Below are positions 1 to 55,705 of a stretch of 55,705 bases of DNA, one piece after another; within the stretch, counting starts at the first letter, position 1; the number at the start of each line of letters is the position of its first letter. Under the pieces are notes generated by a model. It was given only the letters and a program-made list of their open reading frames with translations. It was not told where the DNA came from and ran no database searches. Origin of the DNA: a bacterium. GTDB taxonomy: Bacteria; Armatimonadota; Zipacnadia; Zipacnadales; UBA11051. The DNA is taken from assembly GCA_021372615.1 (NCBI GenBank), contig JAJFUB010000007.1:1-55705 (forward strand), read 5' to 3'. The translations under genes and the position numbers were made by a program.

Positions 1-149
1 CCGAAGGCGTGCTCCGGGGGCATCAGCATGAAGAGCCAGGTCTCGGGGTAGAAGCAGGCCGATTGGTTGTTGGCCACAAACGGCATGCCGCAGTTGGTGT
101 ACGGGTTCCACAGGGGGATGGTGTTCTGACGCAGTTGCTCAAAGGCGTC
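1..149 (-). pseudogene. YfhO-family membrane protein, detached N-terminal segment
   Basis: Read on the minus strand, this stretch encodes an uninterrupted segment containing IPLWNPYTNCGMPFVANN and then CFYPETWLFMLMPPEHAFG. That is the conserved N-terminal periplasmic loop of the YfhO / GT-C-like membrane protein family (PLWNPY, CG.P, FYP). It has no start codon here: moving upstream on the same strand, a TAG lies immediately before the segment inside the adjacent GC-rich palindromic repeat, and the downstream part runs off the window. The rest of what looks like the same gene lies on the opposite strand from about 204. The fragment is therefore an inverted piece, from a true inversion or an assembly fold-back. 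It cannot be a complete gene as it stands. Confidence 0.7.
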
Positions 150-201
150 CTACCCCCTGCCCCCTCCCTGAAGGGAGGGGGAAAGGCGAACGGCAACGGG
201 G
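144..201 (+). repeat. Dispersed repeat family A copy at the YfhO break
   Basis: GGCGTCCTACCCCCTGCCCC then CTCCCTGAAGGGAGGGGG, followed by AACGGC units. The palindrome CCCTCCCT-GA-AGGGAGGG lies exactly between the oppositely oriented YfhO pieces. Confidence 0.9.
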
Positions 202-203
202 CC

Positions 204-2039
204 ATGGGGTGGGCGGCGCTGCTGGCGCTGGCGACCGGGCTGCAGTTCCTGGCGGGGCATCTGCATGTGTCCTTCTTTGTGCTGCTCATCGTGGCGGCGT
301 ATGCGGCGTTCCGGCTGGTGCAGTTGGCTCGAGGCGGGCAGCGTCGGGCCGCCGGTGGCGCGCTGGCGCTTGTCGCGGCGGCGGTGGTCGTGGGGACCGG
401 GATGGCGATGTTGCAGCTGCTGCCGGTGCTGGAGCTGGCGGGCATGAGCCCACGGTCGGGGGGGCAGAGCTTCAGCGACATTCGGCGCGGCGGCATGGTG
501 CCGGCGTATCTGCTCACGGCCCTGATGCCGGATGTGTTCGGCAACCCGGTGGACTACACGTTCTGGGGCGCGAAGCTGTCACCGGCGGCGCGGGAGTGGG
601 TCGAGACGGCCTGGTACTGCGGCGTTGTGACGCTGCTGCTGGGGATCTTGGCCGTCGCGTGGCGCCGGTTCAGACCCGCGCAGACGTGGTTCTGGCTCGG
701 GGTGTGGCTCGGCGGCGTGGGCCTGGCCTGGGGGACGGGGCTGTACTACCTGTTCTACCTGGCCCTCCCCCCGCTGCGGACGCTGCCGGGGGTGTCGCGG
801 GCGGTCTACCTCTGCTGCTTCGCGGGAGCGGTGTTGGCGGCGTATGGCTACGAGGCCCTCAGCCGCCGCCTGGAAGCGCAGGAGCATGCGGCGGTGCGAC
901 GCGCGGCTGACGGGGTGCTGCTGGTGCTGGGCCTGATCGCCCTCGTGGCCGGCATCGGCGTGTGGCTGTACACCGGCGGCGTGGAGGCGGCGCTGCCGGG
1001 GATCGGGGCATACACGCTGCTGCAACTGGCGCGTTGCCTGGGGCTGCTGGGGGTGGCGGCGCTGGCCATTGCGGCTATGACGTGGGCGCTGCACGGCCGG
1101 GTGCCGCCGGGGCGCATCGTGTGGGGTAAGCTGTTCCTGGTGGGCCTCCTGGCAGCGGACCTGCTGATCTTCGCCCACCATTTCCTGCCCGCCGTGCCGG
1201 CCGCGTACCTGCACTGCCGCAGCGCGGCACTCGACACCATGCGGCAGGACAAGAGCCTCTACCGCATGACCTCCCTGACCGGACAGAACCAGCACGGCAT
1301 TGACCGCATGCCTCCGAACCTGCCCATGGCCCGTGGCTTCCAGGACCTGCAGGGCTCGGATTCGCTGATCTTCCGCGGCTACACCGAGTTGTGGAACACC
1401 ATCCCCAAGGATACGGCCAGCAATCCGATGGCGGACTCGCCACTGCTGGACTTGCTGAACTGCAAGTACCTGGTGACGTCCCTCGACCTGAGCAAGACGC
1501 CGGGCTGGCGGAAGGTAACGAACGACGAGGTGGGGGTGTGGGAGAACACCGAGGTGCTGCCGCGCGCGTTTGTGCCGGCGGCCTTCGAGGCGGTGCCGCT
1601 CGATCAGCAGCTCACGAAGATGGCGCACGACTTCGACCCGCGCCAAGTGGCGTACATGGACCTGGCATGGTGGTCATCCTCTCTGCCGAGCGGGCCGGGG
1701 ATACCACTGCCGGCCCCGGGGTTCAAGACCAGCAGCGGGTTCCGGCCCTTGCAGGTGTCGAACGAGGGCCCGAACGTCGTGAGCGTCAGTGGCTTTGCCG
1801 CCGACGAACTCTTCGTGCTGGGCGACATGTGGTACCCAGGCTGGCACGCGTATGCCGGCGAGCGCGAGACAACGCTCATCAGGAGCGATGGCATGCTCCG
1901 CGCTTCGGCTCCTGACGGGCAGCCGCGGGTCCGCTTCGTGTACTTCCCGGCCTCGTTCGCGGTCGGGGCGTTCGTGACGTGTCTGTGTGTGATGCTGATT
2001 GCGTGCGGGTTGGTGATGGGGAGGAGGGGAGGGTGGTGA
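204..2039 (+). CDS. YfhO-family membrane protein, C-terminal portion
   Basis: Polytopic membrane protein with roughly ten hydrophobic segments and a soluble C-terminal region. Family hallmarks visible are LQFLAGHLHVSFFVLL near the start, LLDLLNCKYLVTSLDL, and the terminal YPGWHAYAGERE...IRSDGMLRA block followed by a last membrane helix. YfhO-type proteins are GT-C-fold enzymes linked to glycosylation of cell-surface polymers. The open frame extends upstream to about base 9, but that extension is antisense to the N-terminal YfhO segment and is not credible coding sequence. ATG 204 is simply the first plausible start after the repeat. The normal N-terminal membrane region (about 150-200 residues) is missing from this strand, so the gene is broken as assembled. 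It is translationally coupled to the next gene through a GTGA overlap. Confidence 0.75.
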   Translation: MGWAALLALATGLQFLAGHLHVSFFVLLIVAAYAAFRLVQLARGGQRRAAGGALALVAAAVVVGTGMAMLQLLPVLELAGMSPRSGGQSFSDIRRGGMVPAYLLTALMPDVFGNPVDYTFWGAKLSPAAREWVETAWYCGVVTLLLGILAVAWRRFRPAQTWFWLGVWLGGVGLAWGTGLYYLFYLALPPLRTLPGVSRAVYLCCFAGAVLAAYGYEALSRRLEAQEHAAVRRAADGVLLVLGLIALVAGIGVWLYTGGVEAALPGIGAYTLLQLARCLGLLGVAALAIAAMTWALHGRVPPGRIVWGKLFLVGLLAADLLIFAHHFLPAVPAAYLHCRSAALDTMRQDKSLYRMTSLTGQNQHGIDRMPPNLPMARGFQDLQGSDSLIFRGYTELWNTIPKDTASNPMADSPLLDLLNCKYLVTSLDLSKTPGWRKVTNDEVGVWENTEVLPRAFVPAAFEAVPLDQQLTKMAHDFDPRQVAYMDLAWWSSSLPSGPGIPLPAPGFKTSSGFRPLQVSNEGPNVVSVSGFAADELFVLGDMWYPGWHAYAGERETTLIRSDGMLRASAPDGQPRVRFVYFPASFAVGAFVTCLCVMLIACGLVMGRRGGW

Positions 2040-3847
2040 AGCGTGCCAAAAAACACGGCGTCCTCACCCCTACCCCTCTCCCTCGCTCCGCTGCGCTTCG
2101 CTCCGGAGAGGGGAACGGCAGCGGCAACGGCGTCCTACCCCCTACCCCCTCCCTGCAGGGAGGGGGAACGGCTGACGACACGCGGCGTGCCAACCGCTGG
2201 CTCGGGCTGGGACTCGGCGCCTTCACGCTCGCGTTGCTGCTGGCGACCGCGGGGGACATTGGGCTGACCTATGATGAGCCGGTCTACTCGTCGCGGGCGA
2301 TGCGGGCCGGGCAGTGGCTCGGGCTTGTCCTCACGGCGCCGTCCGTCGCGTTCGAGCGCGACACCATTGACCGCCTGTGGGACGCCACGGGCGACGAGCA
2401 GGCCGGGCTGCTGAAGCTGATCGCCTGGCCCGCCGCCATGGCCGCTTCCCCGTTCGCGCCGTCGCTGGCCGCCCTCCGGGCCGGGACCATGCTCATCGTC
2501 GCCGTCTTCATCGGCTTCATGTTCGTCTTCCTGGCGAACACGCGGGGGCGGCTGGAGGCGGCGTTCGCCTGCCTCGCGCTCATCTTCATGCCTCGCGTCT
2601 TCACCCACCTGCATCTGCTGACGATGGACGCGCCGGTGATGGCGTTCTCGTTCCTGGCGGTAGCGGCCGCGTACCTGGCGGCGCTGCATGGGCCGGAGCA
2701 ACGCCCCAAGTGCTGGCTGTGGGTGGCGCTGCTGGGGCTGGGCTTCGGTGCGGCGATCTCGTGCAAGGCCAACGGCTGGTTCGTGCCGTTCATCGTGCTG
2801 CCGTGGCTGCTGCTCATGCGTCGCTGGCGCGTGCTGGCCGCGGCGCTGGTCAGCATGGCCATCCTCGGGTCGCTGGTGTTCCTCGCCACCTGGCCCTGGC
2901 TGTGGTTCGATACCGCCGCGCGCGTGGCGCGGTACTTCAGCTTCTTTGTCAAGCACTACCCGATCGGGGTGGAGTACTTCGGCCAGGTCTATGGCGTGGC
3001 GCCGTGGCACTACCCGCTCGTGATGTTGGCCATCACGACACCGCTGGTGGTGCTGGGGTTGGCGGTGGTGGGGGTGGTGAAGGCGGGAATAGGCGACGGC
3101 AACGGCGTCCTCACCCCTGCCCCTCTCCCTCGCTCCGCTGCGTTGCGCTCCGGAGAGGGGAACAGCGACGGCAGCGGGGGTGGGACGCCGTGCGACGGCG
3201 GCCTCCTGCTGCTCATGCTCTGGGCCGTCATCGTCAACCTCGTCCCCGCCATGCTGCCCTCGTCGCCCAAGTACAATGGCGTGCGGCTGTTTCTGCCTGT
3301 CTTCCCGCCCCTGGCGGTGCTCGCTGCGGCCGGGTTCGGCTGGGCGGCGCGCGGGCTGGCGACGAGGTTGGCGCGCGACCTGCGCGAGCGGCGCCTCGTG
3401 CTCGTGTTGCTGCTGCTCGTGGCACTGCTGCCACAGGTATACATGACCACCAGCGTCCACCCCTTCGGCATGTCCTACTACAACGCGCTCATCGGGGGCC
3501 TGCACGGGGCCCAGCAGCAGGGCATGGAGCCGACTTACTGGGGCGATGCCTACGTCGCGGCGCTGCCGTGGCTCAACGAACACGCTCCTCAAGGGGCGCG
3601 GGTGTGGGTCAACGTGGCGGGCTTTGTCAGCTCGGTGCAGATCTACCAGCAGTTTGGGATGCTGCGGTCGGACCTGCAACTGACCGGCGGCGAGGCCGCG
3701 TTCCACGGGGCTGATCTGTACCTCGTGATGAACAAGCCGACCGAACTGGGGGACCTGGGCAAGGAGATTATGGGCGCAGGAAAGGCGTTGTACGTCAAGG
3801 AACTCGACGAGGTGCCGCTGGTGTGGGTGTTCGGCCCGTACAAATGA
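2036..3847 (+). CDS. GT39/ArnT-like membrane glycosyltransferase (PMT family)
   Basis: About 603 residues with many hydrophobic helices. An early luminal acidic motif, GLTYDEPVYSSR, matches the DE motif of GT-C enzymes such as protein mannosyltransferases and ArnT, which move sugars from polyprenyl-phosphate donors. Further GT-C character is seen in LTMDAPVMAF and SCKANGWFVPF. I chose GTG 2036, which overlaps the upstream TGA (GTGA) and follows a strong GGGGAGGAGGGGAGG Shine-Dalgarno stretch. ATG 1979 would overlap the previous gene deeply. The N-terminus holds two different repeat elements in tandem (residues about 8-45) before the first helix, and a third copy sits in frame near 3104-3160 in a loop between helices. 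None breaks the frame. Acceptor and donor are unknown. Confidence 0.8.
   Translation: MKRAKKHGVLTPTPLPRSAALRSGEGNGSGNGVLPPTPSLQGGGTADDTRRANRWLGLGLGAFTLALLLATAGDIGLTYDEPVYSSRAMRAGQWLGLVLTAPSVAFERDTIDRLWDATGDEQAGLLKLIAWPAAMAASPFAPSLAALRAGTMLIVAVFIGFMFVFLANTRGRLEAAFACLALIFMPRVFTHLHLLTMDAPVMAFSFLAVAAAYLAALHGPEQRPKCWLWVALLGLGFGAAISCKANGWFVPFIVLPWLLLMRRWRVLAAALVSMAILGSLVFLATWPWLWFDTAARVARYFSFFVKHYPIGVEYFGQVYGVAPWHYPLVMLAITTPLVVLGLAVVGVVKAGIGDGNGVLTPAPLPRSAALRSGEGNSDGSGGGTPCDGGLLLLMLWAVIVNLVPAMLPSSPKYNGVRLFLPVFPPLAVLAAAGFGWAARGLATRLARDLRERRLVLVLLLLVALLPQVYMTTSVHPFGMSYYNALIGGLHGAQQQGMEPTYWGDAYVAALPWLNEHAPQGARVWVNVAGFVSSVQIYQQFGMLRSDLQLTGGEAAFHGADLYLVMNKPTELGDLGKEIMGAGKALYVKELDEVPLVWVFGPYK
2057..2172 (+). 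repeat. Tandem family B and family A repeats at a gene start
   Basis: Family B at 2057-2116 (GGCGTCCTCACCCCTACCCC, ending CTCCGGAGAGGGG) and family A at 2129-2166 (GGCGTCCTACCCCCTACCCC, ending CTGCAGGGAGGGGG), linked by AACGGCAGCGGCAAC. Both are translated as the N-terminus of the GT39-like protein. Confidence 0.9.
3104..3161 (+). repeat. Dispersed repeat family B copy inside the GT39-like gene
   Basis: GGCGTCCTCACCCCTGCCCC through GCTCCGGAGAGGGG, differing from the copy at 2057 at a few positions. Encodes GVLTPAPLPRSAALRSGEG in frame, in a loop between membrane helices. Confidence 0.9.
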
Positions 3848-3872
3848 CCGTGCTGCCCCCAAGGAGTGCGCC

Positions 3873-5591
3873 ATGCTGAGCCGTTGGGCCGCCAGTGTCT
3901 GCGCGGTGTGCCTGATCGTAGCGGCATCCTCGCCGTGGGCTGCCCCGCTGCCCACCGGGGCCGGGACGCAGCCGCTCGAGGTCACGCTCGAGGGCGGAGC
4001 GAAGATCGCTCCTGACGCGGACCTGAAGCAGGACGTCCTGTTACTGGACGGGCAGCCGAACAGCTATGCGCACTGCCTGGCGCCGGCGGAATGGGGGAGG
4101 CTGCGCAACTTCCGGGTCGAGGTGAGTGTGCGGCCCGATCAGCTGCGCGCCAGTTCCGTCCCCATCGCGTGGCCCGGCAGCTTCATGATCTACCTCAGCG
4201 GCGAGAACAAGCCCTGGGTATGGGTGGAGACCGACAGCGGGCGGTCCATCCACGCCTCGTCTGAGCCGATCCCGCCGACGCAGTGGACGCGCCTGGCCTT
4301 CGAGTACCGAGCCGATGACAACGGCCTGCTGACTGTCAACGGCCGAACCGTGCTGACGATCAACGGTCAGGGCCCCCTCAAGCAGGGCGGGCCGGACCTG
4401 TGGTTCGGACGGTACACCTGGCAGGACCCCAAGGATCGCAAGGAGTACGTCTCGTGGATGAAGGGGGCGGTGGGCCTGCCGCGGGTGACGGTGCTGCCGC
4501 CGGAGGACCGTCTGCAGGTGGACTTGAGCCACATGACCAACAGCATCATCGTCAGTTGGGGCGACGCCATCGTCGTGAACAAGGGTTGGCGGGCGCTGAC
4601 CCGGCCCGGGCACGTGGCGCCCTTCGTGGTCGAGTGCAAGCGCTTGGGCGTCAGGAAGGTCTTCCTGCGCGCTGACCACGAGTTCATTATGCGCTTCTGC
4701 GAGCGGCGGATGGGCGACGACCACTGGTACATGAAGGCCCTCAAGGCCGTCGAGGGGGACATGCTGGGGGCCCTCGTCAAGGGGTGCCATGGGGCGGGGC
4801 TGAAGGTGTATGCCTACCAGTCCATCTTCGACCTGGGCAGCCCGACCTCGGTGCTGTACGGCGGCACCGCTCCCTTCCCGTGGCAGGCGCAGTTCACCAT
4901 CGAGCATCCGGAGTACCTCACCGAGAGCCGGGACGGCAAGAAGCGCCAATGGGGCGTGCTGTGCTATGCCTACCCCGAAGCGCGCCGGTACATGGTCAGC
5001 GTCTTCCAGCATGCGCTGAACAAGTGGGACTTTGATGGGGTCTATGTATGCACGCGCACGCATTCGTACCCGGCGGAGTTTGCTGACCAGTTCGGCTACA
5101 ACCAGCCGATCGTGGACGAGTTCCGGCGCCGACACGGGGTGGACATCCGCACGCAGGAGTTCAGCCGGCCGCAGTGGTGGGATCTGCAGGGCGAGTACCT
5201 GACGCAGCTCCTGCGCGAGCTGCGGGGGGCGCTGCCGGGCAAGGAGATCGTCATCGCCATGCCGCGCAGCGACACCATCGGCCCCCCCTACGGCAACACG
5301 CGGCTCGACTGGCGCACCTGGTGCCAGGAGAGACTTGTGGACGGGATGGTGCTGGGCATCATCAGCGGCGGCTGGCACTACCCCAACACGATGGGGTTGC
5401 CGGGCTATGTGCAGAGCCAGCAGGACAATGTGGGCATGCGCGACCTGGACTATGACCTGAAGGACTGGTTCGGGCCGGTGTGCAAGGCCTCCGGTGTGGA
5501 GCTGTACCTGTCGCGCACTACGTTCCTCGCCGACGCCGAACGCGACGTACTCAAGTACCCGGGCATGACCGGGTTCACCACCTATCTCTGA
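3873..5591 (+). CDS. Secreted LamG-like / GHL10-type glycoside-hydrolase-like protein
   Basis: 572 residues with a signal peptide (hydrophobic core ASVCAVCLIVAASS, cleavage likely after about residue 23). Residues about 35-210 look like a concanavalin/LamG-type beta-sandwich (NGRTVLTINGQGPL, WFGRYTW). The C-terminal half resembles the GHL10 (DUF187-like) TIM-barrel group of putative glycosidases: LKVYAYQSIFDLGS, WDFDGVYVCTRTHSYP, and LDWRTWCQERLVDGMVLG. Catalytic acids are not certain; Asp residues in DFDGV and ESRDGK are candidates only. AAGGAG lies 8 bases before the ATG. It sits between a membrane glycosyltransferase and kdsC-like genes, suggesting a role in surface or dietary glycan processing. 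A paralogue lies at 49213-51399. Confidence 0.7.
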   Translation: MLSRWAASVCAVCLIVAASSPWAAPLPTGAGTQPLEVTLEGGAKIAPDADLKQDVLLLDGQPNSYAHCLAPAEWGRLRNFRVEVSVRPDQLRASSVPIAWPGSFMIYLSGENKPWVWVETDSGRSIHASSEPIPPTQWTRLAFEYRADDNGLLTVNGRTVLTINGQGPLKQGGPDLWFGRYTWQDPKDRKEYVSWMKGAVGLPRVTVLPPEDRLQVDLSHMTNSIIVSWGDAIVVNKGWRALTRPGHVAPFVVECKRLGVRKVFLRADHEFIMRFCERRMGDDHWYMKALKAVEGDMLGALVKGCHGAGLKVYAYQSIFDLGSPTSVLYGGTAPFPWQAQFTIEHPEYLTESRDGKKRQWGVLCYAYPEARRYMVSVFQHALNKWDFDGVYVCTRTHSYPAEFADQFGYNQPIVDEFRRRHGVDIRTQEFSRPQWWDLQGEYLTQLLRELRGALPGKEIVIAMPRSDTIGPPYGNTRLDWRTWCQERLVDGMVLGIISGGWHYPNTMGLPGYVQSQQDNVGMRDLDYDLKDWFGPVCKASGVELYLSRTTFLADAERDVLKYPGMTGFTTYL

Positions 5592-5610
5592 CCGTGTGCA
5601 GGTTGATGAC

Positions 5611-6123
5611 ATGCTCGCCGCTCTTCGCCACAAGCCGCGTATCAAGCTCCTCGCCTGCGATGTCGATGGCGTGCTGACCGATGGCGGGATGTACTTCGGC
5701 GTCGAGGGGCAGGTGATGAAGCGCTTCAACGTCAAGGATGGCCTGGGCATGACGCTCCTGCGGGAAAGCGGCGTCAACATCGCCTTCATCTCGGCCGACA
5801 GCTCGCCGATCTGTCGCGTGCGCGGCGAGAAGCTCCAGGTGCACGACATCTGCTTCGGTGTGGCTGACAAGGCGGAAGCCCTCCGCGAGCTGATGGCGCG
5901 CGATGGCCTCATCCCCGATGAAGTCGTCTACGTGGGGGACGATCTGCCGGACCTGTGCCTGGTGCCGGTAGCGGGCCTCTTTGTGGCTCCGGCCGATGCG
6001 GCGGACGAGGTCAAGCAGGCGGCGGGGTACGTCACCGAGGCTCCCGGGGGGCAGGGCGCCATGCGTGAGATCTGCGACGCCATCCGGGCGCATAACGCGC
6101 GGCTGGGGGGCGCTGATGCCTGA
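5611..6123 (+). CDS. KdsC-like HAD phosphatase (KDO-8-phosphate phosphatase family)
   Basis: About 170 residues, the usual length of KdsC. The HAD nucleophile motif DVDGVLTDG (D17 and D19 from ATG 5611) is complete, followed by KRFNVKDGLGM, a Ser/Thr motif region ISADSS, and the motif III acidic pair VYVGDDLPDL. KdsC hydrolyses 3-deoxy-D-manno-octulosonate 8-phosphate to KDO in the cytoplasm; relatives act on other nonulosonate phosphates or are fused to CMP-sugar enzymes. An in-frame GTG at 5596 could start five residues earlier. I prefer ATG 5611 because the protein then begins like the family. It overlaps the following glycosyltransferase by 8 bases. No kdsA, kdsB or kdsD is in this window, so the exact sugar is open. 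Confidence 0.85.
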   Translation: MLAALRHKPRIKLLACDVDGVLTDGGMYFGVEGQVMKRFNVKDGLGMTLLRESGVNIAFISADSSPICRVRGEKLQVHDICFGVADKAEALRELMARDGLIPDEVVYVGDDLPDLCLVPVAGLFVAPADAADEVKQAAGYVTEAPGGQGAMREICDAIRAHNARLGGADA

Positions 6124-6994
6124 CCTCGGCATCTGCGTGGTGAACTGGAATACGCGCGACCTGCTGGATCGGTGCCTGCAGAGCATCCGTGAGCACGCGG
6201 AGGACCTCGCGGTGGAGGTCGTCGTGGTGGACAACGCCTCCAGCGACGGCAGCGCCGACATGGTGCGCGAGCGGCACCCCTGGGTGCGGCTCCTAGCGAA
6301 CGAGGAGAACTGCTACTACGCAGCCGGCAACAACCAGGGGCTGCGCGCGCTGGAGACGCCGCTGAAGCTGCTGCTCAACCCCGACATCGAGGTCCACGCC
6401 GGCAGTCTGCAGACGCTGGTGCAGTTCCTGCACGAGCATCCGCAGGCGGGGGCGGCGGCCCCGCGCCTGCGCGGCCCGGCGGGGGAAGTCCAGTTCACTT
6501 GCCGCAGCTTCCCCGGCCCGGATGTGGTAGTATACGAGGCGCTCGGGCTGAGCCGTCTCTTCCCCCGCAGCCGCTGGTTCGGCAAGTACCGCATGAGTTG
6601 GTGGAACTACGACGAGACGCGAGCGGTGGATCAGCCCATGGCCTCGGCGCTGCTCGTGCGCGACAAGGCCCTCGGGCAGGTCGGGCTGTTTGATGAGCAG
6701 TTCCCGATGTTCTTCAACGACGTGGACCTGTGCCGGCGGCTGTGGGATGCCGGCTGGGAGGTTTGGTTCACGCCCGTGGCGGAGATGACTCATCTGGGCG
6801 GGGCCGCCACGCGCCAGGTGCGGCGCGAGATGATCATCGCGTCCCATCGCAGCTTCCTGGCCTACTACCGGAAGCACTACCGGGGCAAGGTCAGCCCGAT
6901 TGCGTACGCGGCGGCCGTCCTGCTGCTGACGCTGGGCCTGTACGTGCGTCTCGCGACGACGGCTGTGGGAGCGATGGGCCTTCGCGGTCGGTGA
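6116..6994 (+). CDS. Family 2 glycosyltransferase (rhamnosyltransferase-like)
   Basis: 292 residues. GT-A fold signatures are in order: ICVVNWNTRDLLDRCLQS at the N-terminus, VVVDNASSDGSADMV, the acidic LLLNPDIEV motif that binds the nucleotide-sugar metal, and FFNDVDLCRRLWDAGWEVWF for the acceptor side. This is the WsaF/RfbF-like branch that extends surface polysaccharides. ATG 6116 overlaps the kdsC-like stop and follows a GGGGGG stretch. A C-terminal hydrophobic helix (YAAAVLLLTLGLYVRLA) may anchor it. The last residues and the TGA stop are supplied by a dispersed repeat (the GGTCGGTGACCG palindrome), so the original C-terminus has probably been replaced or cut short. Confidence 0.88.
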   Translation: MPDLGICVVNWNTRDLLDRCLQSIREHAEDLAVEVVVVDNASSDGSADMVRERHPWVRLLANEENCYYAAGNNQGLRALETPLKLLLNPDIEVHAGSLQTLVQFLHEHPQAGAAAPRLRGPAGEVQFTCRSFPGPDVVVYEALGLSRLFPRSRWFGKYRMSWWNYDETRAVDQPMASALLVRDKALGQVGLFDEQFPMFFNDVDLCRRLWDAGWEVWFTPVAEMTHLGGAATRQVRREMIIASHRSFLAYYRKHYRGKVSPIAYAAAVLLLTLGLYVRLATTAVGAMGLRGR

Positions 6995-7045
6995 CCGCTC
7001 CCACGACCGATGGGTCGGGGGTGGTGACCGCTCCTACGGCCGAGG
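6964..7045 (+). repeat. Dispersed repeat family C, one full and one partial copy
   Basis: The core TCGCGGTCGGTGACCGCTCCCAC at about 6982-7004 is preceded by an inverted TGTGGGAGCG at 6964. A degenerate second copy (GGTGGTGACCGCTCCTAC) ends near 7038. The TGA within GGTCGGTGACCG terminates the upstream glycosyltransferase gene. Confidence 0.85.
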
Positions 7046-7064
7046 CAGAGAAAGTGGGTGTTCC

Positions 7065-7241
7065 ATGTCCGAACAGAAGGTTGATGAGAAGCTGCTGGAG
7101 ATCCTCGTGTGCCCGGTGGATAAGGAGCCGGTGAAGCAGGAGGGCGACTTCATCGTCTGCAGCGTCTGCCGGCGCAAGTACCCGATCCGCGAGGGCATCC
7201 CCGTGATGCTGGTGGACGAGGCGGTCATCGAGGAGTCGTAG
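7065..7241 (+). CDS. Trm112-like zinc-binding small protein
   Basis: A 58-residue protein matching the Trm112 / UPF0434 (YcaR) family: LLEILVCPVDKEPV near the start, then IVCSVCRRKYPIREGIPVML. One cysteine in LVCPVD and two in VCSVC are visible; the usual CP.C pair reads CPVD, so one zinc ligand of the first knuckle appears replaced by Asp. Bacterial members are often found beside lipopolysaccharide and nucleotide-sugar genes; eukaryotic Trm112 activates methyltransferases. Here it sits between two family 2 glycosyltransferases. Spacing from a weak GTGGGTG purine stretch to the ATG is plausible. Confidence 0.85.
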   Translation: MSEQKVDEKLLEILVCPVDKEPVKQEGDFIVCSVCRRKYPIREGIPVMLVDEAVIEES

Positions 7242-7271
7242 GGCGAGCAGGCCCCCGGTTCGGAGAGCGGC

Positions 7272-8162
7272 TTGAGTCACGACATTGAGCTGAGCATCAT
7301 CATCGTAAGCTGGAATGTGCGACGGGACCTCGAAGCCTGCCTGCAGTCCCTCCGTGACAACTCCGAAGTGCCGTGCGAGACGATCGTCGTGGACAACGCC
7401 TCGGCTGATGACACGCTGGCGATGCTGCGCGGCTACCCCGAGGTGCACGTCATCGCCAATCCCGACAACCGCGGCTTTGCGGCGGCGAACAACCAGGGGC
7501 TGGCCGTGGCGCAGGGGCAGTGGCTGCTGCTGCTGAACCCCGATACGGTCGTGCCGCCGGGCACGCTGCGGAAGCTGCTCGACTTCGCGCGCGCCCACCC
7601 CGAGGCCGGGGTCATCGGCCCGCGACTGCTCAACCCCGATGGCTCGCTGCAGTACTCCTGCCGCCACTTCCCCACGGTGACGGCAGGCATGTTCCGCCAC
7701 ACCTTCCTCGGCCGCCTGTTTCCCCACGTCAAGAGCATGCGCGAGTACTTGATGTGCGACTGGCCGCATGATGCGCCGCGCGCGGTGGACTGGCTCTCGG
7801 GGGCGGCCATGCTGATCAGTCGTCCCGCCTACGCACAAGTCGGGATGCTGGACGAGGGCTTCTACTGGGGCTCCGAGGATGTGGACTACTGCTACCGGAT
7901 GCACCAGGCCGGGTGGGAGGTGCTCTACACGCCCGAGGCCAGCATCACCCACGCCGTCGGCCGCAGCACCGACCAGGTGCAGATCCCCACGATCATTCGC
8001 ACCCATCGCAGCATGCAGCGCCTGTTTGCCAAGCATCTGGCGCGCAACGGGCTGGAGCGCGCCCTGATCACCGGCGGCATCTGGCTGCGGGCGGGGCTGC
8101 TGCTGGCCGCCGTATGGCTCCACACGCGGTCCGGTCTCCGGCGATTGAGGCGACGCAGATGA
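7272..8162 (+). CDS. Family 2 glycosyltransferase (rhamnosyltransferase-like)
   Basis: 296 residues and a clear paralogue of the enzyme at 6116-6994. Visible motifs are LSIIIVSWNVRRDLEACLQSL, TIVVDNASADDTL, GFAAANNQGL, the metal-binding LLLNPDTVVPPG, and YWGSEDVDYCYRMHQAGWEV. A hydrophobic stretch near the C-terminus (GIWLRAGLLLAAVWL) suggests membrane attachment. The start is a TTG at 7272 with GGAGAG eight bases upstream; no better in-frame ATG precedes the first beta strand. The stop overlaps the next ATG (ATGA), so it is probably translated together with the O-antigen-ligase gene. Substrate is unknown; neighbours point to an exported heteropolysaccharide. Confidence 0.88.
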   Translation: MSHDIELSIIIVSWNVRRDLEACLQSLRDNSEVPCETIVVDNASADDTLAMLRGYPEVHVIANPDNRGFAAANNQGLAVAQGQWLLLLNPDTVVPPGTLRKLLDFARAHPEAGVIGPRLLNPDGSLQYSCRHFPTVTAGMFRHTFLGRLFPHVKSMREYLMCDWPHDAPRAVDWLSGAAMLISRPAYAQVGMLDEGFYWGSEDVDYCYRMHQAGWEVLYTPEASITHAVGRSTDQVQIPTIIRTHRSMQRLFAKHLARNGLERALITGGIWLRAGLLLAAVWLHTRSGLRRLRRRR

Positions 8163-10666
8163 GGACGCGGCTACGCCAGGGGGCCCTGGGGCTGGCCTTC
8201 GGCTTCCTGCCGTTGGGCTCGGTACTGGCGGGCAAGCTGTGGGTGTGGCAGGGGCTGCTGCTCGTGCTGGTGGGGGGGCTGGCCCTGACGCTGTGGGCCG
8301 CGGCCGCGCTGCTGCCCGAGCCCCCGGCGAAGCCCATCAAGGCAGTCCGTCCCCGCGGCAAGCACAAGCCCGAAACCGTCCCCGAACCAGCGGCTACGGC
8401 GCCCCGCGGGCTGGACCTGCTGGACTGGCTGCTGGTCGCCTGCGTGGCCTGGCAGGGCCTCTCATGGTTTGTCTCGGTCTACAGGTTCGGAACGAGCCTG
8501 TACCTGGCCGAGCTTGTGGTGTGCGCCGTCCTGTTCTGGCTGTGCCGCTATGCGCTGCTGCCGCGTCAGGCCGGTGACACAGGGACGCGGACCTGGCGCG
8601 CGGCGCTGTGGGCACTCGTAGGCGGCGGGATCGTCCTCTCGGTCCTGGGCCTGCGCGAGTATGTCCGCACCGTCTTCTTCCTGGGGGCCGTGGACTGGCG
8701 CGTCTTCGGGCCGATGGTCAACCCCAACGCCGCGGCCGGCTACCTGCTGGTGACGCTGTTCCCCGTCGCCGCTCTGCTGCTGGGGTCGCAGAGCAGGGGA
8801 AGCGCGGACGGGGTCAGCCCCGTACGGACTGGCCATGCCGTCCCTGCGGGGACAGACCTCTCCACGGGACGCCCGCGCTACGCCGAGATCGCGGCTCTGT
8901 TCTCGCTTGTGCTGATGTTCGCGACGCTGCTGCTGACTGGCTCCAAGGCTGCGTTGGGGGCGCTGCTTGTCGGCATCGTCCTCTTCGGGTTGCTGGGGCT
9001 GTCAGGTAACCGGCGCGCACAGGCCGCTGTGATTGGTGTGGCGGTCCTTACCGTCGTCGCGGCCTTCCTGTTGCCGCCCATCCGCGTGCGGCTGCTGAGC
9101 GCCTTCGGTTGGCAGAGCCACTCCACGGTGTTCCGCCTGTACACATGGCAGGGCACGCTGCACATGATCCAGGCCCGGCCGTGGCTCGGCTTCGGGGCCG
9201 GCACGTTCGAGCACATCTTCCCGCGCTTCGCCATTGCCGGCTTCACACGTGCCGCCCACCAGTCGTTCCTGCAGTTGGCCGCCGAGACGGGCGTGCCCGG
9301 CCTGCTCCTTGGTCTCGCATGGGGCGTGCTCGTACTGCGGCGCCTGTGGCAGACGGCGCGGTCCGGTGACCTGTTGGTCCGGCTCGTGGCTGCGGCCGCC
9401 CTGGCCGGTCTGACCGCCTCGGCGCTGCAGGAACTGTTCGACTACGCTTGGTACGTCCCGGGTGTAGCCTACAGCTTCTTCGCCCTGGCCGGGATCGCGC
9501 TGGCAGCCGCGCCCGAGGGCTTCAGCCCCGCGATCTCCCGGCGTTCGCGTCGCCGCTGGTGGAGCGCCGCAGCCGTGGCGGGGCTACTCTTGACGGTCTG
9601 GTGCGGCAGGAACCTCATCGCGGAAGTCCTGGCGGCGCGGGGACAGGCCGAGGCAGCGGCCTCAGCCTGCGCCGCTGCGGCGGAGACGTACGGGCGCGCC
9701 GCTGCCTGGAACCCGGGCCAAGCACAGTTCCCCACGCAGATCTCACGGTGTGAGGAGTCCCTGGCCTCCGGCGGCGATGGGGACGCGCTGGCTCGGGCGG
9801 TGCAGGCCCGCATGCGCGCCGTCCGCCTGCAGCCGACCGAGCCGCAGCACTACTTGGCCCTGGCGCGACTGTACGAAGCAGCCGGGCGGACGGACGAGGC
9901 CCTCGCCGCGGCCCGCACCGCGCTGCAGAACTACCCGAACTACCCGCGCGGCCTGGCGGAGCTGGGGCAACTGCAGGAGCAGGCCGGCGAACACGCTGCC
10001 GCGCTGCAGACGTACCGCCAACTGGCGGCGCTGCAGGAAGGGCCCGTGGGGCGCTATGCGCCCTCGGAGAGCCTGATTGAGACCGCCTACGCCCGCGGCT
10101 GGCTCGCCCTGGGCGATGAAGCCACGCACGCCGGGCAGGCCACGGAAGCCCTGGCCGACTACAGCCGTGCCACTGTTGTGCTCGAGCAAGCCATCAACGG
10201 CGAGATGGTCACACGTGAGAGCACCGGTGGAGAGAGCCTCGGCCTCGGCAATCTGCAGGAAGATACCGCGATGGCTGAGGAGGTGCTGGGGCGGCTGCGG
10301 CGAACGAATACTGCCCTGTCGGGAATGCGGCAGGCGCAGTTGCTGCTGGCGATGCGACGGCGTGATGAAGCCCGGCCGCTCCTGGAGCGACTGGTCGAGC
10401 TGCATGTGGCCGCGAGCGGCGAGGGGGAGCAACTGGCCGTGAAGTGGAGCCTGCTGCGCCTCGCGCAGGAGCTGCAGAAGGACCAGCCGCAGCGGGCCGC
10501 GCAACTGGCGCAGAGGGCGATGGCCGGCCCGCTGACGCCGTCCTCTGCGGAGACGGCAGCAAAGCAGGGCTGGCTGGCGGCCGATACTGCAAGCCTTACC
10601 CAATTGCAGCGGTGGGCGGAGACCATGGTACAAAGCTCTGTGTACCCGTCCGCGACGCCACTGTAG
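8159..10666 (+). CDS. O-antigen ligase-like membrane protein with C-terminal TPRs
   Basis: About 835 residues. The first 480 or so carry about twelve hydrophobic helices with Wzy_C / WaaL-type signatures: NPNAAAGYLLVTLFP, a lumenal Arg-rich loop, WLGFGAGTFEHIFPRFA, and HQSFLQLAAETGVPGLLLG, where the His is typical of the ligase loop. Residues about 540-800 are tetratricopeptide-like (LARLYEAAGRTDEALAAARTAL, LAELGQLQEQAGEHAAAL). Such fusions join or polymerise polysaccharide chains at the periplasmic face, with TPRs as docking modules. ATG 8159 overlaps the upstream TGA. Between helices, residues about 220-240 (SADGVSPV...AGTDLSTGRP) come from a family D repeat inserted in frame. Confidence 0.85.
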   Translation: MRTRLRQGALGLAFGFLPLGSVLAGKLWVWQGLLLVLVGGLALTLWAAAALLPEPPAKPIKAVRPRGKHKPETVPEPAATAPRGLDLLDWLLVACVAWQGLSWFVSVYRFGTSLYLAELVVCAVLFWLCRYALLPRQAGDTGTRTWRAALWALVGGGIVLSVLGLREYVRTVFFLGAVDWRVFGPMVNPNAAAGYLLVTLFPVAALLLGSQSRGSADGVSPVRTGHAVPAGTDLSTGRPRYAEIAALFSLVLMFATLLLTGSKAALGALLVGIVLFGLLGLSGNRRAQAAVIGVAVLTVVAAFLLPPIRVRLLSAFGWQSHSTVFRLYTWQGTLHMIQARPWLGFGAGTFEHIFPRFAIAGFTRAAHQSFLQLAAETGVPGLLLGLAWGVLVLRRLWQTARSGDLLVRLVAAAALAGLTASALQELFDYAWYVPGVAYSFFALAGIALAAAPEGFSPAISRRSRRRWWSAAAVAGLLLTVWCGRNLIAEVLAARGQAEAAASACAAAAETYGRAAAWNPGQAQFPTQISRCEESLASGGDGDALARAVQARMRAVRLQPTEPQHYLALARLYEAAGRTDEALAAARTALQNYPNYPRGLAELGQLQEQAGEHAAALQTYRQLAALQEGPVGRYAPSESLIETAYARGWLALGDEATHAGQATEALADYSRATVVLEQAINGEMVTRESTGGESLGLGNLQEDTAMAEEVLGRLRRTNTALSGMRQAQLLLAMRRRDEARPLLERLVELHVAASGEGEQLAVKWSLLRLAQELQKDQPQRAAQLAQRAMAGPLTPSSAETAAKQGWLAADTASLTQLQRWAETMVQSSVYPSATPL
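8809..8859 (+). repeat. Dispersed repeat family D copy inside the O-antigen-ligase gene
   Basis: GGGGTCAGCCCCGTACGG at the left and GCGGGGACAGACCTC at the right match the copies at 33382 and 53255. It lies in a predicted loop between membrane helices and keeps the frame (SPVRTGHAVPAGTD). Confidence 0.75.
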
Positions 10667-10682
10667 ATACAGGAGGGGCAGG

Positions 10683-11123
10683 ATGCCTAACGTACTGGTG
10701 TTGCATGGACCGAACCTGAACCTGCTTGGCGTGCGCGAACCGAGCGTGTATGGCGACAAGACGCTCGAGGAGATCAACAACGCCATCACCGAAGAGGCCG
10801 GCCGGCTGGGCCTGACCGTGCGCATCATCCAGAGCAACCACGAGGGACGCCTGGTGGACGCCATCCACGAAGCGCATGGCTGGGCTCACGCCATCGTCAT
10901 CAACCCGGCCGGCTACACGCACACCTCGGTCGTGCTGCGCGATGCCATCCAGGCCATGCGGCTACCCACCATCGAGGTGCACCTGAGCAACATCGCCGCC
11001 CGCGAGGAGTTCCGGCACCGTTCGGTTCTGGCTCCCGCCTGTGTCGGACAGATCTCCGGCTTCCGCTGGCTCAGCTATATCCTGGCCCTGCAGGCTGTGA
11101 AGGGGCTGCTGGACCAGCAGTGA
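10683..11123 (+). CDS. aroQ: Type II 3-dehydroquinate dehydratase
   Basis: 146 residues, the standard size. The enzyme converts 3-dehydroquinate to 3-dehydroshikimate in the shikimate pathway in the cytoplasm, as a dodecamer. Signatures are complete: VLVLHGPNLNLLGVREP, the catalytic Tyr23 in VYGDKTLEEI, the loop QSNHEGRLVDAIH, INPAGYTHTSVVLRDA, and EVHLSNIAAREEFRHRSV with the conserved His and Arg. GGAGGGGCAGG directly precedes the ATG. The stop overlaps the GTG start of the M24 peptidase, an arrangement common in bacteria, where efp usually follows; efp is absent here. Confidence 0.96.
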   Translation: MPNVLVLHGPNLNLLGVREPSVYGDKTLEEINNAITEEAGRLGLTVRIIQSNHEGRLVDAIHEAHGWAHAIVINPAGYTHTSVVLRDAIQAMRLPTIEVHLSNIAAREEFRHRSVLAPACVGQISGFRWLSYILALQAVKGLLDQQ

Positions 11124-12184
11124 AGCCCGACTACGCCGCCCGGTTGGCTCGCGTCCGCGAGCAGATGCAGCACGACGAGGTGCAGGCCGCGCTGGTTGCG
11201 CTGCCTGAGAATGTCCGCTACCTGACGGGCTTCACCGGCGAAGGCCTCCTGGTAGTGGGGCTGGACCGAGCCCTGGTCTCGACCGATGGCCGCTACCGGG
11301 TCGAGGCAGGTGAGGTCGCCGACCAGGCCGAGGCAGCCTTCGACACTGGCGGGCATCTTGCCGGCGCCATCGCCTTCATCACGCAGATCGGGGCGGCGGG
11401 GCTGGCCTTCGAGGCCGACCACACCACCTACGCGACGTACCAGGAGTTGTCCAAGAAGCTGTCAGTGGCGCTGCGGCCGACCAGCCGCGTCGTGGAGCGG
11501 CTACGTCTCATCAAGGACGAGACGGAAGTGGCACTGATCCGCGAGGCGGCGCGGCGGGCCGATGTGGCCTTGGGGGCGTTCCTGGCCGACCTACAGCCAG
11601 GCCCGTCCGAGCGGCGGCTGGCGCTGCAGCTACAGTCGGCGCTGGTCGACCAGGACGTGGAGCCGGCCTTCGCGACCATCATGGCTTCCGGGCCGTCGGC
11701 GGCCTGTCCGCACGCCGTGCCTTGCGGCCGCCCCCTCAGTGAGGGCGACATGCTCAAGATTGACATGGGCGCTCGCTTCGAGGGGTACTGCTCGGACATC
11801 ACCCGGACGTTGTTCGTGGGCGAGCCGACCGAGCGCTTCCGCACCGTCTACAACTTGGTGCTGCAGGCTCAGCAGGCGGCCGTCGCGGCGGCGCGACCGG
11901 GCCTGACCGGCCGCGAGCTGGACCAGGTCGCCCGCGACATCATCGCCGCCGGCGGCCACGGCAGCGACTTCGACCACGGGCTGGGCCATGGGGTGGGGCT
12001 GCAGGTCCACGAGGGCCCACGGGTGTCGGCCAGAAGCGAGGACTTACTGGAGCCGGGCATGGTGGTCACCATCGAGCCGGGCATCTACCTGGAGGGCTGG
12101 GGCGGGGTCCGGATCGAGGACACGGTGCTGATCACCGCCACCGGCTGTGAAGTGCTGACCCAGTCGCCGAAAGCGGACTACTGA
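11120..12184 (+). CDS. M24-family Xaa-Pro aminopeptidase (PepQ/YqhT-like)
   Basis: 354 residues, typical of short bacterial Xaa-Pro peptidases. An N-terminal creatinase-like domain (residues 1-125; YLTGFTGEGLLVV, STDGRYRVEA) precedes the pita-bread catalytic domain. All five dinuclear-metal ligands can be placed: D215 (KIDMGA), D226 (SDITRT), H290 (GLGHGVGLQVHEGP), E319 (TIEPGIY) and E333 (RIEDT). It removes N-terminal residues ahead of proline or cleaves Xaa-Pro dipeptides in the cytoplasm. The start is GTG 11120, sharing bases with the aroQ stop, so translation is coupled. Exact specificity (PepP versus PepQ) cannot be settled from sequence. Confidence 0.93.
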   Translation: MKPDYAARLARVREQMQHDEVQAALVALPENVRYLTGFTGEGLLVVGLDRALVSTDGRYRVEAGEVADQAEAAFDTGGHLAGAIAFITQIGAAGLAFEADHTTYATYQELSKKLSVALRPTSRVVERLRLIKDETEVALIREAARRADVALGAFLADLQPGPSERRLALQLQSALVDQDVEPAFATIMASGPSAACPHAVPCGRPLSEGDMLKIDMGARFEGYCSDITRTLFVGEPTERFRTVYNLVLQAQQAAVAAARPGLTGRELDQVARDIIAAGGHGSDFDHGLGHGVGLQVHEGPRVSARSEDLLEPGMVVTIEPGIYLEGWGGVRIEDTVLITATGCEVLTQSPKADY

Positions 12185-12241
12185 CGCCGGGCGCAGCCCG
12201 GCAGTCGCGGTGCCGACATGACCAGACAGTGGTGGTGGCAG

Positions 12242-12691
12242 ATGAAGCTACGACCGCATCACCTGCTCGACATCATTACCCAGTACGGTCAGGGCCATCC
12301 TTTTGAGCCCAGCCCGTACGGGCACGCCGTCCACACGGTGGCCCGGCTCGTGCTGGCCGACCAGACGCAACTGGCCGAGATGGTGGTCGGTGCGGATGCC
12401 ATCTGTGCGCCCTGTCGGAACCTGGTGGACGGCCGTTGTACGGACATGGTCGGTAGCCTGAACCCACCCGTGTCCAAGCAAGAGTATAACGATGGCGTGG
12501 ACCGCCGCGTGCTGGCGCATCTGGGGCTGACGGAGGGCGAAGTGCTGACCATCGCGGCCTTCGCGGAACGGACGCTGGAGCGTCTGGAGGGCCTGGAGCA
12601 GGTCTGTAGCCACCCTGGCGAGGAGCGGACGGCGCGGCTGCGGCACCTGCGGCAGGGGCTGCAGAAGATGGGGCTGCACCTGGGTCGGTGA
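12242..12691 (+). CDS. DUF1284-like protein
   Basis: About 149 residues beginning MKLRPHHLLDIITQYGQGH, close to the family opening (xxLRPHHLLC...). A later cysteine group, ICAPCRNLVDGRCTDM, could bind a metal or cofactor. The usual Cys after HHLL is Asp here. DUF1284 proteins have no established reaction. An in-frame ATG at 12218 would add eight residues (TRQWWWQ), which I judge less likely because family members begin at the LRPHH motif. A short GC-rich inverted repeat (GCCGGGC / GCCCGGC, 12186-12202) sits upstream, after the peptidase gene. Confidence 0.65.
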   Translation: MKLRPHHLLDIITQYGQGHPFEPSPYGHAVHTVARLVLADQTQLAEMVVGADAICAPCRNLVDGRCTDMVGSLNPPVSKQEYNDGVDRRVLAHLGLTEGEVLTIAAFAERTLERLEGLEQVCSHPGEERTARLRHLRQGLQKMGLHLGR

Positions 12692-12710
12692 GAGGCAGGC
12701 GAGGGGGAAG

Positions 12711-12739
12711 TTGCAGACGGTGGCCGTATTTGGTATATT
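12711..12739 (+). promoter_or_regulatory. Sigma-70-type promoter for dapB-asd
   Basis: TTGCAG (12711-12716), then exactly 17 bases, then TATATT (12734-12739), 41 bases upstream of the dapB ATG. The local AT-rich patch stands out in the GC-rich background. This makes dapB-asd a separate transcription unit from aroQ-pepQ-DUF1284. Confidence 0.6.
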
Positions 12740-12780
12740 GATATACTCATTCGCACTCCGTCTCAAGGTGGTCGTCACTC

Positions 12781-13590
12781 ATGTCCTCCATCCGTGTCCT
12801 CGTCACCGGCGTCTGCGGCAAGATGGGCGCCCTCGTCGCCCAGACCGTTCATGATGCCCCCGACATGACCCTCGTTGGCGGCGTGGACCCCGCCGGCGTG
12901 GGCCATCAACTCAGCGAACGGGTGGCTGGCCTGGGTGAGGAACTGCCCATCAGCGGGCACCTCGCCGGCGCCGTCGAGGACTGCGAGCCCGACGTCCTGG
13001 TGGATTTCACCTCGCCCAGGGTCGTCATGGGCAACGTCGAGACTGCACTGTCGGCCGGCGTGGCGTGCGTCGTGGGCACCACCGGGTTCTCGGAGACAGA
13101 TCTGCAGGTCGTGGGTCGCATGTGTGAGGCGAAGGGTGTCCCCGCCATCATCGCCCCGAACTTCTCGCTCGGGGCGGTCATGATGATGCTCTTCTCCGCC
13201 CGAGCGGCCACAGTGTTCGACTATGCCGAGATCATCGAGTACCACCACGAAGCCAAGAAGGATTCGCCCTCCGGCACGGCGGTGAAGACAGCCGAGATGA
13301 TGGCCGCGGCCCGTGGCGAGGCTTTCTGCGAGCCGCCCACGGAGCTGGAGCGCGTGCCCGGCTGTCGCGGCGGCGTCGGCTCGGGCATTCACGTCCATGC
13401 CGTGCGCATGCAGGGCTATGTGGCCAATCAGGAAGTGCTGTTCGGCGGGCGGGGCGAGACGCTGAAGATCTCGCATATCACCACCAGCCGCGAGTCGTTC
13501 ATGCCCGGCGTCCTGCTGGCCGTGCGGAAGGTCCGGGAGCAGAGCGGGCTGGTGTATGGGTTGGAGCACCTGCTGGACGCAGGGAGCTAG
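12781..13590 (+). CDS. dapB: 4-hydroxy-tetrahydrodipicolinate reductase
   Basis: 269 residues, the usual DapB length. It performs the NAD(P)H-dependent reduction in the diaminopimelate/lysine pathway, feeding peptidoglycan and lysine. The Rossmann motif VTGVCGKMGALVAQ is at residues 8-21; VVGTTGFSETDLQ and APNFSLGAVMMM are conserved. The catalytic His155-His156 and Lys159 are in EYHHEAKKDSPSGTA, and the substrate-binding GGVGSGIHVHAVRM follows. AAGGTGG precedes the ATG by about nine bases. asd follows 46 bases downstream. dapA is not in the window. Confidence 0.96.
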   Translation: MSSIRVLVTGVCGKMGALVAQTVHDAPDMTLVGGVDPAGVGHQLSERVAGLGEELPISGHLAGAVEDCEPDVLVDFTSPRVVMGNVETALSAGVACVVGTTGFSETDLQVVGRMCEAKGVPAIIAPNFSLGAVMMMLFSARAATVFDYAEIIEYHHEAKKDSPSGTAVKTAEMMAAARGEAFCEPPTELERVPGCRGGVGSGIHVHAVRMQGYVANQEVLFGGRGETLKISHITTSRESFMPGVLLAVRKVREQSGLVYGLEHLLDAGS

Positions 13591-13636
13591 TGCAGACGAA
13601 GACGGACGACGACGTCCATGCTCGGGAGTTCAGAAC

Positions 13637-14752
<1,116 letters not shown>

Positions 14753-14762
14753 AGGCGTACGG

Positions 14763-14793
14763 CGGGAATCGGGACCCGGGAATCGGGAACGGC
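14763..14793. repeat. Dispersed repeat family G (GGGAATCGGGA type)
   Basis: Two tandem GGGAATCGGGA units separated by CCC. Related units occur at 45717-45744 (opposite orientation) and 46847-46880. Confidence 0.65.
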
Positions 14794-14803
14794 AGAAAGC
14801 AGT

Positions 14804-14828
14804 AGGGGCGCGACTTGTCGCGCCCCTT
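14804..14828. terminator. Bidirectional hairpin between convergent genes
   Basis: AGGGGCGCGAC (14804-14814), loop TT, GTCGCGCCCCT (14817-14827): an 11-bp perfect stem between asd and the convergent transglutaminase-like gene. The uridine tract is weak (TTCT). The stem also resembles widespread REP-like units. Confidence 0.6.
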
Positions 14829-14843
14829 CTCCGTGTGTGGATG

Positions 14844-17453
14844 CTACCTGACATCAACGCTGAAGGTCTGACGCGCCTCCTGCTGCTTGTTGTTGGTGAC
14901 CTTCAGGGACACCCCGAACCGCCCGGCGGCCGTCGGGGTGCCGGACAGGACGCCGTTCTCCAGCTTCAGCCACTCCGGCGCCTTCTCCAGCGTCCAGGTT
15001 ATCTTCTCCCGGTGCCAGAAGGCCCCGTTGTAGCTGCCGTTGCAGGTGAAGTGGCCGATGGAGACGATGCTCCGCGGCTCGTACCGGTACGCCTCAGCGG
15101 TCCTGGCCGTCGGGGGGGCCGCCGTGTACACGAACGGGCGCGGCACGGCCGCATAGTCCGAAGGCCCGCTCTCGTTGCCCTGCGCGTCAATGGCCACGAC
15201 GCGGTAGAAGGCCTTGTTGGGCCTCGCCACGAAGTCCGGCCCGACCACGAAGAGGGAGGTCTGGTCGGTCTTGGTGATTAGGTTGGCCGGAGTCTTCACA
15301 TCGCCCCAGAACGGATCCTCGCCCTTCTTGTCCCGCGCGTTGTACTCCTCCATGGTGTCGCAGAAGCCTCGCCCGGTCCGCACAATGTACTCGGTGTCAC
15401 TGGCGGTGAAGCCCTGCTCATCGCTGCCATAGACCTTGTACGCCACCGGCCGGCGGCCCTGCGGGTTGGCCTGCCAGGTGATGCCGACGGTGCCGTCCGC
15501 CTTAGGCGCCGCCTGCAGATTGAGCGGCGCCCCCGGGCCCTCGCAGCGGAAGGACCAGCGGCGGCTCCACGGCCCCCACACGCCGTGGCTGTCCATCGCC
15601 CGGACCCGCCAGTAGTACGTCGTGCCGGGGTTGAGCAACCCCACGAGCGGGACCTGCCACTCGGCCTTGCCCTTGCTGGGGGTACGGGAGATCAGCTTCT
15701 CGAAGTTCGGGGAGATGACCCAGCGCATGTCAGCCCGGTCGCAGACCTCGATGTGGTAGTCGGCGACCTGTGGGGCGGGGGCAACGGACGGAACGTCTGT
15801 CCCTTGTACGCCGCCCTCGGTCTGGCGGGGTACGAGCCCCCGCCCTACAGCCGGCTCCCACCGGAACGTGAACTGTGTGCCCTCGACCGTGGCGCCATCG
15901 GCGGGAAAAAGGGGAGAGGGCGGTGCCGTCGGCGGCACCCACTCGGTGCGCTCGAGCCAGGCATGAGTCACCTTGACCTGTCGCTGCCCGGGTGTCTCAT
16001 CCGTGTAGCGGAGTTGGTTGTCGCCGACGGTCAGCTCGGGCATCCCCAGGAGTGACATCTGCACATCGTTGTCGAAGAGCAGGTCACTGACGCGGCTGCC
16101 CGCGCCCTGCAGTTCCAGCTTGACGAAGAACCCATAGGTGGGCTTGCCGCGCGGGGAGATGAGCGTGTCGAAGCTGGGCGTGGCATAGCCCGCCCCCGGC
16201 TTGCTGTCCTCGAGGATCGTCTGCCAGGACTTGCCGTCAGGCGAGAAGGTGAGGCGGATAGCGGGGCCGTCGCCGGCAAGGGTGTAGTGCGCCCGGACCT
16301 GCGCCCCAACGAACACCCACGGACTCGCCAGCTTCCACACGACGACGGCAGGCTTCGCGGCGTCGGCCGGCTGCAGGGCGGGGGGTGGTACCCCGCTAGC
16401 TGTGTTCTCCGCGCTCACCACGCCCCTCGTCCACACCGCCCGGTCCAGGGGCACCCGGTAGATCCACTTGCCGTTCCGCAGGTTGTCGTAGGCCGTCCCC
16501 CCCCATTCGTTCAGCGTCCCCAGCCCGTCGTGCCAGGCCTCACCGGGCTTGCGTTCCTGCGCGTAGGAGTACTCCTTGCCCACATGGTCCCAGCGCCATT
16601 CGAGGCTCTCGCCCGGGCGCAGCGTGAGGTTCATCGTGTGGGTCGTGCTGCGCCGGCGCTCGCCGGTGCGGTCGCCCTCGTAGCCGTACAGCGAGGCCGA
16701 GAACTGGTCGGTGAGCGGGCTGTCCCCGCTGCCGATGCTGTAGGTGTGCGTGCGCTTCATCAGGTCGTGGTCGCGCACGACCTCGGCCTCACCGGCGATG
16801 GTGGTGTTGTCGCGGCGCAGGCAGATGACATGCTCGTCGCCGTCGAGCAGGTGCCACTCATTGTCATAGAACGCCTCGGTGACGCAGTGGCCCACCGGGC
16901 GGCCAGGGCGCGTCTTGAGGCCCGCGGCGCGGAAGAGGTCATCAATGATGATCGCGTCATCTCCGCACAGCGTGTAGCCGTAGACGTTGTGCACCTTGAC
17001 CGCGTCGTCGCACTCGCGGTCCCAGGTGCAGGCATGGAAGCGGTGCTTGCGCTCCCATTCCCAGACAGCGCGGGCCTTCTCGGCGTCGGTGGTACAGCCG
17101 CGCGTGGCCTCGGCGGCGATCTTCTCCAGCGTGCGCCAGTCGCCCAGCCCGTTCACGGTCAACCACGGGTTGATGACATCCGTGTCGCCGACGTTCTCGA
17201 TCCGGCAGTACAGGTTCGGTTGCCAGCCCTGCTTGTAGGCGGCATAGCTGATCGGCATGCGGGTCATGGCGCCGTCCACGGCGCCGGCGAAGCGGACGAC
17301 GTAGGCCTGGCTGGCAGAGCCGATGGTCTCGACCTGGCGGCGAGTGCGATCGGAGGGGAGGTTCTCCTGCGGCTTGCGGGCGGGGCCCTGCACGGAAGCC
17401 AGGGCGCAGGAGGCGAGCAGGACCAGCATTGAGACGGCAGCCTTGTGTCCCAT
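14844..17453 (-). CDS. Secreted transglutaminase-like protein with Fn3/Ig domains
   Basis: About 869 residues. The hydrophobic N-terminus ends in LLASC, a possible lipobox. Residues about 120-240 form a transglutaminase-like papain-fold core: WERKHRFHACTW, YGYTLCGDDAIIIDDLFRAAG with the candidate nucleophile Cys, then GHCVTEAFYDNEWHLLDGD with His and Asp, giving a plausible triad. The C-terminal half has fibronectin type III-like segments (TYYWRVRAMDSHGVWGPWS, GITWQANPQGRRPVAYKVY) and a putative-Ig motif (LENGVLSGTPTAAG). I chose ATG 17453, with GGAGGA seven bases upstream; the TTG at 17465 is within that site. An insert near 15767-15852 (VGRGLVPRQTEGG) is repeat-derived. Substrate is unknown. 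Divergent from the DUF4838 gene. Confidence 0.75.
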   Translation of the reverse strand: MGHKAAVSMLVLLASCALASVQGPARKPQENLPSDRTRRQVETIGSASQAYVVRFAGAVDGAMTRMPISYAAYKQGWQPNLYCRIENVGDTDVINPWLTVNGLGDWRTLEKIAAEATRGCTTDAEKARAVWEWERKHRFHACTWDRECDDAVKVHNVYGYTLCGDDAIIIDDLFRAAGLKTRPGRPVGHCVTEAFYDNEWHLLDGDEHVICLRRDNTTIAGEAEVVRDHDLMKRTHTYSIGSGDSPLTDQFSASLYGYEGDRTGERRRSTTHTMNLTLRPGESLEWRWDHVGKEYSYAQERKPGEAWHDGLGTLNEWGGTAYDNLRNGKWIYRVPLDRAVWTRGVVSAENTASGVPPPALQPADAAKPAVVVWKLASPWVFVGAQVRAHYTLAGDGPAIRLTFSPDGKSWQTILEDSKPGAGYATPSFDTLISPRGKPTYGFFVKLELQGAGSRVSDLLFDNDVQMSLLGMPELTVGDNQLRYTDETPGQRQVKVTHAWLERTEWVPPTAPPSPLFPADGATVEGTQFTFRWEPAVGRGLVPRQTEGGVQGTDVPSVAPAPQVADYHIEVCDRADMRWVISPNFEKLISRTPSKGKAEWQVPLVGLLNPGTTYYWRVRAMDSHGVWGPWSRRWSFRCEGPGAPLNLQAAPKADGTVGITWQANPQGRRPVAYKVYGSDEQGFTASDTEYIVRTGRGFCDTMEEYNARDKKGEDPFWGDVKTPANLITKTDQTSLFVVGPDFVARPNKAFYRVVAIDAQGNESGPSDYAAVPRPFVYTAAPPTARTAEAYRYEPRSIVSIGHFTCNGSYNGAFWHREKITWTLEKAPEWLKLENGVLSGTPTAAGRFGVSLKVTNNKQQEARQTFSVDVR
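15767..15852 (-). repeat. Repeat-derived insert (GRGLVPRQ type) in the transglutaminase-like gene
   Basis: On the minus strand GTAGGGCGGGGGCTCGTACC begins an insert encoding GRGLVPRQTEGG and ending near SVAPAPQ. It splits a conserved Fn3 junction (FTFRWEPAV and VADYHIEVCD). Such GGGGCGGGGGCTCGTACCCC-like units occur as dispersed repeats in many bacteria. Only one copy is visible here, so the assignment rests on its character and position. Confidence 0.5.
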
Positions 17454-17589
17454 GTGCTCCTCCAACGTGTGGGTGGAAGATGGTTCCCTGCGCCCGTGGC
17501 GGCACCTGCACAGGCGCCAAGACGAGGGGGGAGGATTCGCCGTCTCCGGCGGCCAAGATCAGAGGGGGATGGTCCCCGGAGGTATGGAC

Positions 17590-20148
17590 ATGCGTCGAGT
17601 GGTTCCCCTGCTGTTGCTGAGCCTGGTGTCGTCGTGGGCCGCTGCTGCTGTCACGCTCGTGGCCGACGGGCAGGCCCGGGCCGTGATCGTGCTGCCCGAG
17701 AAGCCCCTGCCGGTCGAGACCTATGCGGCCCAGGAGCTGGCCTATCACGTCGCGAAGGCCTCCGGCGCACGACTGGCGACCGTGAATGAGCCCAACGTAC
17801 CGGCGCAGCCGTCTGGGCGCGTCTACATCGGCAACACCGCCGCGGCCCGGGACGCCGGTCTCGACGGCGCGAAGCTGGCGCCCGAGGTGTTCGTCCTGCG
17901 CGCGAAGGGCCCGGCGCTGTTCGTCGTCGGCCGCGACAGCGAGGGCGATGCGCTCAACGCCACGACGTGGGCCGGGACGCTGTTCGGCGTCTACGAGTTG
18001 CTCGACGACGTGATGGGCGTCCGCTGGCTGTGGCCAGGGCAGTTGGGCGAAGTCATTCCCCAGCGTCGGACGGCCGCAATCCCCGAGATGGACAAGCAGA
18101 TCGCGCCACAGCTCGTACAGCGGCAACTGCGTAGCTCGCTGGGCATGCGGTCGAACGTGCCGGAGGGCTACTCCCCGGCCGCGGCCGCGCAGGTCCGCCG
18201 CGACGAAGCCGTGTTCCTGCGCCGCCACCGCATGGGCAAGTCCCTGCGCATGAGATACGGCCATGCCTTTGTGAACTGGTGGGACCGGTACGGGACCGAG
18301 CATCCCGACTGGTTCCAGATGATTGACGGCAGGCGCCCGGAGCCCGGTCCGCGCGGCGAGATGTCCATGTGCGTGTCCAACCCCGGCTTCCACCAGCAGA
18401 TCATCCAGAACTGGCTGGCGGACCGCAAGCAGAAGCCCGGCGAGAACCTGACGATCAACGGCTGCGAGAACGATGTGTACGGGATGTGCTCGTGCCCGAC
18501 CTGTCTGTCGTGGGACGTCGAGCGGCCCGAGAAGGCGATCTCGGAGCGCTACGACGCCAAGTGCGTCTCCGACCGCTACGCGCGCTTTTGGCTGACGCTG
18601 CAGCAACTGGGCAGCCAGCACGACCCCGAGGCCATCGTGACCGGCTATGCGTACGTCAACTATGCGCTGCCGCCGGTGAGGACGAAGCTGAACGACCATG
18701 TGTACATCGGCATTGTGCCCGATGTGTTCTTCCCGCGGACGGCGGCGGAGCACCAGTGGGTGCGGGACATGTGGGACGGGTGGCGCAAGACCGGGGCGCG
18801 GATCTTCCTGCGGCCCAACTACACGCTCGAAGGCTACTGCATGCCGTACATCTACATGCACAAGTTCGCCGATGAGTTCGCCCACGACGCGCGCAACGGG
18901 ATGATTGCCACCGACTTCGACTCGCTGACAGCCATGTGGGCCACCCAGGGCCCGCAGGACTACCTTTTCGCCCGTTGGCAGACGCGACTGCAAGCGCCCG
19001 TGGACGAGGTCCTGGCCGAGTACTACGCGGGCTTCGGCCCGGCGAGCAAACAGGTCAAAGCCTACTTCGATACCTGGGAGAAGTTCACGACCGACAATCG
19101 CGACCGCTTCCGCGGAGTCGCCCAGGCCACCGGCGGCAACTGGGCCAACTTCCCGAAGATGGCACACGAGGCGTTCACGACGGACGCCTTCGCCGAGGGC
19201 CACAGGCTACTGGCGGCGGCCCAGACAGCGGCACAGGGCGATCCTGTGGCGACGGCCCGCGTGGCGTTCCTGCAAGACGGCCTGGCCCACGCCGAGAAGT
19301 GCTGCGCCCTCGCCGCCGCGCGTGCCAAGGGGCGGTTCCGCGAGCTGTACCAGGCCAGCAACGAACTGCGCGAGATGCGGCAGAAGATCGAGACGCAGAA
19401 CGTCGCCAACCTCAACTACTGCGTCTGGCTCGAGACACGGGCGTGGGGCGTGACGCGGGACCTGACGTACAAGGGCGAGCCACTGCGGGCCTGGAAGGAG
19501 CAGGTCGCCGAGGCGAAGCTGCAGCCCATCGTGATCCGCAAGGGGCACGGCTTCGTTGCGCTGCTGCAGGCCGGCGAGCACTTCCGCGCCCACGTGAGCG
19601 AGGGGCAGATCGGCAAGTACACCGACCCGTGCCGCTGGTTCCTCAACGACCCGGACGGCAATGTCGTCCAGGACGGGGTGCTCAAGCCCGGTCAGGAGGC
19701 CCAGCTTGACTTCCCGGCGGCCAAGGCCGGCGTCTACAACTTCGTCTGCGACCCGGGGGCCAACTCCGCGCATGTGACGCTGCTGAACGATCACGCGGCC
19801 CTGATGGGGCAGACGATCAGCTTCATCGGCGAGACCTCACCGCTGCATGTGTACGTGCCGGTGGGCCTGAAGAGCTTCCGGATCGTGCTGGAGACGAGCG
19901 CCCCGGGCGAGACCGCAACGCTCACGGTGCTCGCCCCGGACGGCAAGGAAGCCGCCTCCGGGTGCACGGGGCAGAAGGCGCTCTACACGGCCGATGTGCA
20001 GGTCCCAGCGGGCCAGGATGGGCAAGTCTGGGGCGTCAGGTTGAGCAAAGCGCCCACGGGGGTGCTGGAAGACATCACGCTGAAGTTGGACGACCGGCTG
20101 CCGGCCTACTGGTCGCACACGGCGGACCGACTGGTCGTGCCGCAGTAG
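17590..20148 (+). CDS. Secreted DUF4838 glycoside-hydrolase-like protein
   Basis: About 852 residues with a signal peptide (MRRVVPLLLLSLVSSWAAAA). Residues about 30-150 look like the GH20/GH67-type N-terminal domain that precedes DUF4838 (YAAQELAYHVAKASGARL, GTLFGVYELLDDVMGVRWLWPG). The central DUF4838 region has CENDVYGMCSCPTC, YAYVNYALPP and FADEFAHDARNGMIATDFDS, followed by an alpha-helical stretch (ALAAARAKGRFRELY) and beta-rich C-terminal domains. The family is predicted to act on complex glycans; no catalytic residue is assigned with confidence. ATG 17590 stands six bases after GGAGGT; ATG 17584 abuts that site and is unlikely. Divergent from the transglutaminase-like gene across about 136 bases. 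Confidence 0.8.
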   Translation: MRRVVPLLLLSLVSSWAAAAVTLVADGQARAVIVLPEKPLPVETYAAQELAYHVAKASGARLATVNEPNVPAQPSGRVYIGNTAAARDAGLDGAKLAPEVFVLRAKGPALFVVGRDSEGDALNATTWAGTLFGVYELLDDVMGVRWLWPGQLGEVIPQRRTAAIPEMDKQIAPQLVQRQLRSSLGMRSNVPEGYSPAAAAQVRRDEAVFLRRHRMGKSLRMRYGHAFVNWWDRYGTEHPDWFQMIDGRRPEPGPRGEMSMCVSNPGFHQQIIQNWLADRKQKPGENLTINGCENDVYGMCSCPTCLSWDVERPEKAISERYDAKCVSDRYARFWLTLQQLGSQHDPEAIVTGYAYVNYALPPVRTKLNDHVYIGIVPDVFFPRTAAEHQWVRDMWDGWRKTGARIFLRPNYTLEGYCMPYIYMHKFADEFAHDARNGMIATDFDSLTAMWATQGPQDYLFARWQTRLQAPVDEVLAEYYAGFGPASKQVKAYFDTWEKFTTDNRDRFRGVAQATGGNWANFPKMAHEAFTTDAFAEGHRLLAAAQTAAQGDPVATARVAFLQDGLAHAEKCCALAAARAKGRFRELYQASNELREMRQKIETQNVANLNYCVWLETRAWGVTRDLTYKGEPLRAWKEQVAEAKLQPIVIRKGHGFVALLQAGEHFRAHVSEGQIGKYTDPCRWFLNDPDGNVVQDGVLKPGQEAQLDFPAAKAGVYNFVCDPGANSAHVTLLNDHAALMGQTISFIGETSPLHVYVPVGLKSFRIVLETSAPGETATLTVLAPDGKEAASGCTGQKALYTADVQVPAGQDGQVWGVRLSKAPTGVLEDITLKLDDRLPAYWSHTADRLVVPQ

Positions 20149-20155
20149 GGCGCTA

Positions 20156-20878
20156 TCACGGCAGGTCGCCAGGCGTCTCCCACAGCGGCGCCTCGCGCGG
20201 GAAGAGGTTGTTGACCTGCAGCCAGTTCACGGCGTCCGGGGCGCCCGGAGGGTAGGGGCGCCCCAGGCCGACCGCCACGATGACCTCGCGCGACTTGGCG
20301 AGGGCCTCCTGCAGCCGCGTCACCAGCGCCTCGTTGGGAAGGTGCGCGTGCCCGACGTACAGGCGCTTGTCGGTCACCCCCAGGTCGGCCGTGGCTCCTG
20401 CCTGCAGCGTCACTCGGATCTGTCGGCTGCCGCCCTCGCGCTCCACGAAGTGGAGCGTCGGGGGCGCGGGCAGCCGCAGGTAGGCCAGCGACGTGGCGCC
20501 CTGTCCCGGGTCGGTGCCGAAGCTCATGCCGCCGATGGGCCGCAGTTCCGGGCCAAAGGCCTCGTGCAGCGTGGCGGCGGCGTGGGCCGACAGCAAGGCC
20601 CAGAACTCCTCCGGCGCTAGTGCGGCCAACGGCTTGAGGCCATAGCGGTCTATGGTCCAGTCCTCGACATGGGGCGGCGGCGCCTCGGCTTTCTGGGCGC
20701 CCGCGAGGTGCACGCGGCGCCCCAGCGCGAACGGCCCGCCGTTGCGGGCCAGCATGTTCACGCCGAGGTTGCCCCGCTCGAAGACCGGGCGGACGTGCCG
20801 GCCGTCCGCCGCGCAGATCCCCGCAGTGCAGATGTAGCCCCGCCTCATGCGTGTCAGATGGGTGACGATGATCTCCAC
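20156..20878 (-). CDS. Dual-OB-domain (DuOB-like) protein
   Basis: About 240 residues. The start resembles proteins annotated as dual OB domain-containing: EIIVTHLTRMRRGYICTAG followed by ADGRHVRPVFERGNLG, corresponding to the cAGi...gW(I/V)RPV pattern. The rest is beta-rich (LYVGHAHLPNEALVTRL, VIVAVGLGRPY). OB folds usually bind nucleic acid or nucleotides; these proteins recur beside DUF488 genes, as here, but their biochemical role is not established. The start is GTG 20878 with AGGGGGG about eight bases upstream. The open frame extends further but would overlap the DUF488 gene without similarity. Last gene of a minus-strand run. Confidence 0.65.
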   Translation of the reverse strand: MEIIVTHLTRMRRGYICTAGICAADGRHVRPVFERGNLGVNMLARNGGPFALGRRVHLAGAQKAEAPPPHVEDWTIDRYGLKPLAALAPEEFWALLSAHAAATLHEAFGPELRPIGGMSFGTDPGQGATSLAYLRLPAPPTLHFVEREGGSRQIRVTLQAGATADLGVTDKRLYVGHAHLPNEALVTRLQEALAKSREVIVAVGLGRPYPPGAPDAVNWLQVNNLFPREAPLWETPGDLP

Positions 20879-20889
20879 GGCAGGCCCCC

Positions 20890-21327
20890 CTAGAGGTGGA
20901 TGATGCGGCCCTCGCTCCAGGCGTCGCACAGGTACTCGGCTACGAGACGCCGGTGGCAGTGGTCCGGCTCGGCTTCGGAGCACAGCAGCACCGTCGGCTG
21001 CTCGAACTGCGCGCGGTCCAGCCACGTCTCCGGCGCGCGCTCGGCCAGCAGGCGGCGGAACTGCACCGCGTACTCGTCGAAGGTGATCTGCTTGTCCTGG
21101 TAGGCCGACAGCAGCTCCGCCGAGGGGGCCAGGCGCGGCTCGGGCACGTAGTCGGCATCGCAGATCTCGCGCAGGAAGTAGCGCAGGTCGTCGCGCTTGC
21201 TGAAGCCGGCGAGCTGCGAGGTGTTGTTCAGCCGCACGTCAATGACCCGGCGGATGCCCCGGAGCTTCAGACGCTCGAAGAACTCCTCGGCTGACTTCTT
21301 GGTGTGGCCGATCGTGTAGATCTCCAT
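20890..21327 (-). CDS. DUF488-family protein
   Basis: 145 residues. DUF488 motifs run in order: IYTIGHTKKSAEEFFERL at the N-terminus, RVIDVRLNNTSQLAGFSKRDDL, and the C-terminal TVLLCSEAEPDHCHRRLVAEYL with the conserved Cys, Glu and CHR triad. The family has no proven reaction; the strict LLC.E....CHR signature suggests an enzymatic site acting on nucleic acids or nucleotides. The start overlaps the upstream DUF488 gene by 61 bases, and GGGGAG precedes the ATG. Together with the neighbour it makes two diverged DUF488 copies in tandem, followed by the dual-OB gene. Confidence 0.85.
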   Translation of the reverse strand: MEIYTIGHTKKSAEEFFERLKLRGIRRVIDVRLNNTSQLAGFSKRDDLRYFLREICDADYVPEPRLAPSAELLSAYQDKQITFDEYAVQFRRLLAERAPETWLDRAQFEQPTVLLCSEAEPDHCHRRLVAEYLCDAWSEGRIIHL

Positions 21328-21875
21328 GGCCGCTCCCCATCATCCTCGAACAGGCTCTGCTGGCCGCCGGTGCGCTCGAACTCCGCCGCCGCGGTCAGGT
21401 CGGCATCGCTGGTGACGCTGCCGTCGCCGCGCAGGTGCAGGACCGTCACGCCTCGCTCGCACAGCACGCGTGCCAGGAGGAGGTGCCGGTGGCAATCGCC
21501 CGGGTCCTCCTCGCTGCATAGCAGCGCCACGCGGCGCTCACGCGCGATCTCCAGCAGACGTGCCAACCCGTCGCGGAAGCGGTCCGACGCCGCGATCAGG
21601 TCGTACCGCACGTGCCCGTCGGCGTCGTAGAAGCCCGGCACGTTGGGCATGCCGCCGAGGGCCTCGCCCAGGTAGGCGTACGCCAGCCCCGCCTGGGCCA
21701 CGGCGGCCTCCAGGGGGGCGCGGTTGAACTGCCCGGCGTACTTGGAGTACGGACTGGAGCGCACATCTGCCACGACCGCGATGTCGTGCGCGGCCAGCAG
21801 CTCCAGCAGGCGCTCCACGGTGTGGTTCGAGTGGCCCACAGTGTAGACCGTCAGGGCGTCGGCGGGCGCTACCAT
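21267..21875 (-). CDS. DUF488-family protein with clamp-motif-like tail
   Basis: 202 residues. VYTVGHSNHTVERLLELLA, VVADVRSSPYSKYAGQFNR, YLGEALGGMP and VALLCSEEDPGDCHRHLLLARVL show a full DUF488 domain of the longer type. After the domain, FERTGGQQSLFEDD resembles the QxxLF beta-clamp-binding signature; this is motif resemblance only. The final 20 residues (Ser/Arg-rich) overlap the start of the next gene by 61 bases and look unlike a natural tail, so a lost stop or a frameshift near 21327 is possible. ATG 21875 overlaps the sialidase stop. No strong ribosome binding site is seen. Confidence 0.82.
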   Translation of the reverse strand: MVAPADALTVYTVGHSNHTVERLLELLAAHDIAVVADVRSSPYSKYAGQFNRAPLEAAVAQAGLAYAYLGEALGGMPNVPGFYDADGHVRYDLIAASDRFRDGLARLLEIARERRVALLCSEEDPGDCHRHLLLARVLCERGVTVLHLRGDGSVTSDADLTAAAEFERTGGQQSLFEDDGERPWRSTRSATPRSQPRSSSSV

Positions 21876-23446
21876 CCGAGCCAGTCAATCCCGTCGGCCT
21901 TGAGCTTGAGCCGCAGCGCGCGGATGGCGCTGCCCTCCCCCTCTTCGTAGTAGATCGCCAGCACGGTCCCATCCTTGAGTTCCACCGTGGCCGGGTACGC
22001 GCCGCCGACATTGTCAATGACGTACGGGCCCTCCCACGTCTTCGCCTCGTCGCGGCTGACGTGCAGCGCCGTCTGCGGGATGCGGTGGGTCATCAGGATC
22101 TCGCCAGTGCTCAGCCGCGTGAAGTGCGGCGCGTGAGCCTTGAAGCCGATGTCCTGCACGGGGCTCCACGTCAGCCCCAGGTCCGGGCTCGTGGCGTAAT
22201 GCATGTTGATCTTGCTGCTGCGGAGCGCGGCATACAGCGTCCCGTCCTTGAGCAGCACGAAGTCCGTCTCGGCGTCCAGCGGCAGCTTCGCTTCCTTGCC
22301 GATGGGGATGGGCGCGCACCACGTCTTGCCATGGTCGGTCGAGCGCACGATGCCGCCGTACGACTCGCTGGAGTACACGCCGAGGATGAGCGTGCCGTCA
22401 GGCAACTCGCGCACGGGGGCGGAGACGGCCCACATCTCCGGCGTGACCGGCTGGCCCTTCGGCTCCCACGTCGCCCCGCCATCGGTCGAGCGCGTGATCA
22501 TCGAGACGTAGTGCGTCTTGCCCTCGACGCGCCAGTACTTGAAGAAGCTGCAGACCAGCGTGCCGTCCTTGAGCTGGGCGATGTGCGGGTCGCGGTTGTC
22601 CTGGTCGTCGTCGTAGACCACCCGCGGCTGCGTCCACGTGCGGCCCTCGTCGCTGGAGCGGACGGTGCAGACGCGCCCACCCTTCGGCCACTGCTCGTTG
22701 GGGAACGACACATGGCCGTACCCACCGTAGAAGACGGCCATGATGTCGCCGTTCTGCAGGCGACAGGCGTCGGGGAAGGCCTGGTAGGTCCCGGCGGCCT
22801 CACCGTGGGAGATGATCCTGTAGGGTGGCGTCTCGTTCTTGAGCGGCTCGGCCATGGCGACTTGCTCCCCTTTGATCTTCAGGTTGCGGAAGGTCACTTG
22901 CCCCTGACTGGTGCCCAGGCCGATGCGTCCGGCCGGGATGGTGTCATCCTTGGCGCGCACGACCTCGGTGCCGTCGAGCGAGAAGACGATCTCCCCGCCC
23001 TTGATCTCGGCCAGGGCGGTGTGCCAGGCGTCATCGGTCAGCGCCGGGCAGCGCGCCCGGGTCAGCTCGATCCAGCTCTTCTGCGGCGTGGAGCGGGTCA
23101 GAATCACGTTGTGGAACTTGCTGTCCAGGTGGAGCCAGTAGTAGGTCATGGTACCGGTGGCGCGCAGGATGAGCGCCGCCGCGCGCACACCGTTGCCGAC
23201 GGGATGGATGCGGAACTCGACGCTCAGGCGGGTGTCCGAGAAGCCCGGCTCGGTCATGATGGCCGCGGACAGGCGCGAGACGTTGGTCTGTTCGATCTCG
23301 CCGTCGCGGAACTGCCAGGTGCCGGCGGCGAGGCGGAAGCTGTCGGACAGGGCGGGGGAGAGAACCGGCTGCAGCGTGGTCGGCTCGGCGTGCAGCATCC
23401 CGCAACAGATCAGCAGCAACGCGAGGGGGGCGTAGTGGTGGCGCAT
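21869..23446 (-). CDS. Secreted BNR-repeat sialidase-like protein
   Basis: 525 residues with a signal peptide (MRHHYAPLALLLICCGMLHA). Residues about 25-195 resemble a DUF1080/LamG-like beta-sandwich (TYYWLHLDSKFHNVILTR, GRIGLGTSQGQVTFRNLKI). The C-terminal two thirds form a six-bladed propeller with Asp-box repeats SSDEGRTW, STDGGATW, STDHGKTW, SPDLGLTW and a degenerate SRDEAKTW. Exo-sialidases remove terminal sialic acids; the canonical arginine triad is not confirmed, so other terminal sugars are possible. It sits between putative nucleic-acid-related genes on both sides, yet shares strand and tight spacing with them. Confidence 0.8.
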   Translation of the reverse strand: MRHHYAPLALLLICCGMLHAEPTTLQPVLSPALSDSFRLAAGTWQFRDGEIEQTNVSRLSAAIMTEPGFSDTRLSVEFRIHPVGNGVRAAALILRATGTMTYYWLHLDSKFHNVILTRSTPQKSWIELTRARCPALTDDAWHTALAEIKGGEIVFSLDGTEVVRAKDDTIPAGRIGLGTSQGQVTFRNLKIKGEQVAMAEPLKNETPPYRIISHGEAAGTYQAFPDACRLQNGDIMAVFYGGYGHVSFPNEQWPKGGRVCTVRSSDEGRTWTQPRVVYDDDQDNRDPHIAQLKDGTLVCSFFKYWRVEGKTHYVSMITRSTDGGATWEPKGQPVTPEMWAVSAPVRELPDGTLILGVYSSESYGGIVRSTDHGKTWCAPIPIGKEAKLPLDAETDFVLLKDGTLYAALRSSKINMHYATSPDLGLTWSPVQDIGFKAHAPHFTRLSTGEILMTHRIPQTALHVSRDEAKTWEGPYVIDNVGGAYPATVELKDGTVLAIYYEEGEGSAIRALRLKLKADGIDWLGW

Positions 23447-23503
23447 GGTGGAGTGTTCGGCGCGAGAGGCGGGGGACCTGCCCGCCCGGGGGAGCGTAGA
23501 CGC

Positions 23504-24061
23504 TCAGGGCTCTTCGGCTTCGGCCAGGAGCCGCTCCAGATCATCCATCACGCCGAGTCGCAGCGCCCAGAGGCGGAGATAGGGGAGGTCGAGATTGCGG
23601 CGCACACGCAGGATCATCGAGACATCGTTGAGCTGCATCTCACTGCGGCTGTCGGCGGCCCAGCGTAGCTTGGAGAGGACGACATCCTCGGGGCTGGCCA
23701 CCCAGACGGCTACGCCTTGGTAGTCAGCAGCGATCCGCCGATCCAGCGCTTCGCGGTCGTACGGGTCATTGCCCAGGCGCCAGAAGTCCACTTTCTCGCC
23801 ATAGTCAAAGTGGATGATGTTCCACATCGTCCCCCGCTGCAGGCCATCCTCAACCATCTCGCGGCTGATGTAGTAGCGGTCCTGGAAGGCCTGCAGCAGG
23901 CAGTCAACGTGTTGCTGCTCGTAGGAGATAACGACATCAATGTCGTGTGTGGAGCGAAACACCCCCCAGATCGAGGAAGCGTGGGAGCCCACCAGCATCC
24001 ACCGGACGTCGAGCCCGTCGAGCGTCTGGGCTACCTCTGCCAGCACCTCTAGGTCTTCCAC
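23504..24061 (-). CDS. Nucleotidyltransferase-fold protein (AbiEii/DUF6036-like)
   Basis: 185 residues. The Pol-beta-like nucleotidyltransferase signature is visible: MLVGSHASSIWG followed after about a dozen residues by STHDIDVVI, with a third acidic residue in EKVDFWRLG. VASPEDVVLSKLRW is typical of AbiEii-type and related toxins and of minimal nucleotidyltransferases. These proteins transfer nucleotides to RNA, protein or a partner antitoxin. The start codon overlaps the end of the small upstream gene by 13 bases, the coupling expected for a two-component module. Whether it is a toxin is inference from fold and pairing. Confidence 0.75.
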   Translation of the reverse strand: MEDLEVLAEVAQTLDGLDVRWMLVGSHASSIWGVFRSTHDIDVVISYEQQHVDCLLQAFQDRYYISREMVEDGLQRGTMWNIIHFDYGEKVDFWRLGNDPYDREALDRRIAADYQGVAVWVASPEDVVLSKLRWAADSRSEMQLNDVSMILRVRRNLDLPYLRLWALRLGVMDDLERLLAEAEEP

Positions 24062-24267
24062 GCAGCGAACCTCCGCCGGGCCTCTGCCTGCTGCTCTTCG
24101 AGCGTCCAGTCTGGGTGGTCGAGCTTCACCCCCGCGAGGGCCAACTCCAGGACACGGCGCCGGGCGCGGGAAGCCGCCTCCAGCTTCTGTGCCGGTGTCA
24201 TCTGGCGCAGGATGTCCTCATAGACCCGCCGAGCTTCGGGGGCCATGAGACGATCCTCGTACTTCAT
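24049..24267 (-). CDS. Small helical partner of the nucleotidyltransferase
   Basis: 72 residues, charged and almost wholly helical: MTPAQKLEAASRARRRVLELALAGVKLDHPDWTLEEQQAEARRRF. Small proteins with this pattern (TPAqKle...HPdws.eq...ar.rF) are commonly encoded just before nucleotidyltransferase-like genes, and I infer a regulator or antitoxin-like partner. No DNA-binding motif is evident. It starts at 24267, one base from the ThuA stop, and its end overlaps the nucleotidyltransferase start, so the two are probably translated together. Confidence 0.7.
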   Translation of the reverse strand: MKYEDRLMAPEARRVYEDILRQMTPAQKLEAASRARRRVLELALAGVKLDHPDWTLEEQQAEARRRFAAWKT

Positions 24268-24268
24268 C

Positions 24269-24904
24269 TCACTCCGCCTTCGCGGCCCACTTCAGCCCGC
24301 GCGTCACCATCGTTAGCACCGGCGGCATGGCCAGCACGCTGGCGCTGTGGCCGAGCGAGCAGTAGAAGACCCGGCCCGCGCCGTACATCTTCTTCCACGT
24401 CACCGGCATGACCACGTTGTCGTAGTCGGGGAAGATCGTCGTCGCCAGGACCGTGTTGATCGGGTCCACGTGCATGTAGTACTGCTCGGACTCCACGTCG
24501 AAGTCCTCGATCCCGGCGGTGACGGGGTCGGGCGTGGGGCCGATGTTCACGCGGTAGGGGCGGATTCCGCCGGGGTGGGCGACCCACTGGCCCCCGCACA
24601 TGAACTGGTATTCGGTGTGCTCCCGGAAGGCGTCGCCCATGCCGCCATGGATGCCGCCGAAGCCCACGCCGGAGCGCACGGCGTTCAGCAGCGGCGTCGC
24701 CTGGTCGGCCTCGATCTTGCCCATGGTCCAGTTGTTGATGATGAGGTCGAGCCCCTTGAGCTTGGCCTCGTCCTTGTAGGCATCGAGGCAGGTGGCGACT
24801 TCGACCCCGAAGCCTTCGGCGCCGAGCGCCTCGGCCATGATCTCGGCCGTCTGCCGCGGCTCATGCCCGTCCCATCCACCCCAGACGATCAGTGCGCTTC
24901 GCAT
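24269..24904 (-). CDS. ThuA-like protein
   Basis: About 211 residues. It shows the ThuA / class I amidotransferase-like flavodoxin fold: SALIVWGGWDGHEPRQTAEIM at the start, LDLIINNWTMG, GVGFGGIHGGMGDAF where trehalose-utilization proteins have the GxxGxH turn, and GRVFYCSLGHSA near the end. ThuA proteins are linked to trehalose or other sugar use, but the reaction is not defined. AGGGAGG lies eight bases before ATG 24904; ATG 24925 would add seven residues. It neighbours a HEPN-like gene upstream and the nucleotidyltransferase pair downstream. Confidence 0.82.
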   Translation of the reverse strand: MRSALIVWGGWDGHEPRQTAEIMAEALGAEGFGVEVATCLDAYKDEAKLKGLDLIINNWTMGKIEADQATPLLNAVRSGVGFGGIHGGMGDAFREHTEYQFMCGGQWVAHPGGIRPYRVNIGPTPDPVTAGIEDFDVESEQYYMHVDPINTVLATTIFPDYDNVVMPVTWKKMYGAGRVFYCSLGHSASVLAMPPVLTMVTRGLKWAAKAE

Positions 24905-24921
24905 CCGCGTTGCCTCCCTAT

Positions 24922-26220
24922 TCATTGCTCCCTACCGGCGGGGGTTATCTGCAGGGCCGTCCCAGACGCTGCAATCACGTGTCGTGCGACGTACTGGAGT
25001 ATCTCGATGTCGTAGAGCAACTCGTCAACAGACGCGGAAAAGGGCAGCAAGTACGTGTCCTCGTCGTCGTCCTCCATCTTTGTGTGCACGATCTTACAGC
25101 GGATATCATAGATCCTGAGCGCCAGCTGTTCTCGAAGGTCGACTTGCAGGTTCCGAAGCTGGACCAACTTGTCGCTGATCCCCGTCTTCCGGCCGATGAA
25201 GTCGCACCGCGCTTCATCCTCCTCCAGGAAAGCCCTCACGGCTTGCTCATCCAGGCAGGCCAACAGAACGGCCTTCAGGCTGGAGCGCTCACTCTGTCGC
25301 GAGTTGATGGCCGGGCCGGCGGCCGAGATCAGGCGCGCGATCTCTGTGTCGCTCTCAACTCTGAATGCGGGATTCCTCAGGATGTTCCTGATACGGTTCG
25401 TTGCCTCCGCCGCTGTATGGACAGGGAAGAAGAACTCAATGGCCTGGTAGAACGCGTGGTACTGCAGCAAAGGTAGCCTGCGCGCTGACATGCCATACCA
25501 GTACAGAGACAGGGGCTCGTGGTTGTACTCACACCTGGGAAAGACCAGTGACGCAGCCGGATGGGGCACCCGACGGGGCATCCGCGCCCGTTCTCGGCGT
25601 CTGACGGGTCCGAGGGCCACGCCTGTCGTCGCATCGAGTTGGAAGAAGACGGAGTCGGCGACCCTGACCATCGTCTCAAGCGCTTGGTCGTGCGTAGCGG
25701 CGCCCACGCCTGTGATGGCAATGGACATCCCTGAGCGGCCTGGAAGACGTCGTGGCGCCATGGCGGTGAAGGCTGCCGACGGATTGCCCAGCCTGATCGT
25801 TACGTCTGCCAGGGGCCCCTGGCCGGTAAGCTCTATGGCCTGGATATCGTCACCCTCCTGGTCCTGTCCAGTAATCCGTCGCCACAGCCATCTCGCGGGC
25901 GCGATAAGGTCGCCAAGATCGCGGATACTACACTCAATGAGCCTGTTCTCCAGGGACCAGATGGCATCGTACCCCGCCAAGTACGAATAGCGCTCGAACC
26001 CGATCGCCAGAAGGCGTCTGGCATGGCCAATGTTCGAGAGTGGCAGGTCCACGAGGTCCGGGCCCTGAGGGATGAGGACACACCGTGTGACAGTCCCATC
26101 ATCCAGCGTCGTCTGTGTGAGTTCATGTCTTCGGTTAAGACACCGCTCGCTGAGTTCGACCTCCAGCGCAGCCCACTCCTCATCGGGGCCTTCTGGTGCG
26201 TCGGCTGCCGGCCCAACCAT
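24922..26220 (-). CDS. HEPN-like C-terminal domain protein of unknown function
   Basis: 432 residues, not recognised as a whole. The C-terminal third (about 300-425) is helical and contains LRIYDIRCKIVHTK, which fits the R-x4-6-H motif of HEPN ribonuclease/ApeA-like domains and the usual KIxH ending of such helices. The N-terminal half is mixed alpha/beta (VTRCVLIPQGPDLVDLPL, GMSIAITGVGAATHDQALETMV). AGGGGGG is placed seven bases before ATG 26220. Base composition looks less GC-rich and the codon choice less biased than in neighbours, which suggests recent acquisition. A role in defence or RNA cleavage is inference from the motif and context. Confidence 0.6.
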   Translation of the reverse strand: MVGPAADAPEGPDEEWAALEVELSERCLNRRHELTQTTLDDGTVTRCVLIPQGPDLVDLPLSNIGHARRLLAIGFERYSYLAGYDAIWSLENRLIECSIRDLGDLIAPARWLWRRITGQDQEGDDIQAIELTGQGPLADVTIRLGNPSAAFTAMAPRRLPGRSGMSIAITGVGAATHDQALETMVRVADSVFFQLDATTGVALGPVRRRERARMPRRVPHPAASLVFPRCEYNHEPLSLYWYGMSARRLPLLQYHAFYQAIEFFFPVHTAAEATNRIRNILRNPAFRVESDTEIARLISAAGPAINSRQSERSSLKAVLLACLDEQAVRAFLEEDEARCDFIGRKTGISDKLVQLRNLQVDLREQLALRIYDIRCKIVHTKMEDDDEDTYLLPFSASVDELLYDIEILQYVARHVIAASGTALQITPAGREQ

Positions 26221-26304
26221 GGCAGGACCCCCCTCTCTCGACTGTCAGGGTGTAGTGTGCTGATATCTGGTGATGGCCCATCTGGCGGCGCATCGCGCCC
26301 AGTG

Positions 26305-28410
26305 TCATCTCAGTATCTGCCACAGATTATAGTAATCATCCGTCCACAGCCGCAAGGGGCGCGTCGCGGGGCGGGGGAGGGACATGCGGACGATCTCGCG
26401 GTCGGTCAGCACGCGCGGGCTGGTGGTCAGCAGCATCCAGTCCGACTTGTATATCCCCGGCCCGCCCGGGTCGCTGAAGCGCAGGGCCTGCAGCCCGCAG
26501 GCGTCCGCCAGACCGTACACCACGCGCGCCAGGTCCAGGAAGCGGTTCGATACGTGGACCGCCAGCACCCCGTCCGGCTGCCGCAGGTGCTGCAGGTAGA
26601 TGGCGAAGGCCTCGCGCGTCAGCAGGTGCGCGGGGATGGAGTCGCTGCTGAACGCGTCCAGCGCCAACACGTCGAACTGCTGCGAGCCCGTCTGCCGCAG
26701 CTCGCGCTCCAGCGACAGGCGCGCATCCCCCAGCGCCACCTCGATGTGTGCCGGGCTGTCGGCGAGGTAGCTGAAGTACCCGGCGTCGTGCGCCATCTCG
26801 TCCACCGCGGGGTTGATCTCGTAGAAGCGCACCGTGTCGCCCACGCGGCCGTAGACCGCCATGTTGCCCGTGCCCAGGCCCACCACGCCGATGCGCATGG
26901 CCCCGCCGTGGGGCGACCGGTAGCGCGGGTGGCGCGTGACCGCCAGGCCGACGCCGGAGCGCGGGCTGTAGTAGCTCACCGCGCGGTGGCGCAGCGAGGG
27001 GTCCAGGTACTGCAACCCATGGATCGTCGCGCCGTTCACCAGCGAGTGGACCTCCTCCCCGGGGCGGTCCCGGTCGCGGTCCTCCACACGGAACACGCCG
27101 TAGAAGCTCCGGTGGGCCAGGATGATGGGTGGACGATCCGGGTGGTGGGCGAGGCAGTAGATGATCGGCAGGCCGACCGACAGTGCGAGCAGGGCCGCGA
27201 GAACATAGCTCCTCACGTCATCGGGGACAGGCCGCCAGCGCCATACCGCGACCAGCCCCGCCAGCCAGCAGGCAAGCAGCGCCACGTGCAACTCGTAGAA
27301 GCGCACGAAGATCAACGGCGCGAGCAGCCCCACGAACAGGCCGCCCAACGCCCCGCCGATGGAGATCGCCAGGTAGAAGCTGGTCAGATGGCGCGGGTCC
27401 GGCCGCCGCGCCACCACCTCCCCATGGCAGAACATGCAGGCGCAGAAGAGCAGCGCGGCATAGGTGGCGATCTGCCAGCGCACGGGCATCTCCAGCGGTT
27501 GGGTCATCACGTATGCGACGACCGGCACGGCGATCAGCATCGCCGGCAGGTACGCCGCGCGCACGTACCAGCGGGGGTTGTCGAAGCAGATGATGAAGGA
27601 GAGCAGGTAGAGCGTCAGTGGCAGGACCCACAGGAAGGGGATGACCGCCAACTCCTGGCAGATCTGGTTCGTGACCGCCAGGAGGAGCGTCGAGGCCAGG
27701 GCCGGGAGGGCGATCCACAGTAGACGGTGGCGCCACGGCACATCGGCCTCTGCAGGGAGCGCTGTGGGAGCGGCGTCGCGGTCGGTGACCTCTCCTGCAG
27801 GCGCTGCGGAGGCCGACTGGATGGCGCACAGCAGGTACGCCGCGGCGAACAGCACGAAGGCGCCGGCCCACACCACGGCCTGCGCCCGCATCGCCAGCGC
27901 GGGCTCGATGAGCACGGGGTAGGTGAGCAGCGCCAACAGGGAGCCGACGTTGGACAGCATGTAGAGGCGATAGGGCGCGACGCCCGGTCGGGCGCGGCTG
28001 AACCACGCCTGCAGCAGCGGGCTGGTGGTGGCCAGCACGAAGTAGGGGAGGCCGACGGTCACGGCCAGCAGCAGGAGCAGGTGGCACACAGGGGCATCGG
28101 GGTCGGCGGGCTTCCAGGCGGCAGCGGGGATGAGCGGCCCGCCCCAGTAGCGCCACTGGGCCGCCAGCAGCGCCAGCGAAAGTGCGAGCACCGCGCCCTG
28201 CAGCAGCGCCTGCGCCGGGGGACGCAGCCGTGTCGCCAGCCAGTGGGCGTAGGCGTACCCCGCCAGCAGCAGGACCTGAAAGAGCAGCATGCAGGTGGTC
28301 CACACCGCCGGCATCCCGCCGAACCACGGCAGGAGGCACCGGGCGATGAGCGGCTGGACCTGGAAGAGCAGGAAGGCCCCCAGGAAGATGGGGAGCGCGT
28401 ACTGCAGCAA
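26305..28410 (-). CDS. Membrane spermidine-synthase-like methyltransferase-fold protein
   Basis: 701 residues. The N-terminal two thirds hold about twelve to fourteen helices (LPIFLGAFLLFQVQPLIARCLLPWFGG is a hallmark opening). The C-terminal cytosolic part is a spermidine-synthase-like Rossmann domain: IGVVGLGTGNMAVYG, the acidic RFYEINPAVDEMA, and DVLALDAFSSDSIPAHLLTREAF. Members are often annotated as fused MFS/spermidine synthase; polyamine synthesis is unproven. The start is TTG 28410 with GGAG eight bases upstream. A family C repeat contributes residues in a loop near 27763-27798 (GEVTDRDAAP). The membrane phosphatase gene lies 14 bases upstream. Confidence 0.8.
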   Translation of the reverse strand: MLQYALPIFLGAFLLFQVQPLIARCLLPWFGGMPAVWTTCMLLFQVLLLAGYAYAHWLATRLRPPAQALLQGAVLALSLALLAAQWRYWGGPLIPAAAWKPADPDAPVCHLLLLLAVTVGLPYFVLATTSPLLQAWFSRARPGVAPYRLYMLSNVGSLLALLTYPVLIEPALAMRAQAVVWAGAFVLFAAAYLLCAIQSASAAPAGEVTDRDAAPTALPAEADVPWRHRLLWIALPALASTLLLAVTNQICQELAVIPFLWVLPLTLYLLSFIICFDNPRWYVRAAYLPAMLIAVPVVAYVMTQPLEMPVRWQIATYAALLFCACMFCHGEVVARRPDPRHLTSFYLAISIGGALGGLFVGLLAPLIFVRFYELHVALLACWLAGLVAVWRWRPVPDDVRSYVLAALLALSVGLPIIYCLAHHPDRPPIILAHRSFYGVFRVEDRDRDRPGEEVHSLVNGATIHGLQYLDPSLRHRAVSYYSPRSGVGLAVTRHPRYRSPHGGAMRIGVVGLGTGNMAVYGRVGDTVRFYEINPAVDEMAHDAGYFSYLADSPAHIEVALGDARLSLERELRQTGSQQFDVLALDAFSSDSIPAHLLTREAFAIYLQHLRQPDGVLAVHVSNRFLDLARVVYGLADACGLQALRFSDPGGPGIYKSDWMLLTTSPRVLTDREIVRMSLPRPATRPLRLWTDDYYNLWQILR
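27763..27798 (+). repeat. Dispersed repeat family C copy inside the spermidine-synthase-like gene
   Basis: TGTGGGAGCGGCGTCGCGG followed by TCGGTGACCTCTCCTGCAG matches the family C core with two substitutions. The frame is preserved on the minus strand, encoding AGEVTDRDAAPTA in a loop between membrane helices. Confidence 0.75.
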
Positions 28411-28424
28411 GGCGGCAGCTCCGT

Positions 28425-29081
28425 TCAGAGCGGCAGGTTCCGCAGCAACTGCTTCTGGCAGCCCTCCAGGTGTGTCTTGGGGCGCACCCGCACAACCATC
28501 TCGACTGCCTCGTCCACGGTCGCGGCCACGCCGCGGCGCACCAGCACCGCCGCCGCCACTACCGCCGAGCGGCCGTGGCCCTGGGCGCAGTGGATGTAGA
28601 GGCCATCACGGTCGGCCAGCTCAGTCACCAGGGCCTGCAGGGCCGCCACCGGCGGCACGTCGTAGTTCAGCGTCGGCAGGCAGCGGACCGCGCACCGCTG
28701 CAGAACGCTCGACGGCTCGGCGAACTCGCAGGTCAGATCCACCACGAGTTGCACGCCGGCGGGCAGCTCGTCCCCGAGCACCCGCCGCCCGATCCAGAGG
28801 CCCGGCACGATCTCGTCGTACAGCGTCTCCTTGCTGAAGCGTCGCTTGATCTTCCAGACGGCGTAGGTGAAGCCCAGGTACGGCAGCAGCACCCAGGCCC
28901 ACCACGCCAGCGAGCCGTCGGCGCGCTTGCCGAACATCCGCGCGCCGAGGCCCGCATAGGCGAGGCCCACCAGGAGACAGGCCACGCCAGTCCAGAGCAG
29001 GATGAGCGTCCCGCCCCGGAGCCACAGGGCCAGGGCGAGTTGCACGACAGCGGCGATCAGGTAGACCAGAGCTTGCTTCAT
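28425..29081 (-). CDS. Membrane-anchored dual-specificity-type phosphatase
   Basis: 218 residues. The N-terminal 75 residues have two or three hydrophobic helices (LVYLIAAVVQLALALWL, WTGVACLLVGLAYAGL, WWAWVLLPYLGF). The catalytic loop is HCAQGHGR (residues 164-171, nucleophile Cys165, Arg171), with Asp141 in LNYDVPP as the likely general acid. This is the CX5R signature of dual-specificity protein tyrosine phosphatases; related bacterial proteins may act on lipids or sugars such as phosphatidylglycerophosphate. VRPKTHLEGCQKQLL at the end is typical of DSPs. It probably forms a transcription unit with the downstream membrane spermidine-synthase-like gene. Confidence 0.82.
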   Translation of the reverse strand: MKQALVYLIAAVVQLALALWLRGGTLILLWTGVACLLVGLAYAGLGARMFGKRADGSLAWWAWVLLPYLGFTYAVWKIKRRFSKETLYDEIVPGLWIGRRVLGDELPAGVQLVVDLTCEFAEPSSVLQRCAVRCLPTLNYDVPPVAALQALVTELADRDGLYIHCAQGHGRSAVVAAAVLVRRGVAATVDEAVEMVVRVRPKTHLEGCQKQLLRNLPL

Positions 29082-29121
29082 GGTGTGTGATGGCCCTGAC
29101 TGAGCAGTAGGGCAAGCGCCC

Positions 29122-29156
29122 TCGCCTGCCCCGGCCCGGGCGAGCCGCCCGGGCTA
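29122..29156. repeat. GC-rich palindrome between genes
   Basis: GCCCGGGCGAGCCGCCCGGGC forms a near-perfect stem with a short loop. This unit resembles common REP-like intergenic repeats and could also end transcription from the epimerase gene. Confidence 0.5.
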
Positions 29157-29186
29157 CTGGACGAGAGGAATGGCGAACCAGTCACC

Positions 29187-30035
29187 CTACACTTCGCTGG
29201 CGACGCGCTCGAGATACACCCGCGCCTGCGCCGCCAGCGCGTCAGTCAGCTCGGGGAGCATCTCCGTCTTCTTGAACGGCCCCTCGAAGCGCTCGACGAC
29301 CATGGGGCCATGGAAGTCGAATGGCTTGAGCGCCTCGAGCATCCCCTTGTCGCTGACTTCACCGGCGCCGGGCACCGGGAAGACGGGGTTGGCGCGCGGG
29401 CCGATGTGGTCCTTCACACAGATGGCCTTCACCAGCTCGGCGCAGTCCTGGATGTCCAGGGCGGGGTCGAGCCCTTCGTAGAAGTGGACATTGCCGCCGT
29501 CGTAGCACGCCTGCACCATGGGCGAGCTGACGCGCTCGATGGTCTGGCGCAGGATGTTGCCATAGGCGGTCAGACCGGTGTGGGGCTTGAGCACGATCAT
29601 CATGCCGACGGCCTCGGCGTGCCTGGCGACCGGCTCCATGGCCCGGAACCAGTCGTCACACATCCCGCGCCAGACGGCCAGGCCGTACTTCTTGCCCGGC
29701 CAGCTCTCGTATTCCCACGGCCCCCAGCCTAGCAGACAGTCCATGCCGAGCAGCTTGCCCTGGTCGAGGCGCTTCTTCCACAGGTCCACGCCTCCCTCGC
29801 CCGTGGGCCCGCCGGAGACCTGGAAGGCCATGACGGGGATGAGTCCGGCGTCCTCGACGCGGCGGCCCAGCTCCAGGGTCTGTGCTTCCGACCACGCCGG
29901 GTCAAACGCCGGCTGCTTCTCGTGCGTGGTGCCCAGGCACACGTACTTGTAGCCGGCGCGGGCAATCCCCTCCAGCGCGCGGTCAAATGGCAGCTCGGAA
30001 TAGGGGAGAGTCTGACAGCCGATCTTGATGTCCAT
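29187..30035 (-). CDS. Sugar phosphate isomerase/epimerase (TIM barrel)
   Basis: About 282 residues of the AP-endonuclease-2 / xylose-isomerase-like TIM-barrel superfamily. Strand motifs are IKIGCQTLPYSELP, YKYVCLGTTHE, VGMMIVLKPHTG with a likely metal-site His, QACYDGGNVHFYEGLDPA, and VERFEGPFKK at the barrel end with a candidate Glu ligand. Such enzymes interconvert ketoses or act on inositols and modified sugars. ATG 30035 has AAAGGAT just upstream; the frame extends further through a family C repeat without similarity. It resembles the protein at 51556-52362 (NFHFYEGKDPA). Confidence 0.82.
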   Translation of the reverse strand: MDIKIGCQTLPYSELPFDRALEGIARAGYKYVCLGTTHEKQPAFDPAWSEAQTLELGRRVEDAGLIPVMAFQVSGGPTGEGGVDLWKKRLDQGKLLGMDCLLGWGPWEYESWPGKKYGLAVWRGMCDDWFRAMEPVARHAEAVGMMIVLKPHTGLTAYGNILRQTIERVSSPMVQACYDGGNVHFYEGLDPALDIQDCAELVKAICVKDHIGPRANPVFPVPGAGEVSDKGMLEALKPFDFHGPMVVERFEGPFKKTEMLPELTDALAAQARVYLERVASEV

Positions 30036-30046
30036 GACGTATCCTT

Positions 30047-30079
30047 TCGCGGTCGGTGACCGCTTGTACGGTCCCACGT
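30047..30079 (-). repeat. Dispersed repeat family C copy
   Basis: TTCGCGGTCGGTGACCGC followed by a slightly diverged TTGTACGGTCCCAC, directly upstream of the epimerase ribosome binding site. It may affect the epimerase leader. Confidence 0.7.
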
Positions 30080-30216
30080 CTTGACGGGGGGCGCGTGAGG
30101 CAGCGTGTCCACTCCTCGGCGCGCACGCAGGCGCTGGGAGAGACGATGGGGGCAGTTCGGGATGCGTGGGGGATGTTCCTGCCTGGGGGCAACTCGGCCG
30201 TTGCCGGCAAATGCAG

Positions 30217-30247
30217 CGCGCCCTGACGGGCAGAACGTCAGGGCGCG
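30217..30247 (-). terminator. Hairpin downstream of the Flp pilin gene
   Basis: CGCGCCCTGAC (30217-30227) pairs perfectly with GTCAGGGCGCG (30237-30247) over a nine-base loop. It lies 24 bases past the pilin stop. On the minus strand only a short T run follows (GCATTTGCC), so intrinsic termination may be incomplete. Confidence 0.6.
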
Positions 30248-30270
30248 GCAGGGACGGCGGGATCCGCGGA

Positions 30271-30438
30271 TTAGCGTGCCATTCGCTCGGTCACGATGCT
30301 CAGCATGGTGGTCTTGCGCTGCCCAAGGGTGGTCCAGGCGACGATGGAAGCTATGGTCAACAGGGCAAGCAGCAACGCATACTCAACTGTGGTCATGCCC
30401 TCCTCTTCCCGCCACAACCGCCCGAGGATTGTCTGCAT
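30271..30438 (-). CDS. Flp/Fap-type pilin
   Basis: 55 residues, too short for most length cut-offs. The sequence begins MQTILGRLWREEEG followed by MTTVEYALLLALLTIASI, the class IVb Flp prepilin signature: cleavage after Gly14, then the Glu at +5 and Tyr at +6 of the mature protein, then a hydrophobic helix. Flp pilins assemble into Tad pili for attachment. AAGGAG stands seven bases before the ATG. No tadA, rcpA or cpaB-like genes are in the window, so the assembly machinery must be elsewhere. A hairpin follows the stop. Confidence 0.85.
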   Translation of the reverse strand: MQTILGRLWREEEGMTTVEYALLLALLTIASIVAWTTLGQRKTTMLSIVTERMAR

Positions 30439-30608
30439 GGCACTCTCCTTGGCACCAGGCCTGCCCTGCTGGTCTATGCGAAGGTAGCATAGCCATCCGA
30501 GTTCTGGTAGAGGTTAGGTGTTGCTCACGGGATGTTCAAGCGGCGGGGCGTTGTGAGCGCCGCTGATTGCGGCCTACAGCGGGCGGTCGGCTATCCGGAG
30601 GAATCAGG

Positions 30609-30637
30609 GCGGGGTGTCGGCTGCGCCGACACCCCGC
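30609..30637 (-). terminator. Hairpin downstream of the glycosidase gene
   Basis: GCGGGGTGTCGGC, loop TGC, then GCCGACACCCCGC: a 13-bp perfect stem starting 57 bases beyond the minus-strand glycosidase stop. There is no U tract, so it may act as a transcript-stabilising or factor-dependent end. Confidence 0.5.
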
Positions 30638-30694
30638 TCTGACGCTATGGCTCCATCTGCGGACGATACCAAGTTGCGCGCCGGCGCTGCGGCG

Positions 30695-33298
30695 CTACTG
30701 GGAGTTGGCGTTGATGATCTCCCCCAGTCTGCCGCCCAGCTTCGCGGCGCTCATGTTCGGGACGACGAGGTACACCGGGTGGCGGTCAAGCGTGAGCCGG
30801 TCGCCCGAACTGCCGAGCGGCAGGCCGTTGCCCATCGTGTCGAGGGCCCGGGCACCCCGGGGCAGCGCGCGTGGGTCGAGGGGGTACCCACCATCTGCGC
30901 CGGTACGCCACAGCACCACCACCGCGTCCTTGCCGTGCTGCAGATAGCAGGCGGTGACCCCGCAGGGGTACTCCTGCACGCCCGCGCCGACCGACGGGTC
31001 CAGCAACCAGGCCGCGATGGCGTACACGACCCCATGGGGGCGCAGGCTGCGGTCGTATTCGTAGATGGACATGGAGTTCATGCGTGGCGCCATGCCCTGC
31101 TCGACGTTGGTCCAGTAGTAGAAGTACTTGTCCGCGCCGGAGGCAAGGGCCAGCACGAAGAGCTTGAGCGACTGGATGACGGCCTCCTCGACCGGCGTCC
31201 GCCCCGCCCAGCGCGAGTACTCGTTGTCCAGCTTGTTGCAGATGTGGCGATAGAACGTGTCGGCGGTGACGCCCGTCTCGGAGTTCCAGCGGGGCATGGG
31301 CTTCCCGTCACGGACCGCCCAGGCGTTCACGTTGCCATAGGGCTTCTTCGTCAGGCAGCCGTAGCCATGGTAGGAGAAGATGTCGGCGCCGGTGAGGCCC
31401 CCGGCGGCGAGCACGCGGTCGGTCCACTGCGTCGCCGAAGGAAAGGTGCAGGGGGCCAGCAGTCGGCAGGTCGGGTCGGCCGCCTTCGCAGCCCCCGCCG
31501 CTGCCTGGGCCAGGGCTGCGTATTGCTCCGCGGTGCCCCCGTAGAACCCCCCGCCATACGGCTCGTTCCAGATCTCCCAGACGCGGATGTCGGTCCTGTA
31601 GTGCGAGACGACGGTGCGGACGTAGTTCTCGAACGCGACGACATCGCGGTACGGTCCGACGCCGGCGCGGAAGGCCGCGCTACCGGGTTCGGCGGTCGTG
31701 GCCCAGTCGGGCACGCGCAGGAACTCGCCCAGGATCTCCAGCCCCGCCTTTCGCACCCGCGCCACGTCCTCATCGAAGAAGCGCCACTGCCCCGGCTGGG
31801 GCTCGGCGGTGCGCCAGTGCGTGATGCTCGAGCAGTCGTGGATGCGCGTCCACTTGTACCCCAAGCGCCTGGCGATCTGCATCTGCCAGTCCGAGGCCGT
31901 GCTGAAATGCCCGCCGATGTTGGACTGCGCGGGCGGCACGGCACGGGGCAGGGGGATCTGGCTGAAGACGAGCGAGCACAGGGGCGCCTTGCCGTCGCCG
32001 GCGCACAGGTCGCCCCGGAAGGCTCCCAGCTCCTTGAGTGGCACCGTCACCTCGGTCGTGGTGACGCCGGGTTTGAGCGCCAGTTTGAGGGGGACCGTGC
32101 AGGCGAGGCGCTCGCGATAGTCCCGCACTTCGAGGCGGAAGGACTCGGCACGCGCCGGGCCCGCGTTGGCGACCTGCACCGTGAGCTTGACCGTGGGGCG
32201 GAACTTGAGGCCGCTGAGCGTATCGGGGGCGAAGACGTTGGCCAGGGCGCCCGTGGACAGCGCCGCCTCCAGCGGGGCCGCGGGCTCGAAGGCCTCGCCC
32301 TTCGGTGACAGGGAGACGGCGTCGAACCAGACTTCCCCGTCCTGCTCGGCTGTGCCGACGATCTCCAGCCAGTACGCACCCACATACGAACACAGGACAT
32401 TGCCGGTCGCGGCATACCGCTGAAGCTGCTCGTCGGGCTTGAGGTCGAGCCGGAGCAGGGGCTCGGCCTGGCCGATCATGTCGGCGGAGTGGAGCACGAC
32501 CTGCAGGTTCACCGGGCCGCCGGTCGCGCGCGCCGAGCAGGCCAGCGTGAAGGGCAGGTTGTCACCGAAGAAGGGAATACAGGGCGTGGTCAGGCGGAAC
32601 GATTGCCCCGCCGGGAGCCGGGCGTGCATGGCGCGCTTGCCGTCCGCGGCCCACTGCGCCGCCGGCGCGACCTCACCCGCGCCGGACGGCTCCCATGTCC
32701 GCGCCGTGTCCAGTTCGAAGCTTGCGTTGGGGATGACATTGCCGGTGGGCGCCGGGCCGAGCACCGCGGTCGGCTCGACGATCTCCACCAGCGCGTCATC
32801 CACCCACACCGTGCCGGTGGTCTGCGGCTCGAACCAGATATACAGCCCGGCCGTGTCGTCGGCGGAGGGCACGAAGCCGGCGAAGTCGAGCAACTGCCAC
32901 TCGCGGGTGGGCGCGATCTGGCTGGCGAGGTAGTGCCGGTAGGGCTCAGGCCCTTGGCGCAGGCACACGCCGACAGAGGGCACGCTTCCCTCGGCCCGCA
33001 CCCAGAGCTGCACATGGTAGCGCTTCTTCGCTTCCAGCTTCAGGGGGCAGAGGAACTGACAGGCGCCGTTCGCGCCGCGCACGCCCGCGATCCTCTGGGA
33101 GGTCTGGCCGGAATGTGGATTCGTCTCGTCGAGCCCATAGGTGCTCTTCGTGTCGCCCCAGGTGTTGTCACGCCAGCCAGCGGCGAGACCGGCGGCGGGT
33201 GGCCCCGCCGCCGGTTCGAAGCCGGGATTGCCGATGGGGTTGTCCGCGAAGAGCGGCGCAGAGATGAGCAGCAGCGCGATAGCGGGCGCGTATCTCAC
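30695..33298 (-). CDS. Secreted CBM-containing GH39/GH5-like glycosidase
   Basis: 867 residues with a signal peptide (MRYAPAIALLLISAPLFA). Two N-terminal CBM4/9-like jelly rolls (residues about 20-175 and 185-330; NPGFEP..., HVQLWVRAEG, IPNASFELDTARTW) lead to a CARDB-like segment and then a TIM barrel: YKWTRIHDCSSITHW, DIRVWEIWNEPYGG with the predicted acid/base Glu, and PMPRWNSETGV with the predicted nucleophile Glu. This is clan GH-A architecture, close to GH39/GH5 enzymes acting on plant-type polysaccharides. The C-terminal region is a beta domain (AVVVLWRTGADGG). Exact substrate cannot be stated. It stands alone between the Flp pilin and the DUF4139-like gene. Confidence 0.78.
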   Translation of the reverse strand: MRYAPAIALLLISAPLFADNPIGNPGFEPAAGPPAAGLAAGWRDNTWGDTKSTYGLDETNPHSGQTSQRIAGVRGANGACQFLCPLKLEAKKRYHVQLWVRAEGSVPSVGVCLRQGPEPYRHYLASQIAPTREWQLLDFAGFVPSADDTAGLYIWFEPQTTGTVWVDDALVEIVEPTAVLGPAPTGNVIPNASFELDTARTWEPSGAGEVAPAAQWAADGKRAMHARLPAGQSFRLTTPCIPFFGDNLPFTLACSARATGGPVNLQVVLHSADMIGQAEPLLRLDLKPDEQLQRYAATGNVLCSYVGAYWLEIVGTAEQDGEVWFDAVSLSPKGEAFEPAAPLEAALSTGALANVFAPDTLSGLKFRPTVKLTVQVANAGPARAESFRLEVRDYRERLACTVPLKLALKPGVTTTEVTVPLKELGAFRGDLCAGDGKAPLCSLVFSQIPLPRAVPPAQSNIGGHFSTASDWQMQIARRLGYKWTRIHDCSSITHWRTAEPQPGQWRFFDEDVARVRKAGLEILGEFLRVPDWATTAEPGSAAFRAGVGPYRDVVAFENYVRTVVSHYRTDIRVWEIWNEPYGGGFYGGTAEQYAALAQAAAGAAKAADPTCRLLAPCTFPSATQWTDRVLAAGGLTGADIFSYHGYGCLTKKPYGNVNAWAVRDGKPMPRWNSETGVTADTFYRHICNKLDNEYSRWAGRTPVEEAVIQSLKLFVLALASGADKYFYYWTNVEQGMAPRMNSMSIYEYDRSLRPHGVVYAIAAWLLDPSVGAGVQEYPCGVTACYLQHGKDAVVVLWRTGADGGYPLDPRALPRGARALDTMGNGLPLGSSGDRLTLDRHPVYLVVPNMSAAKLGGRLGEIINANSQ

Positions 33299-33327
33299 GT
33301 TGCCTCACTCCATCCTCGACGGGCTAA

Positions 33328-33434
33328 TGTGGGAGCGGTTGCCGACCGCGACCTTGCCGTGCGGGTCGCGGTCAGCGCCATGGGGTCAGCCCCCCACGGG
33401 CCGGCTGGCGCCGTCCGTCCGGGGACAGACCCCA
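33328..33434. repeat. Adjacent family C and family D repeats
   Basis: TGTGGGAGCGGTTGCCGACC (family C, from 33329) is followed by a partial GGGTCGCGGTCAGC unit, then family D: GGGGTCAGCCCC at 33382 and GGGGACAGACCCC at 33421. They fill most of the space between the DUF4139-like gene and the glycosidase start. Confidence 0.75.
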
Positions 33435-33442
33435 ACCCTCGT

Positions 33443-35509
33443 CTACTCGATATTCAGCGCGATGATGAAGCTGGCGATCTCCTGCTGCTTCGCCGTCTCC
33501 TTGCCGCGCAGTTCCTTCGTCTCGGTGCGGAGCCTTTCGAACTCCGTCTCCTGGGCTGTGAGCTTGGCCACATACTGCCGGTACAGCTCGCTGCCCCGGT
33601 CCAGCTCCTTCATGTTGTTGCGGATGCGTTCCTGCTCTTGCTCGATCTCCTTGATGCGCGTCTCGCGCTCGGCGCGCTGCGCGGCGAGCGCGGCCAGTTC
33701 GTCCTGGAGCTTGATGAGCTTCTGCAGCGCGGCCTTGAGCTTGTCGGTCATGCCCTGCTGCGACACGAACATGCGGGGAGCCCGAGTGTCGTTGAGTAGC
33801 GCAATCTCCTGCACGCGCGGCGCTTCCTCGACCACCAGCAGCTTCGCCGTCTGCCCGGGCTCGACGACCACGCGGAAGCGATAGACGGTACGCGTGCGCT
33901 CCTCGGCCTGCTTGGGCTCGATGAGGTCCCAGCCGGAGCGGAGCGGATGCTCGATCAGCACGGTGCGCTTCTCGTCGGCGCTGTTCTTGACCGTGTAGGT
34001 CATCTCCGTCCGGTTCTTCCAGGTCAGGGTCATGACGCCATGGACGATCTTGCCCGCCAGGAGCCGATCCGGCTGCGGGTCGGACCGCGGCTCCACCTCG
34101 ACCGCCAGGTCCATGGCGTAGGTGAGCAGGCGCTCGTCGCCGGGCGGCACGTCCTCAATGAGCGCATCGCCGCCGTAGGCGTTGCCGTCAAAGACGGTGA
34201 TGGGGCCGCCCATCAGGTGGAGCTTCGACGTGTTCTTGAGCCGGATCCCGTTCATCGGCCGGCGCGCATCGGCGGCCGGGTTGTAGACCGACACCTTCTC
34301 ACCCTCGATCTTCTGGTTGATGATCGGGATCATCGCCGAGCGCTGCCGGGGGATGGTCACAGGCTGGTTGATGGCATACTGGAAGAGGGTGCCGACCTTG
34401 CCGCCCTGCGCCATGGCCTCCGGGGCGTTCTGCGCGTAACCAATCGTCACCGCGGCAGTGGTGGGGGCCGGGGACGGCAGGGCCATGCCGCCGGGCATGC
34501 CGGGCATGCCAGCGCCGGCCGCGGCGACGGGCTTGGCCGCCCGCGCTCGTGCCCCTCCCATGCCCGCGCCCGTGGCGGTGCTCACGCGATCCGTCATGTC
34601 CGCTACCTCGTCCTTGGCCTCCATGGCGCCCTCATAGACGCGCGGGCGCGCCGCCGCCGCGACCTGCACGGGCACGCGCTGGCGGGGCATGTAGAGGGGC
34701 TGGTAGAGGTCCTGGGTGAAGCTCACCGGACGCCCGGAGATCAGTGACAGGCCGACGTTGGTCCAGTCGTCGTCGGTGGTGTTCTCCACGAGCGCCCAGC
34801 CCTGCAGGAACAGACCGTCCCTGTCGTTGACCAGCCGATAGGTGGTCTTCCACACCGGGGTCTCCAGCAGATAGCCCACACTGACGGTGCGCCGCCCCTG
34901 GCCCTTGAAGGACAGCGTGACAGGCCGCCGGTCGGTGTCGCGGGACCGGTCAATGGCCGCCAGGGCCTTCTGCAGGTCGGCATCCAGCTTCGGGTCCAGC
35001 AGCTTGATCGCGCTGACCTCGCCCACGGCAAACTGCATGAGGCCCTTGTGGGTCAGCAGGTTGAGGACCTCGACCGTGAAGGTAGCGTCCTCCACACGCT
35101 TCTGTCGGGCCTCGCTGCCGACGGCGGTGCCCTCCACAGTCATGCCGCGGACCGTCAGCCGCACCGGTGTGCCCCGCAGGCGGTCCCACAGTTGCCGCAG
35201 CGAGGGGTTGTCGGCGATGTTGACGGCGAAGGAGCTGAGGGTCCGTTCCAGTGGCTCCTGGGGAGCGTACGTCACCGGGGCGATGCTGCCGCCGCCCAGG
35301 TCCTGCACGACGAGTGACTTGAGGATGTCGTTGATCTGCTCGGTGCGGAACGATAGCTCGACCGAGGTCGAGCCGTCCACCGGGCCGACGCGCTCGAAGT
35401 AGCCGACCCCGCTGGTGAACAGCTCGACTCGTGATAGCGGCAGGTCGGTGGCCGTCGCCGCGGCCGCGACCACGGCCAGACCGATCAGGCACACAGCCAG
35501 TCGTCGCAT
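33443..35509 (-). CDS. Secreted DUF4139-like protein with coiled coil
   Basis: About 688 residues from ATG 35509, which gives a clean signal peptide (MRRLAVCLIGLAVVAAAATA) and has AAGGAGG ten bases upstream. The N-terminal part (LPLSRVELFTSGVGYFERVG, YLLETPVWKTTYRLV, TDDDWTNVGLSLISGRPVSF) matches the DUF4139/mucoidy-inhibitor-A-like beta architecture. A low-complexity Ala/Gly/Met/Pro stretch lies mid-protein (GAGMPGMPGGMALP), and residues about 600-685 form a strong coiled coil (AALAAQRAERETRIKEIEQE). Function is unknown; the shape suggests a surface or envelope scaffold. The open frame runs a further 276 bases upstream through an acidic low-complexity stretch that would abolish the signal peptide. 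Confidence 0.7.
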   Translation of the reverse strand: MRRLAVCLIGLAVVAAAATATDLPLSRVELFTSGVGYFERVGPVDGSTSVELSFRTEQINDILKSLVVQDLGGGSIAPVTYAPQEPLERTLSSFAVNIADNPSLRQLWDRLRGTPVRLTVRGMTVEGTAVGSEARQKRVEDATFTVEVLNLLTHKGLMQFAVGEVSAIKLLDPKLDADLQKALAAIDRSRDTDRRPVTLSFKGQGRRTVSVGYLLETPVWKTTYRLVNDRDGLFLQGWALVENTTDDDWTNVGLSLISGRPVSFTQDLYQPLYMPRQRVPVQVAAAARPRVYEGAMEAKDEVADMTDRVSTATGAGMGGARARAAKPVAAAGAGMPGMPGGMALPSPAPTTAAVTIGYAQNAPEAMAQGGKVGTLFQYAINQPVTIPRQRSAMIPIINQKIEGEKVSVYNPAADARRPMNGIRLKNTSKLHLMGGPITVFDGNAYGGDALIEDVPPGDERLLTYAMDLAVEVEPRSDPQPDRLLAGKIVHGVMTLTWKNRTEMTYTVKNSADEKRTVLIEHPLRSGWDLIEPKQAEERTRTVYRFRVVVEPGQTAKLLVVEEAPRVQEIALLNDTRAPRMFVSQQGMTDKLKAALQKLIKLQDELAALAAQRAERETRIKEIEQEQERIRNNMKELDRGSELYRQYVAKLTAQETEFERLRTETKELRGKETAKQQEIASFIIALNIE

Positions 35510-35834
35510 AGTGTCTGCGCCTCCTTGGGGGATGAGTAAGCGTCGGATGGTTAGTGTCATTCCAGGGCCGGGTTCTTCTCCGCCGGCCGACGGATTGTCA
35601 GTGCGGCGCCGTAGCAGGCTGCCCCTCGGGCGCGCCGCGGCGTCGGCCTCCGCTTCTGCTTCCGCCTCTGCGGCATCAGCCTCGGCTGCGCCAGCCCCCT
35701 CTTCGGCCGCCGCGTCCTCCTCATCCAGCTCTAGCCCGAGGACGTCATCGTCGTCCTCACTCTCATCGTCATCGTCACCATCCACTATGGCCGTACACGT
35801 CGTCAGCGGACATGGCGTTCACGCTCCTGCGCGG
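35510..35834 (-). other. Acidic low-complexity region, possible frameshifted small gene
   Basis: This 325-base gap has no recognised gene. On the minus strand ATG 35813, ten bases after CAGGAG, opens MSADDVYGHSGW and then stops. One base over, the frame reads DGDDDDESEDDDDVLGLELD, then AEAEAEAEAD and an Arg-rich stretch, and continues without a stop into the DUF4139-like gene. A +1 shift near 35778 would join the two into an acidic protein. It may also be a decayed or simple-sequence region. No promoter or hairpin is evident. Confidence 0.4.
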
Positions 35835-36725
35835 CTAGGTGTTAGTCTCGGTCGCAGCGGGCTTGCGGGTGGTGGCGAAGATGATGTAGCAGCCGGACGG
35901 GCTGTCACTTCCTGGCGCGTCGGGCCGGATCTCTCCCGGCCAGAAGAGACCGGTGCGTTGTGTCCAGGGCATGAGGGCAAGCCCGCGCATACACACGAGT
36001 TCAAGGCCGGCGTCGGTCAGCAGCTCCCGTAGTTGCGCCGGGGTGTACTCCATCTGGTGCTGCGGGTGGATCCACGCGCGGGGCGACTGCCGGCGGGTGA
36101 GGTCGCGGTTCGGTGTGTCCAGGCAGAACCACCCACCGGGCTTGAGTACCCGTAGCACCTCGCGCACCGTCTGCCGGGCCTCCGCCAGCGTCACATGCTC
36201 CAGACTCTGCCCCGCCCACACCCCGTCTACGCTCTCGTCCGGGATGGGGGACAGATCAACCATCGAGCGGTACAGGCAGCGCACCTTCGTGTGGCCCCAC
36301 CCCCGTTCCTCGATCGGCGCATGGTCCGTCGTCGGGGGCAGGTCCACGATGGTGATAGCCGCGGGCGTATGTGGGTAGCCCATGCTCATGAGCACTCCGC
36401 CGGGATGCACGGGGCTGGCGCCGCCCAGGTCCACCAGCACCTCGGCCGGCGGCAACTGTGTCACCGCCCGCGAGCGCAGGGCGTGGAGCCGCTCGACGAA
36501 CAACTGCAGCAACAGGGCCTCGACGACGATGCGCCGCGGTCGCCCCTCCTCCAGCAGGCCCAGCAGACGGTCCTGCATGTCCGGGTCAATCGGCCGCCGC
36601 AGGACGCGTTGGTGCGCCGCCTCGACGAAAGCGAGGTCCTCGCGGCGCTTGCGCCCTAGCCGCAAGCTGATCTCGGTCGCCAGACACAGCGACCATGCCT
36701 TCCTCACAGCCCGATGCAGCGTCAT
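35835..36725 (-). CDS. SAM-dependent methyltransferase with DUF4214-like N-terminus
   Basis: About 296 residues from ATG 36725. Residues about 28-70 (EDLAFVEAAHQRVLRRPIDP...RPRRIVVEALL) fit the DUF4214 pattern (fv...Y...LgR.pD..g...l..G..r..v...), a module found in glycan-related and secreted proteins. The remainder is a class I methyltransferase: VDLGGASPVHPGG as motif I-like, ITIVDLPPT, DGVWAGQSLEHVTLAEA and VLRVLKPGGWFCLDTPN. Acceptor unknown; methylation of a glycan terminus fits the DUF4214 link. It starts four bases after the YifB stop. Confidence 0.75.
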   Translation of the reverse strand: MTLHRAVRKAWSLCLATEISLRLGRKRREDLAFVEAAHQRVLRRPIDPDMQDRLLGLLEEGRPRRIVVEALLLQLFVERLHALRSRAVTQLPPAEVLVDLGGASPVHPGGVLMSMGYPHTPAAITIVDLPPTTDHAPIEERGWGHTKVRCLYRSMVDLSPIPDESVDGVWAGQSLEHVTLAEARQTVREVLRVLKPGGWFCLDTPNRDLTRRQSPRAWIHPQHQMEYTPAQLRELLTDAGLELVCMRGLALMPWTQRTGLFWPGEIRPDAPGSDSPSGCYIIFATTRKPAATETNT

Positions 36726-36729
36726 CGCC

Positions 36730-38262
36730 TCAACTCCAGAACTTCCGGTCCAGGCTGCGATACTGCACGGCCTCGGCCGCGTGGTGGACCTGGATGTCCG
36801 CCTCGCCCTCGAGGTCCGCGATGGTGCGGGAGAGCTTGATGATCCGGTCGAAGGCCCGGGCGGAGAGCCCGAACTGGTCAATGGCCGTGCGCAGCAGTGA
36901 CTCCACCTCGGCGCTCAGGGGACAGAACTTGCGCAGGGCCTTGGCGTTCATCCCGGCGTTGCTGTGGAAGGGGGCCTCGCGGAAGCGTTCGCGCTGGCGC
37001 TCGCGGGCCGCCACGACCCGCTGTTGCACCGCCGCGGAGGTCTCGCCGGTCTGCCGCGACATCACCTCTTCAGGCACCAGGCGCGGGACCTCGATGTGGA
37101 TGTCTATGCGGTCCTGGAGCGGGCCGCTGATGCGCTTGAGGTAGCGCTGGATCTGCCCGGCGGCACAGGCACACTGGCGCACGGGGTCGGTGCGGTAGCC
37201 GCACGGGCAGGGGTTCATCGCGGCGACCAACTGGAAGCTGGCGGGGAAGGAGAGGGTGCTCTGGGCGCGGGCGATGGTCACCTGCCCGTCCTCCAGCGGC
37301 TGCCGCAGCACCTCCAGCGCCTGCGCGGAGAACTCGGGCAGCTCATCGAGGAACAGCACGCCGTTGTGGGCGAGGCTGATCTCGCCGGGCCGGGGGATGC
37401 TGCCCCCCCCGACGAGGCCGGGGGTGCTGACGGTATGGTGCGGCGCGCGGAAGGGTCGCTGGCGCACGAGTGATGACTTCTCGCCCATCAGGCCGGCCAC
37501 GCTGTACAGCTTGGTCACTTCCAGGGCTTCGGACAGGTCCATCGGGGGCAGGATGCCGGGCATGCGGCGGGCCAGCATCGTCTTGCCCGAGCCGGGGGGG
37601 CCGATCATCAGCACATTGTGTCCGCCCGCCGCCGCGACCTCGAGCGCCCGCTTCACATGCTCCTGGCCCTTTACGTCGCTGAAGTCAATCCCGTACGGGC
37701 TCACCGTCAGGTCGAGGTCCTCGTCGGGCACCGTAACCGGCTCGGCCATGAAGCCCTGTTCCATCAGGCACACGCAGTCATAGAGCGTCTCCGCGGCGTA
37801 GACCTCGAAGTCCGTGACGACGGCGGCTTCCAGGCCGTTGGCCGAGGGGACGACGGCGTTCTTCTTGCCCCATGTCCTGGCGCCGAGCGCCACCGGCAGG
37901 GCGCCGGAGATCGACCGCACTGCGCCGTCCAGCGACAACTCGCCCACGACGACCGACTGGTCGAGGTCGTCAATGGCGATCTGGCCGCTGGCCAGCAGAA
38001 TGCCCAGCGCGATGGGGAGGTCGAACGCCGGCCCCTCCTTGCGGACATCGGCCGGCGCGAGGTTGATGGTGATCCGTTCGAGAGGGAACTCAAAGCCGGA
38101 GTTGCGGATGGCGGCGGCAGTACGGTCGCGGCTCTCGCGGATGGCGGCGTCGGGGAGGCCGACGATGTTGAAGGCCCCCGTCCCCCGGGTGATGTCTACC
38201 TCGACCTGTACCTCGTACGCGTCAACGCCGAGAATGGCCGCGGAATGAACACGGGCAAGCAT
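36730..38262 (-). CDS. comM: YifB/ComM-family Mg-chelatase-like AAA+ ATPase
   Basis: 510 residues, full family length. The N-terminal Lon-like protease-fold domain (RVHSAAILGVDAYEVQVEVDI, KEGPAFDLPIALGIL, GELSLDGAVRSISGALP) is followed by the AAA+ core with Walker A GPPGSGKTMLARR and Walker B GVLFLDELPEF, and a CPCGY cysteine group. The C-terminal helical part has RAFDRIIKLSRTIADLEG. ComM is a hexameric helicase that promotes branch migration in natural transformation; YifB in other bacteria is less studied. The start ATG 38262 is the family start. A methyltransferase gene follows four bases downstream on the same strand. Confidence 0.93.
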   Translation of the reverse strand: MLARVHSAAILGVDAYEVQVEVDITRGTGAFNIVGLPDAAIRESRDRTAAAIRNSGFEFPLERITINLAPADVRKEGPAFDLPIALGILLASGQIAIDDLDQSVVVGELSLDGAVRSISGALPVALGARTWGKKNAVVPSANGLEAAVVTDFEVYAAETLYDCVCLMEQGFMAEPVTVPDEDLDLTVSPYGIDFSDVKGQEHVKRALEVAAAGGHNVLMIGPPGSGKTMLARRMPGILPPMDLSEALEVTKLYSVAGLMGEKSSLVRQRPFRAPHHTVSTPGLVGGGSIPRPGEISLAHNGVLFLDELPEFSAQALEVLRQPLEDGQVTIARAQSTLSFPASFQLVAAMNPCPCGYRTDPVRQCACAAGQIQRYLKRISGPLQDRIDIHIEVPRLVPEEVMSRQTGETSAAVQQRVVAARERQRERFREAPFHSNAGMNAKALRKFCPLSAEVESLLRTAIDQFGLSARAFDRIIKLSRTIADLEGEADIQVHHAAEAVQYRSLDRKFWS

Positions 38263-38340
38263 GAGGCGAAGTCCCCCGTCCTGAGATGAGGGACTGTTCG
38301 CCCGTCGCGGCCAGCGTTCCTCCTCCGGCCCGACAGCAAG

Positions 38341-38374
38341 CCGCGAGGCGACCCATGCACGGGGCGCCTCGCGG
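38341..38374 (-). terminator. Hairpin downstream of the pseudopilin gene
   Basis: CCGCGAGGCG (38341-38350) pairs with CGCCTCGCGG (38365-38374) across a 14-base loop, 23 bases after the minus-strand pseudopilin stop. A strong U tract is lacking. Confidence 0.55.
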
Positions 38375-38397
38375 TGGAGACCTCGACTATCGGTACG

Positions 38398-39060
38398 CTA
38401 GTTGCGGTCCCAGAGGCTGTTCTGGAGCATGTAGTTCTGGCCCTTCATCCACTTGGCGTGACCGTCGCAGAAGCCGATGTTGGCGCCCTCGTTGTGGCGG
38501 CAGCCGGCGTAGTTGTGGTCGAAGTACTGGTTGCCGGGGATCCAGGTGGACCCGTAGATCGTGGGGGCATAGGACAGGTAGTTGTCGCAGTCCACGACGG
38601 CCACGGTCTCTGACGGCGAGGCGATCTGCCCCAGCGGCGCCACATATGTGATGGAAGCGCCCGAGGGGTTCGCGCCCAGGTAGTAGTAGTTGTAGCCGTA
38701 GCCGGTCCACAGCGTCTGGGCGCTGGGACAGCGGAACACCTGCGCGTTCTTGACGTAGGGATAGAGCAGGTCGGGCCACAGGATCAGCGAGCAGCCGTAG
38801 GCGCCCCAGTGGTAGGGGTACACCACGCCTTTGATGCTCGCATCGTCGGGCGGGAAGCCGCAGCAGCTCGGGAACATCGTCTCGTCATAGTCCTGGGCAT
38901 ACGACATTCCGGCGAGGATGATCTGCTTCACGTTGGACAGACAACTGCTCTGTCGTGCCTTCTCGCGGGCCTTGGCGAACACGGGAAACAGTATCGCGGC
39001 GAGGATCGCGATGATGGCGATCACGACCAACAACTCGATGAGTGTAAAGCCCTTGCGCAT
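38398..39060 (-). CDS. Type II secretion-type pseudopilin with H-X9-DG C-terminus
   Basis: 220 residues. It has a prepilin leader MRKG with cleavage before Phe, Glu at +5 of the mature protein, and the helix [20 protein letters not shown], followed by [20 protein letters not shown]. The globular domain ends with [17 protein letters not shown], an exact H-X9-DG motif. This is the DUF1559-like architecture, greatly expanded in Planctomycetes and Armatimonadota. GAGGAG precedes the ATG by six bases. It is likely assembled into a periplasmic pseudopilus or surface fibre; partners are unknown. The first about 45 residues are almost identical to the copy at 43422-44072. Confidence 0.9.
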
Positions 39061-39322
39061 ATTCTCTCCTCATGGCATTGTGTGACGTACGGAGCACAGG
39101 CTCCATCGCGTTCGGCATAGCCAACACTATACATGATTTCGCCCTACCTCCCCCCTCCTCCTGCCACCGGTGCCGTCGCGCCACCGCGACGATCGCCACG
39201 CTACACCATGTCACCGTGCGTTGACGGCCTGTTGACCGCGTATGCTTGAGACCATCCCCCGCACTCCCGAAGACCATACCGGGAACACCGCCGCACAAGG
39301 GTGCCCGACGGGGAGCAGAGCG

Positions 39323-39970
39323 ATGTGGATGACCAGAGCGCAGCGTGACCAGGCGCTGTTCGTCGCCGCCGAGCAAGGGAACACCCGGCTGGCGCGCCGC
39401 CTGTTGCAGCGGGGGGGATGGCTGCGGGGTGCGCGTCTCCGGGCGCGACTGCGTGCCCGCAACCAGGACGGCTGGACGGCCCTGCACCAGGCCGCGGCGT
39501 ACGGGCATGACGACGTGGTCCGGCTGCTGCTGGACAGCGGCGCGGAGGTGGACGCCCCGAACTACCGAGGCGTGCGTCCGCTGGAGTATGCGGCCTGCTA
39601 CGGCCACGCGGAGACAGCGCGCCTGCTGGCGCGGCGTGGCGCGCGGCACACCGTCCATACGGCGGCAGCGGTGGGCGAGTTGGGGGAGTTGGGGGAGTTG
39701 CGCCGGCTGCTGGACGAGGGGCGCTCCGCCGACGCGCTGGACTACCTGGGCTACCGCCCGCTCCACTGGGCGGCCCGGCACGGGCAACTCGAGGCGGCGC
39801 GCGTGTTGCTGCAGCACGGCGCCGACCCCTACCTGAGGGACGTCAACGGGGAGACGCCCTACGAGCGAGCGATGCAGTGGGATGAGGCGCAGGTAGCCGA
39901 ACTCATGCGGGAACACGCGGGTGGGGAGCCGGACAGCGAGAGCCAGCGCCTCTTCCGCCACGCCTCGTGA
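39323..39970 (+). CDS. Ankyrin-repeat protein
   Basis: About 215 residues with four to five ankyrin repeats: LFVAAEQGNTRLARRLLQRG, TALHQAAAYGHDDVVRLLLD, RPLEYAACYGHAETARLLA and RPLHWAARHGQLEAARVLLQ. ATG 39323 follows GGGGAG by seven bases; earlier in-frame ATG 39242 would add a 27-residue stretch with no repeat pattern. Within the array, GAGTTGGGG is repeated three times (about 39677-39703), giving GELGELGEL, an in-frame slippage-type expansion. There is no signal peptide, so it is probably a cytoplasmic protein-binding scaffold. Partner unknown. Confidence 0.82.
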   Translation: MWMTRAQRDQALFVAAEQGNTRLARRLLQRGGWLRGARLRARLRARNQDGWTALHQAAAYGHDDVVRLLLDSGAEVDAPNYRGVRPLEYAACYGHAETARLLARRGARHTVHTAAAVGELGELGELRRLLDEGRSADALDYLGYRPLHWAARHGQLEAARVLLQHGADPYLRDVNGETPYERAMQWDEAQVAELMREHAGGEPDSESQRLFRHAS

Positions 39971-39989
39971 CCCCGGCCGGGGGCACAGC

Positions 39990-40020
39990 ACACAGGGCAG
40001 GCTACGTGCCTGCCCTGTGT
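39990..40020. terminator. Bidirectional terminator between ankyrin and transaldolase genes
   Basis: ACACAGGGCAGGC (39990-40002), loop TACGT, GCCTGCCCTGTGT (40008-40020): a 13-bp perfect stem between convergent genes. Confidence 0.7.
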
Positions 40021-40056
40021 CGTTCGCATGGGTGGGGTCAGACGACCGGTGCCCCG

Positions 40057-40719
40057 CTACTGCTGCTTGAGTCCTTCCTGGAACTTCGCCCAGTCGGCCA
40101 GGAAGCTGGCCAGGCCCTTATCCCGCAGCGGGTGGTTGAACAGCTTGTCCATCACGTCGAAGGGCACGGTGGCGATGTCGGCGCCCAGCATGGCGGACTC
40201 AACGACATGCGCCGGGGTGCGGACGCTCGCCACGATGATCTCGGTGTCGAACAGGTAGTTCTGCATGATCGGCACGAGTTGGCGTACCAGCTCCATGCCG
40301 TCATGGCTGATGTCGTCGAGCCGCCCGACGAAGGGGGAGATGTAGGCCGCGCCGGCCTTGGCGGCGATCAGGCCTGCCCCGGCCGTGAAGATCAGCGTGC
40401 AGTTCACGCGGATGCCCTCCTGGGCGACCACGTGCAGGGCCTTCATTCCCTCCTTGATGAACGGGATCTTCACGACGACATTGTCGGCCCACTTCACCAG
40501 GTCGCGGGCTTCCCGGATGATCCCATCGGCCTCGACCGATACGACCTCGGCGCTGACCGGGCGCGGGTGGACGATCTCGCAGATCTCCTTGATGCGCGTC
40601 TCGAAATCTACGCCCTCCCTGCTGACCAGGGTGGGGTTGGTGGTCACGCCATCGAGGATGCCCCACGAGTCCACCTCGCGGATCTGGTCTACGTTGGCGG
40701 TGTCTACGAAGAATTTCAT
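40057..40719 (-). CDS. Transaldolase / fructose-6-phosphate aldolase (TalC-FSA type)
   Basis: 220 residues, the short decameric-type transaldolase length. FFVDTANVDQIREVDSWGILDGVTTNP opens as expected, the Schiff-base Lys84 is in NVVVKIPF, and CTLIFTAGAGLIAAKAGAAYISPFVGRLDDI and DTEIIVASVRTPAHV are conserved. It transfers dihydroxyacetone units in the non-oxidative pentose phosphate pathway, or cleaves fructose 6-phosphate in FSA members. In place of the usual SxxQ, the sequence reads CTLIFTA, which leans to a FSA-like variant, but this cannot be settled. Three family C repeats lie directly upstream. Confidence 0.92.
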   Translation of the reverse strand: MKFFVDTANVDQIREVDSWGILDGVTTNPTLVSREGVDFETRIKEICEIVHPRPVSAEVVSVEADGIIREARDLVKWADNVVVKIPFIKEGMKALHVVAQEGIRVNCTLIFTAGAGLIAAKAGAAYISPFVGRLDDISHDGMELVRQLVPIMQNYLFDTEIIVASVRTPAHVVESAMLGADIATVPFDVMDKLFNHPLRDKGLASFLADWAKFQEGLKQQ

Positions 40720-40741
40720 GCCTTCTCACCTATCCTCAACG

Positions 40742-40846
40742 GTCGCGGTCGGTGACCGCTCCCACATTTCCGCATGGCGGGGTCGCGGTCGGCGACCGCT
40801 CCCACGTGTTCCGTGCTGCAGCGTCGCGGTCGGTGATCGCTCCCAC
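40742..40846 (-). repeat. Three regularly spaced family C repeats
   Basis: Copies of GTCGCGGTCGGTGACCGCTC-type core start at 40742, 40782 and 40823, each ending CCCAC, with period 40-41 bases. The second has GGCGACC and the third GGTGATC in the centre. They fill the gap between the metallophosphoesterase and transaldolase genes. Confidence 0.85.
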
Positions 40847-40870
40847 ATCCCCGCGACCAGTACCCTCTCT

Positions 40871-41920
40871 CTACAGCGCCGGCAGCGGGTCGCTCCACCG
40901 GCGCCGGTAGGCTTTGACCTCACCGGCGTCCACACACACGAAACTGCCCTGGGTGGTGCTCCACGTGCCGCAGTTGGCGTAGACGCACGGCGTCCCGTCC
41001 TGCTCCCAGTGGAACTCGTCGGCGTGGTGGATGTGGCCCATGATGAGCGCCGAGACGTTCTCAGCCTCCGCGCGGAGCGTCCGCATGCGGCACTGGGCGG
41101 CCCGGCGCCAGGGGAGGGTCGAGTAGTACCGCTCCCCGACCGGCCAGAACAGCTCGGCCAGGCTCTCGGGTATGTCGCGGCCTTCCTTGAGCTGCTCGAC
41201 ACTGACCCCCTCGCGAGCCAGCTCCGACAGGATGGCCTCGTGCTGGCTCGGCAGTTCACCGGCGTCGGAGACATCGGCGAAGGTGTCGTCCAGATGCTGG
41301 CTCATGACGCGCAGCCCCAGCAGCTTCTCCGCGGTCGTGAACCCCACCTCGATGGGGCGCCACTGCATGGCGTCGTAGATCGTGTCATAGATGAACGTCA
41401 TGGCCGGCAGGGGGGGCGTATGCACCTGACAGCCCTTCGTGAAGGGGGCCATGGCCCTGTCCGGCGGCACGGCCTCCACCCGCGAGGTCTTGTACTGCAG
41501 GTACGCCCACAGCCACGCGTCCATCAGGTGCCCGTGCTCCAGCCGCACCTGCAGGCCCCCGCAGTCCACCGTGACGCCCGGGTAGACCAGGTCCAGGGGC
41601 GGGCGTGGCATGGCGACATCGAGCCCCACCAGGCCTGCGTCGTGGTTGCCCACCACCCAGTGCAGGCGGATCCCCGACTGGATAATGGCCCACAGGTGCA
41701 GCAGCACGTCGCGGTAGCGCGGCAGAATGGGTGAGTGATCAGTCTGCGGCACGTCGAACAGATCGCCCACGATGGCAAAGTGCTCGGCGCCGCTGCCTTC
41801 GCGCACCCAGGTCAGGAAGTCGAGGAAGGCCCGGCTCTTGTCGGGGTAGGAATCCGGATCCCCCTCACGCCACGTATCCAGATGGACATCCGAGATGGCG
41901 ATGAGTCTTCCTGCTTGCAC
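40871..41920 (-). CDS. Calcineurin-like metallophosphoesterase
   Basis: 349 residues. All metal-site motifs are visible: AISDVHLD (D-x-H), FAIVGDLFD (GD), HWVVGNHDAG (GNHD), a mid-protein LEHGHLMD (H) and IMGHIHHADEF (GHxH). The size, with an inserted helical region (residues about 150-260), resembles LpxH-like UDP-2,3-diacylglucosamine hydrolases and uncharacterised UDP-sugar phosphoesterases. The start is GTG 41920; a weak GATCCCGCG region precedes it. The NifU-like gene lies 33 bases upstream on the same strand. Lipid A synthesis cannot be claimed without further lpx genes. Confidence 0.85.
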   Translation of the reverse strand: MQAGRLIAISDVHLDTWREGDPDSYPDKSRAFLDFLTWVREGSGAEHFAIVGDLFDVPQTDHSPILPRYRDVLLHLWAIIQSGIRLHWVVGNHDAGLVGLDVAMPRPPLDLVYPGVTVDCGGLQVRLEHGHLMDAWLWAYLQYKTSRVEAVPPDRAMAPFTKGCQVHTPPLPAMTFIYDTIYDAMQWRPIEVGFTTAEKLLGLRVMSQHLDDTFADVSDAGELPSQHEAILSELAREGVSVEQLKEGRDIPESLAELFWPVGERYYSTLPWRRAAQCRMRTLRAEAENVSALIMGHIHHADEFHWEQDGTPCVYANCGTWSTTQGSFVCVDAGEVKAYRRRWSDPLPAL

Positions 41921-41953
41921 CGCGGGATCACCCGGATCGTAGAATGGAAGCCG

Positions 41954-42196
41954 TCAGTCTACGGCCACAACGCGCTCCACCTCGGGGATCTGCTCCTTCA
42001 GCGTCCGCTCAATGACCATCGCGAGCGTCATCTGTGACATGGGGCAGCCGCGGCAGTGGCCCTGCAAGCGCAGGAGCACGGCGCCGTTCTTCACGTTCAC
42101 CAACTCCACATCGCCGCCGTCAGCCTGCAGCGAGGGCCGGACGGTGTCCAGCACCTCCTGCACTCGATCCCTGATGTCCTGCTTGTCCTCTGCCAT
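41954..42196 (-). CDS. NifU C-terminal-domain iron-sulfur scaffold
   Basis: 80 residues, a stand-alone NifU-like (Nfu) domain: IRDRVQEVLDTVRPSLQADGGDVELV followed by LRLQGHCRGCPMSQMTL with the cluster-binding Cys48 and Cys51, and the closing VIERTLKEQIPEVERVVAV. Nfu proteins carry 4Fe-4S clusters to client proteins in the cytoplasm. AAGGAAGGAA lies six bases before the ATG. Frame extension upstream is open but antisense to the PfkB gene region and has no similarity. Confidence 0.93.
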   Translation of the reverse strand: MAEDKQDIRDRVQEVLDTVRPSLQADGGDVELVNVKNGAVLLRLQGHCRGCPMSQMTLAMVIERTLKEQIPEVERVVAVD

Positions 42197-42263
42197 CGAG
42201 TTCCTTCCTTCCACACTGGCGGGGCGCCGCCGGCGCCTCGCCCCCCTGGCGCCAGTCTCGGTC

Positions 42264-43214
42264 TCACGTCCGCCAGTAGTCCGGCTCCTGTTTGGCCAGG
42301 AAGGCCAGAGTGCCCTCGAAGTCGAGCACCCCGGCCGTCGTGCCGATGCCGGTGGTGCACAGCCCGCCGACCGCATTGCCGAACTTGGCGGTGCGCTCCA
42401 GGTCCCAGTCCTCCAGCATGCCTCGCAGGAAGCCTGCCACGAACGCATCGCCCGCCCCGGTGCCGTCCAGCACGTCCACTTGGTAGGCCGGGACGTGCAG
42501 CTCCCGGTCGGCGGTGCGGACATAGCTGCCATGCTCGCCCATCTTGATCCCGACGGTCTTCAGGCCGTAGGAGAGCAGCCTCTCGGCCACGACTTCGGGC
42601 TGCTGGGCGCCGGTCAACTTCTGCGCCTCGGCCAGCGAGGGCAGGAAGACGTCGGTGTGTCGCAGACACGGCTCCAGCTTGCTGATCCAGCCGCTCTTGT
42701 CGTTGTAGACGGTGTCGAGCGCCGTCGTCACGCCGGCCTCTCTGGCCCGGCGCAGGCACTCGGCCATGGGCTCGCCATCGAAGTCGCCCATTACGAGGGC
42801 CCCGGCGCAGTGGAAGATGCGGCAGTTGGTGATGACGCCGAAGTCCAACTCATCCGTGCGCAGGCGGCCATTGGCCCCGGGGTAGTGCAGGAATGTCCGC
42901 TCGCCCGAGGAGTCGATCATCACCATGGTGGCCGAGGTGCCGGGGGCACTGTCCACGACGATCCCGCTGGTGTCGGCGCCCGCGCTCCGGAGCGTGTCGG
43001 TGCAGAAGCGGCCGAAGCCGTCGTTGCCGACCTTGCCCATGATGGCCGTGTCCACACCCAGCTTGATGAGGCACTGGCCGGTGTTGGCGGCACAGCCGCC
43101 CAGGCCCATGCCCATCTCATCCACGGTGGATAGCCGCCCCCGCTCCGGCCACTCATCCACAGGTTTGCCGTACACGTCCGCGACGAGAATGCCAAGACAG
43201 ACTACCTGAGGCAC
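42264..43214 (-). CDS. PfkB/ribokinase-family carbohydrate kinase
   Basis: 316 residues. The PfkB signatures are complete: GMGLGGCAANTGQCLIKLG at residues about 35-53 and VLDGTGAGDAFVAGFL near residue 245, whose Asp is the catalytic base, plus KVGNDGFGRFCTDTL and GIKMGEHGSYV. These enzymes phosphorylate sugars or nucleosides with ATP; candidates here include 2-keto-3-deoxygluconate, fructose and adenosine-type substrates. The start is GTG 43214 with GGGAGTGAG upstream. It is transcribed toward the NifU-like and phosphoesterase genes. Confidence 0.9.
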   Translation of the reverse strand: MPQVVCLGILVADVYGKPVDEWPERGRLSTVDEMGMGLGGCAANTGQCLIKLGVDTAIMGKVGNDGFGRFCTDTLRSAGADTSGIVVDSAPGTSATMVMIDSSGERTFLHYPGANGRLRTDELDFGVITNCRIFHCAGALVMGDFDGEPMAECLRRAREAGVTTALDTVYNDKSGWISKLEPCLRHTDVFLPSLAEAQKLTGAQQPEVVAERLLSYGLKTVGIKMGEHGSYVRTADRELHVPAYQVDVLDGTGAGDAFVAGFLRGMLEDWDLERTAKFGNAVGGLCTTGIGTTAGVLDFEGTLAFLAKQEPDYWRT

Positions 43215-43421
43215 AACAACTCACTCCCGGATGCGCGCCGAGGCTGGTATGCAGACCGCTGGTAACAATACACCATTTCCCGCGGCCTTGCCAAGGGCTA
43301 TTGCCGGGGGCGCCGGGGCCCGCCGAGCTCCTCTCCCGGAACACGAGGAGGTGATGGCGGCGACGACGTCGAATAGTATATTACTACGCCTCACAACGAT
43401 GCCTGGAGAGGAAGTGGTCCT

Positions 43422-44072
43422 ATGTCGAGACGTGGCTTCACGCTTATCGAGTTGCTGGTTGTCATTGCCATTATCGCGATTCTGGCAGCGATTCTCTTCC
43501 CGGTGTTCGCCAAGGCCCGTGAGAAGGCCAGGCAAAGCTCCTGCCTGTCCAACCTCAAGCAGATCGGGCTGGCCGTCATCCAGTACGTGCAGGACTACGA
43601 CGAGAAGTTCCCGCATGCGGCCCAGTACACGCCCTGGCATGCCTACATCGCCGAGGGCGGCAGCGGCCGCATCCCGAGCTACCCGATCTTCCTGCACCGC
43701 ATCGTCCAGCCCTACATCAAGAACGACCAGGTCTGGACGTGCCCGAGCGGGACCTACTGGCACGGCACCCCCTACTCAACCTACAACGATGAGAGTTCCT
43801 ACATGTGGAACGCGGGGGACGGCAACAACCGCCTCGCCGGCGTGTCCCTGGGCACGATCCCGGAGCCCTCGCGCACGCCGGTCGCCTGGGACCGCTGGGG
43901 CTACAGCACCTCTGCCATCCACAATGAGGGCGTGAACCTGGTCGCGGTGGACGGACACGGGAAGTGGTACCGCACTTCGACGTGTTCGGTGGGGCCGTGG
44001 CAGTGGAACTACGCCTCTGGCGAGACCGGCTCGACCGGCTTCATGAACGTCAAGCCCGTCAGCATGATGTAG
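43422..44072 (+). CDS. Type II secretion-type pseudopilin with H-X9-DG C-terminus
   Basis: 216 residues. Leader MSRRG with cleavage before [40 protein letters not shown] follows. The globular part ends with [17 protein letters not shown], the H-X9-DG motif. AGAGGAAG precedes the ATG. About 40 bases upstream an AT-rich TAGTATATTACT (TATATT at 43377-43382) could be a -10 element, with no clear -35. A strong terminator follows the gene, so it is probably a single-gene unit. Its first 45 residues nearly match the copy at 38398-39060 while the rest is diverged. Confidence 0.9.
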
Positions 44073-44105
44073 TCGGCCAGGACGCCACCAGGTGCCAGAG
44101 AAGCG

Positions 44106-44140
44106 ACAGGGGACGGCCGGCGGCCGTCCCCTGTTTGTTG
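44106..44140 (+). terminator. Intrinsic terminator of the pseudopilin gene
   Basis: ACAGGGGACGGCC (44106-44118), loop GGC, GGCCGTCCCCTGT (44122-44134), then TTGTTG: a 13-bp stem with a T-rich tail 33 bases after the stop. Confidence 0.8.
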
Positions 44141-44156
44141 TCGGCTATGGGGGTGC

Positions 44157-44179
44157 CACGGTCAGCCCCGCTGACCGTG
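44157..44179 (-). terminator. Hairpin downstream of the secreted unknown protein gene
   Basis: CACGGTCAGC, loop CCC, GCTGACCGTG: a 10-bp stem 13 bases beyond the minus-strand stop at 44192. Confidence 0.55.
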
Positions 44180-44191
44180 CCCGACATGGCC

Positions 44192-45628
44192 CTACTTCTG
44201 GCTCGCCGTCCCGCACAGCTTCTCGGCGTGCAGCATCAGGGGTGCCGAGCTCGGCGACATCTTGGCCGCGTACGTCTTGAGCGCCAGGGCGTAGATCCTC
44301 GGCTCCCACCGGCACAGGTCCAGCCAGTCGCCGAGGACGAAGCCGAACTTGTCTCCCCGCGTGGCGCAGTTGGGCCCCAGCTTCGGGTCCTCCTCAGACT
44401 GATTCCACATCAGGTCCAGCATGGTGCGGGCGAAGCGCTTCATGTCGGCGTCGGTGAACACGAGACCGCGCGTGGCGGCCTCAATGGCGAAGCCGACGTC
44501 AATCGTTCCGTGGCTGGTGTCCTCGAAGCCGGAGTGGTCCGGCTGGCCGTTCTCCACCCAGTCCCAGTAGCGCCAAGTGAAGGCTGCGTCCTGCTCGATC
44601 AGCGACGCGCGGAAGAACCGCGCCATCTGCTCGGCCCGCTGCCCCATGAGCGGGTCGGCGCCGGGCACGTCCTTGAGCACCAGGAAGGCCCGCGCCAGCG
44701 CCAGGTACTGGTTGTGGGGCATGATCCGGTTCGGGAAGCGGTCGGTGATGAGGTCCCGGAACCGCCACGCCCCTGCCGTTCCCCTTCCCTTCAGGGAGGG
44801 GGTAGGGGGTAGGACGCCGTTGCCGGGGAGTTCCCACTCCAACCAGTCCGCCTCATGCTTGCGCAGCATGTGCTGGTTGATGAAGGCCAGGAACCTGTCC
44901 GCGCTGGCGCCGAAGCGCTCCTGCAGCTTCGCATCCTGCTTCACAGCCTCGATGAAGATCGCGACCGGGTAGGCGATCATGCCCTCGTGGACGGTGAACT
45001 CTGTGGGCTCCGGCTGCATCGTGCGCACCATGAAGCGGTCGCCCACGGCGGCCTCGCCGCTGATCTTCACCTTACACCCGGGAATGGCCGTGATGACCGC
45101 TCCGGGCTTGTAGGGCTGCTTGTCGGCCAGGGCCTTGCGGGTCGTCTGGTCCTGGATGCTGAAGACGGCCGGCCCGTCGAAGCTGAGAACGTAGACGTGG
45201 CCGGTGACCTCTGTGTTCAGCTTGCCCGTCTCCTTGAAGAACCCGGGCTCGATGGTCGCCGCGCCGCGGTTGTGCAGCGGCAGACACCAGTAGACCGCGC
45301 CCGAGTACGTGGCCGTCTGCCAGCCTTGGAAGCCGTCGCCGTCCGGGTCGGTCGCGTTGGCCATGATCCGGGTGAAGTGGTCCTCGATCTTGCCCAGCCA
45401 GTAGGGGTCACGGGTGACGAGCCACATGCGCGAGTAGTTGCGCAGGTACGACGCCTCGCCCCAGCCCAGCGAGCCCGAGTCAGCGCTCTCCGACAGCCCC
45501 TTGCCGTCCTTGTAGGCCAGATCGGCCGCCTTGTACTCGGCCACGAGCCTGGTCTGATCCAGCGGCTCAGCCCAGACCAGCGCTCCGACCAGTAGCGCCA
45601 GGCACACCGTCACGGTCCAGCCGGTCAT
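44192..45628 (-). CDS. Secreted protein of unknown function, alpha/alpha-toroid-like
   Basis: About 478 residues from ATG 45628, which yields a signal peptide (MTGWTVTVCLALLVGALVWA). It has repeated helical segments with aromatic and acidic residues (SLGWGEASYLRNYSRMWLVT, MPHNQYLALARAFLVLKD, FTWRYWDWVENG, HSGFEDTSHGTIDVGFAIEA), a layout typical of (alpha/alpha) toroid lyases and glycosidases. DTSHG with nearby Tyr and His could be an active site, but no family is firmly recognised. A family A repeat (GNGVLPPTPSLKGRG) is inserted in frame near the middle. The open frame continues upstream to about 48193 only as an antisense artefact. Confidence 0.7.
   Translation of the reverse strand: MTGWTVTVCLALLVGALVWAEPLDQTRLVAEYKAADLAYKDGKGLSESADSGSLGWGEASYLRNYSRMWLVTRDPYWLGKIEDHFTRIMANATDPDGDGFQGWQTATYSGAVYWCLPLHNRGAATIEPGFFKETGKLNTEVTGHVYVLSFDGPAVFSIQDQTTRKALADKQPYKPGAVITAIPGCKVKISGEAAVGDRFMVRTMQPEPTEFTVHEGMIAYPVAIFIEAVKQDAKLQERFGASADRFLAFINQHMLRKHEADWLEWELPGNGVLPPTPSLKGRGTAGAWRFRDLITDRFPNRIMPHNQYLALARAFLVLKDVPGADPLMGQRAEQMARFFRASLIEQDAAFTWRYWDWVENGQPDHSGFEDTSHGTIDVGFAIEAATRGLVFTDADMKRFARTMLDLMWNQSEEDPKLGPNCATRGDKFGFVLGDWLDLCRWEPRIYALALKTYAAKMSPSSAPLMLHAEKLCGTASQK
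44765..44822 (-). repeat. Dispersed repeat family A copy in a secreted-protein gene
   Basis: On the minus strand GGCGTCCTACCCCCTACC is followed by CCCTCCCTGAAGGGAAGGGG, matching the copies at 144 and 2129, flanked by AACGGC. Encodes GVLPPTPSLKGRG in frame. Confidence 0.88.
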
Positions 45629-45654
45629 GGCCCTGCACCTCACACAGTTTGCCG

Positions 45655-45715
45655 CCCGCTTCCCCGCCCAGGCAGGATTGCCCTGCTCCCCCGTTGAAAC
45701 ACCCCGGCAGCCGGC
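45655..45715 (-). repeat. Dispersed repeat family H, copy 1
   Basis: On the minus strand GGGGTGTTTCAACGGGGGAG followed by CAGGGCAATCCTGCCTGGGC resembles GGGTGTTTCCACGGCGGGGC...CATTCCTG at 52431. Both lie just upstream of coding regions. Confidence 0.5.
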
Positions 45716-45716
45716 T

Positions 45717-45744
45717 TCCCGGATCCCGAATCCCGAATCCCGCC
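45717..45744 (-). repeat. Dispersed repeat family G copy
   Basis: TCCCGGATCCCGAATCCC continued by GAATCCCGCC: the reverse of the GGGAATCGGGA units at 14763 and 46847, immediately before the URO-D ribosome binding site. Confidence 0.65.
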
Positions 45745-45763
45745 ACTCCGACAGGAGCCCTCC

Positions 45764-46843
45764 ATGACCTTCACTCCCCAGCCCCTGGCCTACAAGCCCA
45801 ACTTCGACGAGGCCGTCAGCCGGATGATGGCGTTCTGGCAGGGCGAGATCATTGACCGCCCCGCCTGCGGGATCACCGCGCCGCTGCCGGGGGCCCAGCC
45901 CCTGCCCGGCGGCTGCTACATGGAGGGCGCGCGCGAGGACCTCGACCCCATCGTGGCGCGCGTCGTCCACAACACCGCGTGCACGTGGTATGGGGGGGAG
46001 GCCATGCCGGCCTACACCCCCAGCTTCGGCCCGGACATGTTCGCCGCCTGGATGGGCGCCGACTTGCGCTGGTCCGACAGCGGCGAGGGCACAAGCTGGG
46101 TGGTGGAGTTCGTCGAGGACTGGGAAGCCGCGTTCCCTCTGCACATCGAGACCGAGGGCAAGTGGTGGCGGCGCATGGTGGAGTTCGTCACGAAGCTGGG
46201 CGAGGCCGCCGCCGGCAAGATGCTGGTGGCGCACCTGGACCTGCACAGCAACGCCGACGCGCTCTCGGCCATTCGCACCCCGGCGCGGCTCTGCATGGAC
46301 TTCTACGACCACCCGTACCTGATCGAGAAGGCCATGTGGCAGGTGCGTGGCCTGTTCCCGTTCGTGTATGAGAGCCTCTACCAGGCCGGGCAGATGCACC
46401 GCTCGGGCACGCAGGGGTGGGTGCCGCTGTACCATCCCGGCCGCACCAACACCATCCAGTGCGACTTCCTGGCCCTCATCGGCCCCGAGCAAAGCCGCAA
46501 GTACGTCATCCCGGCGCTGGAGGACGAGTCCTCGTACCTGGACGCCTGCAGCTACCACTACGACGGCCCCGAGTGCCTTGTGCATCTCGACGACATCCTG
46601 GCCATCCCAGGCATCCAGGTGATCCAGTGGGTCTGCGGCGCGCGCAACAAGCCCAACATCGAGTGGCTGGACCTGTTCAAGCGCATCCAGGCGGCGGGCA
46701 AGGGCCTGTGGCTGAGCACGAATCCTGAGGAACTCAAGGTCTACATGAAGGAGCTTCGCCCCGAGGGCATGTACTACCAGATCGGCGTGGGAAGCCCCGA
46801 GGAGGGCGAGCGGGTGTTGGAGTGGATGGTGGCGAATACGTAG
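45764..46843 (+). CDS. URO-D-family (uroporphyrinogen decarboxylase-like) protein
   Basis: 359 residues. It shows the URO-D/MtaA-like TIM-barrel style: KMLVAHLDLHSNADALSAIR, FYDHPYLIEKAMWQVRGLF, CDFLALIGPEQSRKYVIPAL, and CLVHLDDILAIPGIQVIQWVCG. True HemE binds porphyrin with N-terminal Arg and a catalytic Asp/Tyr set that I cannot match, so it more likely belongs to the uncharacterised or corrinoid-methyltransferase side; the H...C pairs could bind zinc. AGGAG is nine bases before the ATG. A second member lies at 48199, with a C45 hydrolase between, all on one strand. Confidence 0.75.
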   Translation: MTFTPQPLAYKPNFDEAVSRMMAFWQGEIIDRPACGITAPLPGAQPLPGGCYMEGAREDLDPIVARVVHNTACTWYGGEAMPAYTPSFGPDMFAAWMGADLRWSDSGEGTSWVVEFVEDWEAAFPLHIETEGKWWRRMVEFVTKLGEAAAGKMLVAHLDLHSNADALSAIRTPARLCMDFYDHPYLIEKAMWQVRGLFPFVYESLYQAGQMHRSGTQGWVPLYHPGRTNTIQCDFLALIGPEQSRKYVIPALEDESSYLDACSYHYDGPECLVHLDDILAIPGIQVIQWVCGARNKPNIEWLDLFKRIQAAGKGLWLSTNPEELKVYMKELRPEGMYYQIGVGSPEEGERVLEWMVANT

Positions 46844-46846
46844 GGG

Positions 46847-46880
46847 GGCGGGAGACGGGATCTGGGAATCGGGACGGCGG
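46847..46880 (+). repeat. Dispersed repeat family G copy
   Basis: GGCGGGAGACGGGATCTGGG then AATCGGGACGGCGG, between the URO-D and C45 genes. Confidence 0.55.
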
Positions 46881-46945
46881 GGGTCGCGTGGGCGCGCGTG
46901 TCCCCACGCGCGCAGGCCCGCGATTCCCCACTCACAGGAGCACAC

Positions 46946-48082
46946 ATGATCCACCTGCGCCGCTTCGCCACAGGCCTCGTTCTGCTCCTCGCCTGGGGCC
47001 TCGCCCAGGCCGCGCCCGCCATCCACGGGCGCATGGAGACCCTCGGCGATCCCCCGAATTCCATCACCGTGCTGTATCTGTGGGGCACCCCGTACGAGCG
47101 CGGCCTCGCCCATGGCCAGCTCTGCGCCACGCAGGTCAAGCAGCTCATCGAGCGCCTGGCGCTCGGGGCCTGCCTCGCGCTGCACTGCACCCCCGAGAAG
47201 CTCGATGAGGCCTGGCAGCAGATGGCGCCCTTCGTGCCCAGGCGCTACCAGGACGAGATGCGCGGGCTGGCCGATGGGGCCGGTGTGAGTCTGCGCTACG
47301 TCCGCTGGGCCCACGCCATCCCTGACCTCTCCGAGTTCCACTGCACGTTCTTCGCTGCCTGGGGCAAGGCCACGCACGATGGGCACCTGCAGCAGATCCG
47401 GGCCCTGGACTACGCGACCGAGGCCGGCCTGCAGCAGTTCCCGGCGCTGATCGTCGAGCGCACCGATAGCGGGCAGGTCTTCGTCAACATCGGCTGGCTG
47501 GGCTTCTTGGGGTGTGTGTCGGGGATGAACGCCAGCCATATCGCCGTCAGCGAGATCGGCGAGAACTTCGGCGCCGACCACGAGACGCTGGCGGGGGAGC
47601 CCATGCCGTTCGTACTGCGCGATGTGTTGGAGAACGCCCGCACGCTCGACGAGGGCGTGCGCATCATCCGCCGCGCACACCGGACCAGTTCGTACCTGTA
47701 CTGCGTGGGTGACGGCAAGATCCCCTCGGCCCGCGCCCTGCGCACCGCGAGGGACTTCTGTGAGGTCTACAGCCCTGCCGACTACCCCGGCGAGCGCCTG
47801 GACGAGGTCGTGTACTGGTCCATGGGCTGGGAGCGCAACGGCAAGTGGAACCGGCGCGTGCACGATGCCCTGCAGGGCCAGTGGGGCCAGATGGACCATC
47901 GCACCGGCACCCGTGACATCATGCGCGAACTGGGCACGGGCAATCTGCACGCCATCGCGTACGATGTGACGGCGCTGAAGCTCTGGGTCGCCAACGCCTC
48001 GCCGGGGCCGCAGATCGTCCCCGCGTACGACCGCCGCTTCGTGCCCTTCGATCTGCGCCGTGCCGCCGCGCAGTTGCCGTAG
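46946..48082 (+). CDS. Secreted C45-type (acyl-CoA:6-APA acyltransferase-like) Ntn hydrolase
   Basis: About 378 residues from ATG 46946, with AGGAG seven bases upstream and a signal peptide (MIHLRRFATGLVLLLAWGLAQA). The core matches the C45 / acyl-coenzyme A:6-aminopenicillanic acid acyltransferase family: LWGTPYERGLAHGQLCATQV, then EFHCTFFAAWGKATHDGHLQQIRALDY, where Cys is the predicted N-terminal nucleophile exposed by self-cleavage, and GVSGMNASHIAVSEIG-like sequence (here CVSGMNASHIAV). Family members hydrolyse or form amide bonds. Processing would release the N-terminal segment as a prodomain. It is flanked by two URO-D genes, an unusual pairing. Confidence 0.78.
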   Translation: MIHLRRFATGLVLLLAWGLAQAAPAIHGRMETLGDPPNSITVLYLWGTPYERGLAHGQLCATQVKQLIERLALGACLALHCTPEKLDEAWQQMAPFVPRRYQDEMRGLADGAGVSLRYVRWAHAIPDLSEFHCTFFAAWGKATHDGHLQQIRALDYATEAGLQQFPALIVERTDSGQVFVNIGWLGFLGCVSGMNASHIAVSEIGENFGADHETLAGEPMPFVLRDVLENARTLDEGVRIIRRAHRTSSYLYCVGDGKIPSARALRTARDFCEVYSPADYPGERLDEVVYWSMGWERNGKWNRRVHDALQGQWGQMDHRTGTRDIMRELGTGNLHAIAYDVTALKLWVANASPGPQIVPAYDRRFVPFDLRRAAAQLP

Positions 48083-48086
48083 CCGT

Positions 48087-48154
48087 TGGACCGCGGGCTT
48101 TCCAGCCCGCAAGCCGTTGCCGTCCGGAGCGCGGGCCTCCAGGCCCGCAAGCCG
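48087..48154 (+). repeat. Dispersed repeat family F, two tandem units
   Basis: GCGGGCTTTCCAGCCCGC and GCGGGCCTCCAGGCCCGC, each followed by AAGCCG. Both are palindromes, lying between the C45 gene and the second URO-D gene. A related unit is at 53319. Confidence 0.8.
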
Positions 48155-48198
48155 TATGGAGAACCGCGCTCCAACATCGCCCAGGAGCCCCACCGACC

Positions 48199-49188
48199 AT
48201 GGACCCCAAGTGGCACATCGCGTTCTGCAATGTCACCTACACCGAGTACGCAGGCGTGACGTACAAGGACTACTACGGCTCACCGGCCGTGATGCTCGAA
48301 GCCCAGCTCAAGGCGAAGGAGGTCGCGGAGCAGCGCTGGGGCGTCGGGCGCTTCATGGGTGTGGGCGTGGACAGCGTCGGCGGCGCGTTCTCGTCGCTCT
48401 TCGGCATGCCCATCATCGAGCCCGAGGCTGCCGACGAGATACCATATCTCGACACGACTCGCCCCCCGATCACTGACGTGGCCGACGCCGACAAGCTCGC
48501 GTTCGGTGACCCGCGCACGACGGGGGCCATGGCGCGGCGCTACGAGTTCTGGCAGTACTACCAGTCACGGGGATACAAGGTGGGCTTCGGCGGGGCCGGG
48601 GGCTCGGTCATCAGCTCCGCCATGGAGATCACCGGCAACGCCGTGCTGGCGGGGATGTTGGAGGACCCGCAGAACGCCTGGCGGGTGCTGGACAGGGTCA
48701 TCGAGGCCGAGGAGGCGGTCGCGCGCTTCGGCGCGGAGCTGGCCGGAGCCGAATACCGGGCCTTCAGCTACACCGGCGACGACTTCTCCGGGCTGCTCTC
48801 GCCCGCCATGTACCGGCAGTTCGCGGTGCCTTGCTACCAGCGCCTGTACAAGGACAACCAGGCGCGGTTCATGCACAGCGAGTTGCTGCGGGCCGAGCAT
48901 CTGCGCATCGCGCGTGACGAACTCGCCATCACCGACTTCCACGGCGCGGGCTGCGTGCTGCTGACACTGCAGGAGATGCAGGAGATCATGGGGGAGAAGT
49001 TCTGGACGCAGCTTACGCCGCAGGAGATGCTGGAGATGACGCCCGCGCAGATTGACGAGCGCATCCGGGAGTTCGCGCACTGTGGCTGCTGGCGGGTGCA
49101 GCTCTACCCTGGCCGCGGCACCCCGGAGGCCAACATGGAGGCCGCCATCGCCGCCTGCCAGCGGGAATGCTCCGGCGGACCGGTGTAG
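48199..49188 (+). CDS. URO-D-family protein, second copy
   Basis: 329 residues. URO-D-like features are MEITGNAVLAGMLEDPQNAWRVLDRV, TGDDFSGLLSPAMYRQFAVPCY and FMHSELLRAEHLRIARDEL, with a final HCGCWRVQLYPGRGTPEANM. It is diverged from the neighbour at 45764 and lacks the HemE N-terminal Arg-rich loop (FRQAGRY type). A cofactor or substrate methyl group is possible; heme synthesis is unlikely. AGGAGCCCC lies about 14 bases before the ATG, so translation may be modest. It is the last of three plus-strand genes (URO-D, C45, URO-D). Confidence 0.72.
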   Translation: MDPKWHIAFCNVTYTEYAGVTYKDYYGSPAVMLEAQLKAKEVAEQRWGVGRFMGVGVDSVGGAFSSLFGMPIIEPEAADEIPYLDTTRPPITDVADADKLAFGDPRTTGAMARRYEFWQYYQSRGYKVGFGGAGGSVISSAMEITGNAVLAGMLEDPQNAWRVLDRVIEAEEAVARFGAELAGAEYRAFSYTGDDFSGLLSPAMYRQFAVPCYQRLYKDNQARFMHSELLRAEHLRIARDELAITDFHGAGCVLLTLQEMQEIMGEKFWTQLTPQEMLEMTPAQIDERIREFAHCGCWRVQLYPGRGTPEANMEAAIAACQRECSGGPV

Positions 49189-49212
49189 GGCAGACCCGCA
49201 GGCGGCCCGCCA

Positions 49213-51399
49213 TCACCCCCCGACGATCTCGAAGCTGCGCTCCAGCCAGCCCTCGCCATCCCTGGCCCGGATCACCAGCGTGTGCTTGCCGGTGGGTAGG
49301 ATGCCGTCCGAGGTGTACTCCTCGGTCCCCAGCAGGTAAGGCGGGCCGTCGCACCTGTGCACGAGCTTGCCGTCGAGGAGGAACTCCATCGGCCCCGGCT
49401 CCACGCCCTCGGTCCACACCCGCAGCCGCTCCCAACCGTGGTAGCCCGGCTCCTGGTTGTACGGCCCCAGATAGATGCCCTTGGCGTAGCGTGAGTTGAG
49501 CTTGCGCTCGCGCTCCCAGAACTTGCGCACCGCGACCGCACTGCCTAGCAGAGCGATGGTGCGCCGGTCCTCAGGTCGGCCCAGGATGCGGCCATCGGCC
49601 TGGTAGACGTAGATGCCGTCCACCCCGGCCTCGTAGAGCTGCTGCACGCGCCACAGGAAGGGCCCGGGGAAGGCCAGCCCCCAGCTCAGTCCATCCACGA
49701 CCGGCAGCAGCTTGACCGATGTCCCCCGGGTGACTTGCAGGTAGGGCTTGATGTCGAAGTGCATGTGCCGCCCCTGGATGTTGCTGGGGCACAGGAAGTC
49801 CACCAGCTTCTCTTTGACCCAGGTGCGGTAGTCGAAGTTGTCGCAGAGGCGGACGCCATGGGCGGGGAAGCGGACGAGCACGGGGACCGGCTGCTTGCGC
49901 TGGGCGGCGAACTCGTCGGCCAGCTTCCGCAGCTTGCGCATGAACTGGTTGCACGTCTCGGGCTTGTCTATGCCCTCGGGGTAGCGGCAGTAGTCAATCG
50001 AGAGGCCCGGGGCGCCGATCTGCAACACCTCGCGGTACATGGCCAGGACGTGCTCCTGGACCTCGGGGACCTCATACCGCAGGGCGTGGCCGCGCCGCCA
50101 CTCCGGGTGCTCACGGCTGACCCGCCCCTCCAGCGGCGAGTTCGGATAGCAGTTGGTCGCCCCGAAGTTGGCATGGGGCGTCATGCCCAGCTCCCGCGCA
50201 TAGCGCATCTCGGTCGCGCAGGTGTTGGTGTACTGCTGCATGAGCCCGACATTGTCCGTGGTCGGGCGCGAGATGTTGCCGATCGGGTCGCCGTACGTCC
50301 CCCCGGTGAGCTGGTCCGTGAGCCGCGTCTCGTAGTTGGCCTTGGCTCCGAAGCGGCCCATCTGGCAGTCCACGATCTGGATGCCGGCCTCGGCGAACGC
50401 CGCGAGCGGCTCGCGGTGCTGGACGGTGCTGGTGATGCGCTCGTGGAACGCCCACGAGTACGGCTCGAAGTAGCCGGCCACGGTCTTGTCGCGGCGCTTG
50501 GGGAAGGGGGCGTCGAGGGCCTGGGCCTGCGCGGCCGACAGGGGCACGAGCTTGACATAGTCCACCTGCGCGGTGCCATAGCCGTTGTAGCTCTGCGTCT
50601 GGCGGACGATGAGGTGCTGGCCGTCCATGTGCGCCCACCGCCACAGCATCTCCTGCCCGGGGTGCCGCGACCCGAGCACGTCGCACCGTTCGTCGCCGCT
50701 AAGTCGCATCTGCACGCCATAGCGGGCGCGGCTGACGATGTAGATGGCGTAGCTGCCGCGTAGGTCCAGGGGGTAGGTCAGGTCCGGCAGCGGCGTCTGC
50801 CCGGTCGGCCGCGCGTACAGCTCATCGCCCCGGGTCATGCCCTCCTTGTCCGGCAGGCCCGTGCGGTAGGTCCACTTGCCCTCCGCCAGCGTCGCGCCCT
50901 GGGCGATCTGGTCCTGCTGGAGCACCTGCGACCAGTCCTCAACGTACACGACATCGGAGTTGTCGGCCTGCAGCGGGGCCTCGTACGTGGCGAGGGACTG
51001 CCCCTCGACCGTCTCCACCCGCACCCGGAAGCGCACACTGACCCGTCCCTCGGTCTGCGCCTCGGGGTAGGGGTTGAAGACGAGGGTGCGCCATAGTCCG
51101 GCGGCGCGCAGCTCGCGCACCACGCCCTGCATCCACTGGCCCCACTCGCCCCTGGGCTCCTCGGGGAGCAGGCGGGTCGCGGTTGGCGACATCAGCGGGA
51201 CGACGCGGGCCGGGCGCCACTGGTCCTGCCCGGCCGGCGTCCAGGTGCACCGGGCCACGATCACCTCCGGCACACCGACGGGCACGCGGTAGCTGATCTC
51301 GAACTGGCGGGAGACCGGGTCGAGGACGGTCTTCATGTCGTCACTCCGGGCGAGCGAGAGTGTCAGGCAGCAGAGCGTCAGCACGGTGGCACGGAGCAT
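49213..51399 (-). CDS. Secreted GHL10-like glycoside-hydrolase-like protein
   Basis: About 728 residues from ATG 51399, with GGAGGT seven bases upstream and a signal peptide (MLRATVLTLCCLTLSLA). The N-terminal half is beta-rich (VRFRVRVETVEG, YAIYIVSRARYGVQMRLSGDE). The core barrel has APGLSIDYCRYPEGIDKPE, VPVLVRFPAHGVRLCDN, NFDYRTWVKEKLVDFLCPSNI and EAGVDGIYVYQADG, which parallels the GHL10-type protein at 3873-5591 (LDWRTWCQERLVDGMVLG). The C-terminal 90 residues form an Ig-like domain (GPMEFLLDGKLVHRCDGPPY, GKHTLVIRARDGEG). Catalytic Asp in IDYCRYPE is a candidate. Convergent with the second URO-D gene. Confidence 0.7.
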   Translation of the reverse strand: MLRATVLTLCCLTLSLARSDDMKTVLDPVSRQFEISYRVPVGVPEVIVARCTWTPAGQDQWRPARVVPLMSPTATRLLPEEPRGEWGQWMQGVVRELRAAGLWRTLVFNPYPEAQTEGRVSVRFRVRVETVEGQSLATYEAPLQADNSDVVYVEDWSQVLQQDQIAQGATLAEGKWTYRTGLPDKEGMTRGDELYARPTGQTPLPDLTYPLDLRGSYAIYIVSRARYGVQMRLSGDERCDVLGSRHPGQEMLWRWAHMDGQHLIVRQTQSYNGYGTAQVDYVKLVPLSAAQAQALDAPFPKRRDKTVAGYFEPYSWAFHERITSTVQHREPLAAFAEAGIQIVDCQMGRFGAKANYETRLTDQLTGGTYGDPIGNISRPTTDNVGLMQQYTNTCATEMRYARELGMTPHANFGATNCYPNSPLEGRVSREHPEWRRGHALRYEVPEVQEHVLAMYREVLQIGAPGLSIDYCRYPEGIDKPETCNQFMRKLRKLADEFAAQRKQPVPVLVRFPAHGVRLCDNFDYRTWVKEKLVDFLCPSNIQGRHMHFDIKPYLQVTRGTSVKLLPVVDGLSWGLAFPGPFLWRVQQLYEAGVDGIYVYQADGRILGRPEDRRTIALLGSAVAVRKFWERERKLNSRYAKGIYLGPYNQEPGYHGWERLRVWTEGVEPGPMEFLLDGKLVHRCDGPPYLLGTEEYTSDGILPTGKHTLVIRARDGEGWLERSFEIVGG

Positions 51400-51476
51400 A
51401 CTGAGACCTCCGACAGAAGCGCGCCCCTTGTGGCACCCCTTCGTGTCTTCAGAGCCACAACGTGGTCGCACGACCT

Positions 51477-51534
51477 TCCCCTCTCCGGAGCGCAGCGCAG
51501 CGGAGCGAGGGAGAGGGGTAGGGGTGAGGACGCC
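51477..51534 (-). repeat. Dispersed repeat family B copy, intergenic
   Basis: On the minus strand GGCGTCCTCACCCCTACCCC, CTCTCCCTCGCTCCGCTGCG and CTCCGGAGAGGGG match the copies at 2057 and 3104. It lies between the epimerase stop and the GHL10-like start. Confidence 0.88.
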
Positions 51535-51555
51535 GTACGCCGTACCCTCTCCCCC

Positions 51556-52362
51556 TCAGTCCCCCGGCAGCCACCGGCTCAGCCGCTGGAACGCCGTCTT
51601 CAGCGCCTGGGCGCGGGCCGGCTCGTCTTCGCCAGGGGCACGTTCGAGTGTATACGGGCCGCGATAGCCGCAACGCCACAGCGTCGGCAGAATCAGGTCG
51701 TAGTTGGTCTGGCCCTCGCCGATGAGCGGGAAGTCCGCATTGCCCTTCGCGCCGCGGTGGTCCTTCAGGTGCGTGTGACCGATGAGGGGGGACATCTGCT
51801 CCAGCCGGTCGGCGGGGTCCTTGCCCTCGTAGAAGTGGAAGTTGGCCGGGTCGTACGCCAGCTTCACGTGGGGGTGGCCGATCGCGGACATGGCGTGCAA
51901 GCAACTGTCGGTGTCGCCGGTGAAGCCCCCGTGGGTCTCCAGGCACACCGTCATCCCAAGCTGCCCGGCGCGGTCGCCCAGCTTCCGCACGCGCTCCACA
52001 AACAGCTTCCCGTCGGCCGCGATCTGCTCGGGCGTCTTGTCCGCGTACCCGAAGCTGCCCATGTCCATCACGCCGACGCCGAGGCTCGCGGCGTTCTCGA
52101 GGCGCTGCAGCGCGTCCTCCAGCCCGCCCTCGGCCAGCAGGTTCGCCCCGCCGGCGAAGACGGCGATCAGCGCCAGCCCGTGGTCGGCCAGTTGCCGGTT
52201 GAACGCTTGCCGGTCCGCCTCGGTCAGCGTCAGCAGGTCCAGGTCCAGATAGCCCTTGAAGAAGCCGACGCCGACGAACCTGAAGCCGGCGTCGGCAGTG
52301 TGGCGCAGAAACGCCGGGTAGTCCTGGTCGCAGAAGTTGTACGCGGCAATGGTCGGTTGCAT
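51556..52362 (-). CDS. Sugar phosphate isomerase/epimerase, second copy
   Basis: About 268 residues from ATG 52362 with CTGGAGTACTCC upstream. It has a TIM-barrel opening TIAAYNFCDQDYPAFLRHTA, the metal-site Glu in TVCLETHGGFTGDT, KLAYDPANFHFYEGKDPADRL with Asp and His, GHTHLKDHRGAKGN, and YTLERAPGEDEP near the end. This is the AP-endonuclease-2/xylose-isomerase-like superfamily, probably acting on a free or phosphorylated sugar or inositol. It is a paralogue of 29187-30035. Family B repeat follows its stop. Confidence 0.84.
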   Translation of the reverse strand: MQPTIAAYNFCDQDYPAFLRHTADAGFRFVGVGFFKGYLDLDLLTLTEADRQAFNRQLADHGLALIAVFAGGANLLAEGGLEDALQRLENAASLGVGVMDMGSFGYADKTPEQIAADGKLFVERVRKLGDRAGQLGMTVCLETHGGFTGDTDSCLHAMSAIGHPHVKLAYDPANFHFYEGKDPADRLEQMSPLIGHTHLKDHRGAKGNADFPLIGEGQTNYDLILPTLWRCGYRGPYTLERAPGEDEPARAQALKTAFQRLSRWLPGD

Positions 52363-52370
52363 GGAGTACT

Positions 52371-52462
52371 CCAGGGTCAAGGGTGTAGGGTTGAGGGTCA
52401 AGGGTAGCGGCAACGACGGCGGCACCGGGTGTTTCCACGGCGGGGCGAGGCATTCCTGTTGC
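52371..52462 (+). repeat. AGGGTCAAGGG direct repeats and family H copy 2
   Basis: AGGGTCAAGGGTGTAGGGTT then GAGGGTCAAGGG (52371-52403) are direct repeats, followed by GGGTGTTTCCACGGCGGGGC...CATTCCTG (52429-52460), related to 45655. It lies upstream of the small membrane protein gene. Confidence 0.5.
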
Positions 52463-52502
52463 GGCGAGGAGGATTCCACCTGCAAGGAAGGAAACGTATA
52501 GC

Positions 52503-52943
52503 ATGGCAACGGATCAGCCAGGCGACGGTGAGGCGGGGGAGAGGCTGGAATGGACCGTGTGGCCGGCGGCGCAGCGGCCGGGGTTGTCGGTGGCGGTGGT
52601 GGTGTTCTGCCTGGGCCTTGCGGCGGTGTCCATTCTGGTCTTCAACAGCACGTGGTTTGGCTTCATCACGCTGGTTGTGCTGCACATGGCTCTGGCGCCC
52701 CATTTCTATGCCACAGCCTATCGGCTCGATGGCGAAGGGGTCTGGTCACGCGGCGGCGGCGGAACCGCGCAGCGCGCGTGGGAGGCCTTCCGGGTCGCGC
52801 TCGACCTGGGAGACCGGGTCATCCTGAGCCCCCTGACCGATGCGGCGCGCTGGTCAGCCCGGCGGCGCAGCGTCACGCTCAGGCTCGCGGGGAACCATGA
52901 CGAGGTGCTGGCCTTCGTGGCGCGGCATGTGCCGGTGAAGTAG
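52503..52943 (+). CDS. Small two-helix membrane protein (bacterial PH-like)
   Basis: 146 residues: a short cytoplasmic N-terminus, two adjacent hydrophobic helices (GLSVAVVVFCLGLAAVSILVF and WFGFITLVVLHMALAPHFY) and a beta-rich C-terminal domain (YRLDGEGVWSRGGG, WEAFRVALDLGDRVILSP) that resembles the short membrane-anchored PH-like domains of bacteria. Function unknown. AAGGAAGGAAACG precedes the ATG. It begins the run that leads to the MutL-type ATPase, so it may belong to the same transcript. Confidence 0.65.
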   Translation: MATDQPGDGEAGERLEWTVWPAAQRPGLSVAVVVFCLGLAAVSILVFNSTWFGFITLVVLHMALAPHFYATAYRLDGEGVWSRGGGGTAQRAWEAFRVALDLGDRVILSPLTDAARWSARRRSVTLRLAGNHDEVLAFVARHVPVK

Positions 52944-52953
52944 GGGATGGCCC

Positions 52954-53298
52954 TTGGTTGAGGATGGTCTGCCCCAGTCCGACGACATCTACGACCGCGA
53001 GCGTCAACGTGAGGTGCTGACGAAGGTGGCCCGCGAGTTGGCCAGGCGGCGGCTGACCGCTCCCGCCATCTTCACCCTCGAAAGCATGATGCCGCTGTCG
53101 TACATCGCCTCGCAGGCGCTGGTGATGCTCAAGCCGCTGGTGCAGGTGCTCATCGGCGGGCAGGACTATGCGGTCTTCGCCGCCGCGCTAGAAGAGCGTG
53201 AGAACGTCGAGTGGCTCCTGCAACAGCTTGAGGCGGCGGAGGAAGGCGAAGAGACGGGGTCTGTCCCCGAAGGGACGGAAGGTCCCGCAGGGGGCTGA
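52954..53298 (+). CDS. Conserved small protein associated with the MutL-type ATPase
   Basis: 114 residues from TTG 52954, ten bases after the previous stop. The core ARRRLTAPAIFTLESMMPLSYIASQALVMLKPLVQV...EERENVEWLLQQLE corresponds to the small protein (PAI.FLE...PLnfvgSQa.vf..P) that I recall as recurrent next to MutL/GlmL-type genes and B12-dependent mutases; a role as reactivase partner is possible but not shown. The last 16 residues (from EETGSVPEG) and the TGA stop are encoded by a family D repeat, so the native C-terminus was probably changed by insertion. Confidence 0.65.
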   Translation: MVEDGLPQSDDIYDRERQREVLTKVARELARRRLTAPAIFTLESMMPLSYIASQALVMLKPLVQVLIGGQDYAVFAAALEERENVEWLLQQLEAAEEGEETGSVPEGTEGPAGG

Positions 53299-53391
53299 CC
53301 CCATCGAGATGGCGAACGGCCTGCGGGCTGGAAGCCCGCGGTCCCAGTAACGGCAACGACGGGCCAGCAGGATGCTGGCGCTCCTACGGCA
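53255..53391. repeat. Mosaic of families D, F and E between the small gene and the ATPase
   Basis: Family D (reverse): GGGGTCTGTCCCCGAAGG at 53257 through GGGGGCTGACCCC at 53302. Family F: GCGGGCTGGAAGCCCGC at 53323-53339. Family E: GCCAGCAGGATGCTGGCGCT at 53363, ending CCTACGGC. Three unrelated repeat families lie end to end within 137 bases. Confidence 0.85.
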
Positions 53392-53396
53392 ACGAC

Positions 53397-55214
53397 ATGA
53401 ACGAACCGGAGATCATACTCGCCACGGACTGTGGCTCCACGACGACCAAGGCCATTCTCATCGAGAAGCGTGGCGATGAGTACCGCCTGGCGGTGCGTGG
53501 CGAGGCGCCCACGACCGTGGAAGCGCCCTTTGAGGACGTCACCGTGGGCGTGCTCAATGCGGTAGCGGAAGTCGAGGAACTGTCCGGGCGGAAGCTGGTC
53601 GAGGGGCGAGGCATACGCCGCCGGGCCAGAACCGGCCAGCAGGATGCTGGCGGTCCTACGGCCCACGGCGACGGCACCGACCTGTACCTGTCCACCAGCT
53701 CTGCCGGCGGGGGGCTGCAGATTGTCGTCGTCGGGCTCGTGCGGCGGATGACGGCCGAGAGCGCCGAGCGGGCGGCCCTGGGCGCCGGGGCTATTGTCAT
53801 GGATGTCCTGGCGCTCGACGACGGACGGCTGCCCCATGAGCGCATCGAGCGCCTGCGGCAGTTGCGGCCCGACATGGTGCTCATCTCCGGCGGCGTGGAC
53901 GGCGGAGAGCAGCGGCGGGTCGTGGAGATGGCCGAGATCGTCGCCGCCGCCAACCCCGAGGCCCGGCTGGGCGCCAAGTACAAGCTCCCGGTCATCTACG
54001 CCGGCAACATGGACAATCGCGAGGCCATCGAGAAGATACTCGGCCCCGTCACGGCGCTGTCGCAGGTGGACAACCTGCGCCCCACGCCTGAACGCGAGAA
54101 CCTGCCGCCCACGCGCGGGGAGATACAGGACCTCTTCCTGCACCACGTCATGGCCCAGGCCCCCGGCTACGCCAACCTGGTGCCGTGGACCGATGCCGAC
54201 ATCATGCCCACCCCGGCGGCCGTCGGCAACATCATGCAGACCATCGCCGAGGCCGAGGGCATCAACATCGTCGGCGTGGACATCGGCGGGGCCACCACTG
54301 ACGTGTTCTCCGTCTTCGGCGGGCGCTTCAACCGCACTGTCAGCGCCAATCTGGGAATGAGTTACTCCATCTCGAACGTCCTTGCTGAAGCCGGGGCTGC
54401 CAACATCATGCGGTGGCTCACGGCCGAGCATGACCCGGAGGCGCTGGGGCAGTCCATCCGCAACAAGATGATCCGCCCCACGACGATCCCCCAGCAGATG
54501 GAGGGGCTCAAGGTAGAGCAGGCCGTGGCGCGCGAGGCGCTGCGGCTGGCCTTCGACCAACACCGCCTGCTGGCGACCGGCCTCAAGGGCGTGCAGCGCG
54601 AGCGTGACATCTCGGAGGCCTTCTCGACCGAAGTCACCGGCGAGACTTTCATCAACATGATGGACCTGGACTTGCTGGTGGGCTCGGGCGGGGTGTTGTC
54701 CCACACGCCGCGCCGGGCGCAGGCTGCCATGATGATGGTGGACGCCTTCTTGCCCGAGGGCCTCACGCGCCTGGCCGTGGACAGCATCTTCATGATGCCC
54801 CAACTGGGCGTGCTGGCCAACGTGCTGCCCGAAGCGGCCCGGCAGGTCTTCGAGAAGGACTGCCTCATTCACCTCGGCCTGTGCGTCGCCCCGGTGGGGC
54901 AGGGCAAGCCGGGGGCGGAGTGCCTGAAGCTGACGCTGGACGCCGGGGAGCATTCCGGCCAGTTGACCGTGCCGTGCGGCGGGATGGGCCTGCTGCCGCT
55001 GCCCGAGGGTGTGCAGGGCATGTTGACCATCGAGGCCGTGCGTGGCTTTGATCTGGGGCAGGGACGGGGCCGCAGCGCCACTGTGCCCGTCACCGGCGGC
55101 GTTGTCGGCATCATCGGCGACGCACGGGGCCGGCCCGTCGTCTGGCCCAAAGAAGCCGACCGGGCGGCGACCGTGCGCCGCTGGCAGCAGGCGCTGGGCG
55201 CCTACCCGGAGTGA
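53397..55214 (+). CDS. MutL/GlmL-type ATPase (B12-dependent mutase-associated)
   Basis: 605 residues. It has an actin-like/ASKHA ATPase layout: phosphate-1 motif IILATDCGSTTTKAILIEK, SSAGGGLQIVVVGLVRRMTAESAERAALGAGA, phosphate-2 region VGVDIGGATTDVFSV, and conserved METFIN/DLLVGSGGVLSH in the C-terminal half. Family members include GlmL/MutL and reactivases of glutamate, ornithine and lysine mutases, which use ATP to exchange damaged cobalamin. No mutase or corrinoid protein is in the window. A family E repeat supplies residues 76-92 (RARTGQQDAGGPT) in a variable loop. The start ATG follows a family E repeat, with only a weak site upstream. Confidence 0.88.
   Translation: MNEPEIILATDCGSTTTKAILIEKRGDEYRLAVRGEAPTTVEAPFEDVTVGVLNAVAEVEELSGRKLVEGRGIRRRARTGQQDAGGPTAHGDGTDLYLSTSSAGGGLQIVVVGLVRRMTAESAERAALGAGAIVMDVLALDDGRLPHERIERLRQLRPDMVLISGGVDGGEQRRVVEMAEIVAAANPEARLGAKYKLPVIYAGNMDNREAIEKILGPVTALSQVDNLRPTPERENLPPTRGEIQDLFLHHVMAQAPGYANLVPWTDADIMPTPAAVGNIMQTIAEAEGINIVGVDIGGATTDVFSVFGGRFNRTVSANLGMSYSISNVLAEAGAANIMRWLTAEHDPEALGQSIRNKMIRPTTIPQQMEGLKVEQAVAREALRLAFDQHRLLATGLKGVQRERDISEAFSTEVTGETFINMMDLDLLVGSGGVLSHTPRRAQAAMMMVDAFLPEGLTRLAVDSIFMMPQLGVLANVLPEAARQVFEKDCLIHLGLCVAPVGQGKPGAECLKLTLDAGEHSGQLTVPCGGMGLLPLPEGVQGMLTIEAVRGFDLGQGRGRSATVPVTGGVVGIIGDARGRPVVWPKEADRAATVRRWQQALGAYPE
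53619..53665 (+). repeat. Dispersed repeat family E copy inside the MutL-type gene
   Basis: GGCCAGCAGGATGCTGGCGG followed by TCCTACGGCC, same orientation as the copy at 53363. Adds about 15 codons in frame before the conserved DLYLSTSSAGGG. Confidence 0.82.
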
Positions 55215-55242
55215 CCACACTGTTCGTCAGGAGGTCAGGCCG

Positions 55243-55584
55243 ATGGAACACACGGATGCTGATCTGCAGGCGCTGGAGACCAAAGCCCGGCTGCAGGTGA
55301 GGGTGCATCGCACCCTCCTGCGCCACAAACTCATCATGCTGGGGAACTCGCTGCTCGTCGCCGCCCTCTTCGCCTGGTTGCTGATGCTGATCTGGACCGC
55401 GATGATGTACCTGGGCGTCCGCGACACATGGCTGCCCTGGGCGGCCTCGCTGCTCGGGGTGTCCACAGACGCGCTCTGGCGGCTCTCGGTGGTCGGCATG
55501 ACGGGCTTCAAGCTGGCCGCCATCCTGTTCCTGCTGTGCCCGGGCCTCGGCTTCCGCGTCTGCGGCAGCGCGATGAAGCCGTGA
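55243..55584 (+). CDS. Small two-helix membrane protein
   Basis: 113 residues: an N-terminal charged helix (DADLQALETKARLQVRVHRTL), then two hydrophobic segments (NSLLVAALFAWLLMLIWTAMM and VVGMTGFKLAAILFLLCPGLGF). No family recognised. AGGAGG is nine bases before ATG 55243. It follows the MutL-type gene by 28 bases and is probably co-transcribed; earlier in-frame starts overlap that gene without similarity. A membrane tether for the upstream ATPase complex is one possibility, but nothing in the sequence shows it. Confidence 0.65.
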   Translation: MEHTDADLQALETKARLQVRVHRTLLRHKLIMLGNSLLVAALFAWLLMLIWTAMMYLGVRDTWLPWAASLLGVSTDALWRLSVVGMTGFKLAAILFLLCPGLGFRVCGSAMKP

Positions 55585-55589
55585 GCCCT

Positions 55590-55705
55590 GTTCGCGGTTG
55601 GCGAGCGGACCGTCGTGGCGGACACAGCGGCGTTCGCGGTCGGTGACCGCTCCCACACCGTCCGGCGAGGCAAGAGACCATCGCATTGTGGGAGCGGTCA
55701 CCGAC
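55590..55705. repeat. Family C repeats at the window end, inverted pair
   Basis: A diverged CGCGGTTGGCGAGCGG at 55593, a good TTCGCGGTCGGTGACCGCTC copy at 55633, and an inverted TGTGGGAGCGGTCACCGAC at 55687 that runs off the window. No gene is visible in this stretch. Confidence 0.85.

Follow-up and report, generated by a model that had tools for sequence, protein, structure and literature searches.

What three tightly packed genes accomplish together, two of them coding for DUF488 proteins and one for a dual-OB (DuOB) protein, is the question raised by a short segment of the Armatimonadota contig JAJFUB010000007.1 (assembly GCA_021372615.1), of which we analyzed a stretch of 55,705 nucleotides, hereafter the window. 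All three genes lie on the minus strand. DUF488-A (A; 21267..21875, ATG start, 202 aa), a putative rhodanese-phosphatase-type cysteine enzyme, overlaps with its 3' end the 5' end of DUF488-B (B; 20890..21327, ATG start, 145 aa) by 61 bp (21267..21327), an arrangement pointing to translational coupling. Eleven bases (20879..20889) separate the stop of B from the start of the DuOB gene (C; 20156..20878, GTG start, 240 aa). This is the layout described in an earlier note on the sequence, two overlapping DUF488 genes followed after 11 bases by a dual-OB-like gene, and its coordinates and spacing proved exact. An identical 61-bp overlap is found in several distant loci of the same A-B-C order (L004, L007, L023, L025, and L050), while in loci of the C-A-B type it typically spans a few base pairs. 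The frames are all open and their GC3 (0.87–0.95) matches that of most adjacent genes; thus, the trio looks like normal coding sequence, with no sign of recent foreign origin. Upstream, on the same strand, a BNR/sialidase-like gene overlaps the trio by 7 bp, and the surrounding genes are mostly of carbohydrate and housekeeping type, with no repair or known defence genes among them. An empty-site comparison with G001, whose BNR gene is 65% identical, showed no flanks shared with the window that would record the history of insertion. Elsewhere in the window, a DUF6036 nucleotidyltransferase gene overlaps a 72-aa gene without Pfam match in a toxin-antitoxin-like arrangement (23504–24267, minus strand). 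A 432-aa protein, also without Pfam match (24922–26220, minus strand; GC3 0.73, below its neighbors), carries near its C terminus an R-x4-H motif (RCKIVH) and is possibly HEPN-like.

The overlap with the BNR/sialidase-like gene and the native composition would suit a chance or housekeeping neighborhood, in which the three genes have no joint function. We consider this scarcely credible, given that the trio persists, in one or other of two gene orders, in about a dozen phyla and that its members co-evolve; the co-occurrence survey in effect already refutes it. Scanning one genome per species, we collected 44 close relatives of B, and in 30 of these loci A, B, and C stand side by side (11 in the A-B-C order of the window, 19 as C-A-B), a count that includes one frameshifted trio (L031) and one cut by a contig end (L052). 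The other loci comprise A and B only (5/44, two at a contig edge and one, L065, decayed), C and B with a DUF4326 protein (2/44), B with C on the opposite strand (1/44), and B alone (6/44, two being truncated genes). To offset the bias of a survey seeded with B, the DuOB model was run against 291 genomes of the window's phylum: 33 contained matches, and both DUF488 genes lay within about 1.5 kb in 25 of the 30 loci read. The earlier note had made its grouping depend on the genes co-occurring elsewhere, and they do so from either starting point. Distances among the three proteins are also correlated (32 loci with all three; Mantel correlations 0.65 for A-B, 0.53 for A-C, and 0.51 for B-C, with none of 2000 permutations as high), although shared host ancestry may lie behind part of this signal. 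The trio occurs in Armatimonadota, Chloroflexota, Acidobacteriota, Planctomycetota, Verrucomicrobiota, Myxococcota, an archaeal bin, and others, a spread to be read with the reservation that some bins possibly hold contaminant contigs. No fixed fourth partner emerged, as clustering of the neighboring genes gave lineage-specific repeats only. In Archangium violaceum, two DuOB genes on opposite strands (L034:1-657, minus, and 1070-1756, plus) accompany a single DUF488 pair. Overall, A, B, and C form one evolutionary unit, and the proposal that they also form one functional unit is strongly supported by the conserved linkage, the overlap, and the co-evolution.

DUF488 is a very common family for which, to our knowledge, no reaction is established. 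Both window proteins score well above the curated Pfam cut-off of 22.2 bits for DUF488 (PF04343), A with 77.3 bits (E = 2e-21) and B with 84.9 bits (E = 8.9e-24), and B also exceeds the cut-off for DUF488-N3a ("active") at 45 bits. Each carries the cysteine signature already pointed out in the earlier note: C120-x-E122-x5-C128-H129-R130 in A (CSEEDPGDCHR; 21486..21518, minus strand) and C116-x-E118-x5-C124-H125-R126 in B (CSEAEPDHCHR; 20950..20982, minus strand). The five defining residues are identical in all 39 A orthologues; the B motif is intact in 45 of 48 orthologues, the other three being truncated or frameshifted genes, and in all 12 plasmid copies examined. Such conservation suggests that both enzymes are kept active, rather than forming an active/inactive pair. 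Sequence searches of solved structures, with single sequences and with profiles, gave no credible match for any of the three proteins, and NCBIfam gave no match. The AlphaFold model of B (pLDDT 91.4) displays an apparent PTP-like core, with C116 at the end of a strand (E112–116). It matches SsoPTP, a phosphatase of PTP fold from archaea (Z 7.7, rmsd 3.2, 112 residues aligned), and further matches are to diphthine synthase and CbiL methylases; every Z is below 8, the range in which, by the tool's guidance, likeness may reflect no more than a common arrangement. The canonical tyrosine phosphatase signature, C-x5-R, was considered for B and discarded, since B has C116-x9-R126 and a second cysteine, C124. 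In 2023, Burroughs and Aravind reportedly placed DUF488 in a superfamily grouping that is in line with the matches of the B model, and are said to have predicted DNA-end processing in conflict systems. The window shares with their account a DUF488 protein that combines a cysteine active site with an apparent PTP-like core, as suggested by the B model.

The third protein is more divergent. Against Pfam DuOB, the window C scores 24–25 bits (E = 2e-5 to 4e-5) and so narrowly misses the cut-off of 27, while an iterated profile places it in the DuOB orthologue family with 212 bits. The dual-OB fold that had been proposed for it is supported at the family level, 33 of 35 C orthologues matching Pfam DuOB, and by a confident OB-type AlphaFold model (pLDDT 93.8). 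The N-terminal OB of the model superposes on a telomere end-binding protein (Z 7.2–7.5, rmsd 2.2, about 78 residues aligned), and the model also matches the LEF-3 ssDNA-binding protein (Z 7.0, 163 residues, rmsd 6.0), SSB, and HIN domains; the whole-length LEF-3 and HIN matches have an rmsd of 5–6, and in Foldseek the TM-score relative to query length reaches at most 0.39 among the matches listed. The first OB is clear in the model, and the second is indicated mainly by the family model and these looser whole-length matches. Invariant residues are few (G20, R30, and E72, with C17, A19, P31, S130, L131, D170, and L205 near-invariant), and so small a conserved set suggests a specific binding site. 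One Armatimonadota lineage has in-frame fusions of DuOB with dihydrodipicolinate reductase, DapB (L023:8452-10071, L025:2614-4188, and L029:3214-4836); L120, L121, L122, and L124, with DuOB frames of similar length, probably share the fusion. In L023, L025, and L029, an M16 peptidase gene flanks the module on its other side, so the trio seems to have inserted in front of dapB. A link to lysine synthesis was set aside, as the position of the module between the peptidase gene and dapB makes a read-through fusion the simpler explanation.

What, then, does the unit do? One answer is already catalogued. In PADLOC, the window A matches PDC-M45B (E = 2e-54, residues 9–182) and B matches PDC-M45C (E = 3.9e-58), both over nearly their full length; the DuOB orthologues match PDC-M45A in 25–26 of 35 cases, and the window C, a PDC-M45A homologue too divergent for these models, gives no PADLOC match up to E = 1. 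The module is therefore not new, and neither is the idea of defence: it is the existing, unvalidated candidate defence system PDC-M45, with the same three adjacent families, to which the window adds a divergent member, in the order A-B-C as against the also common C-A-B and with a DuOB protein outside the reach of PDC-M45A. We take PDC to stand for "phage defence candidate," a phrase found alongside PADLOC in papers. PDC-M45 rests on association, and we know of no phage test or demonstrated function for it. No description of the trio or of PDC-M45 was found among the papers searched. Under a dedicated anti-phage role, DuOB would recognize the nucleic acid of an invader, which the two DUF488 enzymes would modify or damage; alternatively, they would disable the infected cell. 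The patchy distribution of the trio is in keeping with this (DuOB in 33 of the 291 phylum genomes, B in none of the six other genomes of the window's family), as are its presence on plasmids and the company it sometimes keeps. Within two genes of the genomic loci we found SspB and SspC (L037) and an HmaA-like helicase (L046); TcmP and DUF5131 adjoin B or the trio in L035 and L092, and DUF5131 alone does so in L038 and L063. C-A-B trios neighbor a type III CRISPR locus on the Allochromatium plasmid pAt1 and CBASS with TcmP/DUF5131 on an Agrobacterium plasmid. TcmP/DUF5131 (TcmP being PADLOC PDC-M30A) is a separate, optional neighbor, absent from the window. Enrichment of the trio in defence islands is thereby suggested; yet a known defence gene lies within two genes at a minority of the 44 genomic loci, most others having ordinary neighbors, and the surroundings in the window are, as described, carbohydrate and housekeeping genes. 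Phage records held no DUF488-B homologue at E = 1e-5. Moreover, the anti-phage reading leaves unexplained the solitary copies of B in formaldehyde and repair operons described below, and we regard it as possible but somewhat unlikely.

B without its partners is common on plasmids, a B homologue being present in 125 plasmid records. Most of the copies examined belong to formaldehyde-detoxification operons that also include uvrA and/or uvrB. The order is uvrA-B-frmR in enterobacteria and Aeromonas, B-uvrB-frmA-fghA in Comamonas, and B-uvrB, with frmR, frmA, fghA, and uvrA downstream, in Acinetobacter. Plasmid formaldehyde-resistance operons with frmR, frmA, and fghA are known (pVU3695 type; PMC13029678), in a source that mentions neither DUF488 nor the uvr genes; they share with the window a DUF488-B homologue 52% identical to its B, which in these operons stands alone, without DUF488-A and DuOB, as against the trio of the window. 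Some mobile operons also carry DUF3422, cydAB, and frmR (K. pneumoniae pKp55, L086:1101-13072; L107, L110, L113, and L094). While the remaining operon genes are homologous across plasmids (frmA 92–97% and uvrB 71–78% identity), the Acinetobacter operon B is 71% identical to the B of Acinetobacter C-B-DUF4326 clusters and 57% identical to the other operon Bs. A single clade of operon-borne B is rejected (AU test, P = 0.00018, the group having been named after the first tree was seen). DUF488-B was thus recruited into formaldehyde operons at least twice, from different lineages, an observation new here; that it was supplied twice implies that its activity matters in those operons. This recruitment into formaldehyde/NER operons is not known to figure in the 2023 work of Burroughs and Aravind.

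The simplest reading of a B that stands next to UvrA/UvrB under aldehyde stress is, we infer, action on damaged DNA, though it could act in these operons on a small molecule, and operons that carry B only bear on the full trio indirectly. In one such scheme, the plasmid B would act away from DNA, detoxifying the adduct that formaldehyde forms with a thiol or small metabolite, and the trio would carry out a similar metabolic clean-up. The operon genes other than uvrA and uvrB do serve formaldehyde oxidation and redox; however, B adjoins uvrA or uvrB in all three operon types and the DuOB protein is left without explanation, which makes this scheme very unlikely. Beside the chromosomal loci, searches for uvrA, uvrB, and frm genes gave nothing except generic dehydrogenase matches and one weak ABC-type match, so the association with repair comes from the plasmids only. 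One locus (L063:25-2223) has a truncated DUF488-B between a gene for a PNKP ligase domain of the end-healing type and a DUF5131 gene. The earlier note had suggested modification, repair, or defence involving nucleic acids: the general role remains plausible, its defence part is already catalogued but finds few defence-adjacent loci, and repair is the better new lead.

A further hint comes from loci in which A is replaced. Small plasmids of Klebsiella, Citrobacter, Acinetobacter, and Moraxella, as well as two Betaproteobacteria, have the genes arranged as C-B-DUF4326. The DUF4326 protein stands there beside DuOB and DUF488-B in the place of A (L097:6441-7049 and L061:8432-9058) and carries an N-terminal minimal SLOG domain (mSLOG), matched clearly in the copy from Moraxella and weakly in one further copy. 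The filling of the A slot by SLOG-DUF4326 is a new observation here, and the swap of partners with a DUF4326 of the same clade is a second likeness to the account of Burroughs and Aravind. DUF4326 has been proposed to process terminal phosphates on the ribose of ADP-ribose (PMC9503650), and the step of A may therefore be of that type. This replacement, together with the likeness of the B model to PTP-fold phosphatases, lends itself to a reading in which A and B act on a nucleotide-like small molecule, such as a ribose phosphate or a derivative of ADP-ribose or NAD, with DuOB as sensor or regulator, the module clearing or generating a signal or toxic metabolite. An OB-fold partner whose matches, among those listed, are mainly nucleic-acid-binding proteins and a B that adjoins uvrA/uvrB both point instead to DNA, and we find the small-molecule reading distinctly unlikely.

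Our tentative preference, held at somewhat less than even confidence, is that the trio is a three-protein DNA-processing module that repairs chemically damaged or blocked DNA. In such a module, DuOB would bind nucleic acid through its two predicted OB folds, its probable target being a DNA end or DNA that is single-stranded or damaged, using the small conserved residue set (C17, G20, R30, E72, S130, and D170). The C-x-E-x5-C-H-R site of DUF488-B would then act on a nucleotide or DNA end that bears a blocking or damaged group, taking this group off or transferring it. In concert with B, A, or SLOG-DUF4326 in some lineages, would carry out a second step, on the group once released or on one adjacent to it. 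DNA that is damaged or blocked would thereby be repaired, a benefit under aldehyde damage and possibly also where phage or plasmid conflict inflicts damage. DNA as the substrate, the chemistry, the formation of a complex, and the division of labor are all putative elements of this scheme. A more specific version, rather unlikely as a whole, would make DUF488-B an unrecognized DNA-damage enzyme working alongside UvrA/UvrB on aldehyde-type adducts, crosslinks, or blocked ends. In this version, the trio would be a stand-alone, horizontally spread form of the same chemistry in which DUF4326/SLOG can replace one enzyme.

The selective benefit of the trio may be DNA repair, phage defence, or both. 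For a module present in about a dozen phyla, repair of DNA adducts offers a sharp alternative to the current phage-defence guess. The recruitment of DUF488-B into repair operons is the most interesting new lead, and it makes the function of DUF488 testable in E. coli; formaldehyde/NER operons on well-sampled enterobacterial plasmids are a tractable place to find the substrate of this family. If B does repair aldehyde damage, this would help to explain why uvrA and uvrB travel on mobile formaldehyde-tolerance islands.
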